A DNA stretch of 43,008 bases, from the IMG/VR virus record IMGVR_UViG_3300021437_000036, positions 1 to 43,008 of that record; one strand, written 5' to 3'. The translations under genes and the position numbers were made by a program. Shown here piece after piece: positions 1 through 43,008 of the stretch (the first letter of the stretch is position 1; every line of letters begins with the position of its first letter). This DNA comes from a virus. The notes beneath the pieces are model-generated. The model saw only the letters and a program-made list of their open reading frames with translations, ran no database searches and was not told the DNA's origin.

Positions 1-7
1 TTTTTCA

Positions 8-94
8 TCAATTACCTTTTAAAATCGGCCTTCGAGGTCTTCTCGCATCAGTCTGCCCTATCCATTGCAGACAGTCCTCGTTTACGCGGATCAC
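8..94 (-). CDS. 28-residue micro-ORF coupled to the zinc-ribbon gene
   Basis: A GTG start at 94 has an AAAGG ribosome site seven bases upstream. The peptide begins MIRVNEDCLQWIGQTDARR and ends in a basic PILKGN. Its TGA stop overlaps by one base the ATG of the next leftward gene, a typical translational coupling. The same ORF appears again at 42869-42955 because of the terminal overlap. I do not recognise a family. It may be a real small protein or a leader that sets translation of its neighbour. Confidence 0.5.
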   Translation of the reverse strand: MIRVNEDCLQWIGQTDARRPRRPILKGN

Positions 95-105
95 GCGGCC
101 TTTAA

Positions 106-111
106 ATTATA
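106..111 (-). promoter_or_regulatory. Possible -10 box (TATAAT) after the hexamer array
   Basis: A perfect TATAAT reads leftward immediately past the hexanucleotide array. At 17-bp spacing the -35 position falls inside the array and reads TATGGC, a poor match to TTGACA. If it works, it would drive the 28-residue ORF, the zinc-ribbon gene and the DNA polymerase, and the array length would alter the upstream contacts. Confidence 0.3.
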
Positions 112-113
112 TT

Positions 114-269
114 TTAGCCATCGCCAGAGCCATAGCCATAGCCAGAGCCATCGCCATCGCCAGAGCCATAGCCATAGCCAGAGCCATCGCCATCGCCATA
201 GCCAGAGCCATAGCCAGAGCCATCGCCATCGCCATAGCCAGAGCCATCGTTACTAATTACACTTTCCAT
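114..269 (-). CDS. Glycine-rich (D/S/Y)G repeat protein, 51 residues
   Basis: An ATG at 269, inside the last codons of the upstream gene, opens a frame reading MESVISN followed by 22 dipeptides in which Gly alternates with Asp, Ser or Tyr, then TAA directly after the array. AGGCGG lies about nine bases upstream. All Gly codons are GGC. Short Gly-Tyr/Asp/Ser repeat proteins occur in many phages with no established function. The other leftward frame would give an (M/L)A repeat and the rightward frame a His/Ser/Gln/Arg repeat; the Gly frame has the better start context. Expression is inferred, and the array could instead be purely non-coding. Confidence 0.5.
   Translation of the reverse strand: MESVISNDGSGYGDGDGSGYGSGYGDGDGSGYGYGSGDGDGSGYGYGSGDG
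117..248. repeat. Degenerate hexanucleotide tandem array, 22 units
   Basis: Twenty-two uninterrupted 6-bp units of GCCATC, GCCAGA or GCCATA. Only the last two bases vary, so every unit keeps GCCA. The partial second copy at 42978-43008 begins with two GCCATC units where this copy has one, a one-unit length difference. Such arrays change length by slippage. Confidence 0.95.
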
Positions 270-565
270 TCTGGCACCGCCTGGATTGCTTTGACAGCTT
301 CAGGTCTACAAGTAGCAATCTCAAAACCTTGTGGACTTACAATCTCAGTTTTTAAAACTGGCCCACCAAATCTATTATCACCACTTGACGGGCCTGTATT
401 AGCAACTTGAGATAGACTTGCGCCCATCCACTTCCAAAGTCTGCGTGACTCCGACAAAATAACTGTATCGCCTTTGCGTGACAATAAATATCCAGCATGA
501 ACACCGGCCGTATGCGCTCTTACAATAACGTAAGGCTTCTTTGATTTAACTATTTTCTTATTCAT
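257..565 (-). CDS. Small phage protein, DUF6948-like
   Basis: 102 residues; the start is supported by AGGAGAGGGA before ATG. The N-terminal pattern KPYVIVRAHTAGVHAGYL, then a Gly-aspartate turn, an arginine-tryptophan stretch (RRLWKWMGA) and SLSQVA, is one I recognise from a widespread family of unknown function in tailed phages, probably DUF6948; the name is from memory. No catalytic motif is visible. It lies in the leftward early block, eight bases after its upstream neighbour, and its stop lies just before the hexamer array. Its last codons overlap the start of the glycine-rich ORF. Confidence 0.8.
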   Translation of the reverse strand: MNKKIVKSKKPYVIVRAHTAGVHAGYLLSRKGDTVILSESRRLWKWMGASLSQVANTGPSSGDNRFGGPVLKTEIVSPQGFEIATCRPEAVKAIQAVPEWKV

Positions 566-573
566 TCCCTCTC

Positions 574-828
574 CTATTCTCGCATTTGTGGTGCGGTTGT
601 TTCTTTATTTAGATCAGTAATCAATTGATCGGCGTATTTAACGGCATATCCGCTCCACCAATCTATTTTGCCAACTCCGCTTGCATTAGACAAAATACCT
701 TGCAAAGCCATTGCAGCAAAATACTCACGCTTCGTTAAGCCAACCCAACCATGAGTACGATTAAATTCGTCACTCCAAAATCCATTGCCGTTATTACAAT
801 TTATTGGTTCATTTGGTTTTGTTTTCAC
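574..828 (-). CDS. Conserved small phage protein (TKREYFAAMALQG type)
   Basis: 84 residues from a GTG at 828 that overlaps the stop of the upstream gene by four bases. The segment GLTKREYFAAMALQGILSN followed by a helix ending in YADQLITDL is a pattern seen in many small phage early proteins, function unknown. The first 27 residues are Asn/Gly-rich and probably disordered. It is soluble, without membrane segment or metal motif. Overlap with both neighbours suggests a tightly coupled operon. Confidence 0.75.
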   Translation of the reverse strand: MKTKPNEPINCNNGNGFWSDEFNRTHGWVGLTKREYFAAMALQGILSNASGVGKIDWWSGYAVKYADQLITDLNKETTAPQMRE

Positions 829-1373
829 TTCCCATCCCCAGTCTCGCCGAGCTTGGCTAGGGTTATTGATGCCTTAAATTGCATTGATTTTCCATAATTG
901 TCTTTAGCAATAACCTTCAAAGCCTCAACCGCAGTCTGTAGCTTCTTTTCAACCTTATCTATATGAGAGTTAAAGGCATCCTGGCTAATCTTTGCGGCTC
1001 TTTGATAAGAGTCTATGTCAAACTTGAGTCGTTGTATCTCTGGTTGCATCTGCTCAACTCCCCACTTTGTACCAGAGTCGAAGTGCTCAGCTTTAGATTG
1101 ACTCAGCTCAGATTTGAGCCGAGTGACTTCAGCCTGCAACTCTTGGTTGCGAATACGAAGCCCACCGATCTCCATGCACCTACCGTCGCTTGGGTTTTTC
1201 AATGCGGATAATTCGGACATAGCCGCCTTAAAAGCAGCATATTCTACAACATGGTCAAAGTCTGAAATTGTATGCCGACTAGGCTCGTGCACTAAAACTT
1301 CTTGAGTTATATTCTCAGCACCTTTTAAAATCCAAAACTCTCTCACCTTCAAAACTGATTCTGGTAGGGTCAT
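825..1373 (-). CDS. Coiled-coil protein of unknown function
   Basis: 182 residues. The middle and C-terminal parts are rich in Glu, Lys, Gln and Leu with heptad-like spacing (for example RNQELQAEVTRLKSELSQSK and VEKKLQTAVEALKVIA), indicating two coiled-coil stretches. The N-terminal 60 residues look globular. Its ATG overlaps the TGA of the upstream membrane ORF. I do not recognise a family. Its place among early genes suggests a structural or regulatory partner rather than an enzyme. Confidence 0.7.
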   Translation of the reverse strand: MTLPESVLKVREFWILKGAENITQEVLVHEPSRHTISDFDHVVEYAAFKAAMSELSALKNPSDGRCMEIGGLRIRNQELQAEVTRLKSELSQSKAEHFDSGTKWGVEQMQPEIQRLKFDIDSYQRAAKISQDAFNSHIDKVEKKLQTAVEALKVIAKDNYGKSMQFKASITLAKLGETGDGK

Positions 1374-1498
1374 TTTAAACTCCTTTTATGTAAATATTGG
1401 ATCAACTCAATAACTGAGGTTAAAATAAGCCACGGCGGTAATACAAAAAATATAGCAAATATGAACCATGCAAAATAACAAAGAAGCAGGTTACTCAT
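1370..1498 (-). CDS. Small single-pass membrane protein, 42 residues
   Basis: An ATG at 1498 preceded by GAGGTGATAA overlaps the TGA of the upstream gene, and its own TGA overlaps the next ATG, so it is locked into the operon at both ends. The product starts MSNLLLCYFAWFIFAIFFV, a long aromatic hydrophobic segment broken by a PP pair, then ILTSVIELIQYLHKRSLK with a basic end. That predicts one or two membrane passes with the C-terminus in the cytoplasm. Function unknown; a holin-like or superinfection role is possible, but nothing in the sequence shows it. Confidence 0.6.
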   Translation of the reverse strand: MSNLLLCYFAWFIFAIFFVLPPWLILTSVIELIQYLHKRSLK

Positions 1499-1707
1499 TT
1501 ATCACCTCTGTATTCTTTGATTGCTTGTCTTGCTATTTGATATGCGAACACAGTGCCTAACTCAATTTTCTCCAAAGCCTCCAGCAACTTCTTTGACTTG
1601 GCTTGCTCTTGCTCTAGTGCTGAACTGACGTGAAAGAAATCTCTTGATAGCTTGGCGCAATCTTTACTAAGTCCGCATCTTTGAATTTCATAATTCTGCT
1701 CGCTCAT
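1495..1707 (-). CDS. Small helical protein, 70 residues
   Basis: Mostly helical and charged, with a Lys/Glu-rich central helix (EQEQAKSKKLLEALEKIE). Two cysteines lie near the N-terminus. No family recognised. It overlaps four bases with the gene upstream and three with the membrane ORF downstream, so it belongs to the same polycistronic unit. Confidence 0.65.
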   Translation of the reverse strand: MSEQNYEIQRCGLSKDCAKLSRDFFHVSSALEQEQAKSKKLLEALEKIELGTVFAYQIARQAIKEYRGDK

Positions 1708-2000
1708 TCCACCACCTCAGTCATTACCACCTTGAAGCGTTTGCCTACAGTTTGCTGTAATGCAGTTCCAATATCTTTACCTGTAGGATAGATAGGACCA
1801 AATGAAGGTAGTTGTTCCATAGTAGCCTCAAAATCCAACTTCAATGGCTCGTGGTAGTGGGACCATTCTTTAGGTCTATCGAAACAATAACCAATGCTAA
1901 TTTTACCATCTATAAATCCAGCTACACAACCATCGTCGTGAACAACCTTCCCACCCTCTGCCAAGTGCTTGTATATCTCTTGCTGTGTTTTGAATGCCAT
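1704..2000 (-). CDS. Hypothetical early protein, 98 residues
   Basis: The start is supported by AAGGAC before ATG. The N-terminal half carries a short module, KTQQEIYKHLAEGGKVVHD, followed by a beta-rich GFIDGKISIGY and a tryptophan-containing segment. This resembles small phage proteins that begin with a 'the box is checked by input value' type strand-helix motif, but I cannot assign a family. The end VVMTEVVE overlaps the next gene by four bases. Soluble, no catalytic motif seen. Confidence 0.65.
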   Translation of the reverse strand: MAFKTQQEIYKHLAEGGKVVHDDGCVAGFIDGKISIGYCFDRPKEWSHYHEPLKLDFEATMEQLPSFGPIYPTGKDIGTALQQTVGKRFKVVMTEVVE

Positions 2001-2001
2001 T

Positions 2002-2715
2002 TTATTGTCCTTCCAAAACTTCGTATTGGAAATTCCAGCCTACGGCTTCGGCTCCAAAACGAGAAAATTTAATCTTCTTTAACCATCTCTTAGTGCCTCC
2101 GTCCCACCTAAAACCCTTGGACGAAGCTTTCTCTCTATTATCGTAATTTACTATAGCCTGCACAGTTAGCGTTGGCTCGCTCGCATAATTAACCACTTCC
2201 TGGTAATCAAAAAGGGAAAATAGTTTAATACAAGAGTAAACGTCTGCCATCGCAGAGTGAGGAAAAGGGTTAGCATACCCCATGTCGCTGAGAAGGTGTG
2301 TAAGTTTGTTGCAGTTCTTTTCGTCTTTGAATGGTAAGTCGACACGGGTATCAATAATAGGTAAATTAAGAGATTTTGCATAAATGTCAAAATATCCACC
2401 AATGCGCTTAAGAATAGGATAGTCGTAGCCAGCGGCATTATGGCCACACACAAAACTAATATCTCTATCACACGCTGTAGAAAATAAGTGCATTGCCGAT
2501 AGAACAGGGATTCCGTTTTCATCTAACATCTCCTTCGTAATACCAGTAAGGGCAGTAACTACTTCTGGGATCTCCCCATCAACTCTAACCAAAGTGCTGT
2601 GTGCTTCTACAATGCGCTTTTTTGGCGCATCATAGATTGCATAAGCTAGCTCTGTAATCTCGCAAGTGTTGATGTCAAGCCCCGTAGTTTCTAAGTCGAA
2701 AAATAATATACGCAT
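2002..2715 (-). CDS. DEDDh 3'-5' exonuclease (DnaQ-like)
   Basis: 237 residues. ExoI is FFDLETTGL with Asp7 and Glu9; ExoII is within CGHNAAGYDYP; ExoIII is HSAMADVY with the His and Asp of the DEDDh class. This is a metal-dependent exonuclease that removes 3' nucleotides from DNA or RNA. Residues after about 180 form a C-terminal extension with KGFRWDGGTKRWLKKI, a basic aromatic motif that occurs at the end of several phage exonucleases and probably binds nucleic acid. The polymerase at 40818 has its own exonuclease residues, so this enzyme likely serves recombination, repair or host DNA breakdown. It lies next to the SSB-like gene. Confidence 0.92.
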   Translation of the reverse strand: MRILFFDLETTGLDINTCEITELAYAIYDAPKKRIVEAHSTLVRVDGEIPEVVTALTGITKEMLDENGIPVLSAMHLFSTACDRDISFVCGHNAAGYDYPILKRIGGYFDIYAKSLNLPIIDTRVDLPFKDEKNCNKLTHLLSDMGYANPFPHSAMADVYSCIKLFSLFDYQEVVNYASEPTLTVQAIVNYDNREKASSKGFRWDGGTKRWLKKIKFSRFGAEAVGWNFQYEVLEGQ

Positions 2716-2736
2716 TCCTGCCCCTACTGTTAAAAA

Positions 2737-3513
2737 TTAAAATGGTACTGAATCAGACTCGTCTACCTTCACTCCAGATCCAGCAGTAACAGTCTTCGAC
2801 CACGTTTTAAGCAAGTCAAGCTCAGATGCTTGTGACTCGCGAGAAAGTGGAAGGCCAGTTTCGATGTCCATAGTAAACTCATACCATTTAGCTGAAGCAT
2901 TTGACTCTTGAATAGACTTCAAAAATACGGGCTTATAGTACGGGTTCTTTTTAAGCATCTGCGCCTTAGTCATAAAGTTCGTAAGGATCTTACCAGTCTT
3001 AAAAGACGTTGAAGAAAACCGGATAACCATTGGCAAAGCCGCAGGGTTTAACAGGTCACTCTCAAGCATGATGTAGGCATTAATAGCTTGGACACGCTTT
3101 ACTTTAATTGGCATATTCTTCTCATCAAGCTCTTCACCTTCCCACGCTTGTCCAGCGTTAGCTGGAGTGAACGGCTCAATACGTAAAAACTTATTATCAT
3201 TTGTTACGTCATAAATAGCCCACGTTTTAAACGTAGATAGAATATGGATTTTAACTTCTTCGTTTCTAGCGCAAACGATTTCCCCAGTGATTGAGTTAAC
3301 AATATCTCCTGGCTTTACCTGCGCTCCTGTTACAGGGCACTTAGCTTCGTCCTGAACAAAGTGAGTCATGCTCTGAGCAAGGAGTAATTTAGGGATCAAA
3401 ATATCCTTGCTATCTACTCCTGCAAAAAGACTCGCATCAAAGTCCGGGTCTTCTTGGATGTCCATTAATGAGTTAGTAACTTTTTTTACTAAACCTTTTA
3501 CTGCTTCTGTCAT
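2737..3513 (-). CDS. Single-stranded DNA-binding-like protein with acidic VPF tail
   Basis: 258 residues, start supported by AAGGAAGT before ATG. The C-terminus reads VKVDESDSVPF: an acidic run ending in Pro-Phe, as in the protein-recruiting tail of bacterial SSB (usually DDDIPF) and several phage SSB proteins. The body has scattered aromatic residues, basic patches (KVKRVQAIN, KAQMLKKNPYYK) and a likely CPVTGAQV turn. No classical OB-fold signature can be confirmed by eye. Position among helicase, exonuclease and coiled-coil genes fits replication or recombination. SSB is inferred mainly from the tail and context. Confidence 0.65.
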   Translation of the reverse strand: MTEAVKGLVKKVTNSLMDIQEDPDFDASLFAGVDSKDILIPKLLLAQSMTHFVQDEAKCPVTGAQVKPGDIVNSITGEIVCARNEEVKIHILSTFKTWAIYDVTNDNKFLRIEPFTPANAGQAWEGEELDEKNMPIKVKRVQAINAYIMLESDLLNPAALPMVIRFSSTSFKTGKILTNFMTKAQMLKKNPYYKPVFLKSIQESNASAKWYEFTMDIETGLPLSRESQASELDLLKTWSKTVTAGSGVKVDESDSVPF

Positions 3514-3525
3514 ACTTCCTTCTTT

Positions 3526-3954
3526 CTATTTTGCTGCTCTGAACGAGAGCGTTTTGTTAAATTTTGGCTCACCTAATCCAGGAATCTTAAAATCGTCCAC
3601 GCCGCTTTCAGCGGCTTTTTCAATTTCAATTCTGTAAAGGGAGTTAAGAGACTGACTGTGAACAGTGGCGTAAGTTTCAAATAGCCCTTGCTCAGTCAGC
3701 CATGTAAAAAATGCAGCCTTATCTTCTGGTGCATTTGGAACATTAACAGACATACGGGTAGTCACTGAGTAACTGCCTGCTTTTCCTTTGTAACCTTCAA
3801 GGCCTGCGGCCTCAAGTGTTGCAATAAACTTCTGCTCTAATGATGTTTTTTCTTTGTTGAGTTCTGTTGAGCGGGATTCCAGCTCTTTGATTTGCACCCG
3901 TAGGTCATAGATACGGTCGGCCAATTCATTCACTTCTTTAAACGATTCACTCAT
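3526..3954 (-). CDS. Coiled-coil replication-module protein, 142 residues
   Basis: I place the start at the ATG at 3954 because AAGGAG lies seven bases before it; the open frame runs 15 codons further. Residues 1-50 form a coiled coil (ELADRIYDLRVQIKELES onward). The C-terminal half is a compact domain ending in DDFKIPGLGEPKFNKTLSF. That layout, with an IPGL motif near the end, occurs in unnamed phage proteins next to SSB and helicase genes. It may act as a partner of the SSB-like protein or helicase. Function unknown. Confidence 0.75.
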   Translation of the reverse strand: MSESFKEVNELADRIYDLRVQIKELESRSTELNKEKTSLEQKFIATLEAAGLEGYKGKAGSYSVTTRMSVNVPNAPEDKAAFFTWLTEQGLFETYATVHSQSLNSLYRIEIEKAAESGVDDFKIPGLGEPKFNKTLSFRAAK

Positions 3955-3991
3955 AGCAATCTCCTTTTGATGCTTTGTATTCGTTGACTCT

Positions 3992-5431
3992 TTAAACACT
4001 TAAACTGCGTAGCACTTCGTCGGCTACGTTACCCTTTCGTTCTAACGCCGACATAATGACTTCGTCAACAGTATTTTTCATCACTAGGTTTATATGCGTC
4101 ACAGACTTGTGGATGTCGCTTCCACCCCTATAGTTTCGGGCTTCAGATTGGAGGTAAGATCCAAGAGAGAAATCGCGGCTGAAGTAAATGCTATAGCTAG
4201 AGCTAATAAGATTAATGCCTTCTCCTGCTGATTTCGGATGGCCGATAAACACGCGGCACTTAGGATCATTATTAAACTCATCGACAAAAGCAAACCGATC
4301 ACTAGACCCAATTTCACCGTGCACCTCCACATATTTTATTTTTAATTTATCGCATACTTTTTTAATCGTTACGTAATCCTGCTTAAACACCGCCCACACA
4401 ATTACCTTATGGTTTGGAGCAAGCTCCTCAAGCAAATCAAACAAAGCGTCTTGCTTCGGGTTTTTATCAAGCATCATCTCTGACCCATCATCACTCTTCA
4501 TGAAGCCACTTACGATCTGCTGAAGCCTAATCATCTTAGTGATCGCAAGCTCTGCAACAACAGCTTTTTCTTTATAGAAAGTGATGAAGTTTTCCTTCAT
4601 CGATTCGTAGTGCTTCTCTTGCTCAGGAGTCATATCTAAGTAAACATTTTTCTTCACAAGTGGTGGAAGGTCTAAGCACTCAGCCTTTAGTGCGGATTGT
4701 GCAATGGTAGCAATCTTTTCATTGATCGCATCAAGTGCAGACTTCCTAATAGTCCAATTAGGAAAGTAGCAGTGCCTTGGCATATTTCTATTCTTGTCTT
4801 CAAAGTACATATTCTTAAACACAAAAAAGTTCTTTCCAAAAGTAGCCCCTCCATCAAGCACTCTAAACTGCCAGAAAATATCCATCGCAGAGTTTAGAAT
4901 CGGGGTGCCAGTCAAGCCTATCTTGTACTTAGTAGTATCAGCGAGAGGAATTAAAGCCTTCGTTCTCTTAGAGTTAGCTTTCACTCTGTGTAGCTCATCA
5001 AGAATCATTACCTGTGGGTTCCACACTTTTATGTGCTCCATTAGTTCATTCATAAGTAGTGACTCATAGTTCGTGATGAACACGTGAGGCATCTGGATAT
5101 AAACTCCGTTTGCTCTATCGTAGGTGAGACCCTTCTCGTAGAAAGTCTTTGCCCTTTTTTTGCCTGGGCCAATAAGTTCGGTGACTATTTCTTCTGGTAT
5201 CTCCGAATACTTTGCAATCTCCCGCTTCCAGTTGTTGATAACAATTGGAGGGCACAGGATAAGAGTGCGAAGCACTGACCCTTCATCTCGGAACTTGTTG
5301 TAGAGTACGTTAATCGCGGTTCGGGTTTTTCCACAGCCTGGTTCGTAAAAGAACCCAACCGAAGGCTTACCCTCTGCAAAATCAATTCCCTTTTTTTGAT
5401 GCGACCATAGTGGCGCAAGAATGTCTGACAT
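3992..5431 (-). CDS. SNF2/DEAD-type superfamily 2 helicase
   Basis: 479 residues. Motif I is EPGCGKTRT (residues 30-38), motif II is LDELH (144-148), motif III is TGTP (174-177), and the C-terminal RecA-like lobe has FIGHPKSAGEGINL and SEARNYRGG (motifs V and VI). It is a DNA-dependent ATPase of the SNF2 group common in phages, possibly moving protein or remodelling forks and recombination intermediates. It sits between the HExxH gene and the coiled-coil gene. Its ribosome site is the 3' arm of a perfect hairpin, so translation may be controlled. Confidence 0.92.
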   Translation of the reverse strand: MSDILAPLWSHQKKGIDFAEGKPSVGFFYEPGCGKTRTAINVLYNKFRDEGSVLRTLILCPPIVINNWKREIAKYSEIPEEIVTELIGPGKKRAKTFYEKGLTYDRANGVYIQMPHVFITNYESLLMNELMEHIKVWNPQVMILDELHRVKANSKRTKALIPLADTTKYKIGLTGTPILNSAMDIFWQFRVLDGGATFGKNFFVFKNMYFEDKNRNMPRHCYFPNWTIRKSALDAINEKIATIAQSALKAECLDLPPLVKKNVYLDMTPEQEKHYESMKENFITFYKEKAVVAELAITKMIRLQQIVSGFMKSDDGSEMMLDKNPKQDALFDLLEELAPNHKVIVWAVFKQDYVTIKKVCDKLKIKYVEVHGEIGSSDRFAFVDEFNNDPKCRVFIGHPKSAGEGINLISSSYSIYFSRDFSLGSYLQSEARNYRGGSDIHKSVTHINLVMKNTVDEVIMSALERKGNVADEVLRSLSV

Positions 5432-5436
5432 TTTAC

Positions 5437-5459
5437 CTCCTGCTTTCTAAAAGCAGGAG
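5437..5459 (-). promoter_or_regulatory. Ribosome-site-sequestering hairpin before the helicase gene
   Basis: On the leftward mRNA, CTCCTGCTTT pairs perfectly over ten bases with AAAGCAGGAG across a three-base loop (TAG). The 3' arm plus the next G is AGGAGG, the Shine-Dalgarno of the helicase gene, whose ATG follows after GTAAA. No U-run follows, so it is not a terminator. The fold would hide the ribosome site unless melted by protein, temperature or ribosomes finishing the upstream gene. Confidence 0.75.
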
Positions 5460-5465
5460 AGCAGC

Positions 5466-5753
5466 TTATGGCCGTTTTTTCAAGGTAAAGTTTTCGCTCA
5501 CTGCGACAGCAATCCCTTCAACAATAAGCTCTTCAAGCTCCCGTGGGATTCTGGCCTGGGCTAATATACGGTGGAAAACAATGTGACCTAACTCATGGAT
5601 AATAGTCTCGTCTAGCTTCTGCCCCTTAAGGCCAGCATCTATAGTAATTTTGTATTCGTCACCCATTTCAGCAAGGGCATAGTTACCTGTGCAGTGAGCA
5701 TAATCCTTAATTTTCTTGACAGCGACCTCTTTACCGAAGACTTTCCATGCCAT
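5466..5753 (-). CDS. Small HExxH (zinc metallopeptidase-like) protein
   Basis: 95 residues. IIHELGHIVFH contains HExxH (His53-His57); Glu79 in ELIVEGIA could be the third zinc ligand as in gluzincins. It resembles the catalytic core of IrrE/ImmA-like peptidases but lacks a visible DNA-binding or sensor part. Such proteins are common in phages and could cleave a host regulator, or the metal site may be structural. The start is supported by GGAGA before ATG, two bases after the HNH gene stop. Confidence 0.7.
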   Translation of the reverse strand: MAWKVFGKEVAVKKIKDYAHCTGNYALAEMGDEYKITIDAGLKGQKLDETIIHELGHIVFHRILAQARIPRELEELIVEGIAVAVSENFTLKKRP

Positions 5754-5755
5754 GA

Positions 5756-6121
5756 TTATTCTCCGTGGTTTAAAATTTTTGATATGTGTGATTTTAATTC
5801 TTCTACCGTTAGCGAGCTTTTCAATTGATTACATCGCATACAACAGGGCTTGCAATTCCACATCTCGTAACCCTCTGTATTGTCAATTCTATCTATCCCA
5901 TTATAATGATATGAACCGCACTGTTTATTCGTTGCCCAAGCGGTCTGCGAAGGCGGGTCGCCACAAAGGTAGCAACAGCCCCTTGTCAGTTTTCTAAATT
6001 CCTTTTTGGTTAAATCAAACGATACTCCACGCCGTCTAGCCGAATGCCTATACTTTGCGTATAGAGAGTTGAAAGCTGCCTGACCTCTGCGTAATTTTGA
6101 AGCACGTGGGCGTTTCTGCAT
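5756..6121 (-). CDS. HNH nuclease (zinc-type)
   Basis: 121 residues. CCYLCG with a later CKPCCMRCN gives two CxxC-type zinc knuckles around the core YNGIDRIDNTEGYE, followed by QLKSSLTVEEL. This is the typical HNH/endonuclease VII-like layout of small phage nucleases. The N-terminus is strongly basic (RPRASKLRRG). It could be a free-standing homing nuclease, a packaging helper or a DNA-degrading enzyme. It is the first gene after the terminator at 6143-6162; its ribosome site (GTGGGAT) is weak. Confidence 0.88.
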   Translation of the reverse strand: MQKRPRASKLRRGQAAFNSLYAKYRHSARRRGVSFDLTKKEFRKLTRGCCYLCGDPPSQTAWATNKQCGSYHYNGIDRIDNTEGYEMWNCKPCCMRCNQLKSSLTVEELKSHISKILNHGE

Positions 6122-6142
6122 ATCCCACTATAAAAGTAAAAA

Positions 6143-6162
6143 GGCCAGTATTGCTACTGGCC
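6143..6162 (-). terminator. Rho-independent terminator, leftward
   Basis: GGCCAGTA pairs with TACTGGCC across GCAA on the leftward RNA, followed by TTTTTACTTTT. The stop codon of the gene at 6154-6471 lies inside the stem. It closes the unit that starts at 8012. A TATAGT just beyond it (about 6127-6132) could be a weak -10 for the next unit, without a clear -35. Confidence 0.85.
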
Positions 6163-6471
6163 CTCGGTGTCGATCCCTAAAAACTTCCGTGTTTCTTCTT
6201 CTGACAGTACCTTTTTTCTGTACTTAAGTCTAGAGTTCAAAATAGTGCTATAGTTTTCCTTGTTTATTGCCAAAAGGGAGCTCAAACACTTCTGCATTTC
6301 TTGGTGCTGGAGCAGGGTCTGTTGGAGCCACTGCTGCCTTTGGGACTCTCCTAGGCTTTCGTCTTTCAATTTGCTCAAGTTTAGCTCTATCAGTGATTGG
6401 CACACTTCGATTTGTGTAAAGAGTTTTCTCACTGTTGTTGTAGTTCCTTCTACGTCTTCCTGCCAATTCAT
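6154..6471 (-). CDS. Helical protein overlapping the preceding ORF
   Basis: 105 residues from an ATG at 6471 with AGAGAGG six bases before it. Long amphipathic helices (FTQIEVCQSLIELNLSKL and later QQTLLQHQEMQKCLSSLL) and a final LSEEETRKFLGID are visible. It shares 224 bases with the ORF at 6248-6637 in another frame of the same strand. Its strong ribosome site and the terminator placed exactly at its stop argue that it is real. No family recognised. Confidence 0.65.
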   Translation of the reverse strand: MNWQEDVEGTTTTVRKLFTQIEVCQSLIELNLSKLKDESLGESQRQQWLQQTLLQHQEMQKCLSSLLAINKENYSTILNSRLKYRKKVLSEEETRKFLGIDTEGQ

Positions 6472-6637
6472 GATAAGCCTCTCTGGTTCGGGGGTCGTTA
6501 CCTAATAACCACCTAAAAGAGTTTCTATATCCAGTCTTGCACCTGTTAAACCCAGCCTTATAAAGTGATACCTGAAGGCTCCATCCTTCATGGTAATACA
6601 CTAGAAAGATATCGAACATATTTGGGTGCTTTTGCAA
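6248..6637 (-). CDS. Possible helix-turn-helix protein, start uncertain
   Basis: 129 residues if started at TTG 6637. The first 65 residues (YYHEGWSLQVSLYKAGFNR, then FRWLLGNDPRTREAYHELAG) look like a helix-turn-helix region as in small-terminase-like or regulatory proteins; the rest is basic and Pro/Ala-rich. The frame stays open upstream to about 6724 with protein-like content (RHPDYICPYYFYKAEK) but no ATG, GTG or TTG near a good ribosome site. The true start may be a rare ATT, or translation may be coupled to the ORF ending at 6718. Confidence 0.5.
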   Translation of the reverse strand: MQKHPNMFDIFLVYYHEGWSLQVSLYKAGFNRCKTGYRNSFRWLLGNDPRTREAYHELAGRRRRNYNNSEKTLYTNRSVPITDRAKLEQIERRKPRRVPKAAVAPTDPAPAPRNAEVFELPFGNKQGKL

Positions 6638-6717
6638 AACAAACTCAAACTGCTCATCCGAAGGCTTTTCAGCCTTGTAAAAGTAATAGGGGCAAATATA
6701 GTCCGGGTGCCTAAAAT

Positions 6718-6867
6718 CTACTTTTTACATTTATATGCAAAAAGAACATATTCATGCTCTTTTTCCCTTCCGATAAACTCGATGATATAGCCCTCTTTTT
6801 GGAGTAGCATGATTCGGGTTGCAATATAGATCGGAGACCCCGCTTCGCATAGCCATTCTTTTACCAT
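6718..6867 (-). CDS. 49-residue small protein
   Basis: ATG at 6867 overlaps the stop of the upstream gene; a GAGGAG lies only two bases before the ATG, so the spacing is poor. Product MVKEWLCEAGSPIYIATRIM then LLQKEGYIIEFIGREKEHEY and a basic VLFAYKCKK end, a plausible compact alpha/beta fold. It ends in AAAAAG followed by TAG; the next frame continues open, see the entry at 6248-6637. No family recognised. Confidence 0.5.
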   Translation of the reverse strand: MVKEWLCEAGSPIYIATRIMLLQKEGYIIEFIGREKEHEYVLFAYKCKK

Positions 6868-7127
6868 GACTCCTCATCAGTCCACTGCCCGTCGATGTGA
6901 TCTTGTATTTTAAGATCTGCTAAGTCTGCAATAGGGGATTTCTTGCTAATATTCATAGACTCAAAAAGCCCTCCAGTTGTTATAGCACCTGACGTAAATT
7001 TTTCTTTTGCTTCTTTGTCCAGTTTGAACCACTGCTCAAGCATCAGGTTAGCTTGTTGTGCCGCCTGTGAAGGGCTCATGGCTTCGCCATTTGGTTTCAT
7101 AAAATCTTCAGCTTCAAATTTAAACAT
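6861..7127 (-). CDS. Small acidic protein, 88 residues
   Basis: I start it at the ATG at 7127 because GGAGG lies six bases upstream; the frame opens eight codons earlier. It begins MFKFEAEDFMKPNG, then a Gln/Ala-rich helix (SPSQAAQQANLMLEQW) and an acidic end DHIDGQWTDEESW. It overlaps the endolysin end by eight bases. Soluble; no family recognised. Confidence 0.65.
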   Translation of the reverse strand: MFKFEAEDFMKPNGEAMSPSQAAQQANLMLEQWFKLDKEAKEKFTSGAITTGGLFESMNISKKSPIADLADLKIQDHIDGQWTDEESW

Positions 7128-7812
7128 TTCGTACCTCCACTGGAGTATCAAAAAGTGCTAGTTCAGCTTTTCTTCTGTTAACTAGCCCTTTGTTAGGTAG
7201 TAACCCACCTGATTTATTATACACGGGTATTGCTGCCGCAATCTTATTCAAATCCTTTGTAAGGATAGCAGCACCCATAGTTCGATTGGGCTGCGTAATA
7301 ACTCCCCAACCTAAGTTATAGCTAAAAGATATGAGAGCAGAAAACTGATTGCTATTTAACGGAAGGTCAATCGACCGAAGGTGCTTATCAATTATCTGAA
7401 TCTTTGTGCGTAGCTCATATAGCATAAACTCAGTCGCCTGCTTCTCCGTAATAGGTGGATCTGTAATTCTAACCTTCACTCCGTTCGGATACTCAATAGT
7501 GCCATAACCAATAGTAGCTACCGGAGGTGTGGCATTATCCCAATACGGGTTAAGCTCCAAGCCCTCCCACTCTTTTATAAGATCAAGTCCACGGTCGTTT
7601 AAGTAGTGCCCAAAAAACTTGCTTGCTTCATGGGAAGGAGGTCTAACAGGGTCCACGGGTGGCGCCTCAGGTTGCACTGGTTCCTGCGGTGTGACCGGAA
7701 CGGGTTCAGGCTTCGCCACTGGAGCAATAGGCTTCTTTGGTTCTAATTGAGAACCATTATCATTTAGACCGTAAAACCAGATTTTTAACTTATTTATTAG
7801 TTTTTGTATCAT
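7120..7812 (-). CDS. Endolysin, GH24 (T4-type) lysozyme
   Basis: 230 residues. The catalytic triad of T4-type muramidases is in register: Glu83 in KEWEGL, Asp92 nine residues later in YWDNAT, and Thr100 in ATIGYGT. It cleaves the sugar backbone of peptidoglycan. Residues 1-22 are a weakly hydrophobic basic start, not a clear signal peptide; residues 24-60 are a Pro-rich linker (PVAKPEPVPVTPQEPVQPE). It overlaps by four bases the upstream membrane ORF. Its position in the leftward block, not the late operon, is unusual for lysis timing. Confidence 0.93.
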   Translation of the reverse strand: MIQKLINKLKIWFYGLNDNGSQLEPKKPIAPVAKPEPVPVTPQEPVQPEAPPVDPVRPPSHEASKFFGHYLNDRGLDLIKEWEGLELNPYWDNATPPVATIGYGTIEYPNGVKVRITDPPITEKQATEFMLYELRTKIQIIDKHLRSIDLPLNSNQFSALISFSYNLGWGVITQPNRTMGAAILTKDLNKIAAAIPVYNKSGGLLPNKGLVNRRKAELALFDTPVEVRNV

Positions 7813-8012
7813 TTGCTCACCGTCTCAGTCTCTACACGAGTTCCAAGGTTCTTATAAGTAGTGGTTTGAATCCTGCGGATCTGAACTAGCTTTGGATTGG
7901 CGGGCTCAACAAAGCCTTGAGTCGGGGTTCGGGTGTCGGACTTAGAGTCGGCATAGTTTATGCCTCCAGCTACCAGCATTAAACACGCCGACCATACTGC
8001 GAAAATCATCAT
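7809..8012 (-). CDS. Small membrane or exported protein before the endolysin
   Basis: 67 residues: MMIFAVWSACLMLVAGG is a short hydrophobic segment, followed by a polar tail with basic and Thr-rich parts ending VETETVSK. It may be a signal-anchored inner membrane protein or an exported protein. There is no proper lipobox. AGGAG before the ATG and a four-base overlap with the endolysin suggest a lysis role such as holin or pinholin-like partner, but the sequence does not prove it. First gene of the leftward unit from the promoter at 8087. Confidence 0.6.
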   Translation of the reverse strand: MMIFAVWSACLMLVAGGINYADSKSDTRTPTQGFVEPANPKLVQIRRIQTTTYKNLGTRVETETVSK

Positions 8013-8030
8013 TTTTTACTCCTTTTTTGT

Positions 8031-8044
8031 GATACTTTTGTATC
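8031..8044. promoter_or_regulatory. Dyad GATAC-TTTT-GTATC in the leader
   Basis: Perfect five-base arms around four T, close to the predicted leftward transcription start and 19 bases before the first ATG. It could be an operator or a small RNA hairpin in the leader. Confidence 0.4.
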
Positions 8045-8058
8045 GTTTTGTTACAGGA

Positions 8059-8087
8059 ATAAAAGCAGTAAAAAAGTCTTGGTTCAA
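8059..8087 (-). promoter_or_regulatory. Leftward sigma-70-like promoter for lysis and small genes
   Basis: TTGAAC (8087-8082), exactly 17 bases, then TTTTAT (8064-8059). Predicted start near 8052, about 40 bases before the ATG at 8012. Confidence 0.5.
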
Positions 8088-8130
8088 ACAAATTTAGGTT
8101 AATTATTTCTTTAGACACAGCCCAGAAAGT

Positions 8131-8169
8131 AAAAAAAATGGCCCTGGGAAATGACGTAACCCAGGACCA
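8131..8169 (-). terminator. Leftward rho-independent terminator
   Basis: On the leftward RNA a ten-pair stem with one mismatch (TGGTCCTGGG with CCCAGGGCCA) and an 11-base loop is followed by eight U. No leftward gene lies just upstream; the nearest ones are at 11077-12924, across the antisense strand of the primase-helicase gene. It would stop antisense or read-through transcripts before the promoter at 8087. Confidence 0.75.
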
Positions 8170-8261
8170 TAAACTTTCAAAATTCACCCAAAAAGAGCGT
8201 AAAAGAAAGAGGTGGATGAACCATAATAGCGTGGTGGTCCAGCGTCAATCTTTTTTTATTT

Positions 8262-8292
8262 TTGACTTATTGCTTTCTTCAACAGCTATAAT
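8262..8292 (+). promoter_or_regulatory. Rightward promoter of the primase-helicase gene
   Basis: TTGACT and a perfect TATAAT, spaced 19 bases, about 33 bases before the ATG at 8325. The spacer is slightly long. Confidence 0.6.
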
Positions 8293-8324
8293 CAAAACCT
8301 TCACACCAAAAACGGAGGTTAAAA

Positions 8325-10631
8325 ATGACAAAGATACTTGCTTCGGGGGTCGTCACTGAGGAGTGGCTATCACAAATCGACCTAACAAAGCCCACAGACT
8401 GGGTTACAATAGACGGCGTCGGCTATAAAAATGACGGACGCATCGCTATTTTCTCCAACTTCAAACTATCCATTGACCACGTGGAAAAGCTCGATGAAAG
8501 TGTATCAGTTGAAAGCGTTAAAGCCGCATGGCTGGACGCCAAGCTTGCCAAGGCCGAACAGTTCACAGTGTTCCGTCGTGAGCTTGTAACCTATAGGGAA
8601 CGCTTACAGCCAGCGGTTCCCACTACCTATACAGCTAAAAAGGGCCTCACGGATGAGGCTTTCATCTCCAGAGCAGCTCTCAGCGACGCCGACAAGCCCG
8701 ACCAACTCTTAATATGGTTTACCGATGTAGATGGAGAACCCCGTGGCTACCAAACCATATACGGGAACGGAGAGAAGCGCATCGAGAAAGGCACTCACAA
8801 GAAGGGTGCGATGTGTTTCGTGCATCGGGCAGCAGTAGAGCAAACCGCTCTATATATTACAGAGGGTTGGGCAACAGCTTGCTCTGTAACAAAGTTCGTC
8901 GACCCTAATGAATCATCAGTAGTCATGGCCATCGACAGCGGAAATCTTGGTGAGGTAGGGGAAGCCCTTCGGGCTAAGTATCCCACTGCAAAGCTCGTCT
9001 TCTGCGCTGACAACGACCACGCCACTGCTATAAAGACTGGAAGCAACCCCGGATTGATCGCAGCACGGGAGGCAGCGGAGCTTGTTTCGGGGGTCGTAGT
9101 GTTCCCTGAAGGCAAAGGCTCTGATTGGAATGATCTAGCAGGAGAGATCGGGGAAGGGAAGGCCCGCAAGGCTTTTGAGAAGGCTCTAAAGCTTGCTCAA
9201 AAAGAAGAGGTCGATCAGTACAAACAAGTCATGCTATCCCGAGACTCAAGAGATACAGGCTACCACAAAGCGATTCTAAAAAATAACTCAGTCGTGTGGG
9301 TTCTTGATTACAAAACACTGCTCGAAGACTTCGACGCTCAATTTAACTACAGATCCGTTGAGGGAACTTTCTTGGTTCGGGAGTCGGGTGGCTTCTACAA
9401 AAAGCTTGCCACAATCGAAGCTGAAACGTGGGCTTACTCTCGTATAGTAAACCCCGACACAAAGCAACCCGCTCGCGATCATGAGATAAAAGAGTTTATA
9501 TCTGCTTTGTTTCGCAGAAACTTTGTTAAAATGGATTCCATTAATCCAGCAGGTTTCATCAATTTTAAAAACGGCCTACTTCAGGTAAAAGACTTAGCTT
9601 TCACACCGCACACAGACCACGATAAAATCTGCATGACACAAGTTCCATGCGAATGGGCTCGGGGGATGGCTACGCCCAATTGGACCGCATGGCTTACGGA
9701 AGTATTCGGAGAGTCAGAGACAAAGAAGAAAATACTTTTAGAATATATGGGATACTGTTTGAGTGGCGATGACCCAACTACATTTGACCAGAAAGCTTTA
9801 GTGATGCTTGGTTCGGGTGGCAATGGTAAATCAACCGCTCTTAACCTTCTGAAGTACATGGCTGGACAAGGGGATTCTTTAGGTTATTCAGTGTTCCCTA
9901 TGAAAAAATTCTCCGAGTACCTAGTGTGCTTCGATGCAGCCACTAAAATTTTTAACGTCTCCTCTGAAGAGCCGAAGTTTTGGAACGATGAGATATCGCA
10001 AGTATTTAAGAAAATTGTTTCAGGCGAAGAGATGAGCGCACGTACGCACCACAAAGAGTTCTTTACCTATCGTGCGCGCTTTAAGCTGATTATGGCCTGT
10101 AATACTGCGCCGATGTCTAAGGATTCCTCTGACGGATTATATAGAAGGATGATCTATTTAAAGTTCGATAAATCTTTCATTGGACACGAAGACCACGGTA
10201 TCGAGGCTAGGCTTAAGTCTGAGGTTTCGGGGATAGTTGAGGAGGCCCTACGGGCCTATGCTGATGCAAGGCTTCGGGGCTCATTTACCGTTGATGAAAG
10301 CTCGGTGGAAATTAAAGAAGAGATGCAAAAATCGAGTGACTGGGTGCATGATTTTGCCGATGAGAACCTGGTTTTTGATGGGGGAAAAGCCGACACCGAT
10401 CAACTATACCTTGCTTTTTTAGACTTTAAAGACCGCGTCGGGCTTCGGGATTATGTTACAAAGAGAGCTTTTGTAAGATTATTATGCGCTGCGTTTAAGC
10501 TTGAAAAGGGTAGGAGCAGTGCGTCTAGGTTTGTTACTGGTATATCGATTCGGGGCGTTAAGACTTTTGGTGGGTCCGGTGGAGGTGAGTCTGAAAATGA
10601 CGCTGGCGCTGAGGGGTCGGGGAGATTTTGA
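8325..10631 (+). CDS. Primase-helicase: Toprim plus SF3 (D5-like) helicase
   Basis: 768 residues, ATG preceded by GGAGG. Toprim catalytic signature: ITEGW (Glu180), CADND (228-231) and GSDWND (265-270), so residues about 170-290 carry primase-type chemistry. A D5-like N-terminal helicase region follows, then Walker A GSGGNGKST (496-504), and LIMACN (588-593) with a later arginine-rich YRRMIYL, the sensor/finger region of SF3 hexameric helicases. The last 140 residues likely form a winged-helix DNA-binding part, ending in a Gly/Ser/Glu-rich tail. It should unwind and prime DNA at the fork, like P4 alpha-type proteins. The iteron cluster directly downstream is its likely binding region. Confidence 0.92.
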   Translation: MTKILASGVVTEEWLSQIDLTKPTDWVTIDGVGYKNDGRIAIFSNFKLSIDHVEKLDESVSVESVKAAWLDAKLAKAEQFTVFRRELVTYRERLQPAVPTTYTAKKGLTDEAFISRAALSDADKPDQLLIWFTDVDGEPRGYQTIYGNGEKRIEKGTHKKGAMCFVHRAAVEQTALYITEGWATACSVTKFVDPNESSVVMAIDSGNLGEVGEALRAKYPTAKLVFCADNDHATAIKTGSNPGLIAAREAAELVSGVVVFPEGKGSDWNDLAGEIGEGKARKAFEKALKLAQKEEVDQYKQVMLSRDSRDTGYHKAILKNNSVVWVLDYKTLLEDFDAQFNYRSVEGTFLVRESGGFYKKLATIEAETWAYSRIVNPDTKQPARDHEIKEFISALFRRNFVKMDSINPAGFINFKNGLLQVKDLAFTPHTDHDKICMTQVPCEWARGMATPNWTAWLTEVFGESETKKKILLEYMGYCLSGDDPTTFDQKALVMLGSGGNGKSTALNLLKYMAGQGDSLGYSVFPMKKFSEYLVCFDAATKIFNVSSEEPKFWNDEISQVFKKIVSGEEMSARTHHKEFFTYRARFKLIMACNTAPMSKDSSDGLYRRMIYLKFDKSFIGHEDHGIEARLKSEVSGIVEEALRAYADARLRGSFTVDESSVEIKEEMQKSSDWVHDFADENLVFDGGKADTDQLYLAFLDFKDRVGLRDYVTKRAFVRLLCAAFKLEKGRSSASRFVTGISIRGVKTFGGSGGGESENDAGAEGSGRF

Positions 10632-11076
10632 GATTTTGTGTTGTAAAAAAGACACAGTGCTTGGGGACTGGTGTCATAATGACACTGGTTTCGGGGGTTT
10701 TTGGGTCGGGAGTGACAGAGTTAGTGACAGTTGTGACAGTTCTAAAAATTGCAAAAAAGTTTAGTCATGCGTCAAGTATATAATTTTACTATTAAATGAC
10801 AAAAGTGACAAAAGTGACAGTAATTTTATTATATTTTACTACTGTAGAGAAAAAAAATTTTAAGAGAAAAAAAATTAATTCTATTAAAAAAAACCTGAAA
10901 GGGGGGTTAATTCTGTCACTTCTGTCACTAATTGGGAAAAGACAATTTATTTCAGTGGGTTGCGCGGTGACAAAACTTTTTTTGTGTTTTTAGTTCTGTC
11001 ACCGACGCTAAAATTGAGTAAAAGCTCTAGTTTTCGGGTGTTTCTGCAATTGCAGTAGCTTTTGCGAATAAACATT
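10632..11076. other. Gene-free AT-rich region between convergent genes
   Basis: 445 bases between the ends of the primase-helicase gene and the LuxR-type gene. It holds a dyad (GTGTCAT-A-ATGACAC), the GTGACA hexamers, long A/T tracts at about 10741-10910, and a perfect 12-base palindrome CTGCAATTGCAG at 11045-11056. ORFs here are short and lack ribosome sites. There is no convincing terminator for either flanking gene. Confidence 0.8.
10671..11002. other. Candidate replication origin: GTGACA iterons with AT-rich tract
   Basis: GTGACA occurs at 10712, 10724, 10733, 10805, 10814 and 10967; its complement TGTCAC at 10914, 10923 and 10997; ATGACA at 10796. Steps 10724-10733, 10796-10805-10814 and 10914-10923 are all exactly 9 bp. 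The 7-bp-arm dyad at 10671-10685 contains the same TGACAC core. An A+T-rich stretch with A-tracts lies between the direct and inverted groups, as in a duplex-unwinding element. Origin function is inferred from layout and from the adjacent primase-helicase; an operator array is the alternative. Confidence 0.65.
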
Positions 11077-11475
11077 TTAAAGCCTCCTTGTGGCGTTGTT
11101 TTTGTTTCCCCTACCGTTCTTGCGGTTGTAAGAATAATTCAATGGTGAGCCCGCCAGGTCCGTTTCAGGGCCTTTTAAAGAACCCTCATTAACGCCACTA
11201 AATTCATCGCAAACAACAAGCTTGTAGGCCCTTCCATTCATAACGTGCTGCGCCATAATAGCTAGGTCGGTTTTGTTTTTGATGCCGTTCTTTTTATAAA
11301 CCGATGTTAGGTGGTTTTTTACGGTCTTTATATGAAGACCTACCTTTTCTGCTACCTCTTGGCCTGTAAGACCAAGCGAGTAAAGCACGGCAACCTTAAC
11401 TTCAGCGGGCGTTATACCGCGAGCTTTGAAAGCCGCCTCTAGTAACCCAAGTTTTAATTTTTGCTCGGTGTTCAT
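11077..11475 (-). CDS. Free-standing LuxR/GerE-type DNA-binding protein
   Basis: 132 residues. Residues about 20-75 match the LuxR-type helix-turn-helix: ITPAEVKVAVLYSLGLTG, then QEVAEKVGLHIKTVKNHL and the TSVYKKNGIKNKTDL tail. There is no receiver or autoinducer domain. The C-terminal 55 residues are basic, Gly/Asn-rich and probably disordered. It likely binds DNA as a dimer and regulates phage or host promoters. It is the last gene of leftward block 2, overlapping the gene before it by four bases, and faces the iteron region. Confidence 0.88.
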   Translation of the reverse strand: MNTEQKLKLGLLEAAFKARGITPAEVKVAVLYSLGLTGQEVAEKVGLHIKTVKNHLTSVYKKNGIKNKTDLAIMAQHVMNGRAYKLVVCDEFSGVNEGSLKGPETDLAGSPLNYSYNRKNGRGNKNNATRRL

Positions 11476-11672
11476 TTTACACTCTTTTCCGCAGCATCCA
11501 AAAGCTGTCTCATTAAGCTAATTACGCCCTCCAAATGATATGCGACTTGCTGCAAGCGTTCTTTTTTGTCCTCTGTAGCTTTATCAGCATGACCGGAAGC
11601 AGTGCTTTCAAGCCCTGAAAGCGTAGCAATCTGTAATTTTAATAAATTAATATCTATGTTTATTTTTTCCAC
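11472..11672 (-). CDS. Small helical protein, 66 residues
   Basis: GTG start at 11672 inside the end of the upstream gene, no strong ribosome site, so translation is probably coupled. Two amphipathic helices (INLLKLQIATLSGLES and VAYHLEGVISLMRQLLDAAE) are separated by a charged loop. It overlaps the LuxR-type gene by four bases. A partner role is possible but not shown. Confidence 0.55.
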   Translation of the reverse strand: MEKINIDINLLKLQIATLSGLESTASGHADKATEDKKERLQQVAYHLEGVISLMRQLLDAAEKSVK

Positions 11673-11872
11673 CTATCCGAAGCCTTCGCCGCTTCAAAAC
11701 TATGCTCAGTCTTTTCTTGCCCAAACATATTATAAATTTTTGATGTGTCTCGCTCTAATTCTTCCCTAGCCTCGACAATGTTGGCTAGATCATCGTCTAA
11801 TGTAGCCATGAAGTTTGATAGCGCGACCCTTTGGGCCGCTTCATGTAGTTCGTTAAATTGATAAAATAGCAT
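11660..11872 (-). CDS. Small acidic helical protein, 70 residues
   Basis: ATG at 11872 with AGGTG seven bases before it. Nearly all helix, rich in Glu, Ala and Asp (LDDDLANIVEAREELERD), ending in basic DRWKK. Part of the overlapping small-gene run; no family recognised. Confidence 0.6.
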   Translation of the reverse strand: MLFYQFNELHEAAQRVALSNFMATLDDDLANIVEAREELERDTSKIYNMFGQEKTEHSFEAAKASDRWKK

Positions 11873-11873
11873 C

Positions 11874-12188
11874 TTAAAACACCTGGTAAACTATTAAAGG
11901 GTCTACTTCCGATTCTTCACCAACCATTATTACTTGGGTGTTGTCGCGCAAATCATCAAGGGATTTAATGTCAAGATTAGAGTAGTTTTTCAAAACATCA
12001 CTCAAGCTTGATTCTGTGAAGTCACAGCAAAGGGCAACAACGTCTAGCTCTATTTCAACGCCGCAATCCTCCTCGTATTGCTCTAGATAATCGAACAAAG
12101 CTCTTTTCCCCTCATAACTAAAGTTTTCATTTCTGTTATATTCGCGAAAAGCGTCTGAAAATTGACAAAATCCTACTGTTTGTTTCAT
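11874..12188 (-). CDS. Acidic protein, 104 residues
   Basis: Start supported by AGAGG before ATG, the leader type shared by this block. Strongly acidic: YEEDCGVEIELDVVALCCDF, then LDDLRDNTQVIMVGEES. The pattern (N-terminal CQFSDAFREY, then a beta-alpha unit ending in VYQVF) suggests a compact alpha/beta fold; such acidic small phage proteins sometimes act as inhibitors or DNA mimics, but I have no specific evidence here. Confidence 0.6.
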   Translation of the reverse strand: MKQTVGFCQFSDAFREYNRNENFSYEGKRALFDYLEQYEEDCGVEIELDVVALCCDFTESSLSDVLKNYSNLDIKSLDDLRDNTQVIMVGEESEVDPLIVYQVF

Positions 12189-12206
12189 TTTTATTACCTC
12201 TTTCTT

Positions 12207-12569
12207 TTAAAGACTTGGCACAATGCCGAGTCCAATTATAAAATCAAATTTATTTTTATTTATTTTAAATTCCACTGGCTTATTTTTCTTAGCCACAACA
12301 AGCGCAGTCGGAATCTTCACGCCCAATTCTAAACAAACTTCACAAAGTCTTTTCCTTTGCTCGGCCAACTCATCGTCAGACTCGAACAGATCATTTTTAA
12401 TTTGCGCAGTAATCCACTCAAGCTCCTCGAAAAGAAAATCACGCTTTGCAATCTCTGCTGCATCTTGTTTCTTTATCTCTTGGCTAACAGTAAGAACCTT
12501 TGCACCAGCCTTGCGCTTGCAATTCCTTTTTGCCTCTCGCATTTTTTCATCAAAAGGTTGATCTAGCAT
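12207..12569 (-). CDS. Lysine-rich protein, 120 residues
   Basis: Basic N-terminus (MREAKRNCKRKAGAKV), a central acidic helix (FEELEWITAQIKNDLFES), a strand ALVVAKKNKPVEF and a hydrophobic end IIGLGIVPSL. Its ATG is two bases after the stop of the small membrane peptide and shares that peptide's AGAGG as ribosome site. No family recognised. Confidence 0.55.
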   Translation of the reverse strand: MLDQPFDEKMREAKRNCKRKAGAKVLTVSQEIKKQDAAEIAKRDFLFEELEWITAQIKNDLFESDDELAEQRKRLCEVCLELGVKIPTALVVAKKNKPVEFKINKNKFDFIIGLGIVPSL

Positions 12570-12570
12570 T

Positions 12571-12663
12571 TTAAAAACCTCTCATTTGCATAATTTGTTC
12601 GATTACGCATAAAATAAGCATCAAGCCTAAAGCCATTGAGAGAAGAAATTGGTCATTTGTCAT
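12571..12663 (-). CDS. 30-residue membrane micropeptide
   Basis: ATG at 12663 with AGAGG about six bases upstream. MTNDQFLLSMALGLMLILCV then IEQIMQMRGF: one membrane helix with a short polar start. Placed between two genes of the block with matching leaders. Function unknown. Confidence 0.55.
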   Translation of the reverse strand: MTNDQFLLSMALGLMLILCVIEQIMQMRGF

Positions 12664-12699
12664 TTTTTACCTCTTTGTTTGTTGTTTAATCACTCAATA

Positions 12700-12723
12700 A
12701 AGCCGACCAAGTTTGATCGGCTT
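12700..12723 (-). promoter_or_regulatory. Hairpin between small genes (weak terminator or RNA-stability element)
   Basis: AAGCCGA pairs with TCGGCTT over seven bases with a ten-base loop; only a short TTTATT follows leftward. It could reduce read-through after the first gene of the block. Confidence 0.4.
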
Positions 12724-12732
12724 GTTGAATAA

Positions 12733-12924
12733 TTAATCAATTGAAACTAGTTGCTCGAGTAATTTTTCCGCTTGATATATTACAGAATCTAATTTGTTTA
12801 TTTTTGCCTTTAATATTGGACTTATAATAAGTTGCTTCTTTAATTCTTCTTTATCAGCTTTCAACTCGATAATTAAATTTGAAGTCTCGATTGTTGCTCT
12901 ATTTAACATTTCCGCTTTGTTCAT
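12733..12924 (-). CDS. Small coiled-coil protein, 63 residues
   Basis: First gene of leftward block 2, AGAGG before the ATG. Sequence is one long helix pair: ETSNLIIELKADKEELKKQL then KINKLDSVIYQAEKLLEQL. No family recognised. Confidence 0.6.
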   Translation of the reverse strand: MNKAEMLNRATIETSNLIIELKADKEELKKQLIISPILKAKINKLDSVIYQAEKLLEQLVSID

Positions 12925-12966
12925 TTTTACCTCTCTTTTTTTTGTTTATCGCTCGGAACAAAAACA

Positions 12967-12995
12967 GGTATAGGACCAAAGTCCTGCATTTGCAA
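12967..12995 (-). promoter_or_regulatory. Leftward promoter with a dyad in its spacer
   Basis: TTGCAA (12995-12990), 17 bases, TATACC (12972-12967). The spacer contains AGGAC-TTTG-GTCCT, a perfect five-base-arm dyad between the two boxes, an ideal repressor or activator position. Predicted start about 36 bases before the ATG at 12924. Confidence 0.5.
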
Positions 12996-13140
12996 TACTT
13001 TTTTTTACTTATTTTTTATCGTTTTATGCAATGCAAAATGTAATTGATAATCGTTTTCACCTATGCAGAACTTCACCTCCCACACCCCCATTCCCGCATC
13101 AATTCCCCTCTGAAAAGCGTTAAAATGGATCAGGTTTAGC

Positions 13141-13173
13141 GATGCTTGCCCCTATATCTGAGCATCTATTTTT
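13141..13173 (+). terminator. Terminator-like hairpin
   Basis: GATGCT pairs with AGCATC (14-base loop, one extra G-T pair possible), followed by TATTTTT rightward. No rightward gene lies just upstream, so it may end a small RNA or stop stray transcription. Confidence 0.35.
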
Positions 13174-13293
13174 CAAGTCACGTTAAGAAATGGTTAAGGG
13201 AAGTATGAACTAAAAGCAGAAAAAACCCAGGACCACGAAGCGTGTTTTTCTTTGCATTTTAAGTAGATTCTATTTGTCAAGAACAATCGTAAT

Positions 13294-13390
13294 GCGCGCA
13301 GCATAATCTAAGCATTTTTGATGCGCGGTGCGTAAACACTTGACTTCAGCGCGAAAGTTCATGCCTCCCGAATCAAGCATCCTGAGCGCG
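13294..13390. promoter_or_regulatory. Cluster of four GCGCG words
   Basis: GCGCG begins at 13294, 13323, 13349 and 13386; the first two sit in ATGCGCG 29 bases apart, and the first is part of the palindrome TGCGCGCA. Such words are rare in this AT-rich genome. Possible binding sites for the Fis-like protein or terminase. Confidence 0.4.
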
Positions 13391-13411
13391 AGTCATACCG
13401 ATTCAGTATGA

Positions 13412-13439
13412 TTGATTCTAGTGGTTTAGTATATATAAT
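13412..13439 (+). promoter_or_regulatory. Late-operon promoter candidate
   Basis: TTGATT, 16 bases, perfect TATAAT. An inverted repeat CATAC-CGATTCA-GTATG at about 13394-13410 abuts the -35 box. The leader to the first ATG at 13608 would be about 160 bases. Confidence 0.6.
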
Positions 13440-13489
13440 CTTGAGACTCTTAGCCTGACTCTCGCGTCGCGGGTCGATGGCTATTGAAT

Positions 13490-13512
13490 GGGGGGGTAGG
13501 GGGTCTCTTGGG
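13490..13512 (+). other. G-quadruplex-type motif in the late leader
   Basis: Seven G, TA, five G, TCTCTT, three G: this meets the four-G3-run rule with loops of 1, 4 and 6 bases. It would be in the transcript leader of the late operon and on the coding strand. Confidence 0.45.
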
Positions 13513-13607
13513 TCGTGGAAATTTATAAGTTCTGTCCAAAAATATTTTTTAAGATTGTGTAAGAAAACGCTTGATTTTGGCTAAAATCTGTCTAAGTCTG
13601 TTACACG

Positions 13608-13910
13608 ATGAATGAAGACGAAAAGATAGTTTCCCTCCCATTTAGGAAGACCCCCCGAATCCTGTCTCAGAATATGACCCTGGACTCGATCATAGCAGAC
13701 CACATCTCTCTGGTAGTAAGGATGCACCAATGGAACCTCGTGCGCGCTGCAAAGGCCCTAAAGATCTCCCGCATGACTCTCTACCGCTATTTGCACAAGT
13801 ACAAGATAGTTCGTCACGAGCGTCTGGAGCACAATAAGAGGCACAACCTGTACTACAACAATCAGAACGTAAAAAGGCTCTCAACTGTAGGAAAGACGAG
13901 TAGAACATGA
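13608..13910 (+). CDS. Fis-type helix-turn-helix protein
   Basis: 100 residues. Residues 38-67 (MHQWNLVRAAKALKISRMTL then YRYLHKYKI) match the C-terminal DNA-binding domain of Fis and NtrC-type activators. The basic Asn-rich C-terminus probably adds DNA contact. First gene of the late operon, overlapping the next by four bases. It may regulate late genes or mark the packaging site. No strong ribosome site precedes the ATG; a second in-frame ATG is not present nearby. Confidence 0.8.
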   Translation: MNEDEKIVSLPFRKTPRILSQNMTLDSIIADHISLVVRMHQWNLVRAAKALKISRMTLYRYLHKYKIVRHERLEHNKRHNLYYNNQNVKRLSTVGKTSRT

Positions 13911-14740
13911 ATTTTAGCGATGGCTCCCGACTCAAGAATCTCTACGAGCATTTCATGCACGGCAGTTACGCCGACAAGCTGAAGGACTTTAGCGACCCAC
14001 TATCAATCATAAACAGATTCCCAGTGGAGTACCGTCCGTACGTATTGGCAGTACCGGATGAACTCTTATGTCTAACAGAGGAAGAGCTCCAGAAGACAAT
14101 AGATCCTTCAGATACTCTTAGAAAGCTAAGGATAGCTTTCTGGGGGAACTACGACCGGATTTGCAGCGACGTAACCATTGGCAAAGAGGCTCCCAGTACA
14201 ACAAGTGGGGAAGACCACAAAGGCTCAAAGCATATCGCCAAGGCCAAGAGCAAGTCATTCTATTTCGCTGAGATTTGCTGGGGGATTTGCAGTCCGACGG
14301 CATTTGAGAAAATAGTGGTTCACAATCCAGCGGCATTTGCCTTCATTCTTACTCCCCCTCCCAACTACGACAAAACGATGGAAGGGCTACTTGAAAAGGG
14401 GATGGCTCGTCTTACAGAGATCATGGATATTCCTATTTATCAGACGGATAAGAATGGAAAAAGATTACCTGACGTCAAAGCAGCGGCTCTTGTCTTAGCT
14501 GCTATCAAGATGGTCGACGACCGTGTAAAAGGCGGGGCTATTCAGCGGCTTGAGAGTAAGCAGCTCACGGTTAACGCTAACATGAGTATGGCTAAGTATG
14601 CGGATGAGAAGAACGCGGACGCACTGCTTGCGAGGATTAAAGAGTTAGAGATGTTGACGGAGAATCCGACCGCTAGTGGGCGTGAGACTTTGCAGATCAG
14701 TCGCAGGAATCGGGGAGAGGTAGAGGTGATGGATGAGTGA
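13907..14740 (+). CDS. Probable small terminase subunit
   Basis: 277 residues, directly upstream of the large terminase and overlapping it by eight bases. The C-terminal half has DVKAAALVLAAIKMVDDRVK and GGAIQRLESKQLTVN, a pattern I associate with small terminase subunits of podoviruses; the middle has NYDKTMEGLLEKGMARLTEI. These proteins form rings that recognise the packaging site and load the motor. The N-terminal 60 residues are unlike the usual helix-turn-helix; the Fis-like protein upstream might provide DNA reading. Assignment rests on position and pattern. Confidence 0.65.
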   Translation: MNFSDGSRLKNLYEHFMHGSYADKLKDFSDPLSIINRFPVEYRPYVLAVPDELLCLTEEELQKTIDPSDTLRKLRIAFWGNYDRICSDVTIGKEAPSTTSGEDHKGSKHIAKAKSKSFYFAEICWGICSPTAFEKIVVHNPAAFAFILTPPPNYDKTMEGLLEKGMARLTEIMDIPIYQTDKNGKRLPDVKAAALVLAAIKMVDDRVKGGAIQRLESKQLTVNANMSMAKYADEKNADALLARIKELEMLTENPTASGRETLQISRRNRGEVEVMDE

Positions 14741-17093
14741 CCTACCTCAGGGCCAGGTCCGGTTACTTCAGGAGAGGGCGCAACTATTAGAGAAAAAGTT
14801 AGAGCTTCAGGAGAAACTACCGCACCTATATGGCTGGAAGTGGTATCCCTGGGCCTGGGAGTTTTTCAAAAGCACGGATCGATACTGCTTCCTGGTGGCG
14901 GCAAACCAAATCAGTAAGTCATCCAGTCAGATAAGGAAGTGTATTGAGTGGGCGGGGAATCCGGACATATGGCCAGCGTTGTGGCGTACCCGACCTCGTC
15001 AGTTCTGGTACCTTTACCCATCAAAAGAAGTGGCACTGGTAGAGTTTGAGAGTAAGTGGGTTCCGGAGTTTTTGCCTCGGGATAAGGAGCATCCTACGTA
15101 CGGGTGGCACTTTGACAAAAAGAGATTGGCTTTATACTTCAACAGCGGCGTGGTTGTATATTTCAAGTCGTACATGACGGATGTGAGTAACCTTCAGACA
15201 GCATCGGCTCACGCTATTTGGTGTTTTGCCGCTGGGACAAAGGTAGCTACTCCAGATGGGGATAGGAATATTGAAGAAATAGCCGTAGGCGATATGGTTT
15301 ACGGGGGGTCTGGTGTTCCAAGGAAAGTATTGGCCCTTCCGTCTAGAGGAGTATCTGAGGTTGCAGTAACTGTTTTATCTAATGGACAGGTAGTAAAATG
15401 TACGTTAGACCATAAGTTCTTAACCGAGGAGTTACAGTGGGAAGAGCTTTACAAATTGAACAGTATTACGAACCTAGCAACAGCGAGGGTTACAGGCTAT
15501 CAGAGTCAGTTAAATACCTTGGGATGTCATTCAGAAGATATCCAGAGCATAGAGATAGAAGACAAAGATATTTCAAAACAGGAACTGGGAGATATAAGAA
15601 CAGCCACCTTCACAAGGTTATTTGGGAATTTGAGATTGGCAAAGTACCTAAAGGGTATGTCGTGCACCATAAAGATGGTGATCCTTCAAATAATGAACTT
15701 AGTAATTTGGAACTTATTACAAGAGCAAACCATACTAGAGAACACAAACTTGAAGAATGGTCTTCTGGACGTCTTGGAGAACTACAGAACAAGACCTGTG
15801 TTGAATGTAAGAAAGAGTTCACCACCAGGACTACTCAGAAAACAACTGCTAAGTTTTGCTCTCAAGAGTGCAGACGTTGGAGTGGTGCAGTTATTAAAAA
15901 GTGTAATCATTGCGGTAAAGATTTTCGTGCTAGAAAAGACAATAAAAAAGCGTATTTTTGTAGTAGGAAATGCACTAGCTCTTCCTCAAGAAAGAGTGTA
16001 TTGCCTTAACGTAGAAGAGGATCATTCCTTCCAAGTATGTGGAATTATTGCTAAAAATTGTGATGAAGAACTACCGTTCGGTCTTTTTTCCGAAATTAAT
16101 ATGAGGATCGCGGGCGTAGCCGGGTATTTTTCTATGGTATTCACGGCGACCTTAGGCCAGGAAGAGTGGCGTAGGACTATGGAAGACATAGGTAAGAAGA
16201 CGGAGATGTTTGTCCATGCGTGGAAGAAGTGCGTGTCAATGTACGAGTGTATGTATTACACCGACGGAACAAAGAGCCATTGGACTGAGGCTAAGATCAA
16301 GGAAATCGAATCAACCCTCACTCCATTGGAGATACTTAGGCGTGTACGGGGTAGGTTTGTTGTGGCCGAGGGGTTACAGTATCCAACTTTCAGGGCCGCG
16401 TATTATCCAGAGGGAAACTACTATGAAGAAACAAAGTGGGCGTTACCGAAGGATTGGTTGGTTTACATTGGTGTGGATATTGGTGGCGGTGGAAGTAGCC
16501 ACCCTCCGGCTATTACATTCCTGGGTGTAGACCCCCGATACACGAAAGCCCGAGCATTCATGACTTGGAGGGGTTTCCCCTCAACCGTGTACACGGTTGA
16601 GGACATCTACAAGCAACTCAGAAACTTAGTAGAGCAGTACGAGCTTAATCAGAGACATTTTGAAGTTAGGTACGACTGGGCGTCTAAGGACTTTGGGACG
16701 GTAGCGGGTAGGGATGGGTTTCCGGTATTTCCGGCAGACAAGACTCGGGATTCGGGGAAGATGGTACTGAACTCTTTGTTTAAGAGTATGGCGCTTTTAT
16801 GTTCGGATGAGTTGTCAGGGCCGGTTTTATATGAGGAAATCAGATCACTAACTGAGGATGCTTCTAAGACCACGGCTAAGGACGATGCGATTGATTCTCT
16901 CAGGTATGCGGCAACGAGTGTTCCGTGGGCGTGGGATGCGATCATGAAGGATGCGACGAAAGAAAAGCCGAAGGCTCCCCAGGCTGAGTACAAGCCAAAG
17001 TATAGAGGGGATGATGGGTCTGGGGCTGAGTTATTTTTATCGGACAGTATAAATGATGAGATAGGGGATTTGAATGGGTTTGCAGAATTTTGA
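14733..17093 (+). CDS. Large terminase subunit with intein
   Basis: 786 codons; exteins are residues 1-163 and 443-786, joining to 507 residues, a normal size. Variant Walker A is VAANQISKSSS (Lys62). Walker B is split by the intein: HAIW before, CDEELPF after, so splicing restores IWCDEE. The RNase H-like nuclease has VDIGGGG (first Asp), RYDWASKDFG and DDAIDSLRYA for metal ions. It packages DNA into the capsid by ATP hydrolysis and cuts concatemers. The intein must splice for the motor to work because it separates the ATPase catalytic carboxylates from their strand. Confidence 0.95.
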   Translation: MSDLPQGQVRLLQERAQLLEKKLELQEKLPHLYGWKWYPWAWEFFKSTDRYCFLVAANQISKSSSQIRKCIEWAGNPDIWPALWRTRPRQFWYLYPSKEVALVEFESKWVPEFLPRDKEHPTYGWHFDKKRLALYFNSGVVVYFKSYMTDVSNLQTASAHAIWCFAAGTKVATPDGDRNIEEIAVGDMVYGGSGVPRKVLALPSRGVSEVAVTVLSNGQVVKCTLDHKFLTEELQWEELYKLNSITNLATARVTGYQSQLNTLGCHSEDIQSIEIEDKDISKQELGDIRTATFTRLFGNLRLAKYLKGMSCTIKMVILQIMNLVIWNLLQEQTILENTNLKNGLLDVLENYRTRPVLNVRKSSPPGLLRKQLLSFALKSADVGVVQLLKSVIIAVKIFVLEKTIKKRIFVVGNALALPQERVYCLNVEEDHSFQVCGIIAKNCDEELPFGLFSEINMRIAGVAGYFSMVFTATLGQEEWRRTMEDIGKKTEMFVHAWKKCVSMYECMYYTDGTKSHWTEAKIKEIESTLTPLEILRRVRGRFVVAEGLQYPTFRAAYYPEGNYYEETKWALPKDWLVYIGVDIGGGGSSHPPAITFLGVDPRYTKARAFMTWRGFPSTVYTVEDIYKQLRNLVEQYELNQRHFEVRYDWASKDFGTVAGRDGFPVFPADKTRDSGKMVLNSLFKSMALLCSDELSGPVLYEEIRSLTEDASKTTAKDDAIDSLRYAATSVPWAWDAIMKDATKEKPKAPQAEYKPKYRGDDGSGAELFLSDSINDEIGDLNGFAEF
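15222..16058 (+). mobile_element. Intein in the terminase Walker B motif, 279 residues
   Basis: Starts at Cys164 with block A CFAAGTKVATPDGDRNIEEI and AVGDMVYG. Block B is CTLDHKF (Thr224, His227: TxxH). Block F is VYCLNVEEDHSFQVCG, block G is IIAKN ending in Asn442, followed by Cys443 as the +1 nucleophile. The usual penultimate His is Lys here. The splicing core is about residues 164-235 plus 420-442; the 190 codons between do not look like an endonuclease in this frame because the endonuclease is read in another frame. Self-splicing is inferred. Confidence 0.92.
15437..16009 (+). CDS. HNH homing endonuclease nested out of frame in the intein
   Basis: 190 residues from GTG at 15437, with GAGGAG five bases upstream; an in-frame TAA at 15413 shows it is not an extension of anything. 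HNH core: HLHKVIWEFEIGKVPKGY, then VVHHKDGDPSNNELSNLEL and ITRANHTREH (His77/78, Asn85/86/90, His99/103). Two CxxC...CxxxC zinc knuckles follow (Cys121, 124, 141, 145 and 156, 159, 175, 179). The ORF ends with TAA at 16007-16009 inside intein block F. It should cut intein-less terminase genes to spread the intein. The terminase frame is also open through all of it. Confidence 0.9.
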   Translation: MGRALQIEQYYEPSNSEGYRLSESVKYLGMSFRRYPEHRDRRQRYFKTGTGRYKNSHLHKVIWEFEIGKVPKGYVVHHKDGDPSNNELSNLELITRANHTREHKLEEWSSGRLGELQNKTCVECKKEFTTRTTQKTTAKFCSQECRRWSGAVIKKCNHCGKDFRARKDNKKAYFCSRKCTSSSSRKSVLP

Positions 17094-17364
17094 GGAATTA
17101 AAGCAGTTGAGAGAGTTGGGTGTAAGTAAAGCCAAGCTAGATGTCTGTCAGGACTTCAGCGACCAGACTAAGTCTCATGTGTTTGTGACGGAAGTGGAGT
17201 TCTATCAGAAGGAAAACCCGATCCAAGTTACTTTTGAGCAAAATCCCGAGGCTATGGAATTAACGGAAAAATCTGTTAAAGTTGAAAGGTCGGACTTGGA
17301 CGAGACTTTTTTAACTGATCCGTATGAATTCGAGTCTCAGATTGCTAAAAAGGAGAATGAGTAA
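17074..17364 (+). CDS. Small acidic protein between terminase and portal
   Basis: 96 residues, overlapping the terminase end by 20 bases and the portal start by one. AGGGG precedes the ATG. Helical N-terminus (FEELKQLRELGVSKAKLD), a beta segment (HVFVTEVEFYQKENPIQVTF), then a Glu/Asp-rich end. No family recognised. It could be a head-assembly cofactor. Confidence 0.65.
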   Translation: MGLQNFEELKQLRELGVSKAKLDVCQDFSDQTKSHVFVTEVEFYQKENPIQVTFEQNPEAMELTEKSVKVERSDLDETFLTDPYEFESQIAKKENE

Positions 17365-19580
17365 TGGCACAGAGCTACAGCCCCCAGGAGCTTGATAGAT
17401 TGTTAACGAGTAGTAAGGAAGCTGATAAGAAGCTATTTGCGGAAATGCGTAACAACTTGATGTTGGTTGCGGGTCAGCACTACGCGAAGCAGGGCTGGAA
17501 GGAATTTGAAGGTAAGGTTCGGGGTTCGGACAGCGTTACTCCTGAGCAGCGCGTACGTCTTACGATGAATCACGTGCAGAAGATTATTAAGCGGTATGAG
17601 GAAAATGTATTTACGATGGCTCCTGGGGCCCATGCCGTTCCCCAGAACGACAAGGAACTACAGGACAGGAAGTCTGCGGAGCTAAACAATTCAGTTTTAT
17701 CAGCAATTAAGCAGTCGACAAACCACAAAGAAGAGCTTTTGAGTGATCTAGAGGACTTCTTTCGCATTGGAGAGGTGGCTTGTAAGGTATTTTGGGATGA
17801 ACACGCAGGTAAATACATGGGTACTCAGCCCGAACTTGACGAGAACGGGATGATGGCTGTGGATGAAGAGGGAAACCCGAAGCAAGCAATCCCGAAGTTT
17901 TCGGGCGAGCTTAAGTTTGAGCGTATTTATGGGTTTAACCTACTCAGGCCTAAGGAAGCACAGACTCGTGGAGAGTGTGCGTGGCTTGGGATAGAGAAAA
18001 TGGTGAACATCACTACTTTGAAGAAGAAACTACAGGCCGAAGGCAAGGAAGACTTAGCAAAGAAGATAGATGTGAACAATAAGAAGACTTTTGTGGTCTT
18101 TAATAACGTCGACGGGTCATATACTGACTCTAAAGATGAAGTAATGGTTCGGGAGATCTATTTTAAGCCGTGCATGGCGTATCCTGAGGGATATTTCTTC
18201 TATATGTATGAGGAATTGGTGCTTTGGGAGGGTATTTTGCCCCATGGGATCTTCCCGATCATCTGGGAAGGGGCTGAAAACATCCAAACAACCCCTAGAT
18301 CCTTCTCTCCGATCCGTCATATGAGGCCTTATCAGGCCGAAATCAACCGTTCTGCTAGTAAGATTGCTGAGCACCAAATTACCCTTGGGGATGACAAATT
18401 GGTCACTTTTTCGGGGTCAAAACTGTCAAAAGGGTCTGATTTACCGGGTGTTCGTCACATTATCGTGAGTGGAAACCAGGAACCGACGGTTATGGCGGGA
18501 AGAAGCGGGGAGCAGTATCTTTCGGTGATGCAGTCGAAGATTGATGAGCTATATATGGTGATGGATGTGGAAGCTGATGGGCTAGAGAAGGCTCAGCAAG
18601 ATCCGCAGGCGTTGCTGTTTGCATCGATGAAGCGTAAAAAGAAATTTTCTAAGTTTGCTACTCGGTTTGAAAACTTTTTAATTAATAAATATCAGACTGC
18701 TCTTGATATTTTTAGAAAGTCTGCTCCAGATGATTATGTAGTTAACGTGATCGGAAAGCAAGAGCAGATTAATATGGCAGAGCTTAGAGCAAGTGGCCTT
18801 GAGCTTGGGAGCCGTATTACGCTTGAGCCTGCAAGTGACGACGTAGATGCACTTTATGGTAAGCAAATGGTTTTAGGAAACATCATTCAGTATTTAGGTG
18901 GAAATCTTCCTCAGGAAGATTTGGGTAAGATTGTTAGAGCTATGCCTTTGCTTGAGGGTGAAGAGGCTCTTAGTGATCTGACTATGAACTACGACATTGC
19001 AACGAATGTTATGCTTGCTCTTGACCGTGGAGAGACTCCTCCGATGGGTGAGTATGAAGATCATATTTATATGGTTAAGAAACTCACTCACAGAATGAGC
19101 CAGGCTGACTTTACTTTGTTAGCTCCAGAGATCCAGAACAACTATAAAACGAGAGTGTTACAGCACCAGCAAGTAAATGAGCAAATGCAGCAGCAGTTGG
19201 CTCAGATGAACGCAGGACTAATCCCTACTTCAGGTCCGTTGATCGGGGTAGATTTTTACGTAACAGATCCCCAAAACCAAACACGCACGAGACGCGCACG
19301 TATTCCAATGGATGCCGTACGCGACTTGATTAATAAACTCGAGCAACAGGGTACAACCGTACAACAGCTAGAATCGCTGCCTGAAGCTGAGCGAGCTAAA
19401 CTAGGTCAACAACAAGCACAAGCAAGTGCAGGAGGACAAGATGGAAGTAACGGACAACAGCAACCAGCAGTCGCAGTCGCAGACCCAGGAGCAGTCGCAG
19501 CCGCAAACGGAGCAGGCGCAGGCGGGGAATTTACAGGCGCAGTCACAGGGGAACCAGGAGCAGTTGCCCCAGTCGGGTAA
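17364..19580 (+). CDS. Portal protein (P22/podovirus-like)
   Basis: 738 residues, GGAG before ATG. Place between terminase and scaffold, length, and features such as GFNLLRPKEAQTRGECAWLG, a wing region with RPYQAEINRSASKIAEHQ, a long stem helix and a Gln-rich helix (HQQVNEQMQQQLAQM) fit podovirus portals. Twelve copies would form the DNA gateway at one vertex. The last 47 codons, Gly/Ala/Gln-rich, overlap the scaffold gene in another frame, so the C-terminal tail may be dispensable or shaped by the overlap. Confidence 0.85.
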   Translation: MAQSYSPQELDRLLTSSKEADKKLFAEMRNNLMLVAGQHYAKQGWKEFEGKVRGSDSVTPEQRVRLTMNHVQKIIKRYEENVFTMAPGAHAVPQNDKELQDRKSAELNNSVLSAIKQSTNHKEELLSDLEDFFRIGEVACKVFWDEHAGKYMGTQPELDENGMMAVDEEGNPKQAIPKFSGELKFERIYGFNLLRPKEAQTRGECAWLGIEKMVNITTLKKKLQAEGKEDLAKKIDVNNKKTFVVFNNVDGSYTDSKDEVMVREIYFKPCMAYPEGYFFYMYEELVLWEGILPHGIFPIIWEGAENIQTTPRSFSPIRHMRPYQAEINRSASKIAEHQITLGDDKLVTFSGSKLSKGSDLPGVRHIIVSGNQEPTVMAGRSGEQYLSVMQSKIDELYMVMDVEADGLEKAQQDPQALLFASMKRKKKFSKFATRFENFLINKYQTALDIFRKSAPDDYVVNVIGKQEQINMAELRASGLELGSRITLEPASDDVDALYGKQMVLGNIIQYLGGNLPQEDLGKIVRAMPLLEGEEALSDLTMNYDIATNVMLALDRGETPPMGEYEDHIYMVKKLTHRMSQADFTLLAPEIQNNYKTRVLQHQQVNEQMQQQLAQMNAGLIPTSGPLIGVDFYVTDPQNQTRTRRARIPMDAVRDLINKLEQQGTTVQQLESLPEAERAKLGQQQAQASAGGQDGSNGQQQPAVAVADPGAVAAANGAGAGGEFTGAVTGEPGAVAPVG

Positions 19581-20388
19581 TCCCTGGCAACCGAACTACA
19601 AGTTCAAGGTTCATGATAAAGAGCATGAATTTGATAAGTTCGTACATGGAGTTATCAAGACTCCAGAAGAAGAAAAGCGACTAAGAGAGGTTTACGAGAA
19701 GGCCTATGGTCTAGATGTCGTAAAGCCTAAGTATCAAAAGGCTCAATCAGACTACCAGTCTTTGAATGGTAAGCATGAGTCTTTAATTAGCGAATTAAAG
19801 CAGGTTGGAGATGCTGTAAGGAGTGGTGATCTTGACACAGCTTTTAAATCGCTTAATATATCAGAAGATACAGTTTATAAGTGGGTGAAGGCAAAGTTGG
19901 ATGAAGCCGAAATGCCAGAGCACCAGCGACAGATGTTGAACGAGCAGCGCCAACAAGCGAAACAAGCTCAGTTACTCGCAAAGGAGAATGAAACTCTCCG
20001 AAGCAACTGGGAAAATGCTCAAATAGATATGCGTCAACGTGAACTGGATCTATCACTTGGATCTCCGTCAGTTAGTCCGATTATGTCGGCCTTTGATGCT
20101 AAGTTCGGTCAGGGTAGCTTCATGCAAGAAGTAATCATGACTGGTGCGATGGCAAACCAGATGGGTAAAGATCCTTCAGCGCAGGAGCTAGTGCAGCAGG
20201 TTGTAGCGAAATACGGCCCGTTGTTAACTCCTCAAAGTGCGGTTCAGGCCAGCCAGCCAGGAACACAGCAGTCGCAAGCTGCACGTTCTGCCTCACTTCC
20301 AAACATTAAGGGAAGCTCGACTACGGCAACGAAGGCGAAGCCGAGATCATTAGCCGACCTTAAAAAATTAGCAGACTCAATGGAATAA
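19441..20388 (+). CDS. Scaffolding protein
   Basis: 315 residues. I choose the ATG at 19441 because GGAGG lies five bases upstream; the frame is open five codons earlier. N-terminal 40 residues are almost only Gln, Ser, Asn, Ala and Glu; then a helical, highly charged body (KYQKAQSDYQSLNGKHESLI, EHQRQMLNEQRQQAKQAQ) and a basic C-terminus (KAKPRSLADLKKLADS) that probably binds the coat protein. It sits directly before the coat gene, as in P22- and T7-type phages. The first 140 bases are shared with the portal gene. Confidence 0.82.
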   Translation: MEVTDNSNQQSQSQTQEQSQPQTEQAQAGNLQAQSQGNQEQLPQSGNPWQPNYKFKVHDKEHEFDKFVHGVIKTPEEEKRLREVYEKAYGLDVVKPKYQKAQSDYQSLNGKHESLISELKQVGDAVRSGDLDTAFKSLNISEDTVYKWVKAKLDEAEMPEHQRQMLNEQRQQAKQAQLLAKENETLRSNWENAQIDMRQRELDLSLGSPSVSPIMSAFDAKFGQGSFMQEVIMTGAMANQMGKDPSAQELVQQVVAKYGPLLTPQSAVQASQPGTQQSQAARSASLPNIKGSSTTATKAKPRSLADLKKLADSME

Positions 20389-20409
20389 CAAACTTAAAAA
20401 GGATAAAAC

Positions 20410-21660
20410 ATGGCTATTACTAGTACTTTTTCAAATATGCTCAATGAATACTTGAGCTATGACCTCCTAAAAGAGGAAATCATTAAGCGTGACTACGTTC
20501 TAACTAAAGTCGAAAAAGACGATGGTTGGAAAGGTGGCACATTGCCAGTTCCATTCAAAGGCGCAGGCGCAAGCTCAATCGCTATGGGACAGATGACTGA
20601 TGAGACAGATGTTGCAGAAGACATCCTGGTTCGTGGTTCGGTTGCTGGATACAAAGAAATGTTTGGTACACTTGTATTCAACCAAAAAGATTTGATGCAA
20701 CATGATGGCACAGGCATCACTGAGAAGACTTTCCTTAAGATCCTCCCAGATTCAATCGAAGACTTCATGGTTGGAATGAAGAACCAAGTTTCTTGTTACT
20801 TGACTAACGGTTCTCACCTAGTAACTGCAACTGCAGATGGAGACGTTTCTGGTAACATCACTGTAGATCGTCCAGATCGTTTGTCTATCGGACAAAAATT
20901 GACTTGGGATGACTCTGCTGGTGCAGACGTTACTGCTTACGTTAAGTCTATCAACATGGAAACTTTGGTAGTTAACTTTGTCACTACTCGTGGTGGTGCG
21001 ATTGCTGCTGACTTATCTACTATCTTGGTAGCTCAAGGCGCAAAAGCATACGTTGACGGTGCGAATGTTGGGGCAAACAAATTTTCTGCTATCAAAGATA
21101 TGTTGTTGTCTGCTGCAAACGGCGGTTCTGCAACTATCTTCGGAGTAACTAAATCTGCTTACCCATATACTCAAGCAATCCAGATCCCTGGTTCTGCAGT
21201 TAACGCATCTAACTTGTTGGATAAGATTTTTGACGGTTACATCACTATCCGTACTTTCGGAAAAGGTGATCCACGCGAAGTCCTTATGTCATACAAGCAT
21301 TGGGGTTCTGTACTTAAAAAGTTAGAATCTTCTAAAGGTGCTTTCAACGTAGTACCTGGTTCTATGTCTACATCTGTTTACGGATGGACTGAAGTAGAAG
21401 TAGGGGGCATCAAGGGTTCTTTGAAGCTTATCGCTATCCAAGAACTTGATAACGACGCAATTCTTTTCATCGACTGGAGAGCGTTTAAGTTCCACTCAAA
21501 CGGTTTCTTCAAGCGCGTAAAAGATCCAGAAGGTAAAGAGTTTTACACAAAACGCTATACTACTGGTTACAAGTACTTCGTAGATATGGCTTTGTTTGGT
21601 GATCTCATTTGTAGCCGTCCAAGCTACTGCGGTATCATGTCTAACATTCCTAACTACTAA
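20410..21660 (+). CDS. Major capsid protein
   Basis: 416 residues, AAGGA before ATG. Position after scaffold and before a strong terminator, and a codon choice unlike its neighbours (many GCT, GGT, ACT, AAC, TTC, GTA), indicate very high expression. The sequence fits an HK97-fold coat: an N-terminal arm, GYKEMFGTLVFNQKDLMQH, a spine helix around DSIEDFMVGMKNQVSCYLT and a P-loop region near FGKGDPREVLMSYKHW. Hundreds of copies form the head. Confidence 0.9.
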   Translation: MAITSTFSNMLNEYLSYDLLKEEIIKRDYVLTKVEKDDGWKGGTLPVPFKGAGASSIAMGQMTDETDVAEDILVRGSVAGYKEMFGTLVFNQKDLMQHDGTGITEKTFLKILPDSIEDFMVGMKNQVSCYLTNGSHLVTATADGDVSGNITVDRPDRLSIGQKLTWDDSAGADVTAYVKSINMETLVVNFVTTRGGAIAADLSTILVAQGAKAYVDGANVGANKFSAIKDMLLSAANGGSATIFGVTKSAYPYTQAIQIPGSAVNASNLLDKIFDGYITIRTFGKGDPREVLMSYKHWGSVLKKLESSKGAFNVVPGSMSTSVYGWTEVEVGGIKGSLKLIAIQELDNDAILFIDWRAFKFHSNGFFKRVKDPEGKEFYTKRYTTGYKYFVDMALFGDLICSRPSYCGIMSNIPNY

Positions 21661-21674
21661 TAAAGTAGAACCCG

Positions 21675-21702
21675 AAGGGGAGCATTTGCTCCCCTTCTTT
21701 TA
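21675..21702 (+). terminator. Rho-independent terminator after the coat gene
   Basis: AAGGGGAGC pairs with GCTCCCCTT across ATTT, followed by CTTTTAA. Probably partial, setting coat protein above downstream products; the next gene has its own GAGGAG site 15 bases later. Confidence 0.9.
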
Positions 21703-21715
21703 ATTGAGGAGCTAA

Positions 21716-22036
21716 ATGCTAGGTACTTGGCTAAGAACTATACCTGTAATCCATAAGCGCATGGAGCAACATCGTATCAGTGTTGGTACGACTGAGGTTA
21801 GTTTCCCTACCTCATCTAGAGGTTTACCAGACCGAGTATTTATCCAAGCTCCATCTACGAATATGGCTGTAATTGTAGTTGGTTTAACGGGAGTAAAGGG
21901 AGATTTATCTGCAGGTGGTTTTGAATACCCTGTAGGAGCAAATTCTTACTCGCCTTTTGACGATATTAACCAAATGAGAGCCATATCCCCTATCGCTGGA
22001 CAGTATTTATTAGTAACATACCTATTCGGGGTATAA
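21716..22036 (+). CDS. Small beta-rich virion protein
   Basis: 106 residues, GAGGAG before ATG. Beta-rich with TEVSFPTSSRGLPDRVFIQA, VIVVGLTGVKG and an end QYLLVTYLFGV, typical of small head- or tail-surface proteins. No transmembrane helix. Likely a capsid accessory or tail base protein given its position after the coat gene. Confidence 0.6.
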   Translation: MLGTWLRTIPVIHKRMEQHRISVGTTEVSFPTSSRGLPDRVFIQAPSTNMAVIVVGLTGVKGDLSAGGFEYPVGANSYSPFDDINQMRAISPIAGQYLLVTYLFGV

Positions 22037-22037
22037 G

Positions 22038-22469
22038 ATGTATGAATACTCACAGATAGTAAACTCAGTTCCAGGAATTCCTGGACCTCCCGGCCCGCAG
22101 GGCCCTCCCTCTACTATAGCAGAGAGATTAATTAAGACTTATGCAGCTTCAGAGCCTATTTCAGCTATGAAATTGGTGTATCTTACCAGCCCTACAGAAG
22201 TAGGGGTTGGAAGCTCTACTACGTATGAAAAAGCGTTAATTGCAGGGGTTGCTCTAAATGCAGCAAGTACTGGGCAAGACGTAGAAGTCCTTATGTTTGG
22301 ATTAGTTGCGGATGCAGTCTTTTCTTATTCTGTAAATGAGGTATTATTTCTAAGTAGCTCTGGTTCTATTACCAATGTCGCTCCAGTTACAGGATATAGT
22401 GTAATTATAGGAAAAGGCCTTGGTGCTGGAAACGGATTTATTAAAATATCAGAAACAGTAACCTTATAA
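22038..22469 (+). CDS. Virion decoration or fibre protein with collagen-like tract
   Basis: 143 residues. Residues 11-25 carry VPGIPGPPGPQGPPS, five Gly-X-Y triplets that can trimerise. The rest, with KLVYLTSPTEVGVGSSTTYE then ALIAGVALNAASTGQDVEVL, has the hallmark of small beta-rich proteins that sit on phage heads or fibres (a DUF2190-like signal, from memory). Gene follows directly on its neighbour with GGGGT as ribosome site. Confidence 0.65.
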   Translation: MYEYSQIVNSVPGIPGPPGPQGPPSTIAERLIKTYAASEPISAMKLVYLTSPTEVGVGSSTTYEKALIAGVALNAASTGQDVEVLMFGLVADAVFSYSVNEVLFLSSSGSITNVAPVTGYSVIIGKGLGAGNGFIKISETVTL

Positions 22470-22479
22470 AGGAAATATT

Positions 22480-22989
22480 ATGGCTCAAAAACCAATTCAA
22501 TTAGTAAACGGAAAATTAACACAAGTTGAAGCAACTGTCGTCTCTGCTGGTGCGGGTGATGCTGGCGAGGTTGTAGCTTTAGGCTCTGACGGTAGACTTG
22601 ATACTTCGGTTATGCCTGTTGGTATTGGACCAGACACAAAGGTTTTAGTTGCCAGCGAAAACATTGGCGCAGGTAAATATGTAAATATTTGGGATGATGC
22701 AGGAACTGCAAAAGCTCGCTTGGCCGATAACTCAAACAGCCGAGATGCTCATGGCTTTTTGAAAGATGCAGTTTTATCTGGCGCAAACGCTCTTGTTTAT
22801 TTTGAAGGTGCAAACGATGACTTGTCGGCTTTGACTCCAGGCTCACGTTATTACCTTGCAACAGCGGGCGGGGTTACAGCAACTCCACCAACTTTTGCGG
22901 GCGGCGCAACTATCAGTCAGTTTTTGGGCGTTGCTATCAGCGCTACTGAGGTGAACACCGATATTGATGACTGCGTGATTTTAGCATAA
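22480..22989 (+). CDS. Head or tail decoration protein, 169 residues
   Basis: AAAGGA before ATG. Starts KPIQLVNGKLTQVEATVVS, the short capping segment seen in several proteins of this region, then AGEVVALGSDGRLDTSVMPV and a globular domain resembling the preceding gene's (TKVLVASENIGAGKYVNIWD with ALTPGSRYYLATAGGVTA). Likely a paralogous surface protein. Base composition here is more GC-rich (GGC, GCG) than in surrounding genes. Confidence 0.6.
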   Translation: MAQKPIQLVNGKLTQVEATVVSAGAGDAGEVVALGSDGRLDTSVMPVGIGPDTKVLVASENIGAGKYVNIWDDAGTAKARLADNSNSRDAHGFLKDAVLSGANALVYFEGANDDLSALTPGSRYYLATAGGVTATPPTFAGGATISQFLGVAISATEVNTDIDDCVILA

Positions 22990-23252
22990 TGATTCACAAA
23001 CCGCTTGTTTTAGACAATGGTAAAATCAGTCAGTTGCCCGCTGGAGACTCAATCAGCGGCGCAACTGGGACTGCTAATTTGCCAGAATATACAAGCGACC
23101 CTGTATCACCAAGCTCCGGTGATACTTGGGTTTTAAAAACGACAGCGGGCGCACCAATTGGCTTGCTGTTGGCTTTGACAACGGCTGGAAGTTCTTACAA
23201 GTTGAGTTTTAAGACTATTTCAGGTGCAGTTGTAAGAACAAATTTAACGTGA
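22989..23252 (+). CDS. Short virion protein with shared N-terminal segment
   Basis: 87 residues, beginning KPLVLDNGKISQLPAGDSIS, a variant of the N-terminal segment of the previous protein. A beta-rich module (GDTWVLKTTAGAPIG, YKLSFKTISGAVV) follows. It overlaps the previous stop by one base (TAATG) without a clear ribosome site, suggesting coupled translation. Probably a fibre tip, collar or cap. Confidence 0.6.
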   Translation: MIHKPLVLDNGKISQLPAGDSISGATGTANLPEYTSDPVSPSSGDTWVLKTTAGAPIGLLLALTTAGSSYKLSFKTISGAVVRTNLT

Positions 23253-23260
23253 GGTGATGT

Positions 23261-25195
23261 ATGGATAACATTAACGTAACACCAGGCACAGGAAGCACTA
23301 TTGCTGCTGACGATGTAGGGGGTGTCTTACATCAGAGAGTTAAGTTAACTCTAGGCGCAGACGGTACTAGCGATGGAGATGTCTCATCATCTAATCCTCT
23401 ACCTATTGACAGCGCAGAGCTTACCTCTATTGATGGAAAGCTTACCTCTAAAGCACTCTCTGCGTCTATCGTAGGTACTGACACAGGCATTGTTACTCAC
23501 GCAGTTATCCATGGTCTAACCACTGGTGGTGGTGGTGGCTATGTAGATGTTAAAGTTAACCCATCGGGAGCTTTAACAACAGAGGCTACAGTAATTAGCT
23601 CAGCACTTCCGACAGGTGCAGCTACAGAAACTACATTAGCTGCTATCAATACCAAGACTCCTGCTCTTGGCCAGACTACTATGGCAGCATCACAGCCTGT
23701 AGTTATCGCATCTAACCAGACTGCTGTGCCAGTTTCAGCGGCCTCTTTACCATTGCCTTCGGGTGCTGGAACGTCAGCAAACCAAGCCACAATGATTACA
23801 GCTTTAAACAGTATTGTTACTAATACAGCCTCAGCGATAAACGACACGACCGCAACGGGAACAATTACCGCATTAAATGGCGCGGTTTCAGTTAACTCAC
23901 AAGGTGCTTATACAACTGCAATTACAGTTTCAGGCACTTGGGTTGGAACTTTGTCTTTTGAATCGCAAAATCCTGGTGGAAATTGGATTGCAGTCCCAGC
24001 TTATCTAGTCACTTCGACTTTGCCTTACAGTCCAGCTTTCACAACAACCGCAAATGGCACTTTCCTTATCACTGGCGGCGGTTACCTGAACACAAGAGTC
24101 AGAGCGTCGGCGTTTACTTCGGGAACTATTCAAGTCGATTTGGACGCATCTTTAGCTCAACAGACGGTATTCTCTGGGCAGCTTGGATCGTGGGCAGTTA
24201 AAGACTTAGACTCTTCTGGAACTGCTATCACTGGATTGAATTACTCAGGCACTAAGAACGCATGGTCAGTGGCTCAGACATCTACTGACTTCGTAGCATC
24301 TACTATTAACTCATCGACTGTACAATTAGCTGCTAGTGCTACCTTTGCAGGTACGGTAGAGAACGCTTTTAACCAACAAAACTATTCTATTTTGCTAGTG
24401 TCAGATCAACCAATGACTCTCAATATTTTTCAATATATTGACGGCGCAGGGGCTAAAATTGCTCAACAATCGACTTTTACGATTGCTGCAAATACTCCGT
24501 TTGCAAGGTCTGGAGTTATCAACGGTAACTTTATTAAAGTTTCAGTGCAAAACACTGGAGCTTCAACCACTACAACTTTTCAACTCGATACAGCTTACGG
24601 AACAATTGCGCCAGCAACGGTTTTAAACAATGGTCCGATTGCGATAAATGAAATAAACGGAACTGCTACAAGCTACTCACTCGGGTTGCCAGTTAACGTC
24701 CTTGAAACTCCAAAGGCTACTTATTCAGCGGCTTCATTGGGATTGGTAGCGGCAAACACTGCAACTGATATTTTCACAATTTACGGTTCAGCAACAAAGA
24801 CCGTTAAAGTTCAAAGAATTGTGTTTACAGCAACGCAGACAACGGCTGCGGTAAGGGATGTTCTTTTAATTAAACGCTCAACGGCAAACACTGCGGGAAC
24901 TTCAACAGCTCCAACTAAAATACCAAATGATTCAACTTCTGCGGCGGCAACGGCAACGGTTTTGGCTTACACCGCAAACCCAACAACTGGTACAGCGGTT
25001 GGAACGATTTATTGCGAAAAAGTAAATATCAGCACAACAGCACTTGGCGGCAGTAAATTAGATTTGAATTTCACTGATATTTGGGGTCAGCCGATTGTGT
25101 TAAGAGGAACAGGCGAAGGCCTTTGCGTTAACCTTAACTCAATTACTTCAGCCGGTAACTTAATCAATATTACAGTCTTTTGGACTGAGGAGTAA
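23261..25195 (+). CDS. Tail or adsorption fibre protein, 644 residues
   Basis: GAGGTGATGT before ATG. N-terminal region ADDVGGVLHQRVKLTLGADG is a connector segment I recall from other phage fibres. The rest is Ser/Thr/Ala-rich beta structure with few charged residues. Base composition shifts within the gene: N-terminal part and about 24181-24360 use ATG-rich A/T-ending codons, while about 23840-24180 and 24380-25190 use many GGC, GCG and ACG codons, a sign of module exchange. Receptor binding is likely but not shown. Confidence 0.7.
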   Translation: MDNINVTPGTGSTIAADDVGGVLHQRVKLTLGADGTSDGDVSSSNPLPIDSAELTSIDGKLTSKALSASIVGTDTGIVTHAVIHGLTTGGGGGYVDVKVNPSGALTTEATVISSALPTGAATETTLAAINTKTPALGQTTMAASQPVVIASNQTAVPVSAASLPLPSGAGTSANQATMITALNSIVTNTASAINDTTATGTITALNGAVSVNSQGAYTTAITVSGTWVGTLSFESQNPGGNWIAVPAYLVTSTLPYSPAFTTTANGTFLITGGGYLNTRVRASAFTSGTIQVDLDASLAQQTVFSGQLGSWAVKDLDSSGTAITGLNYSGTKNAWSVAQTSTDFVASTINSSTVQLAASATFAGTVENAFNQQNYSILLVSDQPMTLNIFQYIDGAGAKIAQQSTFTIAANTPFARSGVINGNFIKVSVQNTGASTTTTFQLDTAYGTIAPATVLNNGPIAINEINGTATSYSLGLPVNVLETPKATYSAASLGLVAANTATDIFTIYGSATKTVKVQRIVFTATQTTAAVRDVLLIKRSTANTAGTSTAPTKIPNDSTSAAATATVLAYTANPTTGTAVGTIYCEKVNISTTALGGSKLDLNFTDIWGQPIVLRGTGEGLCVNLNSITSAGNLINITVFWTEE

Positions 25196-25196
25196 T

Positions 25197-25601
25197 ATGC
25201 AGGGCTCAACATTTAATCCAATCAGTATTAAGGATTTTGAGAAGTCGAAACTATCTACAGCTAATACAGGTATCATAGGTACGGCCTTAGCTGGTCAGAA
25301 TACTAACGTTGATTTTACTCTAACAGATGACTGCTTAATGACTGGTCTACAAGTACTAGCTAAAGGATCAATTTTTGGAGATAAAATAACGCTTCAAGTG
25401 GTACATCCCGTAGCAGGGGTTATGAGTGAGTTTGGCACTAACATTAACGTGCCAGAGGTTGATGAAAAGAAGATCGACGAGAAGACAGAATACCCGGCCA
25501 AGATACCTGCTGGTTTAATCATCAGGCTAATCTATACTTCAACTGGCGCTACAGATGTTTACGTAGCAGTTAACTACAGACTACATAAGGTGCTAGTGTG
25601 A
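25197..25601 (+). CDS. Beta-rich virion protein, 134 residues
   Basis: GGAG before ATG, one base after the previous stop. Strand-rich: NVDFTLTDDCLMTGLQVLA, DKITLQVVHPVAGVMSEF, then GLIIRLIYTSTGATDVYVAV. Resembles a jelly-roll tail accessory domain. No catalytic motif. Confidence 0.55.
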   Translation: MQGSTFNPISIKDFEKSKLSTANTGIIGTALAGQNTNVDFTLTDDCLMTGLQVLAKGSIFGDKITLQVVHPVAGVMSEFGTNINVPEVDEKKIDEKTEYPAKIPAGLIIRLIYTSTGATDVYVAVNYRLHKVLV

Positions 25602-26092
25602 GGTTTAAAATCCTCCTGGCTAGACCAAGGAAGTGGAAACCCGGATCATGGCTCATTATGAAAGTTCAGGGGCTTCCCTTTTCTCACTGTGCTATTCAGT
25701 TAATGGATGGGTATGTACGCGAGTCCGTCTGGCCAGAGGCCAGACGTATCTCCGAGCTAGAGTGGCGTAGCCACTATCGTATTGTCGAACAATACGAATA
25801 CGTCATAGCTGAGTCCAAGTATTGCAATCTCAGAGATGTTTTGCAAGAATATATGGGAACGAAATATTCCATATTGCAATTAGCGATAATTGCACTTGGC
25901 CAGACTATTAAGCCGCTAGAAAAGTTGCTTGGAAAAGTGATCTGGAATGGCAAGAAAAGGCTTATATGCACAGAACTTGGGCTAATAGCCTTGGAGACAG
26001 CCTTAGATTATAAGCCGAATGAAGAGCAGGATATGTTTGATCTTGTCGATATTCGGGTAGCTGCAAAGGAGATTTCTAATGGCATTAGGTGA
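25598..26092 (+). CDS. Permuted papain-fold (YiiX/NlpC-P60-like) peptidase candidate
   Basis: 164 residues from GTG overlapping the previous stop. His30 in GLPFSHCAIQLMDG precedes Cys124 in RLICTELGLIAL, the reversed order (His before Cys) of permuted papain-like enzymes; GTKYSI and a helix lie between. Such proteins cleave peptide or ester bonds, in phages perhaps cell-wall or virion components. It sits among tail genes, so it may be virion-associated or help the host entry. No signal peptide. Activity is inferred from motif order. Confidence 0.65.
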   Translation: MRFKILLARPRKWKPGSWLIMKVQGLPFSHCAIQLMDGYVRESVWPEARRISELEWRSHYRIVEQYEYVIAESKYCNLRDVLQEYMGTKYSILQLAIIALGQTIKPLEKLLGKVIWNGKKRLICTELGLIALETALDYKPNEEQDMFDLVDIRVAAKEISNGIR

Positions 26093-26315
26093 TAATAAAG
26101 CAAGAGAACTAGCAGCCCCAATGGGCGAAGAGGCCGTAAAAACCTACTCAGTTTATGACGGGGCAAATAGACTTATCGAATTTTACGTAGCAATTACAAA
26201 TGCAGAGAACAACACTATTTGCCACGTTACCAAATACGCATACGATGGGGTTACTAATAGAGTACAGAAGACAAAGGAAGACTTTGCCACCTGGAACTCT
26301 AGCTGGGACATTTAA
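26079..26315 (+). CDS. Small virion-module protein, 78 residues
   Basis: GGAGA before ATG, overlapping the previous end by 14 bases. Beta-rich core (KTYSVYDGANRLIEFYVAIT) and YAYDGVTNRVQKTKEDF. Similar small proteins precede tail fibres in other phages. No family name. Confidence 0.55.
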   Translation: MALGDNKARELAAPMGEEAVKTYSVYDGANRLIEFYVAITNAENNTICHVTKYAYDGVTNRVQKTKEDFATWNSSWDI

Positions 26316-26328
26316 TAGGGAGCACTAG

Positions 26329-29112
26329 ATGAGTTTTTTAGAAAAGCCTAGGTGGGCAATTTTCGGCAAGCAACAGCACCCTTTGGCCCACGATCTTTCT
26401 GATATGTACTATGCAAATCCAAGGCTTCCAAATGGGATGACGAATCCTTCGGATGTTTTGGACTACATCATTTCAGTTTTATATCCGAACTACATTGGAA
26501 CCTATGCAACGCCAGCAGCGTTGCCTGTGTCTCCTGCGGCAAACAGTTACGCTATCGTAACTGATGACGGGGATGGGAAATCAGCGGGATACGTATATCA
26601 GTCTTTGGATGGAGTAAGCCAGTGGATGAAGCGATATGATGTCGACTGGTCAATGGACAATATTCTTGCTGAGACGGTTAACCGCACTCAGTATATGTAT
26701 GTCCATAAGTACGGGATGTCAGATAAAGATTCATCTGGAACAGAGATAACCGGGATATTAGCCGGGCAAACTATCTTTGGGGGTGACAAGGTAAATCAAA
26801 ATTTAATTCTAAACGCCAACTCATTTGATGATAGCGGATATATTGTATCTGCAAATGGATTAATTCCTCTTGTAGATAATACTTTTTCATTAGGCATTAG
26901 CGGTAAGGCATGGATGGATTTTTATACATCTACTGCTTTTATTGGACAACTTTCCATTTCTACAGATGAGATTACTTCTAATACTGGACAGGTTAGTTTT
27001 ACAGGTGCGAATCTAGTATCTGTAAATGATATTACTGCAAATTCGTTAAATTTTCCCACAATTTCATTTACTGAGACTGATCTTATAAAGATCGGTGCAA
27101 ACTCTACGTTTACTATTTCTGCCATGTATGCAAATAGCAACTTAGCTTTGCAGGCAACTAATGGCGTAAGAATTAATAAGTTATTGGTAGACCAAAATAT
27201 TTCTGGGTATAGCAATATTCTAATTGAGTCTTTAAATGCAGCTAATCCCAAAATTACCTCGTCTACAGGGACTACTCAGTTTGCCGGAAATATTTTAGTT
27301 GGCTCTACGGTATCTGCATCTCAAGTTAGCTCTACTACATCTGCTTTTTCCACAAGAGTTGTAACTCCAGAAGTTAGGGCTGATGTAGCTGATTTAACCC
27401 TACGCTCTGATAATGGGTATGTTGTTCTTAACGCAGTAACAGCATCTCTAGGAATTAATCTAAACATTGCTGGGTCCCCTAAGGTATCCGTTACAAGCTC
27501 ATTAACACAGCTAAATTCCACTGTAACTCAAGTAGGTGGAATTCTACAGACAGATAGAATAGAGAAAGCTGGAACTGCTGCGACAAATTTACTATTTGAG
27601 GCGGGACACCTTACTTCTGGAAGAATTTTTAGACCCTCAACTGACAACTCACTAGATTTAGGTACAGCGGCATTAAGATGGGCGAAAGCCTATATTTCAA
27701 ACGGCATCTCTGACGGAACTAATACCATTACTACAGCAACTCTAATGTCTTTAAAGGACATAAATACCGGGGTTGCTACTAATATGGCATTATTCTGGGA
27801 TGGAACTAAGTGGGCTCCAAGCTACGCTGATTTGGAAGTCGATCACCATAACATTTCAAACCTAACTACGGGGGATGATCACACTCAATACTTATTACTT
27901 GCGGGAAGATCCGGTGGCCAGACACTATACGGCGGGACAGGATCTGGGGATAACTTATTCCTAGATAGCACATCAAATGCTACAAAAGGGAAAATATTTG
28001 TTACCTCACATTTAGTTCCGTTGTCTGCGTCAACTTATGACTTAGGAAATGCTGGTTATAAGTGGCGTGATATTACTATGACCGGGCAGTTGCTGGGGGC
28101 ACGTTTAGAAAACGTAACGGCTCCATCATTCTCTGCATCTACCGTTGGACGCGTATATTGGAATACATCTACTGGAAAGCTGCAGGTAGATACAGGTATT
28201 TCTATCTTAGACATTGGCCCTGGGCTAACAAACCCCATGACTACTGGCGGGGATTTAATTTATGGGGGTTCTTCTGGAACTCCTACGAGACTTGCTAACG
28301 GAACGCTAGGTCAGTTCTTGCAATCAAACGGATCTACAGTAGCTCCGTCTTGGGCATCGCTTCCAGTAGCGGGAGCTACTACGCAGGTTATTTTTAACAA
28401 CGCTGGAGCATACGCAGGAAGCTCTAGCTTAGTATGGGATAACACTAACTTTAGATTAGGGATTGGGGCAGCAGCGTCTACATCTATCCATATCCAGCAA
28501 GCTACTGCCGAGGTTAGAGCTGAATCTACAACTAACTCAAACGCTTCAATCTTTAGCTTTAGCGCAAAAGATTCTGCGGGAACTGCTCGAACGGCAAAGA
28601 TTTCCTACACAAATAGCACTACGACAACAAGTCAGTCTTTAGTATTGGCTATCGATACGGTAGATAAGCTAAAGATTTTCTCCGGTGGATTGCTAACTAT
28701 GATCGGGGCGCATAACCCTACGGGAGCCACTACTCTAAATAGCTCAAGCCCAAGTTTTTACTCAGGTACATATACTCCGACATTTACTGCTGTTAATGCT
28801 ATCGCAGCTAATACTATGTATGCCATGCAATATATGAGAGTAGGAAGCGTAGTAACTGTATCGGGTAAAGTAGATATTACTCCTACTGGAGCAGCTACCG
28901 TTTCATTTAATATAACTGTGCCTGTAGCTGCAGCTAACTTTACTAATAACCAGCAAGCTGCTGGAGCAGGTACTTTTGAAAACGGGGTTAACGCTTATAT
29001 CGTAGTAAGAATGACTGGGGACGTCGGTACGTCAGCTATGCGGGTTGCATTTATAGCTCCAAGCAATACTGCGGGTACAATATTTTTAACATTTACTTAT
29101 CAGGTGGTATAA
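26329..29112 (+). CDS. Tail fibre, 927 residues, with repeated LG-W modules
   Basis: GGGAG before ATG. The N-terminus (WAIFGKQQHPLAHDLSD and SDVLDYIISVLYPNYIG) is a likely virion anchor. Three copies of a module ending in LGxxxxxW occur: NTFSLGISGKAWMDFY, NSLDLGTAALRWAKAY and STYDLGNAGYKWRDIT. A segment with DDHTQYLLLAGRSGGQTLYG is shared with many marine-type phage fibres. The C-terminal 120 residues form a separate beta domain (FTAVNAIAANTMYAMQYMRV), the probable receptor end. A trimer is expected. Confidence 0.8.
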   Translation: MSFLEKPRWAIFGKQQHPLAHDLSDMYYANPRLPNGMTNPSDVLDYIISVLYPNYIGTYATPAALPVSPAANSYAIVTDDGDGKSAGYVYQSLDGVSQWMKRYDVDWSMDNILAETVNRTQYMYVHKYGMSDKDSSGTEITGILAGQTIFGGDKVNQNLILNANSFDDSGYIVSANGLIPLVDNTFSLGISGKAWMDFYTSTAFIGQLSISTDEITSNTGQVSFTGANLVSVNDITANSLNFPTISFTETDLIKIGANSTFTISAMYANSNLALQATNGVRINKLLVDQNISGYSNILIESLNAANPKITSSTGTTQFAGNILVGSTVSASQVSSTTSAFSTRVVTPEVRADVADLTLRSDNGYVVLNAVTASLGINLNIAGSPKVSVTSSLTQLNSTVTQVGGILQTDRIEKAGTAATNLLFEAGHLTSGRIFRPSTDNSLDLGTAALRWAKAYISNGISDGTNTITTATLMSLKDINTGVATNMALFWDGTKWAPSYADLEVDHHNISNLTTGDDHTQYLLLAGRSGGQTLYGGTGSGDNLFLDSTSNATKGKIFVTSHLVPLSASTYDLGNAGYKWRDITMTGQLLGARLENVTAPSFSASTVGRVYWNTSTGKLQVDTGISILDIGPGLTNPMTTGGDLIYGGSSGTPTRLANGTLGQFLQSNGSTVAPSWASLPVAGATTQVIFNNAGAYAGSSSLVWDNTNFRLGIGAAASTSIHIQQATAEVRAESTTNSNASIFSFSAKDSAGTARTAKISYTNSTTTTSQSLVLAIDTVDKLKIFSGGLLTMIGAHNPTGATTLNSSSPSFYSGTYTPTFTAVNAIAANTMYAMQYMRVGSVVTVSGKVDITPTGAATVSFNITVPVAAANFTNNQQAAGAGTFENGVNAYIVVRMTGDVGTSAMRVAFIAPSNTAGTIFLTFTYQVV

Positions 29113-29113
29113 T

Positions 29114-29572
29114 ATGATTTTCTGTAAAAAGGTAGACGGAGTATTTTACTGCAGGGAAGAACAAGCTGAGGGGTCTAAACCTGTTAGTATTACGGGGGAA
29201 ATAGTATACCAAGCTCTAGTGGATAATGGTACTGAGTGGGTCCACGATTCAGACTTACTATCATTACATGTTACCGCTAAAGCTAAAGCAGACGCCCTCC
29301 AAAAGCGCAAAGAATGGCAGGAATTTGGCCTAGGTCTTCTTGCGGAGATTGTAGAGCTAAACTCCGCAAAAATTGCGGCAGGTGCTCTAACTATCCCGCA
29401 GCTACAAGCAATGCCAACGGATACAACTCTTTCGGCTATCAAAGACCTTTTAATCTTAGGGGACCTAAAGGGAGCTAAGGCTGCTATCGCAGCCTACACT
29501 GGCGTATATTACACTACAGAGGACAAAACGGCTTTAGCTTATAAACTAGCCCAAAAAATAGCGGGGGCTTAG
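29114..29572 (+). CDS. Fibre-adjacent protein, possible assembly helper
   Basis: 152 residues, AGGTGG before ATG. N-terminus CKKVDGVFYCREEQ, then a helical body with LQKRKEWQEFGLGLLAEIVE and a final helix DKTALAYKLAQKIAG. Its position right after the fibre fits a fibre chaperone or baseplate accessory. No family recognised. Confidence 0.55.
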   Translation: MIFCKKVDGVFYCREEQAEGSKPVSITGEIVYQALVDNGTEWVHDSDLLSLHVTAKAKADALQKRKEWQEFGLGLLAEIVELNSAKIAAGALTIPQLQAMPTDTTLSAIKDLLILGDLKGAKAAIAAYTGVYYTTEDKTALAYKLAQKIAGA

Positions 29573-29781
29573 TGAAAACCATAGGTTTTAGAGACATAAT
29601 TGAATTTTTAGTTATCCCTCTTCTAACCCTAGCTGTTTACATTTTGTGGGATATGAATAAAAATATAGGTACGTTAAACCTTCAAGTAGGCGTGATTATA
29701 TCCGAACGAAGTGTTGATAGGGAAACAATTAAAGACCACGAATCCCGAATCAGGATTCTTGAGTTAAAAGGGAGTAAGTAA
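29572..29781 (+). CDS. Holin-like small membrane protein, 69 residues
   Basis: GTG start with GGGGG before it. One membrane helix (IIEFLVIPLLTLAVYILW) near the N-terminus and a charged helical tail (ERSVDRETIKDHESRIRILE). Length and layout resemble T7-type class II holins. It lies just before the spanin-like pair, which supports a lysis role; sequence alone does not prove it. Confidence 0.55.
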   Translation: MKTIGFRDIIEFLVIPLLTLAVYILWDMNKNIGTLNLQVGVIISERSVDRETIKDHESRIRILELKGSK

Positions 29782-30014
29782 TGGACGCAGTAGCAGTAAA
29801 AAAAGAAGCACTTAAGCAAGTAGAACTTTTGCTTGAAAAAGCAGTGGAAGCTGGAAAAGTGGAAGAGCTAGTAAACCTTGTAAAGGTTGAAGTAGAAAAA
29901 GCTATCCCAGGAACAGTTGACGATATGGTGATTGAATTGGTTGTACCAAAGCTAATCCCTGTTCTAAAAGCTGCTCTTTTGGCTCAAATCGAAAAGATTT
30001 CTGAGGAAGTATAG
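29781..30014 (+). CDS. Helical repeat-like protein, 77 residues
   Basis: GGGAG before ATG. Nearly all helix with Val/Glu/Lys periodicity: EALKQVELLLEKAVEAGKVE then LVNLVKVEVEKAIPGTVDD and LVVPKLIPVLKAALLAQ. Amphipathic, possibly membrane-peripheral. No family recognised; lies in the lysis-like group. Confidence 0.6.
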   Translation: MDAVAVKKEALKQVELLLEKAVEAGKVEELVNLVKVEVEKAIPGTVDDMVIELVVPKLIPVLKAALLAQIEKISEEV

Positions 30015-30151
30015 TGGTTAAAAAGGTAGGATCTCAGTACAAAGTGATATCGCATACAAGCGGTAAGAGTATGGGGTCCTACCCATCTAAAGCGCAGGCG
30101 TGGAAACGCCTAGCGCAGATTAAATACTTTGCTAAGAAAAAAGGTAAGTAA
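30014..30151 (+). CDS. 45-residue basic protein of a common phage type
   Basis: GTG at 30014 shares its first base with the previous stop; its own TAA overlaps the next ATG. Sequence MVKKVGSQYKVISHTSGKSM then GSYPSKAQAWKRLAQIKYF and a Lys-rich end. This small strand-turn-helix protein (KKVG...SHTSGK...YPSKAQA...QIKYF) recurs in tailed phages, function unknown. Confidence 0.75.
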   Translation: MVKKVGSQYKVISHTSGKSMGSYPSKAQAWKRLAQIKYFAKKKGK

Positions 30152-30372
30152 TGCTTATTTTTAAAACACTTTTTATGTGGGTTTTGGAATATGTTGTTAA
30201 GTTTTTTACAGCGAAAGCTGTTGCCAAAAAAGCTGAACAAGATAGGCTAAAAGACTCAGGGGAAGCCGTAGATGCTTTGAAAAAAGCAAAGGAAAGAGGG
30301 GCAGATGAGCAAGAGATTATTGACCGCGAGCTTGATGTGCTTAACGGCCACCGTCCTAATGGGAGCCACTAG
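30151..30372 (+). CDS. Inner spanin-like protein
   Basis: 73 residues, AAGGT before ATG. N-terminal membrane helix (FKTLFMWVLEYVVKFFTA) followed by a charged coiled coil (KKAEQDRLKDSGEAVDALKK). The lipoprotein gene at 30305 begins inside it in another frame, the classical Rz/Rz1 spanin arrangement. It would connect the inner membrane to the outer-membrane lipoprotein and help disrupt the outer membrane. Confidence 0.6.
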   Translation: MLIFKTLFMWVLEYVVKFFTAKAVAKKAEQDRLKDSGEAVDALKKAKERGADEQEIIDRELDVLNGHRPNGSH

Positions 30373-30571
30373 CTGCGGCACTATGCCGTACTTCAATGTA
30401 AAAATCTTGGACTTTCCCAGAGCTACAGCTCGGGACTACGATATGGTTAACCGAAAAACACTTGAATTTAAATTTAAACAAAGATCCCCGATCCAATCAG
30501 CAGACGGCTATATTTGTGTAAGCCCCGAGGATTGGAACACGATTCGGGAGTCTTTTGTGGGTGGTAAGTAA
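30305..30571 (+). CDS. Outer spanin-like lipoprotein
   Basis: 88 residues with GAGGGG before ATG. Signal peptide MSKRLLTASLMCLTATVLM then GATSC, an acceptable lipobox with Cys24. The mature part is beta-rich with FNVKILDFPRATARDYDM. It overlaps the inner-spanin-like gene by 68 bases and the nozzle gene by one. Alternatively it is a plain lipoprotein. Confidence 0.65.
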   Translation: MSKRLLTASLMCLTATVLMGATSCGTMPYFNVKILDFPRATARDYDMVNRKTLEFKFKQRSPIQSADGYICVSPEDWNTIRESFVGGK

Positions 30572-33531
30572 TGCCCAATTGGTCACAGCACAGTTTTGAA
30601 AATGGAATTACCGATGATCCTATCGATGCCGGAGATGGCTACTGCCATCGGGCAGAGAACCTATTACTGGACTCTAATCGAAAGCTCGTGCAGAGACCGT
30701 GGCTAAAGCCTTTCATTGACCAAGAGACTGGGTCGTCTACAAACCATAAAATCTTTAACTTCGGACAGTTAAATCATTCTACTGGTGGATACATAGTTGC
30801 TTATAAGGGAACAGAAAACTTATCCTCTGAAGTAGCTTCTCTCGTTTACTATAGAATGGTTAATGGAACTAATAGTGGTAATCCGACTGAGGCTACTGCG
30901 TCAGCTATAAATCCAACAATGAGTGTTGGATATGGGACTGGAGTTTCCCCGTATTTATTTAATTTCAAAAAGATGCAGGGTTTTAGCTTAGTAACAAATA
31001 GAAGAATGATGTATCCAAGAAAAATGTGGGAAAACACAGATGGACTTACGGTAAAAGTAAGGGGGGCTGGGTTACCCAAACCTGCGTATGGTACATACAA
31101 TACAGGTATTAAAGCTGAAGTTTTAACCCCTTCTTTAGTTACTTTTGGGGTTAATCTTGTTGGTGGAAGATTTGACTACAGGTATGCTTGTGTACTTTGG
31201 GAGTCTTATGGATATAATCCGGCTACTGTGGGAAATTGGACTTTAAAGTTCATCAGATTAAATGGCTCAGTAGTAACTATTACATCTAATTTAAAAAGTT
31301 TTTCTGCGGCTATGTTAGATCTAAATAACCAGTGTCAAACAAGTTATCCTGAGCTTAGTATTTCTTATAAAATTGATACTGCAGGAGTACCGCCAACAGT
31401 TGGGTGGGTAGCTATTGTTTCCACAGTACAAAATGGTCTCGGGATGGGGGCTAAACTTACTTCTACAGTAGCCTCTTCAGGAACTGCTCAGTATGTGGCA
31501 GTAGATTCTGGAGATACCGTTGCTACGTCACAAACATATAAATCAGAGATGGTTATAAAGCACTCGTACTCTATAAATGCAAATGGAGTTACAACTGCTA
31601 TTGAGGACATATCAGAACCATATACAGTATTCTCTAGGTTGCCAAATTACTTCGACAGCATTCTTGTAACTGACCCAGGTTCAGCTACTTTTTCAGGGGT
31701 TAATGCAGATTATACTGCTTCTGACTATTACACTCAGTGGTATGTATCTAAGAATAACCTAACTACTACTTACTATAATGGCCAGGTAGTGTCTGGAACT
31801 GGGCTTACGATTAGCTACCTAACATCAAACGAAGCTACTCTAGCTAAATCTAGTACACTTTATACCAATGGTGGGATTCTTCCCAACACTAGAGTCCCAA
31901 GATGCAAGTATGCTCACTATGTTCCTGAATCAGCTACGGCATACTATGGAAATTATCTTGAGGAATCAAGTAGTGCTACATGGTTTAAAACAAGGATACT
32001 TCAGTCTAAATCAGGGGATTTTGACTCTGTTCCTGCGGACAACTTCATTGATATAGGTGATGAAGTTACTGGAATTTCCTCCTATAGAGGATTGCCTATT
32101 GTTTTTGGTAAAAACTCCTGTAATAGAATCGAAGGAGTTTTTGATGATTCAGGCGGGGGACTTGCCGCATCTGTAAACTACTCAAATACTGCGGGATGCA
32201 TCAGCCACGATTCTATTGTAGAAATTGAATCGGGTCTTTTATTTGCGGGAGTCGACGGGATATATTTTACCAATGGATACCAAGCAAGGAACATTACCCC
32301 TCACTTAAGACGATATTATGCAGAGTTAGTTGCCGACGGAGTAAACAATTTTGACAAGCCAGTTTATGCTGCTGTAGCGTTAAACTCTGGCTTAGTTTGG
32401 TTTACTTTCCCTAACAATGGGCAAAGTGTATCTTTAGTAATTGATATTAACTACGGTCTTGGACCCCAAGCAGTTGTTATGGGTCCGATGACTGTGGAAG
32501 TATCGGAAAATGGTGATTTGAAATATGCGGATTATTTTGGACAGATTTCTTTCTTTGCTGACGGTACTGTTGTAATTCCTAGGCAAAGGCCCGTTACATT
32601 TTACCAGCTATCTGATATTAACCAGGATGTAACTTCATCATGGACGCCACAGAATAATTCCATAGGAAACTGGAAACTAGGGGATAATTATTGGAACTTT
32701 AGTTCCTTTACTGGAAGTGGGGCAGTAGACTCTATGTCAGCTAGGAAGCAAGGGTGGCCAGTACAGTGCAGACTAAAAACCGTATCTAGCTCGTTGGGAG
32801 ACCCCTCAAAAAGAAAATGGGTAACTAATTTAAGAACTACTCATGCGCTTAAAAAGAAGTCTTTTTATAAGCCAGAAGCACTATACTCGCAAATGCCTAC
32901 AAACTATGCGCAGGTATATGTTCCAGAAATATCTATAGAAGTAACCTCTAACAATAATAATGGGATGAAGGTTGATAAACTTAAGTCCAGATACTCGGCA
33001 AATCTAGCGGCAAGGGGAGATTACTATCAGAGTAAAGACCAATACGCACAATCTGCACTGTCGTCGTTTAATCAAAACGGACTTATAAACTTTGACTTTA
33101 GGTTTCCAGCTAAATCATTAAGGGCTATTTACAAACAAATTGAATTGGCCTCAGGAAAGATCACGGCCTATAAGTCTGATACATCGGGTATCGGAGTATG
33201 GAAGGCTATTAGCTCTCGCTATGCTTTATGGGTAAGTGGGGTTCCTTTTGGGAATATATCTACCCAAGACTATTTGGTAGGTATGACAGTGGTCACTAGT
33301 TTTGATGGGTATCAAAAGGAATTCATTATTGAAGCAAACTCTGAGGATACTTTAGTTTTAGCGGGAGATTTTACGTCAAACATCCCTGCTCCAGATGCTC
33401 AGGTTGAGTGGTCTATTAAGGGTGTGCCAAGAGATCAAGTATGGGTTTTGTCTGGATTTGATGTAACCTACACTGATTACGCCGCAAATGAGGTTGAGTA
33501 CTCAAAAGACCAGGGAAATTCTAATGAGTAA
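30571..33531 (+). CDS. Large tail nozzle or tail tubular B-like protein
   Basis: 986 residues. Start MPNWSQHSFENGITDDPIDA and RAENLLLDSNRKLVQRPWLK resembles the beginning of podovirus nozzle proteins (T7 gp12 or P22 gp10 type). The body is beta-rich with many Tyr and Gly, including YRGLPIVFGKNSCNRIEGV. It is encoded before the head-tail adaptor, as is common. It would form the tail tube below the adaptor ring. Its ATG overlaps the lipoprotein stop. Confidence 0.75.
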   Translation: MPNWSQHSFENGITDDPIDAGDGYCHRAENLLLDSNRKLVQRPWLKPFIDQETGSSTNHKIFNFGQLNHSTGGYIVAYKGTENLSSEVASLVYYRMVNGTNSGNPTEATASAINPTMSVGYGTGVSPYLFNFKKMQGFSLVTNRRMMYPRKMWENTDGLTVKVRGAGLPKPAYGTYNTGIKAEVLTPSLVTFGVNLVGGRFDYRYACVLWESYGYNPATVGNWTLKFIRLNGSVVTITSNLKSFSAAMLDLNNQCQTSYPELSISYKIDTAGVPPTVGWVAIVSTVQNGLGMGAKLTSTVASSGTAQYVAVDSGDTVATSQTYKSEMVIKHSYSINANGVTTAIEDISEPYTVFSRLPNYFDSILVTDPGSATFSGVNADYTASDYYTQWYVSKNNLTTTYYNGQVVSGTGLTISYLTSNEATLAKSSTLYTNGGILPNTRVPRCKYAHYVPESATAYYGNYLEESSSATWFKTRILQSKSGDFDSVPADNFIDIGDEVTGISSYRGLPIVFGKNSCNRIEGVFDDSGGGLAASVNYSNTAGCISHDSIVEIESGLLFAGVDGIYFTNGYQARNITPHLRRYYAELVADGVNNFDKPVYAAVALNSGLVWFTFPNNGQSVSLVIDINYGLGPQAVVMGPMTVEVSENGDLKYADYFGQISFFADGTVVIPRQRPVTFYQLSDINQDVTSSWTPQNNSIGNWKLGDNYWNFSSFTGSGAVDSMSARKQGWPVQCRLKTVSSSLGDPSKRKWVTNLRTTHALKKKSFYKPEALYSQMPTNYAQVYVPEISIEVTSNNNNGMKVDKLKSRYSANLAARGDYYQSKDQYAQSALSSFNQNGLINFDFRFPAKSLRAIYKQIELASGKITAYKSDTSGIGVWKAISSRYALWVSGVPFGNISTQDYLVGMTVVTSFDGYQKEFIIEANSEDTLVLAGDFTSNIPAPDAQVEWSIKGVPRDQVWVLSGFDVTYTDYAANEVEYSKDQGNSNE

Positions 33532-33832
33532 GCTAGACCTAGATTTAAAGGATTTAGAGCGTCAGGAGCTTGAAAACTTAAGCCAAATACAGAAGAATGT
33601 TAATAATAACCCGTTTTCTATAGGTAACTGGCAAAGGCTAACGGTAGAGACCACAGCAGCGGTCTCGGGCCAAACCCTGAGCCACGGATTAAAGGCTACG
33701 CCTACTGACGTAGTTGTATCTCGTAGCGAGGGTGGTACAATAAGTTTTAGCTATGCGAGCTTTACGAAGACCAGCATAACTTTTTCTACCACAGCCGCTA
33801 CTAAGGCTAATATATTTGTGGGGTACTTTTAG
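33524..33832 (+). CDS. Small virion-module protein, 102 residues
   Basis: Start at the ATG at 33524 because AGGGA lies eight bases upstream; the frame opens 12 codons earlier. N-terminal coiled coil (LDLDLKDLERQELENLSQIQ), then a beta-sandwich-like domain (TAAVSGQTLSHGLKATPTDV, ISFSYASFTKTSITF). The second part resembles a small tail accessory domain. Overlaps its neighbours by eight and one bases. Confidence 0.65.
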   Translation: MSKLDLDLKDLERQELENLSQIQKNVNNNPFSIGNWQRLTVETTAAVSGQTLSHGLKATPTDVVVSRSEGGTISFSYASFTKTSITFSTTAATKANIFVGYF

Positions 33833-34554
33833 TGGAACTAAAAACTTTCCAGAGTATTTTTGAAGAAATACAAACTGCAGGAGATATTGAAGCTGAAGAG
33901 CTGGTATCAGAAGCGGAAACTGTTTTATTCATCAATGAAGCAATTGACCTAATCGAAGCAGAGATCCACAAGCTAAATGTCGAAGATGATTACTTCTTGG
34001 TGTCGACGCCCGTGTCGCTCGTTGCGGGGACTTCTGAGTACGCTTTACCTAGTGACATCTACGCAAGCAAGATCAGGGGAATTGTTTACAAAGACGGAAA
34101 CAATAGAACTTACCAGGTTAAAAGACTACGTGGAAGAAACGTCTTTGAGCGAGCTATAAATAGCAACATAAACGTATCCAATACAGAGTGGTATTCGTAC
34201 TTATTAATGAACAACGTATCTGCTACTGGGGACGGTAGAAAGATGAAGTTTTACCCTACTCCTTATGAGACGGGCTCTTTACTAACTATGTGGTACGTAA
34301 GAAATGCAGCGAGCTGCCCTGGGGATCAAGCAACCCGCACCACGAACGTGTGTGACATCCCAGAGTTTTACTCAATTATCGTGGCTTACGCCAAAATGAA
34401 GATTTTCCAAAAAGAACTTAACCCTCAAGCGGATATTGCTACTACGGAGTTTCAGATGAAACTACAGAGCATGAAAGAGACTCTTGCATCGATGGTGGAA
34501 GACACAGATAATTTGGTAGATATGGACTTTAGCTTTTACGGGGAGCACACATAA
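33832..34554 (+). CDS. Head-tail adaptor (tail tubular A / gp4-like)
   Basis: 240 residues from GTG. TPVSLVAGTSEYALPSDIYA is a signature of portal-bound adaptors of podoviruses; helical N- and C-terminal parts surround a beta core (YSYLLMNNVSATGDGRKMKF). Twelve copies would extend the portal towards the nozzle. Its location after the nozzle gene, not next to the portal, is unusual but seen in some phages. Confidence 0.8.
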   Translation: MELKTFQSIFEEIQTAGDIEAEELVSEAETVLFINEAIDLIEAEIHKLNVEDDYFLVSTPVSLVAGTSEYALPSDIYASKIRGIVYKDGNNRTYQVKRLRGRNVFERAINSNINVSNTEWYSYLLMNNVSATGDGRKMKFYPTPYETGSLLTMWYVRNAASCPGDQATRTTNVCDIPEFYSIIVAYAKMKIFQKELNPQADIATTEFQMKLQSMKETLASMVEDTDNLVDMDFSFYGEHT

Positions 34555-35468
34555 TGGGTTACGATCCTTTTAAACAGTTAGTAGGCACTAAAAATGCAGA
34601 AAACTTTAGAAATTCTCAAACAGGGAAATTTGCTAATGGTGTTTTAAATCCAACAAATATTCAAACAGGATCTAACGGAATAAGTGTAGCTGGAATACCT
34701 TTATTAAATAGAGATCAATCAAATATTGCCGGAAGAGCAATCCAAACTGGTGGGCTTAGCTTGATAGCTCCAAGACCTTTTGATAGAGCATACGGGAGTA
34801 GCACAAGTATTACTCCTCCTGGCCCTGGATCTTTGCCTGGAGTAGATACTTCGGGAAAACCGCTATACCCTACGTTGCGCTCAACACTCGACCAGAACGG
34901 TGCTCTAAAGAAGGAATACTCTTCTGCGGGAACGTGGCTGCCGATGGCTCAGAAGCAGTTACAGGCAGGTACAGCTACCTCTTTAAACCAAGCTCAGGCT
35001 TCGGGGAACCAGGCTCTACAGCAGGGGATGGGCGCATTAGCGTCTCGGGGTGGGTTGACCAGTGGAGCGAGTGAGAGAATGGCTCTTAAGTCGGGCCTAA
35101 ACACTGGAGATAAGATGATGGATACCCAGAACCAGGCTAGTCAGCAGGGACTTAACCTTGCTACTCAAGCAGGTCAGAGTGATCTTGGGCAATTGATGTC
35201 TGGAACTACTCAAGCTAATCAGCAGGCAATGGAAAAATTCGGATATGATACTGCTGACTACCAAAATAAAGTTCAAGCTCAGGTATTAGCTAGACAAGCT
35301 GAAGAAGCTCGTAGAGCTGCTGAAGCAGAGAGAAATGCGGGGGGCTTGTCTGCTATTATGGCCCCAGTAGGTGCTATAGGAGCTGGAGTAATGTCAGGAG
35401 GAAATCCTGCGGCTATACAGGCTGGGTATCAGGCAGGAGCATACTTGCCACGTTTATTAAATAGATAA
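34554..35468 (+). CDS. Probable internal (ejection) virion protein, 304 residues
   Basis: GGAG before ATG. Gly/Gln/Ala-rich with long helices: NQALQQGMGALASRGGLTSG, NQASQQGLNLATQAGQSDLG and QVLARQAEEARRAAEAERN. The C-terminus has Gly/Ala-rich membrane-like stretches (MAPVGAIGAGVMSGG). Such proteins are carried in the head and form a channel in the cell envelope. Assignment by composition and position. Confidence 0.65.
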   Translation: MGYDPFKQLVGTKNAENFRNSQTGKFANGVLNPTNIQTGSNGISVAGIPLLNRDQSNIAGRAIQTGGLSLIAPRPFDRAYGSSTSITPPGPGSLPGVDTSGKPLYPTLRSTLDQNGALKKEYSSAGTWLPMAQKQLQAGTATSLNQAQASGNQALQQGMGALASRGGLTSGASERMALKSGLNTGDKMMDTQNQASQQGLNLATQAGQSDLGQLMSGTTQANQQAMEKFGYDTADYQNKVQAQVLARQAEEARRAAEAERNAGGLSAIMAPVGAIGAGVMSGGNPAAIQAGYQAGAYLPRLLNR

Positions 35469-35480
35469 AGAGGTGTAGAT

Positions 35481-36251
35481 ATGGATTTGTGGGAAAAACT
35501 AAGACAATCTTTTTCAGGAAAACAGGATCAAGGAAAGATGCAATTGCCCGCATCTAACGGATCTTATGCCCCAGTAAATGATGTGCAACAATTTTCTAAT
35601 CCAGTTGAGCAAACAGGTGCAGCATTAGATATGTGGGCTGCAGATCCAAATAAAGCAGTATCAAGCACTAATGGAATTACTCCTGATATGAGTGGATATA
35701 CGCAGGTATATAATCCTTCTGCTGGAGCAGCATCTACAGCCGCTAATAGTGGCTCGGGGTTTGATTGGTCTTCTTTAGTATCTCCTGCAATTTCAGCAGC
35801 AAAAGGATATTTAGCTACTGATAGCGACTATAAGAAAAATATGGCTGAGCATAGAGATATGCTTAATAGATCTACATTGGCTAGTGCTGGAATTGCTAAT
35901 AGAATGTACGAGCCAAAGCCAACTGAGAGAACAGGCCCTTGGCAAGTTCTAATGGGTGAGCTTGAGCAGCAGCAAGCTAATAAGCAAGCGGAAGCTGAAG
36001 CAGCTATGCAAAAAGATTACGCAGATTCAGGAAAAGAAACTGCAAGGGTTTATCAGGACTACCTTAAGAAATTAACTGCTCAAATGGGGCAACCGCAAAC
36101 AGGACAGCAAGCTGCTGCAGCTCCACCAGTTGAAAACACTACACCAGGAAAGAAAACTAAACAGATAGTATCTTCAAAAAAATCAACGATAAAGACTTCA
36201 ATTCCAGCAGCATTAAATCATCTTAACCAGGCTATAAAAGGAGGGTTTTAA
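35481..36251 (+). CDS. Probable internal virion protein, 256 residues
   Basis: GAGGT before ATG. Disordered N-terminus, then helix-rich Gln/Ala region (MGELEQQQANKQAEAEAAMQ) and a Lys/Thr-rich end (KKTKQIVSSKKSTIKTSI). No known domain. Probably part of the ejection complex with its neighbours. Confidence 0.6.
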   Translation: MDLWEKLRQSFSGKQDQGKMQLPASNGSYAPVNDVQQFSNPVEQTGAALDMWAADPNKAVSSTNGITPDMSGYTQVYNPSAGAASTAANSGSGFDWSSLVSPAISAAKGYLATDSDYKKNMAEHRDMLNRSTLASAGIANRMYEPKPTERTGPWQVLMGELEQQQANKQAEAEAAMQKDYADSGKETARVYQDYLKKLTAQMGQPQTGQQAAAAPPVENTTPGKKTKQIVSSKKSTIKTSIPAALNHLNQAIKGGF

Positions 36252-37345
36252 TGGGTGCTTTTGAAGAATTAGATTCATACTTAAAAAGTAAAAAAAATAT
36301 GGAGACTAGGAAAGCAGCACCTATTGCTCCTATCTACCCTATGCAACCTCCTCCATCTCCTTTTAATGTGAACAAAGACCAAACTACATCTAAAGAATCA
36401 TCGGGTCTTATTTTACCAGTACCTTCAATCAGACAGATGGTAGACGTAGTTTCTCAGACAGCAGGTAATCCAGCAAAAGAGAAATATGACGAAAATGTAT
36501 ATGCTAAAGATGGTAAAACATTACTACATGGCAAGGGTGATGTAGTAACTGATGAGAATGGTAACCCAAAACTAATTCCTCAATTAAGCGGGTTTAAATA
36601 TCTTACTGAAGATATTATGAATTTAAAAAATTTACGTGATCAGCTTATTAAGCATAGACAACCAGTAAACGATTTAACTGGAACTATGAGAGGAATAAAA
36701 GCTATAGCGGGAGAAAAAGATTTAGGGGGATACAAACCACCTACCGATCAAGTAGGAGATTTAGCAGCCCAACTACAGAAGCATGGTCTTGGAATTATGA
36801 AAGGAAACGAAGCCTTTACTGAAGACCAAATTGCTATGCTTGGAAAGCTAATTACCCCTCCTCAGAAAGTACTGCAAGTTCTAACTGATAGGGAAAGCGG
36901 TAATAAAACTCTTGGATCGGGAGGATTGAGGGATGCTCCTCAACACGTATTTAAAGCTAAACAGGATTTAATGAACGCGAGCAGCACTCTTGACCAGATT
37001 GATAATTTAATTGGGGCAACTAATGGAGAGATTAAGGATCTACCGGGATACGGAAGATTTGATGCAGGTAAAACAGCAGCAGCAAACTTTTTTGGTATAG
37101 ATACTCAAGGGTCTAAAATGCAATCCCTATTACAGGCGGCTGCAGCTCTAACTCGACATGAATTATTTGGAGCTACTTTTACACCTGGAGAAAAACAAGC
37201 GGCAGCGACATTTATTGCAGATCCTTCTAATCAGCCTGCTGCAAAACTTTTCTTAAAGGGACTATATAGAGCATATCCTTTAATGAAAAGAAATTTTATG
37301 AGTACTTATGGAAAGTATGGAGTAGGACTAGAGGGGATTAGATAA
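36251..37345 (+). CDS. Probable ejection protein with GATFTPGE motif, 364 residues
   Basis: GGAGG before ATG. C-terminal helical region ALTRHELFGATFTPGEKQAA and FIADPSNQPAAKLFLKGLYR resembles helical segments of internal virion proteins in other podoviruses. The N-terminal half is Pro/Lys-rich and likely disordered. It overlaps both neighbours by one base, as part of the ejection operon segment. Confidence 0.65.
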   Translation: MGAFEELDSYLKSKKNMETRKAAPIAPIYPMQPPPSPFNVNKDQTTSKESSGLILPVPSIRQMVDVVSQTAGNPAKEKYDENVYAKDGKTLLHGKGDVVTDENGNPKLIPQLSGFKYLTEDIMNLKNLRDQLIKHRQPVNDLTGTMRGIKAIAGEKDLGGYKPPTDQVGDLAAQLQKHGLGIMKGNEAFTEDQIAMLGKLITPPQKVLQVLTDRESGNKTLGSGGLRDAPQHVFKAKQDLMNASSTLDQIDNLIGATNGEIKDLPGYGRFDAGKTAAANFFGIDTQGSKMQSLLQAAAALTRHELFGATFTPGEKQAAATFIADPSNQPAAKLFLKGLYRAYPLMKRNFMSTYGKYGVGLEGIR

Positions 37346-39138
37346 TGGATTTTAATGATCAAAAAATAAATGAACTAATGTCAGATTCTCGAATGACACC
37401 AGAGCATATAAACCTATTGCTAGAAGATCCCGGAATTACTATGAGCGATCAGGCAAGGGCTTCTTTACAAAACAAAGTAACTCAACCAAAAGAAGTATTA
37501 CCAAATGAAGTTACAGATAACTCACAGGCTTTTGATGCTCCTTTAGCGTTTAGAAGATTTATGGCAAAGAATTTTGCTGCAAACCCTAAGCAAGCAATAA
37601 ACTACCTAAAAGAAGCTATGCCAGAGAAAGACTGGGCATTGGTTGATACCGCACTTGGAAAGGAAGTTGTCTATAAAACAAGAGGAAGCTCAGAAAAATG
37701 GGCAAGCCTTGATCCTCTGTCACCTGAGTTTCAAGACGTATCAGATTCTCTTTTTGACACTATTTCAGGTGCAGCGCAGGCTACTGCTATGGTTCCGGGA
37801 GCAGCATTTGGGGGCCTCGCAGGCGCAGCGGGAGCTGCTGGAGCTACTTCTGCTGGAATGGAAGCAATTAGGCAAACTGCGGGTAAGTTATTAGGGGTAA
37901 ATAAGGAATATGACCCAGGGGCAATAGAAGCTGCCGGATTATCTGGAGCGTCTGTACCTGTAGTTGGAGCAACTATTGGACAAGGAGCAAGGTTAGGAAA
38001 GTATTTAGCTAAACTAGCATCTGATTTTGCTTTGGATATGGGTAGCGGCGCTACTGAGCATATATTAACTAATAAAGAAAAATTTTTGAAGTTACTTGGA
38101 AATCCTTCTGCACAACACGCAGAAAGACAAGCTATTGTAGAGGGGATAAAAGCGCCTGCCCAGGAAGAGCTTAATACTGCCATATCTAATGCCAGAGCTT
38201 TTGATAAAACTAACCCAGCTATGATGAAAGCATCTGATTTAAGCGATTTAATTACAGAGGGGTCAGGAGTAGCTGAAAAAGTAGCTAAAGATATAGCGGA
38301 AACTGGGGGAAGAGTAAAGCCTGAAACTCAGGCGTTAGTAGACGCATGGAAGTCATTACATAACGACGTATTAAATAAAAAATACAATATACCAATGAGT
38401 AGTGGGCTAGTTAGCAGCCCAGAGTCTAAGGCAATGAATGACTTAAAACTACAATGGGATGAGTTGGAATATATTAGAAAATCGCTAGATGCTCCGGTAA
38501 AGTATGATCAAGGTAATGCTTTGGTATCTTCAGTTACAAAAGCACCTCTTGATGAAAAGGCAGTTAGATCTACTGCAAAAAACATGGCAGATAAACTACG
38601 TGCTTTTTTAGATCAAAACCCAATAAGAAGAAACCTATACGATACTCTCGAACAAGTTACGGAAAAAGTAGACCCATATACAAAGTTTGATCCAAACTCA
38701 TTGGCAGCAATGTCTAAAATAAGAAATATGTCTCTTCCTTCTCAAGTCCCTTTTAAGCAAAAATTTGAATCAGACTACCCACAAGCAGCAGAAAATATTT
38801 TTGACAGAATTGCTACTCTTAATGCGGCTACGGGTTTTGATGAGGGATTTTCAGCCAGTCCGTACTCTATTGCGGGAGCCAAAGAAGCTGTTGCAAAAAC
38901 GGTAGGTAGACCTATTTTTAAGGGATACGTTAAAACAATTTCGTCTAAGCCTTTTGAGGTTATGAGTAAGGTACCAGGAGCAATAGAAGATGCTGCTGCA
39001 TCTGGATTATCAAAAGTAGGTATTGAAACTACTCCAGGGGGAAGACAAGCTGCTTATGATTTATGGAAAAAAATACTAAAGGCACAGGCGGGAGCTAAGG
39101 CAGGAGAGATGGCTACACAAGAGGATATGTTGCCATGA
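37345..39138 (+). CDS. Large internal virion (ejection) protein, 597 residues
   Basis: GAGGGG before ATG. Residues about 140-220 are Gly/Ala-rich and hydrophobic (ATAMVPGAAFGGLAGAAGAA, GLSGASVPVVGATIGQGARL), candidate membrane-inserting helices. The rest is helical and charged. No lysozyme or transglycosylase motif is visible. Likely crosses the host envelope during DNA delivery. Confidence 0.65.
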   Translation: MDFNDQKINELMSDSRMTPEHINLLLEDPGITMSDQARASLQNKVTQPKEVLPNEVTDNSQAFDAPLAFRRFMAKNFAANPKQAINYLKEAMPEKDWALVDTALGKEVVYKTRGSSEKWASLDPLSPEFQDVSDSLFDTISGAAQATAMVPGAAFGGLAGAAGAAGATSAGMEAIRQTAGKLLGVNKEYDPGAIEAAGLSGASVPVVGATIGQGARLGKYLAKLASDFALDMGSGATEHILTNKEKFLKLLGNPSAQHAERQAIVEGIKAPAQEELNTAISNARAFDKTNPAMMKASDLSDLITEGSGVAEKVAKDIAETGGRVKPETQALVDAWKSLHNDVLNKKYNIPMSSGLVSSPESKAMNDLKLQWDELEYIRKSLDAPVKYDQGNALVSSVTKAPLDEKAVRSTAKNMADKLRAFLDQNPIRRNLYDTLEQVTEKVDPYTKFDPNSLAAMSKIRNMSLPSQVPFKQKFESDYPQAAENIFDRIATLNAATGFDEGFSASPYSIAGAKEAVAKTVGRPIFKGYVKTISSKPFEVMSKVPGAIEDAAASGLSKVGIETTPGGRQAAYDLWKKILKAQAGAKAGEMATQEDMLP

Positions 39139-39458
39139 AAAACTTATGGAAAAAGATAGCAGAGGATAAAATAACTTCGGAAGACTTACCTGCACCAAAA
39201 ATTAATCCGTTTGATGCTCAAGATAAAGAACCAGATATTAACCAAAAAGATTACATTAAGCATGGGGATATTCCACCAGCTTCCATGCCAGAGGTCCCAG
39301 AAGGATACGCAACATTTCCAGATAACCCAAAAGAACTTGAGCAGATTTTAAATAATCTTACCGAAGAAAAAAAGAAGGATCTTCAAAACAAGAAACTTCT
39401 ATGGGATAAAATACACGAAGACCTTATGCTTAAAGAATTAGACAAGGAGTTAAAATAA
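39135..39458 (+). CDS. Small charged virion-module protein, 107 residues
   Basis: ATG overlaps the previous stop by four bases. Pro/Asp/Lys-rich (PAPKINPFDAQDKEPDINQK), then a helix EELEQ-type region ending KKDLQNKKLLWDKIHEDLML. No family recognised. Confidence 0.55.
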   Translation: MKNLWKKIAEDKITSEDLPAPKINPFDAQDKEPDINQKDYIKHGDIPPASMPEVPEGYATFPDNPKELEQILNNLTEEKKKDLQNKKLLWDKIHEDLMLKELDKELK

Positions 39459-39820
39459 TGGAAATGGAAAATATGGCATGCACACCAGAAGAAGCACTAC
39501 AGATCCTAGTAAAAGCCGAAGGCATTAAGAAAGACTCTGTCCTTATGGCAGGAGTACAAGCACTTGCTAAAAAGCAAGCCCCTGCTATCAAGTCTATCGC
39601 AGACCTAAAGGCAAAGTACGATGAGCTTGTAAAAGCAGACAATGAAGTCGAGTCAGACCCAGAAGGTTCTTCTGCTGACACAAGCGAAGACGTAGCTGAA
39701 GGTGAAGACCCAAATAACGAAACAGACCACAACGGCGCAAAAATTGAACAGGAGCCTAAGATGAAAGTTGATAAGCCAAAAACTTATTCCACAAAAGTCT
39801 ACAAGGCTATGGAGAAATAA
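39458..39820 (+). CDS. Acidic small protein, 120 residues
   Basis: AAGGAG before ATG. Helical N-terminus (EEALQILVKAEGIKKDSVLM), then an Asp/Glu/Ser-rich stretch (DNEVESDPEGSSADTSEDVA) and a Lys-rich end. The charge arrangement could suit a scaffold-like or DNA-condensation role; unknown. Confidence 0.55.
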   Translation: MEMENMACTPEEALQILVKAEGIKKDSVLMAGVQALAKKQAPAIKSIADLKAKYDELVKADNEVESDPEGSSADTSEDVAEGEDPNNETDHNGAKIEQEPKMKVDKPKTYSTKVYKAMEK

Positions 39821-40011
39821 TGGGCGTTTGGAAAGCTATGGCCGATGGCCTACAGAAAAAACTTTCTGATCAAGGGAACCAAAAATCCCCAGTTTTAAAT
39901 GACCAAGAAAGAATTAAATCTATTTTGGAAAATGTTACCTACGATAATATGGTAGGCAAAGAAAAGCCGACCGGGAACTATATCTACGGACTAGAAAAAA
40001 AGGGCTCGTAA
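39820..40011 (+). CDS. Last gene of the late operon, 63 residues
   Basis: GGAG before ATG. MGVWKAMADGLQKKLSDQGN and YDNMVGKEKPTGNYIYGLE, soluble and basic. Its stop codon lies in the loop of the terminator. No family recognised. Confidence 0.6.
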   Translation: MGVWKAMADGLQKKLSDQGNQKSPVLNDQERIKSILENVTYDNMVGKEKPTGNYIYGLEKKGS

Positions 40012-40022
40012 GAGCCCTTTTT
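39999..40022. terminator. Bidirectional terminator between convergent operons
   Basis: AAAGGGCTC pairs with GAGCCCTTT across GTAA; a T-run follows rightward and A-run (T-run leftward) precedes. It ends the late operon and, from the other side, the polymerase operon. Confidence 0.92.
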
Positions 40023-40025
40023 AAA

Positions 40026-40100
40026 CTACTTGCATTTTTTTGCAGTAGCTTTTTTTGTAACAGTCTTAGTAACTTTTTTAGTTGCTACTTTTTTCGCCAT
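40026..40100 (-). CDS. Lysine-rich 24-residue peptide, histone H1-tail-like
   Basis: ATG at 40100 with AGGAG about seven bases before it. MAKKVATKKVTKTVTKKATA then KKCK: ten lysines in 24 residues with repeated KK-A/V-T units, as in H1-like and nucleoid-binding tails. It overlaps the end of the upstream gene by 23 bases and stops just before the terminator. It probably binds DNA or RNA; it could also be a chance ORF, but ribosome site, stop position and composition all fit a gene. Confidence 0.6.
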   Translation of the reverse strand: MAKKVATKKVTKTVTKKATAKKCK

Positions 40101-40530
40101 GTGTGCTCTCCTCTACAATTTTGTTAATGTCCATATCATCTTTTACAATACCAAATTCAACTAATGAGAAAATCTCTTTTGGACTTAGGCTTGCAGCTTC
40201 TAAGTAACTTGCAGCAATCGGAGCCCAGTTAATAGTTACATCTCCTGCCATGAATTCTTCAACCTGCTTGTTAAGAGAAGCCAAAGTTTCCTTTTGCTCA
40301 ACAGTCAACTCGTCTTCTTTTTTACCTACAAAGTCAGCCGCTTCTTTCATCTTACCTTGCAAGAATAAGTTGATGGCCTTAACTTCTGATTCAATCTTTG
40401 ATGCGATTTTCATAGCGTTATAGCCTGTTTTAAACGGCAATTTCTTGCAGTCTACAAGAGATCCTAGAGCTTCCATAAGCTCGGGATTTTTTAGGGATAC
40501 ATAGCTCATTTTAATTACTTCATGTTGCAT
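40078..40530 (-). CDS. Helical phage protein, 150 residues
   Basis: AAGGAG before ATG. Helical throughout: LKNPELMEALGSLVDCKKLP, KIESEVKAINLFLQGKMKEA and KETLASLNKQVEEFMAGDV. The layout resembles unnamed phage proteins of the DUF1617 kind (from memory, uncertain). Lies downstream of the nuclease gene in the polymerase operon. Confidence 0.65.
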   Translation of the reverse strand: MQHEVIKMSYVSLKNPELMEALGSLVDCKKLPFKTGYNAMKIASKIESEVKAINLFLQGKMKEAADFVGKKEDELTVEQKETLASLNKQVEEFMAGDVTINWAPIAASYLEAASLSPKEIFSLVEFGIVKDDMDINKIVEESTHGEKSSN

Positions 40531-40540
40531 AATCCACTCC

Positions 40541-40840
40541 TTAGTGTTTGTTTGCTATATCAGTTAGGTAACTGTAAATATTTTCCCAATTCTCAGGATA
40601 AGCCACAACAGCTATTCCACCAGCTTTTTGGATCTTTGATAGGTTGTAGGTCTGAAGCTCACTTATCTTTGCAGTCTCGCTCGCCTTCATTTCAATTGCT
40701 ATGAATTTTCCAGCTAGGCACAAGAGTATATCTGGAGTTCCCCGGATCGAAACCTGCTGGATCTTTGAATACCAAACGTGTGCTTGGAGCATCTCCAGAT
40801 CCCGCATAACTCGCATTTTAAATAACGTCTCTTTCTGCAT
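40541..40840 (-). CDS. VRR-NUC-type nuclease
   Basis: 99 residues. IRGTPDILLCLAGKFIAIEM contains GxPD and, 14 residues on, IExK: the PD-ExK core of VRR-NUC nucleases. QTYNLSKIQKAGGIAVVAY completes the fold. Such enzymes resolve or trim branched DNA in phages. The first ATG at 40840 lies inside the polymerase gene; an ATG at 40816 (MRVMRDLEML), just after the polymerase stop, is also possible. Confidence 0.88.
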   Translation of the reverse strand: MQKETLFKMRVMRDLEMLQAHVWYSKIQQVSIRGTPDILLCLAGKFIAIEMKASETAKISELQTYNLSKIQKAGGIAVVAYPENWENIYSYLTDIANKH

Positions 40841-42542
40841 GGATATTATTCAAAGTCAGAGGATAGGTGAAGTCAACCATTTCATGCAGATTCATTCCAC
40901 ACTCTATCCCAACATCCATGCCGAGCTTTCTTTCCTTATATGCACCTATCATAAGCTCCCTAAGTTTAGGAACTAAGTGCGTCTCGTCAGTAGCCACTTC
41001 AAATACCAACTCATCATGTATAGTAAGAAGCAAATGACTGCGATAGGGACGAAGAAAATTGTGACAAGCGACCATAGCACGTTTCGTAATACCACTAGAT
41101 GCCCCTTGGATGAGGGAGTTCGTAGCGCGGTAGGATTTACTAGGATCTGGAAAATGGTAAACCCGGCCATATATATTACGGATAATTCCTCTTTGTTTAG
41201 CGACTCGGGTGGCGTCAACAATGTATTTTTTAATCTCTGGCAATACGTCAAAATATAGTCCTTTAAGTCTTGTAGCTTCATCCTTGCTCCTCTTTAAATT
41301 ACTAGCTAATAGGTCAACTCCCTGCCCATAGAGAAGTCCAAAACCTATGGTTTTTGCATCGGATCTTGTTACTTTCATAAGTTCCGCAGTGGCCATGTGT
41401 AGGTCTTTTCCAGCTAGTACCTGATCAATCTGAAACTGTGCATTTGCCCTATCCGCTAAAAGCCGGTACTCCTGAGCCTGGTAGTCCATCGAGACTAGAA
41501 CAAAGCCCTGACGGGCTTTGATTGCCTTTCGGACTGGGTAAATAGATCCGTCATCTTTTGAGAGGTTTTGGAAGTTTGGGTTTGAACTAGAAAATCTGCC
41601 TGTTTTTGTACCGCTTGATTTAAAGTTCTGACCGATTACTCCCTCGCTATTTGCATAGTACAAAAGGGAAGACCAAAAGGAGCCCAGCTTCTTGCTCTCT
41701 GATCTATGCTCCAATATTAGCCCGAGGATCTTGGAGTTCGTCTCTTTGTAGGCCTGCTCCAAGTAGTCGTTGTCATAGCTTGCATTTCCCTTGTCGGTAG
41801 TTCCACCTGTAAATCCGAGCGGAGCGAGTATTGCCTTTATAGCAACCGCAGAGTCGATAAATGGTTTTCCAGTAGCTAGCTTAAACTTAGACTCAAGCTC
41901 CATAAGGGTTTGCTTAGAGTGCTCCGCAGCCTCTCTAACGTAGTCTAGATCAATTTGTACCCCAACCCAATTCATATCTGCCAGTACGCGAACCAAGCTC
42001 GACTCCATAGTTACTTCATTAAACACAGATGCTTGGCCCGGGAGTCTGGTTTTATCAAGCATTTCAAGCTCTTTTATAGCTTTTACGCCAACTTGGTAAG
42101 TGGCGCATACATCTTGCTTTAGGTATTCTGTTATGATGTCTTTAGGAACTAGGTCAAAATGCTTCTCACGGATTGGCTTCTTTTTCCCTGCTATTTCAAT
42201 ATCAGTATAAAGCCTATGTTTTGAGATGTACTCGTCAACATAAGCAGACTTAAAAGACCCGGCCCTCTCAGCACAAGCGTCGAGCGAGTAGTCCATGTGC
42301 TCGTTATACGCAAGTCTTGCGAGTACGCCCGTATCGTATATTGTTCCGGGGATTTCTACGCCTTGGGTTCGTAGCATATTTAGGTCGAAGACCGCATTGT
42401 GCATGAATACTTCAGGGACTTTTGGGATTGATTTAAACTCTGTAGTTACCTCTGAAAACACGCTGTTTCCATAGCCTACCAAAAAAGGCACGTGTCCCTT
42501 GTGGTGGTGTAGTCCCGTAGTTTCGCTATCTATCGCTATCAC
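40818..42542 (-). CDS. DNA polymerase, family A
   Basis: 574 residues, GTG with GAGGAGG just upstream. 3'-5' exonuclease: DSETTG (Asp5, Glu7), HNAVFDLN, and a later YDTGVLARLA. Polymerase: GRFSSSNPNFQNL, motif A SMDYQAQEYRLLA, motif B RSDAKTIGFGLLYGQG (Lys, Phe and Tyr in place), motif C LLLTIHDELVFEV. Shorter than bacterial Pol I because the 5' nuclease is absent, as in phage replicases. In motif A the usual Ser/Gly-x-Ile/Leu-Glu is replaced by QAQE. It replicates the phage genome with the SF3 primase-helicase. Confidence 0.97.
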   Translation of the reverse strand: MIAIDSETTGLHHHKGHVPFLVGYGNSVFSEVTTEFKSIPKVPEVFMHNAVFDLNMLRTQGVEIPGTIYDTGVLARLAYNEHMDYSLDACAERAGSFKSAYVDEYISKHRLYTDIEIAGKKKPIREKHFDLVPKDIITEYLKQDVCATYQVGVKAIKELEMLDKTRLPGQASVFNEVTMESSLVRVLADMNWVGVQIDLDYVREAAEHSKQTLMELESKFKLATGKPFIDSAVAIKAILAPLGFTGGTTDKGNASYDNDYLEQAYKETNSKILGLILEHRSESKKLGSFWSSLLYYANSEGVIGQNFKSSGTKTGRFSSSNPNFQNLSKDDGSIYPVRKAIKARQGFVLVSMDYQAQEYRLLADRANAQFQIDQVLAGKDLHMATAELMKVTRSDAKTIGFGLLYGQGVDLLASNLKRSKDEATRLKGLYFDVLPEIKKYIVDATRVAKQRGIIRNIYGRVYHFPDPSKSYRATNSLIQGASSGITKRAMVACHNFLRPYRSHLLLTIHDELVFEVATDETHLVPKLRELMIGAYKERKLGMDVGIECGMNLHEMVDFTYPLTLNNIHAERDVI

Positions 42543-42869
42543 TTAGTCCTCCTCAATCACTTGAGGTTCAAAGCAATATTCACAGACGTATTCTTCGTTA
42601 GTGAGTTTTGGGTAGCAGCAGTTCTTACACTCGTAGATGTCTTTATCTGCTTGTTCCCACTTCGTGTATCTGGGTTCTTTTTCATTCCATGGAGCTTTTG
42701 GATCGTTAGCTGATCCGTCCGGGTAGTTTGTCATTTTTACCTCTTTGTTAGTTAAATCTTTTGGGATATGTCTAAGTAAATCTCTAGATATATCAGCATC
42801 TAACAACACCATTTCGCAAAGGTTGTCTACCATTTTTTTGAAATTTGGGTTGCCATAGAGTTTTTTCAT
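42543..42869 (-). CDS. Zinc-ribbon protein with a second internal start
   Basis: 108 residues from ATG 42869 (AAAGG upstream). C-terminus: CKNCCYPK and VCEYCFEP make two CxxC-type knuckles, a zinc ribbon. An internal in-frame ATG at 42734 has its own AGAGG leader, identical in type to other genes, and opens a 63-residue protein starting MTNYPDGSANDPKAPWNEKE, a typical phage small-protein start. So this may be two products: full length and zinc-ribbon part. Lies just before the polymerase gene, with TAA and GTG adjoining. Confidence 0.7.
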   Translation of the reverse strand: MKKLYGNPNFKKMVDNLCEMVLLDADISRDLLRHIPKDLTNKEVKMTNYPDGSANDPKAPWNEKEPRYTKWEQADKDIYECKNCCYPKLTNEEYVCEYCFEPQVIEED

Positions 42870-43008
42870 CAATTACCTTTTAAAATCGGCCTTCGAGGTC
42901 TTCTCGCATCAGTCTGCCCTATCCATTGCAGACAGTCCTCGTTTACGCGGATCACGCGGCCTTTAAATTATATTTTAGCCATCGCCATCGCCAGAGCCAT
43001 AGCCATAG
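42862..43008. repeat. Terminal overlap, copy 2
   Basis: Repeats the window start (see 1-147), including the 28-residue ORF at 42869-42955 and the beginning of the hexamer array (42978-43008), with one extra GCCATC unit. In a circular map this stretch is not a second copy. Confidence 0.9.

Follow-up and report, generated by a model that had tools for sequence, protein, structure and literature searches.

An HNH endonuclease gene overprinted within an uninterrupted terminase intein

Described inteins and HNH endonucleases

In textbook inteins, the endonuclease is a domain of the same polypeptide as the splicing domain, production of the nuclease is tied to splicing and the two parts constrain each other. 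The locus described here departs from this plan. It lies in a virus sequence of 43,008 nucleotides (IMG/VR record IMGVR_UViG_3300021437_000036), analysed over its whole length and referred to below as the window. I-HmuI, encoded in a group I intron, has the same HNH core as the window endonuclease, which differs in being overprinted and carried by an intein. Fractured split inteins, reportedly described by Dassa et al. in 2009 (as cited in PMC10448857), are said to have a free-standing endonuclease gene between their halves. There too the endonuclease is a separate protein with its gene between the two intein parts, whereas the window intein occupies one uninterrupted frame.

The TerL inteins of mycobacteriophages are bifunctional, with an in-frame homing endonuclease (Kelley et al. 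2016, PMC5050341). Like the window intein, they have a Hint domain with the endonuclease between blocks B and F, and their sites are terminase catalytic motifs including Walker B (PMC5050341). However, their endonuclease is an in-frame domain, whereas that of the window is encoded as a separate protein in another frame, opposite a nonsense-like linker. The closest published precedent is the ShiLan domain, an HNH read out of frame within a phage gene that is uninterrupted and has no intein (2025, PMC11855218). Its authors found no intein or intron motifs and proposed that the inserted segment is retained in the protein (PMC11855218). The ShiLan and window loci share an HNH ORF out of frame in an uninterrupted host gene, zinc knuckles, an HNH start at GTG, a sporadic distribution read as homing and, as checked in the sequence of ShiLan gp65, the same -1 phase. 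On the other hand, the ShiLan HNH barely matches the profile of the window HNH, and Hint profiles gave no significant match on the ShiLan insert, whereas the window and its relatives have a complete Hint domain around the HNH.

A 2025 preprint by Gosselin et al. on actinophage inteins of 'non-canonical architecture' is cited beside the frequent overlapping frames of actinobacteriophages (PMC11855218). Judging from that citation, it may describe nested-HNH inteins; its subject as cited is actinophages, whereas the nested class reported here spans many hosts. A full-text literature search, whose reach did not extend to Gosselin et al. 2025, returned no description of an intein with a nuclease nested out of frame inside it. 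The first-pass annotation of the window had called the arrangement 'not a described class'. This needs qualifying by the published out-of-frame HNH of ShiLan, which lacks an intein, and by a preprint that may describe the class.

The terminase intein and the HNH gene of the window

The terminase frame had been proposed to run uninterrupted across an intein at 15222-16058, and it does: a single ORF (14733-17093, 786 aa) is open from end to end in the ORF list. The coordinates proposed for the locus were all confirmed against the ORFs and the sequence. The features in the terminase frame are as follows.

14733..15221, + strand: 163-aa N-extein of the large terminase; its last residues, ...SAHAIW, immediately precede a Walker B-like CDEE (ORF and insertion context)
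15222..16058, + strand: intein of 279 codons, from Cys1 (TGT, 15222) to Asn279, followed by the +1 Cys (Pfam)
15222..15260, + strand: intein block A (CFAAGTKVATPDG), with C1 invariant (sequence)
15384..15425, + strand: intein block B region, with TxxH (T61, H64) (52-intein alignment)
15494..15989, + strand: intein linker of the terminase frame, with the HNH gene printed over it; subject to drift and predicted to be disordered (low pLDDT; substitution pattern in relatives)
15990..16058, + strand: intein blocks F and G (RVYCLNVEEDHSFQ ... IIAKN) (Pfam, intein-half detection, AlphaFold)
16059..17090, + strand: C-extein, terminase from Walker B to the nuclease domain, with the +1 Cys first (phrog_2)

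Pfam places Hom_end_hint/Hint_2 on residues 164-213 of the terminase (blocks A-B) and Intein_splicing on residues 210-442, and gives no match to the N-extein (14733..15221) alone. The assignment of the host protein comes from its C-part, which matches phrog_2, terminase large subunit (4.5e-9). Upstream, a 277-aa ORF (13907-14740) without a Pfam or PHROG match overlaps the terminase start, where the small terminase subunit would sit. The intein nucleophile, TxxH, terminal Asn and +1 residue are all in one frame with the host protein, and C1, T61, H64 and N279 are invariant in 52/52 aligned inteins, with Cys or Ser as the +1 residue. In the AlphaFold model of the window intein, the Hint core (residues 1-89 and 250-279) has a pLDDT of ~90-97 and the linker is mostly below 60, except for one predicted helix. 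Foldseek places this model closest to the gp41-1 and DnaB inteins and also matches DnaE and RecA inteins; the best PDB match is gp41-1, a member of a split-intein family.

Three more familiar carriers are ruled out for the window. A group I intron with an HNH ORF is contradicted by the open host frame and by Rfam, which gives no intron match over 14000-18000 at E <= 1; a fractured split intein by the presence of both halves on one ORF (14733-17093); and a bifunctional intein with an in-frame endonuclease by the -1 frame of the HNH. It could also be argued that the intein has lost splicing and that the terminase simply keeps the insert as a loop it tolerates, the fate suggested for the ShiLan domain. 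The penultimate residue of the window intein is Lys where His is usual. However, the splicing residues are kept throughout the 52 inteins, the Hint core is modelled at a pLDDT of about 95, and the insertion sits in the ATPase/nuclease active-site motifs of an essential enzyme, all of which makes a retained loop very improbable.

The second set of features belongs to the HNH gene.

15413..15415, + strand: TAA that closes the HNH frame upstream of the GTG start (sequence)
15426..15431, + strand: Shine-Dalgarno GAGGAG of the HNH gene, within the intein coding sequence, at 5-nt spacing (sequence)
15437..16009, + strand: HNH endonuclease gene, GTG to TAA, 190 aa, -1 relative to terminase and intein (PF13392, phrog_15471)
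15665..15709, + strand: HNH core HHKDGDPSNNELSNL (H77, H78, N86 and N90 invariant in 59 sequences)
15797..15871, + strand: first zinc knuckle (C121, C124, C141, C145; cysteines invariant)
15902..15973, + strand: second zinc knuckle (C156, C159, C175, C179; kept in a five-sequence alignment)

The overprinted HNH gene inside an uninterrupted intein is real. The complete out-of-frame ORF claimed at 15437-16009 has its own GAGGAG and GTG, an upstream TAA, an HNH_3 domain and two zinc knuckles. Its product matches PF13392 HNH_3 (E = 1.4e-17) and phrog_15471 (7e-23), contains two CxxC...C pairs and has both the catalytic core and the zinc-binding elements of an HNH homing endonuclease, with a mean pLDDT of 88.8 in AlphaFold. 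I-HmuI (1u3e) is its only significant PDB sequence relative (E = 3.7e-4) and also the top Foldseek match of the model, though a weak one (E = 0.066). Since the gene starts just past block B and ends within block F, which its TAA stop (16007-16009) overlaps, it occupies the usual position of an intein endonuclease but in another frame. The true start could differ, because the GTG sits 19 codons 5' of the start of the conserved HNH domain.

A double open frame of this length is improbable by chance. Across the HNH gene, 4.4 stops are expected in the terminase frame, which is open in 0.045% of 20,000 synonymous-codon shuffles (P = 0.00045); with the codon usage of the neighbouring genes, 6.2 stops are expected (P = 0.0003, or 0.03%). 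The earlier estimate of 1 in 10,000 was of the right order, but slightly too strong. The third frame of the gene holds 27 stops (28.8 expected), so that -1 is by far the easier phase.

Relatives with the same layout and selection on the two frames

IMG/VR and GTDB genomes were searched with HNH proteins only, and intein N- and C-parts were then sought in all frames. In this HNH-based set, both intein halves were detected at 88 distinct loci, of which 77 have one continuous intein ORF with the HNH at -1, 9 have separate ORFs and 2 have the HNH in frame. A scan starting from the intein, the ranking of which is biased towards similar linkers, gave the nested layout in 62/62 distinct loci. The union of both sets comprises 124 non-redundant nested TerL inteins from IMG/VR, GTDB and cultured phages, which places the layout in at least 120 other phages. 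The cultured phages include Acinetobacter phage Highwayman and Tetrasphaera phage TJE1; the layout also occurs in the complete genome of Rhodobacteraceae phage LS06-2018-MD07, in the gut scaffold MT838676 and in archaeal MAGs (loci L095 and L105). The two-frame layout is thus present in relatives, in the same phase and in complete genomes of cultured phages. An HNH in frame with the intein, which the first-pass annotation had named as counter-evidence, occurs only at two distant loci (L139 and L141). The arrangement is real but, at 124 non-redundant loci, very widespread and no one-off. Searches started from TerL-type members found no nested HNH in other host genes; the HNH of an Erwinia phage, catalogued under 'DNA ligase', was rejected as a case of another host, because it only touches the edge of the ligase gene. 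The HNH feature is absent from the annotation of the deposited genomes of Highwayman, TJE1, LS06 and Vibrio phage 1.238.

Over the 24,948 HNH codons of the 124 nested cases, there are 0 stops in the intein frame and 2,457 in the third frame, although the zero is partly true by definition of the one-frame class and the fair measure is 77/88. For a single copy, the chance of an open frame is mostly a few percent; across 62 clusters, synonymous shuffling gives an expectation of 146 intein-frame stops. In the corresponding frame of free-standing HNH relatives there are 2-12 stops, and most relatives with split inteins have 4-14; L093 and L094, whose frame is broken, have none or one. In a Planctomycetota MAG (L128:1036-3102), the HNH is nested in a TerL intein in the other out-of-frame phase. 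Its own intein frame has 0 stops, where 8.3 would be expected (P = 0.0005); the usual frame has 6. Because free-standing and split relatives carry stops, and L128 is open only in its own intein frame, the open frame follows the intein and is not a property of the HNH gene.

In a single metagenomic contig with homopolymer A/T runs near the 3' edge, two compensating indels from sequencing or assembly could be suspected of having displaced a normally in-frame HNH domain. However, layout and phase are alike in the 124 non-redundant loci, including Highwayman, TJE1 and the complete LS06-2018-MD07, the HNH has a start, a Shine-Dalgarno site and an upstream stop of its own, and selection acts on its frame. 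Such errors are a negligible explanation for the window and, on the sequences compared, the assembly-error reading is refuted for the class.

The selection is seen in the substitutions of 20 pairs, which number 1066/841/1792 at HNH codon positions 1/2/3, and also in close pairs (7/0/23 for L086/L084; 4/8/19 and 4/9/38 for others). In the HNH frame, 879 changes are silent and 367 are replacements, whereas in the intein frame 1086 are replacements and 266 silent, because HNH third positions are intein second positions. Judged by these patterns, the HNH protein is conserved, and the intein linker drifts yet stays open. The drift agrees with the AlphaFold model, in which the Hint core is confident and the linker has low pLDDT. 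The expectation that the linker would have to tolerate a nonsense-like sequence is likewise supported, its sequence being near-arbitrary by substitution pattern and disordered by prediction.

In 121/124 cases, a start codon (ATG in 112) is available after the upstream stop and before the HNH domain, against 45 (ATG in 10) for control spans inside the gene, and a Shine-Dalgarno match of at least 4 nt precedes the HNH start in 59/124, against 11/124 in control spans. Slippery heptamers upstream of the HNH show no clear enrichment (17/124 against 10 in control spans). With starts and Shine-Dalgarno sites enriched and heptamers not clearly so, internal initiation is the best supported route by which the HNH would be translated separately. 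Programmed -1 frameshifting of terminase ribosomes, yielding an N-terminase/intein-N/HNH fusion and no free HNH protein, would reach exactly the near-universal -1 phase, but it is highly unlikely given the contrast between these three signals, and L128 lies in the other phase. Moreover, the phase is accounted for by stop density: about 2.4 stops are expected per HNH gene in the -1 phase and about 20 in the other. The abundance of K, R, E, D and N in HNH proteins gives the third frame its ~20 stops, whereas the -1 phase has only ~2.4, which are easily avoided. For the same reason, the shared phase does not prove a single origin, since -1 is the feasible phase and is also used by the ShiLan HNH of another subfamily. 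In the HNH tree, nested forms are clustered but do not form one clade; too few of its branches are supported to count the origins of nested, split and free-standing forms.

Mobility, split relatives and implications

Whole-terminase and C-extein searches of IMG/VR and of the phage collection found no close relative of the window terminase and hence no empty site for its own intein. A precise occupied/empty pair is provided by a relative, at another TerL site than that of the window. The terL gene of Highwayman contains a 981-bp insert (L006:2220-3200) absent from the near-identical terL of Acba_21 (empty site L154 near 1414), a closely similar and likewise cultured Acinetobacter phage, so that DNHYIDA/LRYAL in Acba_21 corresponds to DNHYIDA/[327 aa]/CRYAI in Highwayman. 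BP10 was rejected as the empty site because its terL differs, and Acba_21 was used instead. Outside the insert, the two proteins differ at two residues, one of which is the +1 position: Leu at the empty site and Cys, needed for splicing, at the occupied one, as co-conversion would give. The insert is found in 1/112 phage records matching the Highwayman terL query. Across the class, the insertion point is TerL Walker B in the window, L051, L084 and L086, nuclease motif I in L043 and L101, and motif III in most cases; Pfam terminase families cover most N-exteins. Free-standing HNHs of the same kind lie beside or near intein-free terL in EauM-23, PAE1, Shemara and BP10 (L162, L163, L164, L007), phages of different hosts, which is consistent with terL as the target. 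The sporadic occupancy suggests that the HNH may cleave intein-free terL. At another locus (L088:2200-3260), near-repeats of one host-protein segment (RYDLCNFEYTTFK[S/N]LGHYQK) flank the HNH, which suggests that the end of the target was duplicated around the insertion.

The HNH might instead assist the terminase in packaging, like that of HK97-type cos phages, and have no role in homing: nearly all hosts are TerL, free-standing homologues adjoin terL in PAE1, EauM-23, BP10 and Shemara, and HNH proteins do act in packaging (Kala 2014, as cited in PMC12613952 and discussed in PMC10448857). A packaging role is very unlikely here, given that the presence of the insert is sporadic, that the same kind of HNH occurs at three different TerL motifs and within an intein, and that, among solved structures, the nearest by sequence is the homing enzyme I-HmuI.

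The best reading, which we consider highly probable, is a splicing-competent intein at TerL Walker B, overprinted with the gene of an HNH homing endonuclease that is translated separately. The computed support consists of the layout, its conservation, the maintenance of the frame, selection on the HNH frame, starts with Shine-Dalgarno sites and the precise empty site in a relative, from which we infer protein splicing, internal initiation in vivo, terL cleavage and homing. Ribosomes in the terminase frame would translate a Hint splicing domain with its halves joined by a ~160-residue disordered linker, and the intein would excise itself and ligate the terminase halves. Other ribosomes would initiate internally (GAGGAG-GTG, 15437) in the -1 frame and produce the 190-aa I-HmuI-like HNH protein with two zinc knuckles. 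This protein would cut intein-free terL alleles, and repair would copy intein and nuclease gene together, co-converting the flanking residue needed for splicing. Selection would keep the sequence of the HNH protein and keep the intein frame free of stops, leaving the linker sequence otherwise free.

Separate TerL-IntN, HNH and IntC-TerL ORFs, with an HNH of the same kind as in the window, are found in CL2, Vibrio phage 1.238 and seven further loci (L072, L083, L107, L113, L114, L121, L124), and most separate-half relatives carry stops across the intein frame. Wherever detected, the C-half keeps one and the same frame, +1 with respect to the HNH (9/9 distinct loci, plus CL2). In the deposited records, the C-half ORF of the split terminase intein of Lactobacillus phage CL2 (L165) is unannotated, as is the HNH of the split terminase intein of Vibrio phage 1.238.B (L158). 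Brochothrix phage BL3 (L159) has a split intein with an HNH remnant. In a Methanimicrococcus MAG, a single in-frame TAG directly precedes ATGATG where the HNH gene ends (L094:2988-2996), which may be either a fresh split intein or a TAG read as pyrrolysine. The split relatives, BL3 and L094 would fit a series from nested to split to HNH-less inteins, without fixing its direction. In the step from nested to split, after the linker frame had ceased to matter, one stop and an internal start would give separate halves with a free-standing nuclease between them. That a virus-wide family of terminase inteins has overprinted endonucleases as its standard mobility module, and that split inteins derive from the nested state, is a tentative proposition towards which we would not yet lean.

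In the proposed arrangement, each activity would have its own protein and its own frame on the same DNA, and the nuclease would be freed from the splicing reaction. One stretch of DNA would thereby be both the nuclease of a selfish element and its disguise. It also offers an example, rare in nature, of a long overlap whose frames are under different selection, one for its sequence and the other almost solely for being free of stops, and a possible route from contiguous to split inteins. Nuclease genes hidden in this way have been missed in deposited phage genomes, and the many natural inteins that appear to tolerate very long arbitrary linkers may be useful for protein engineering.
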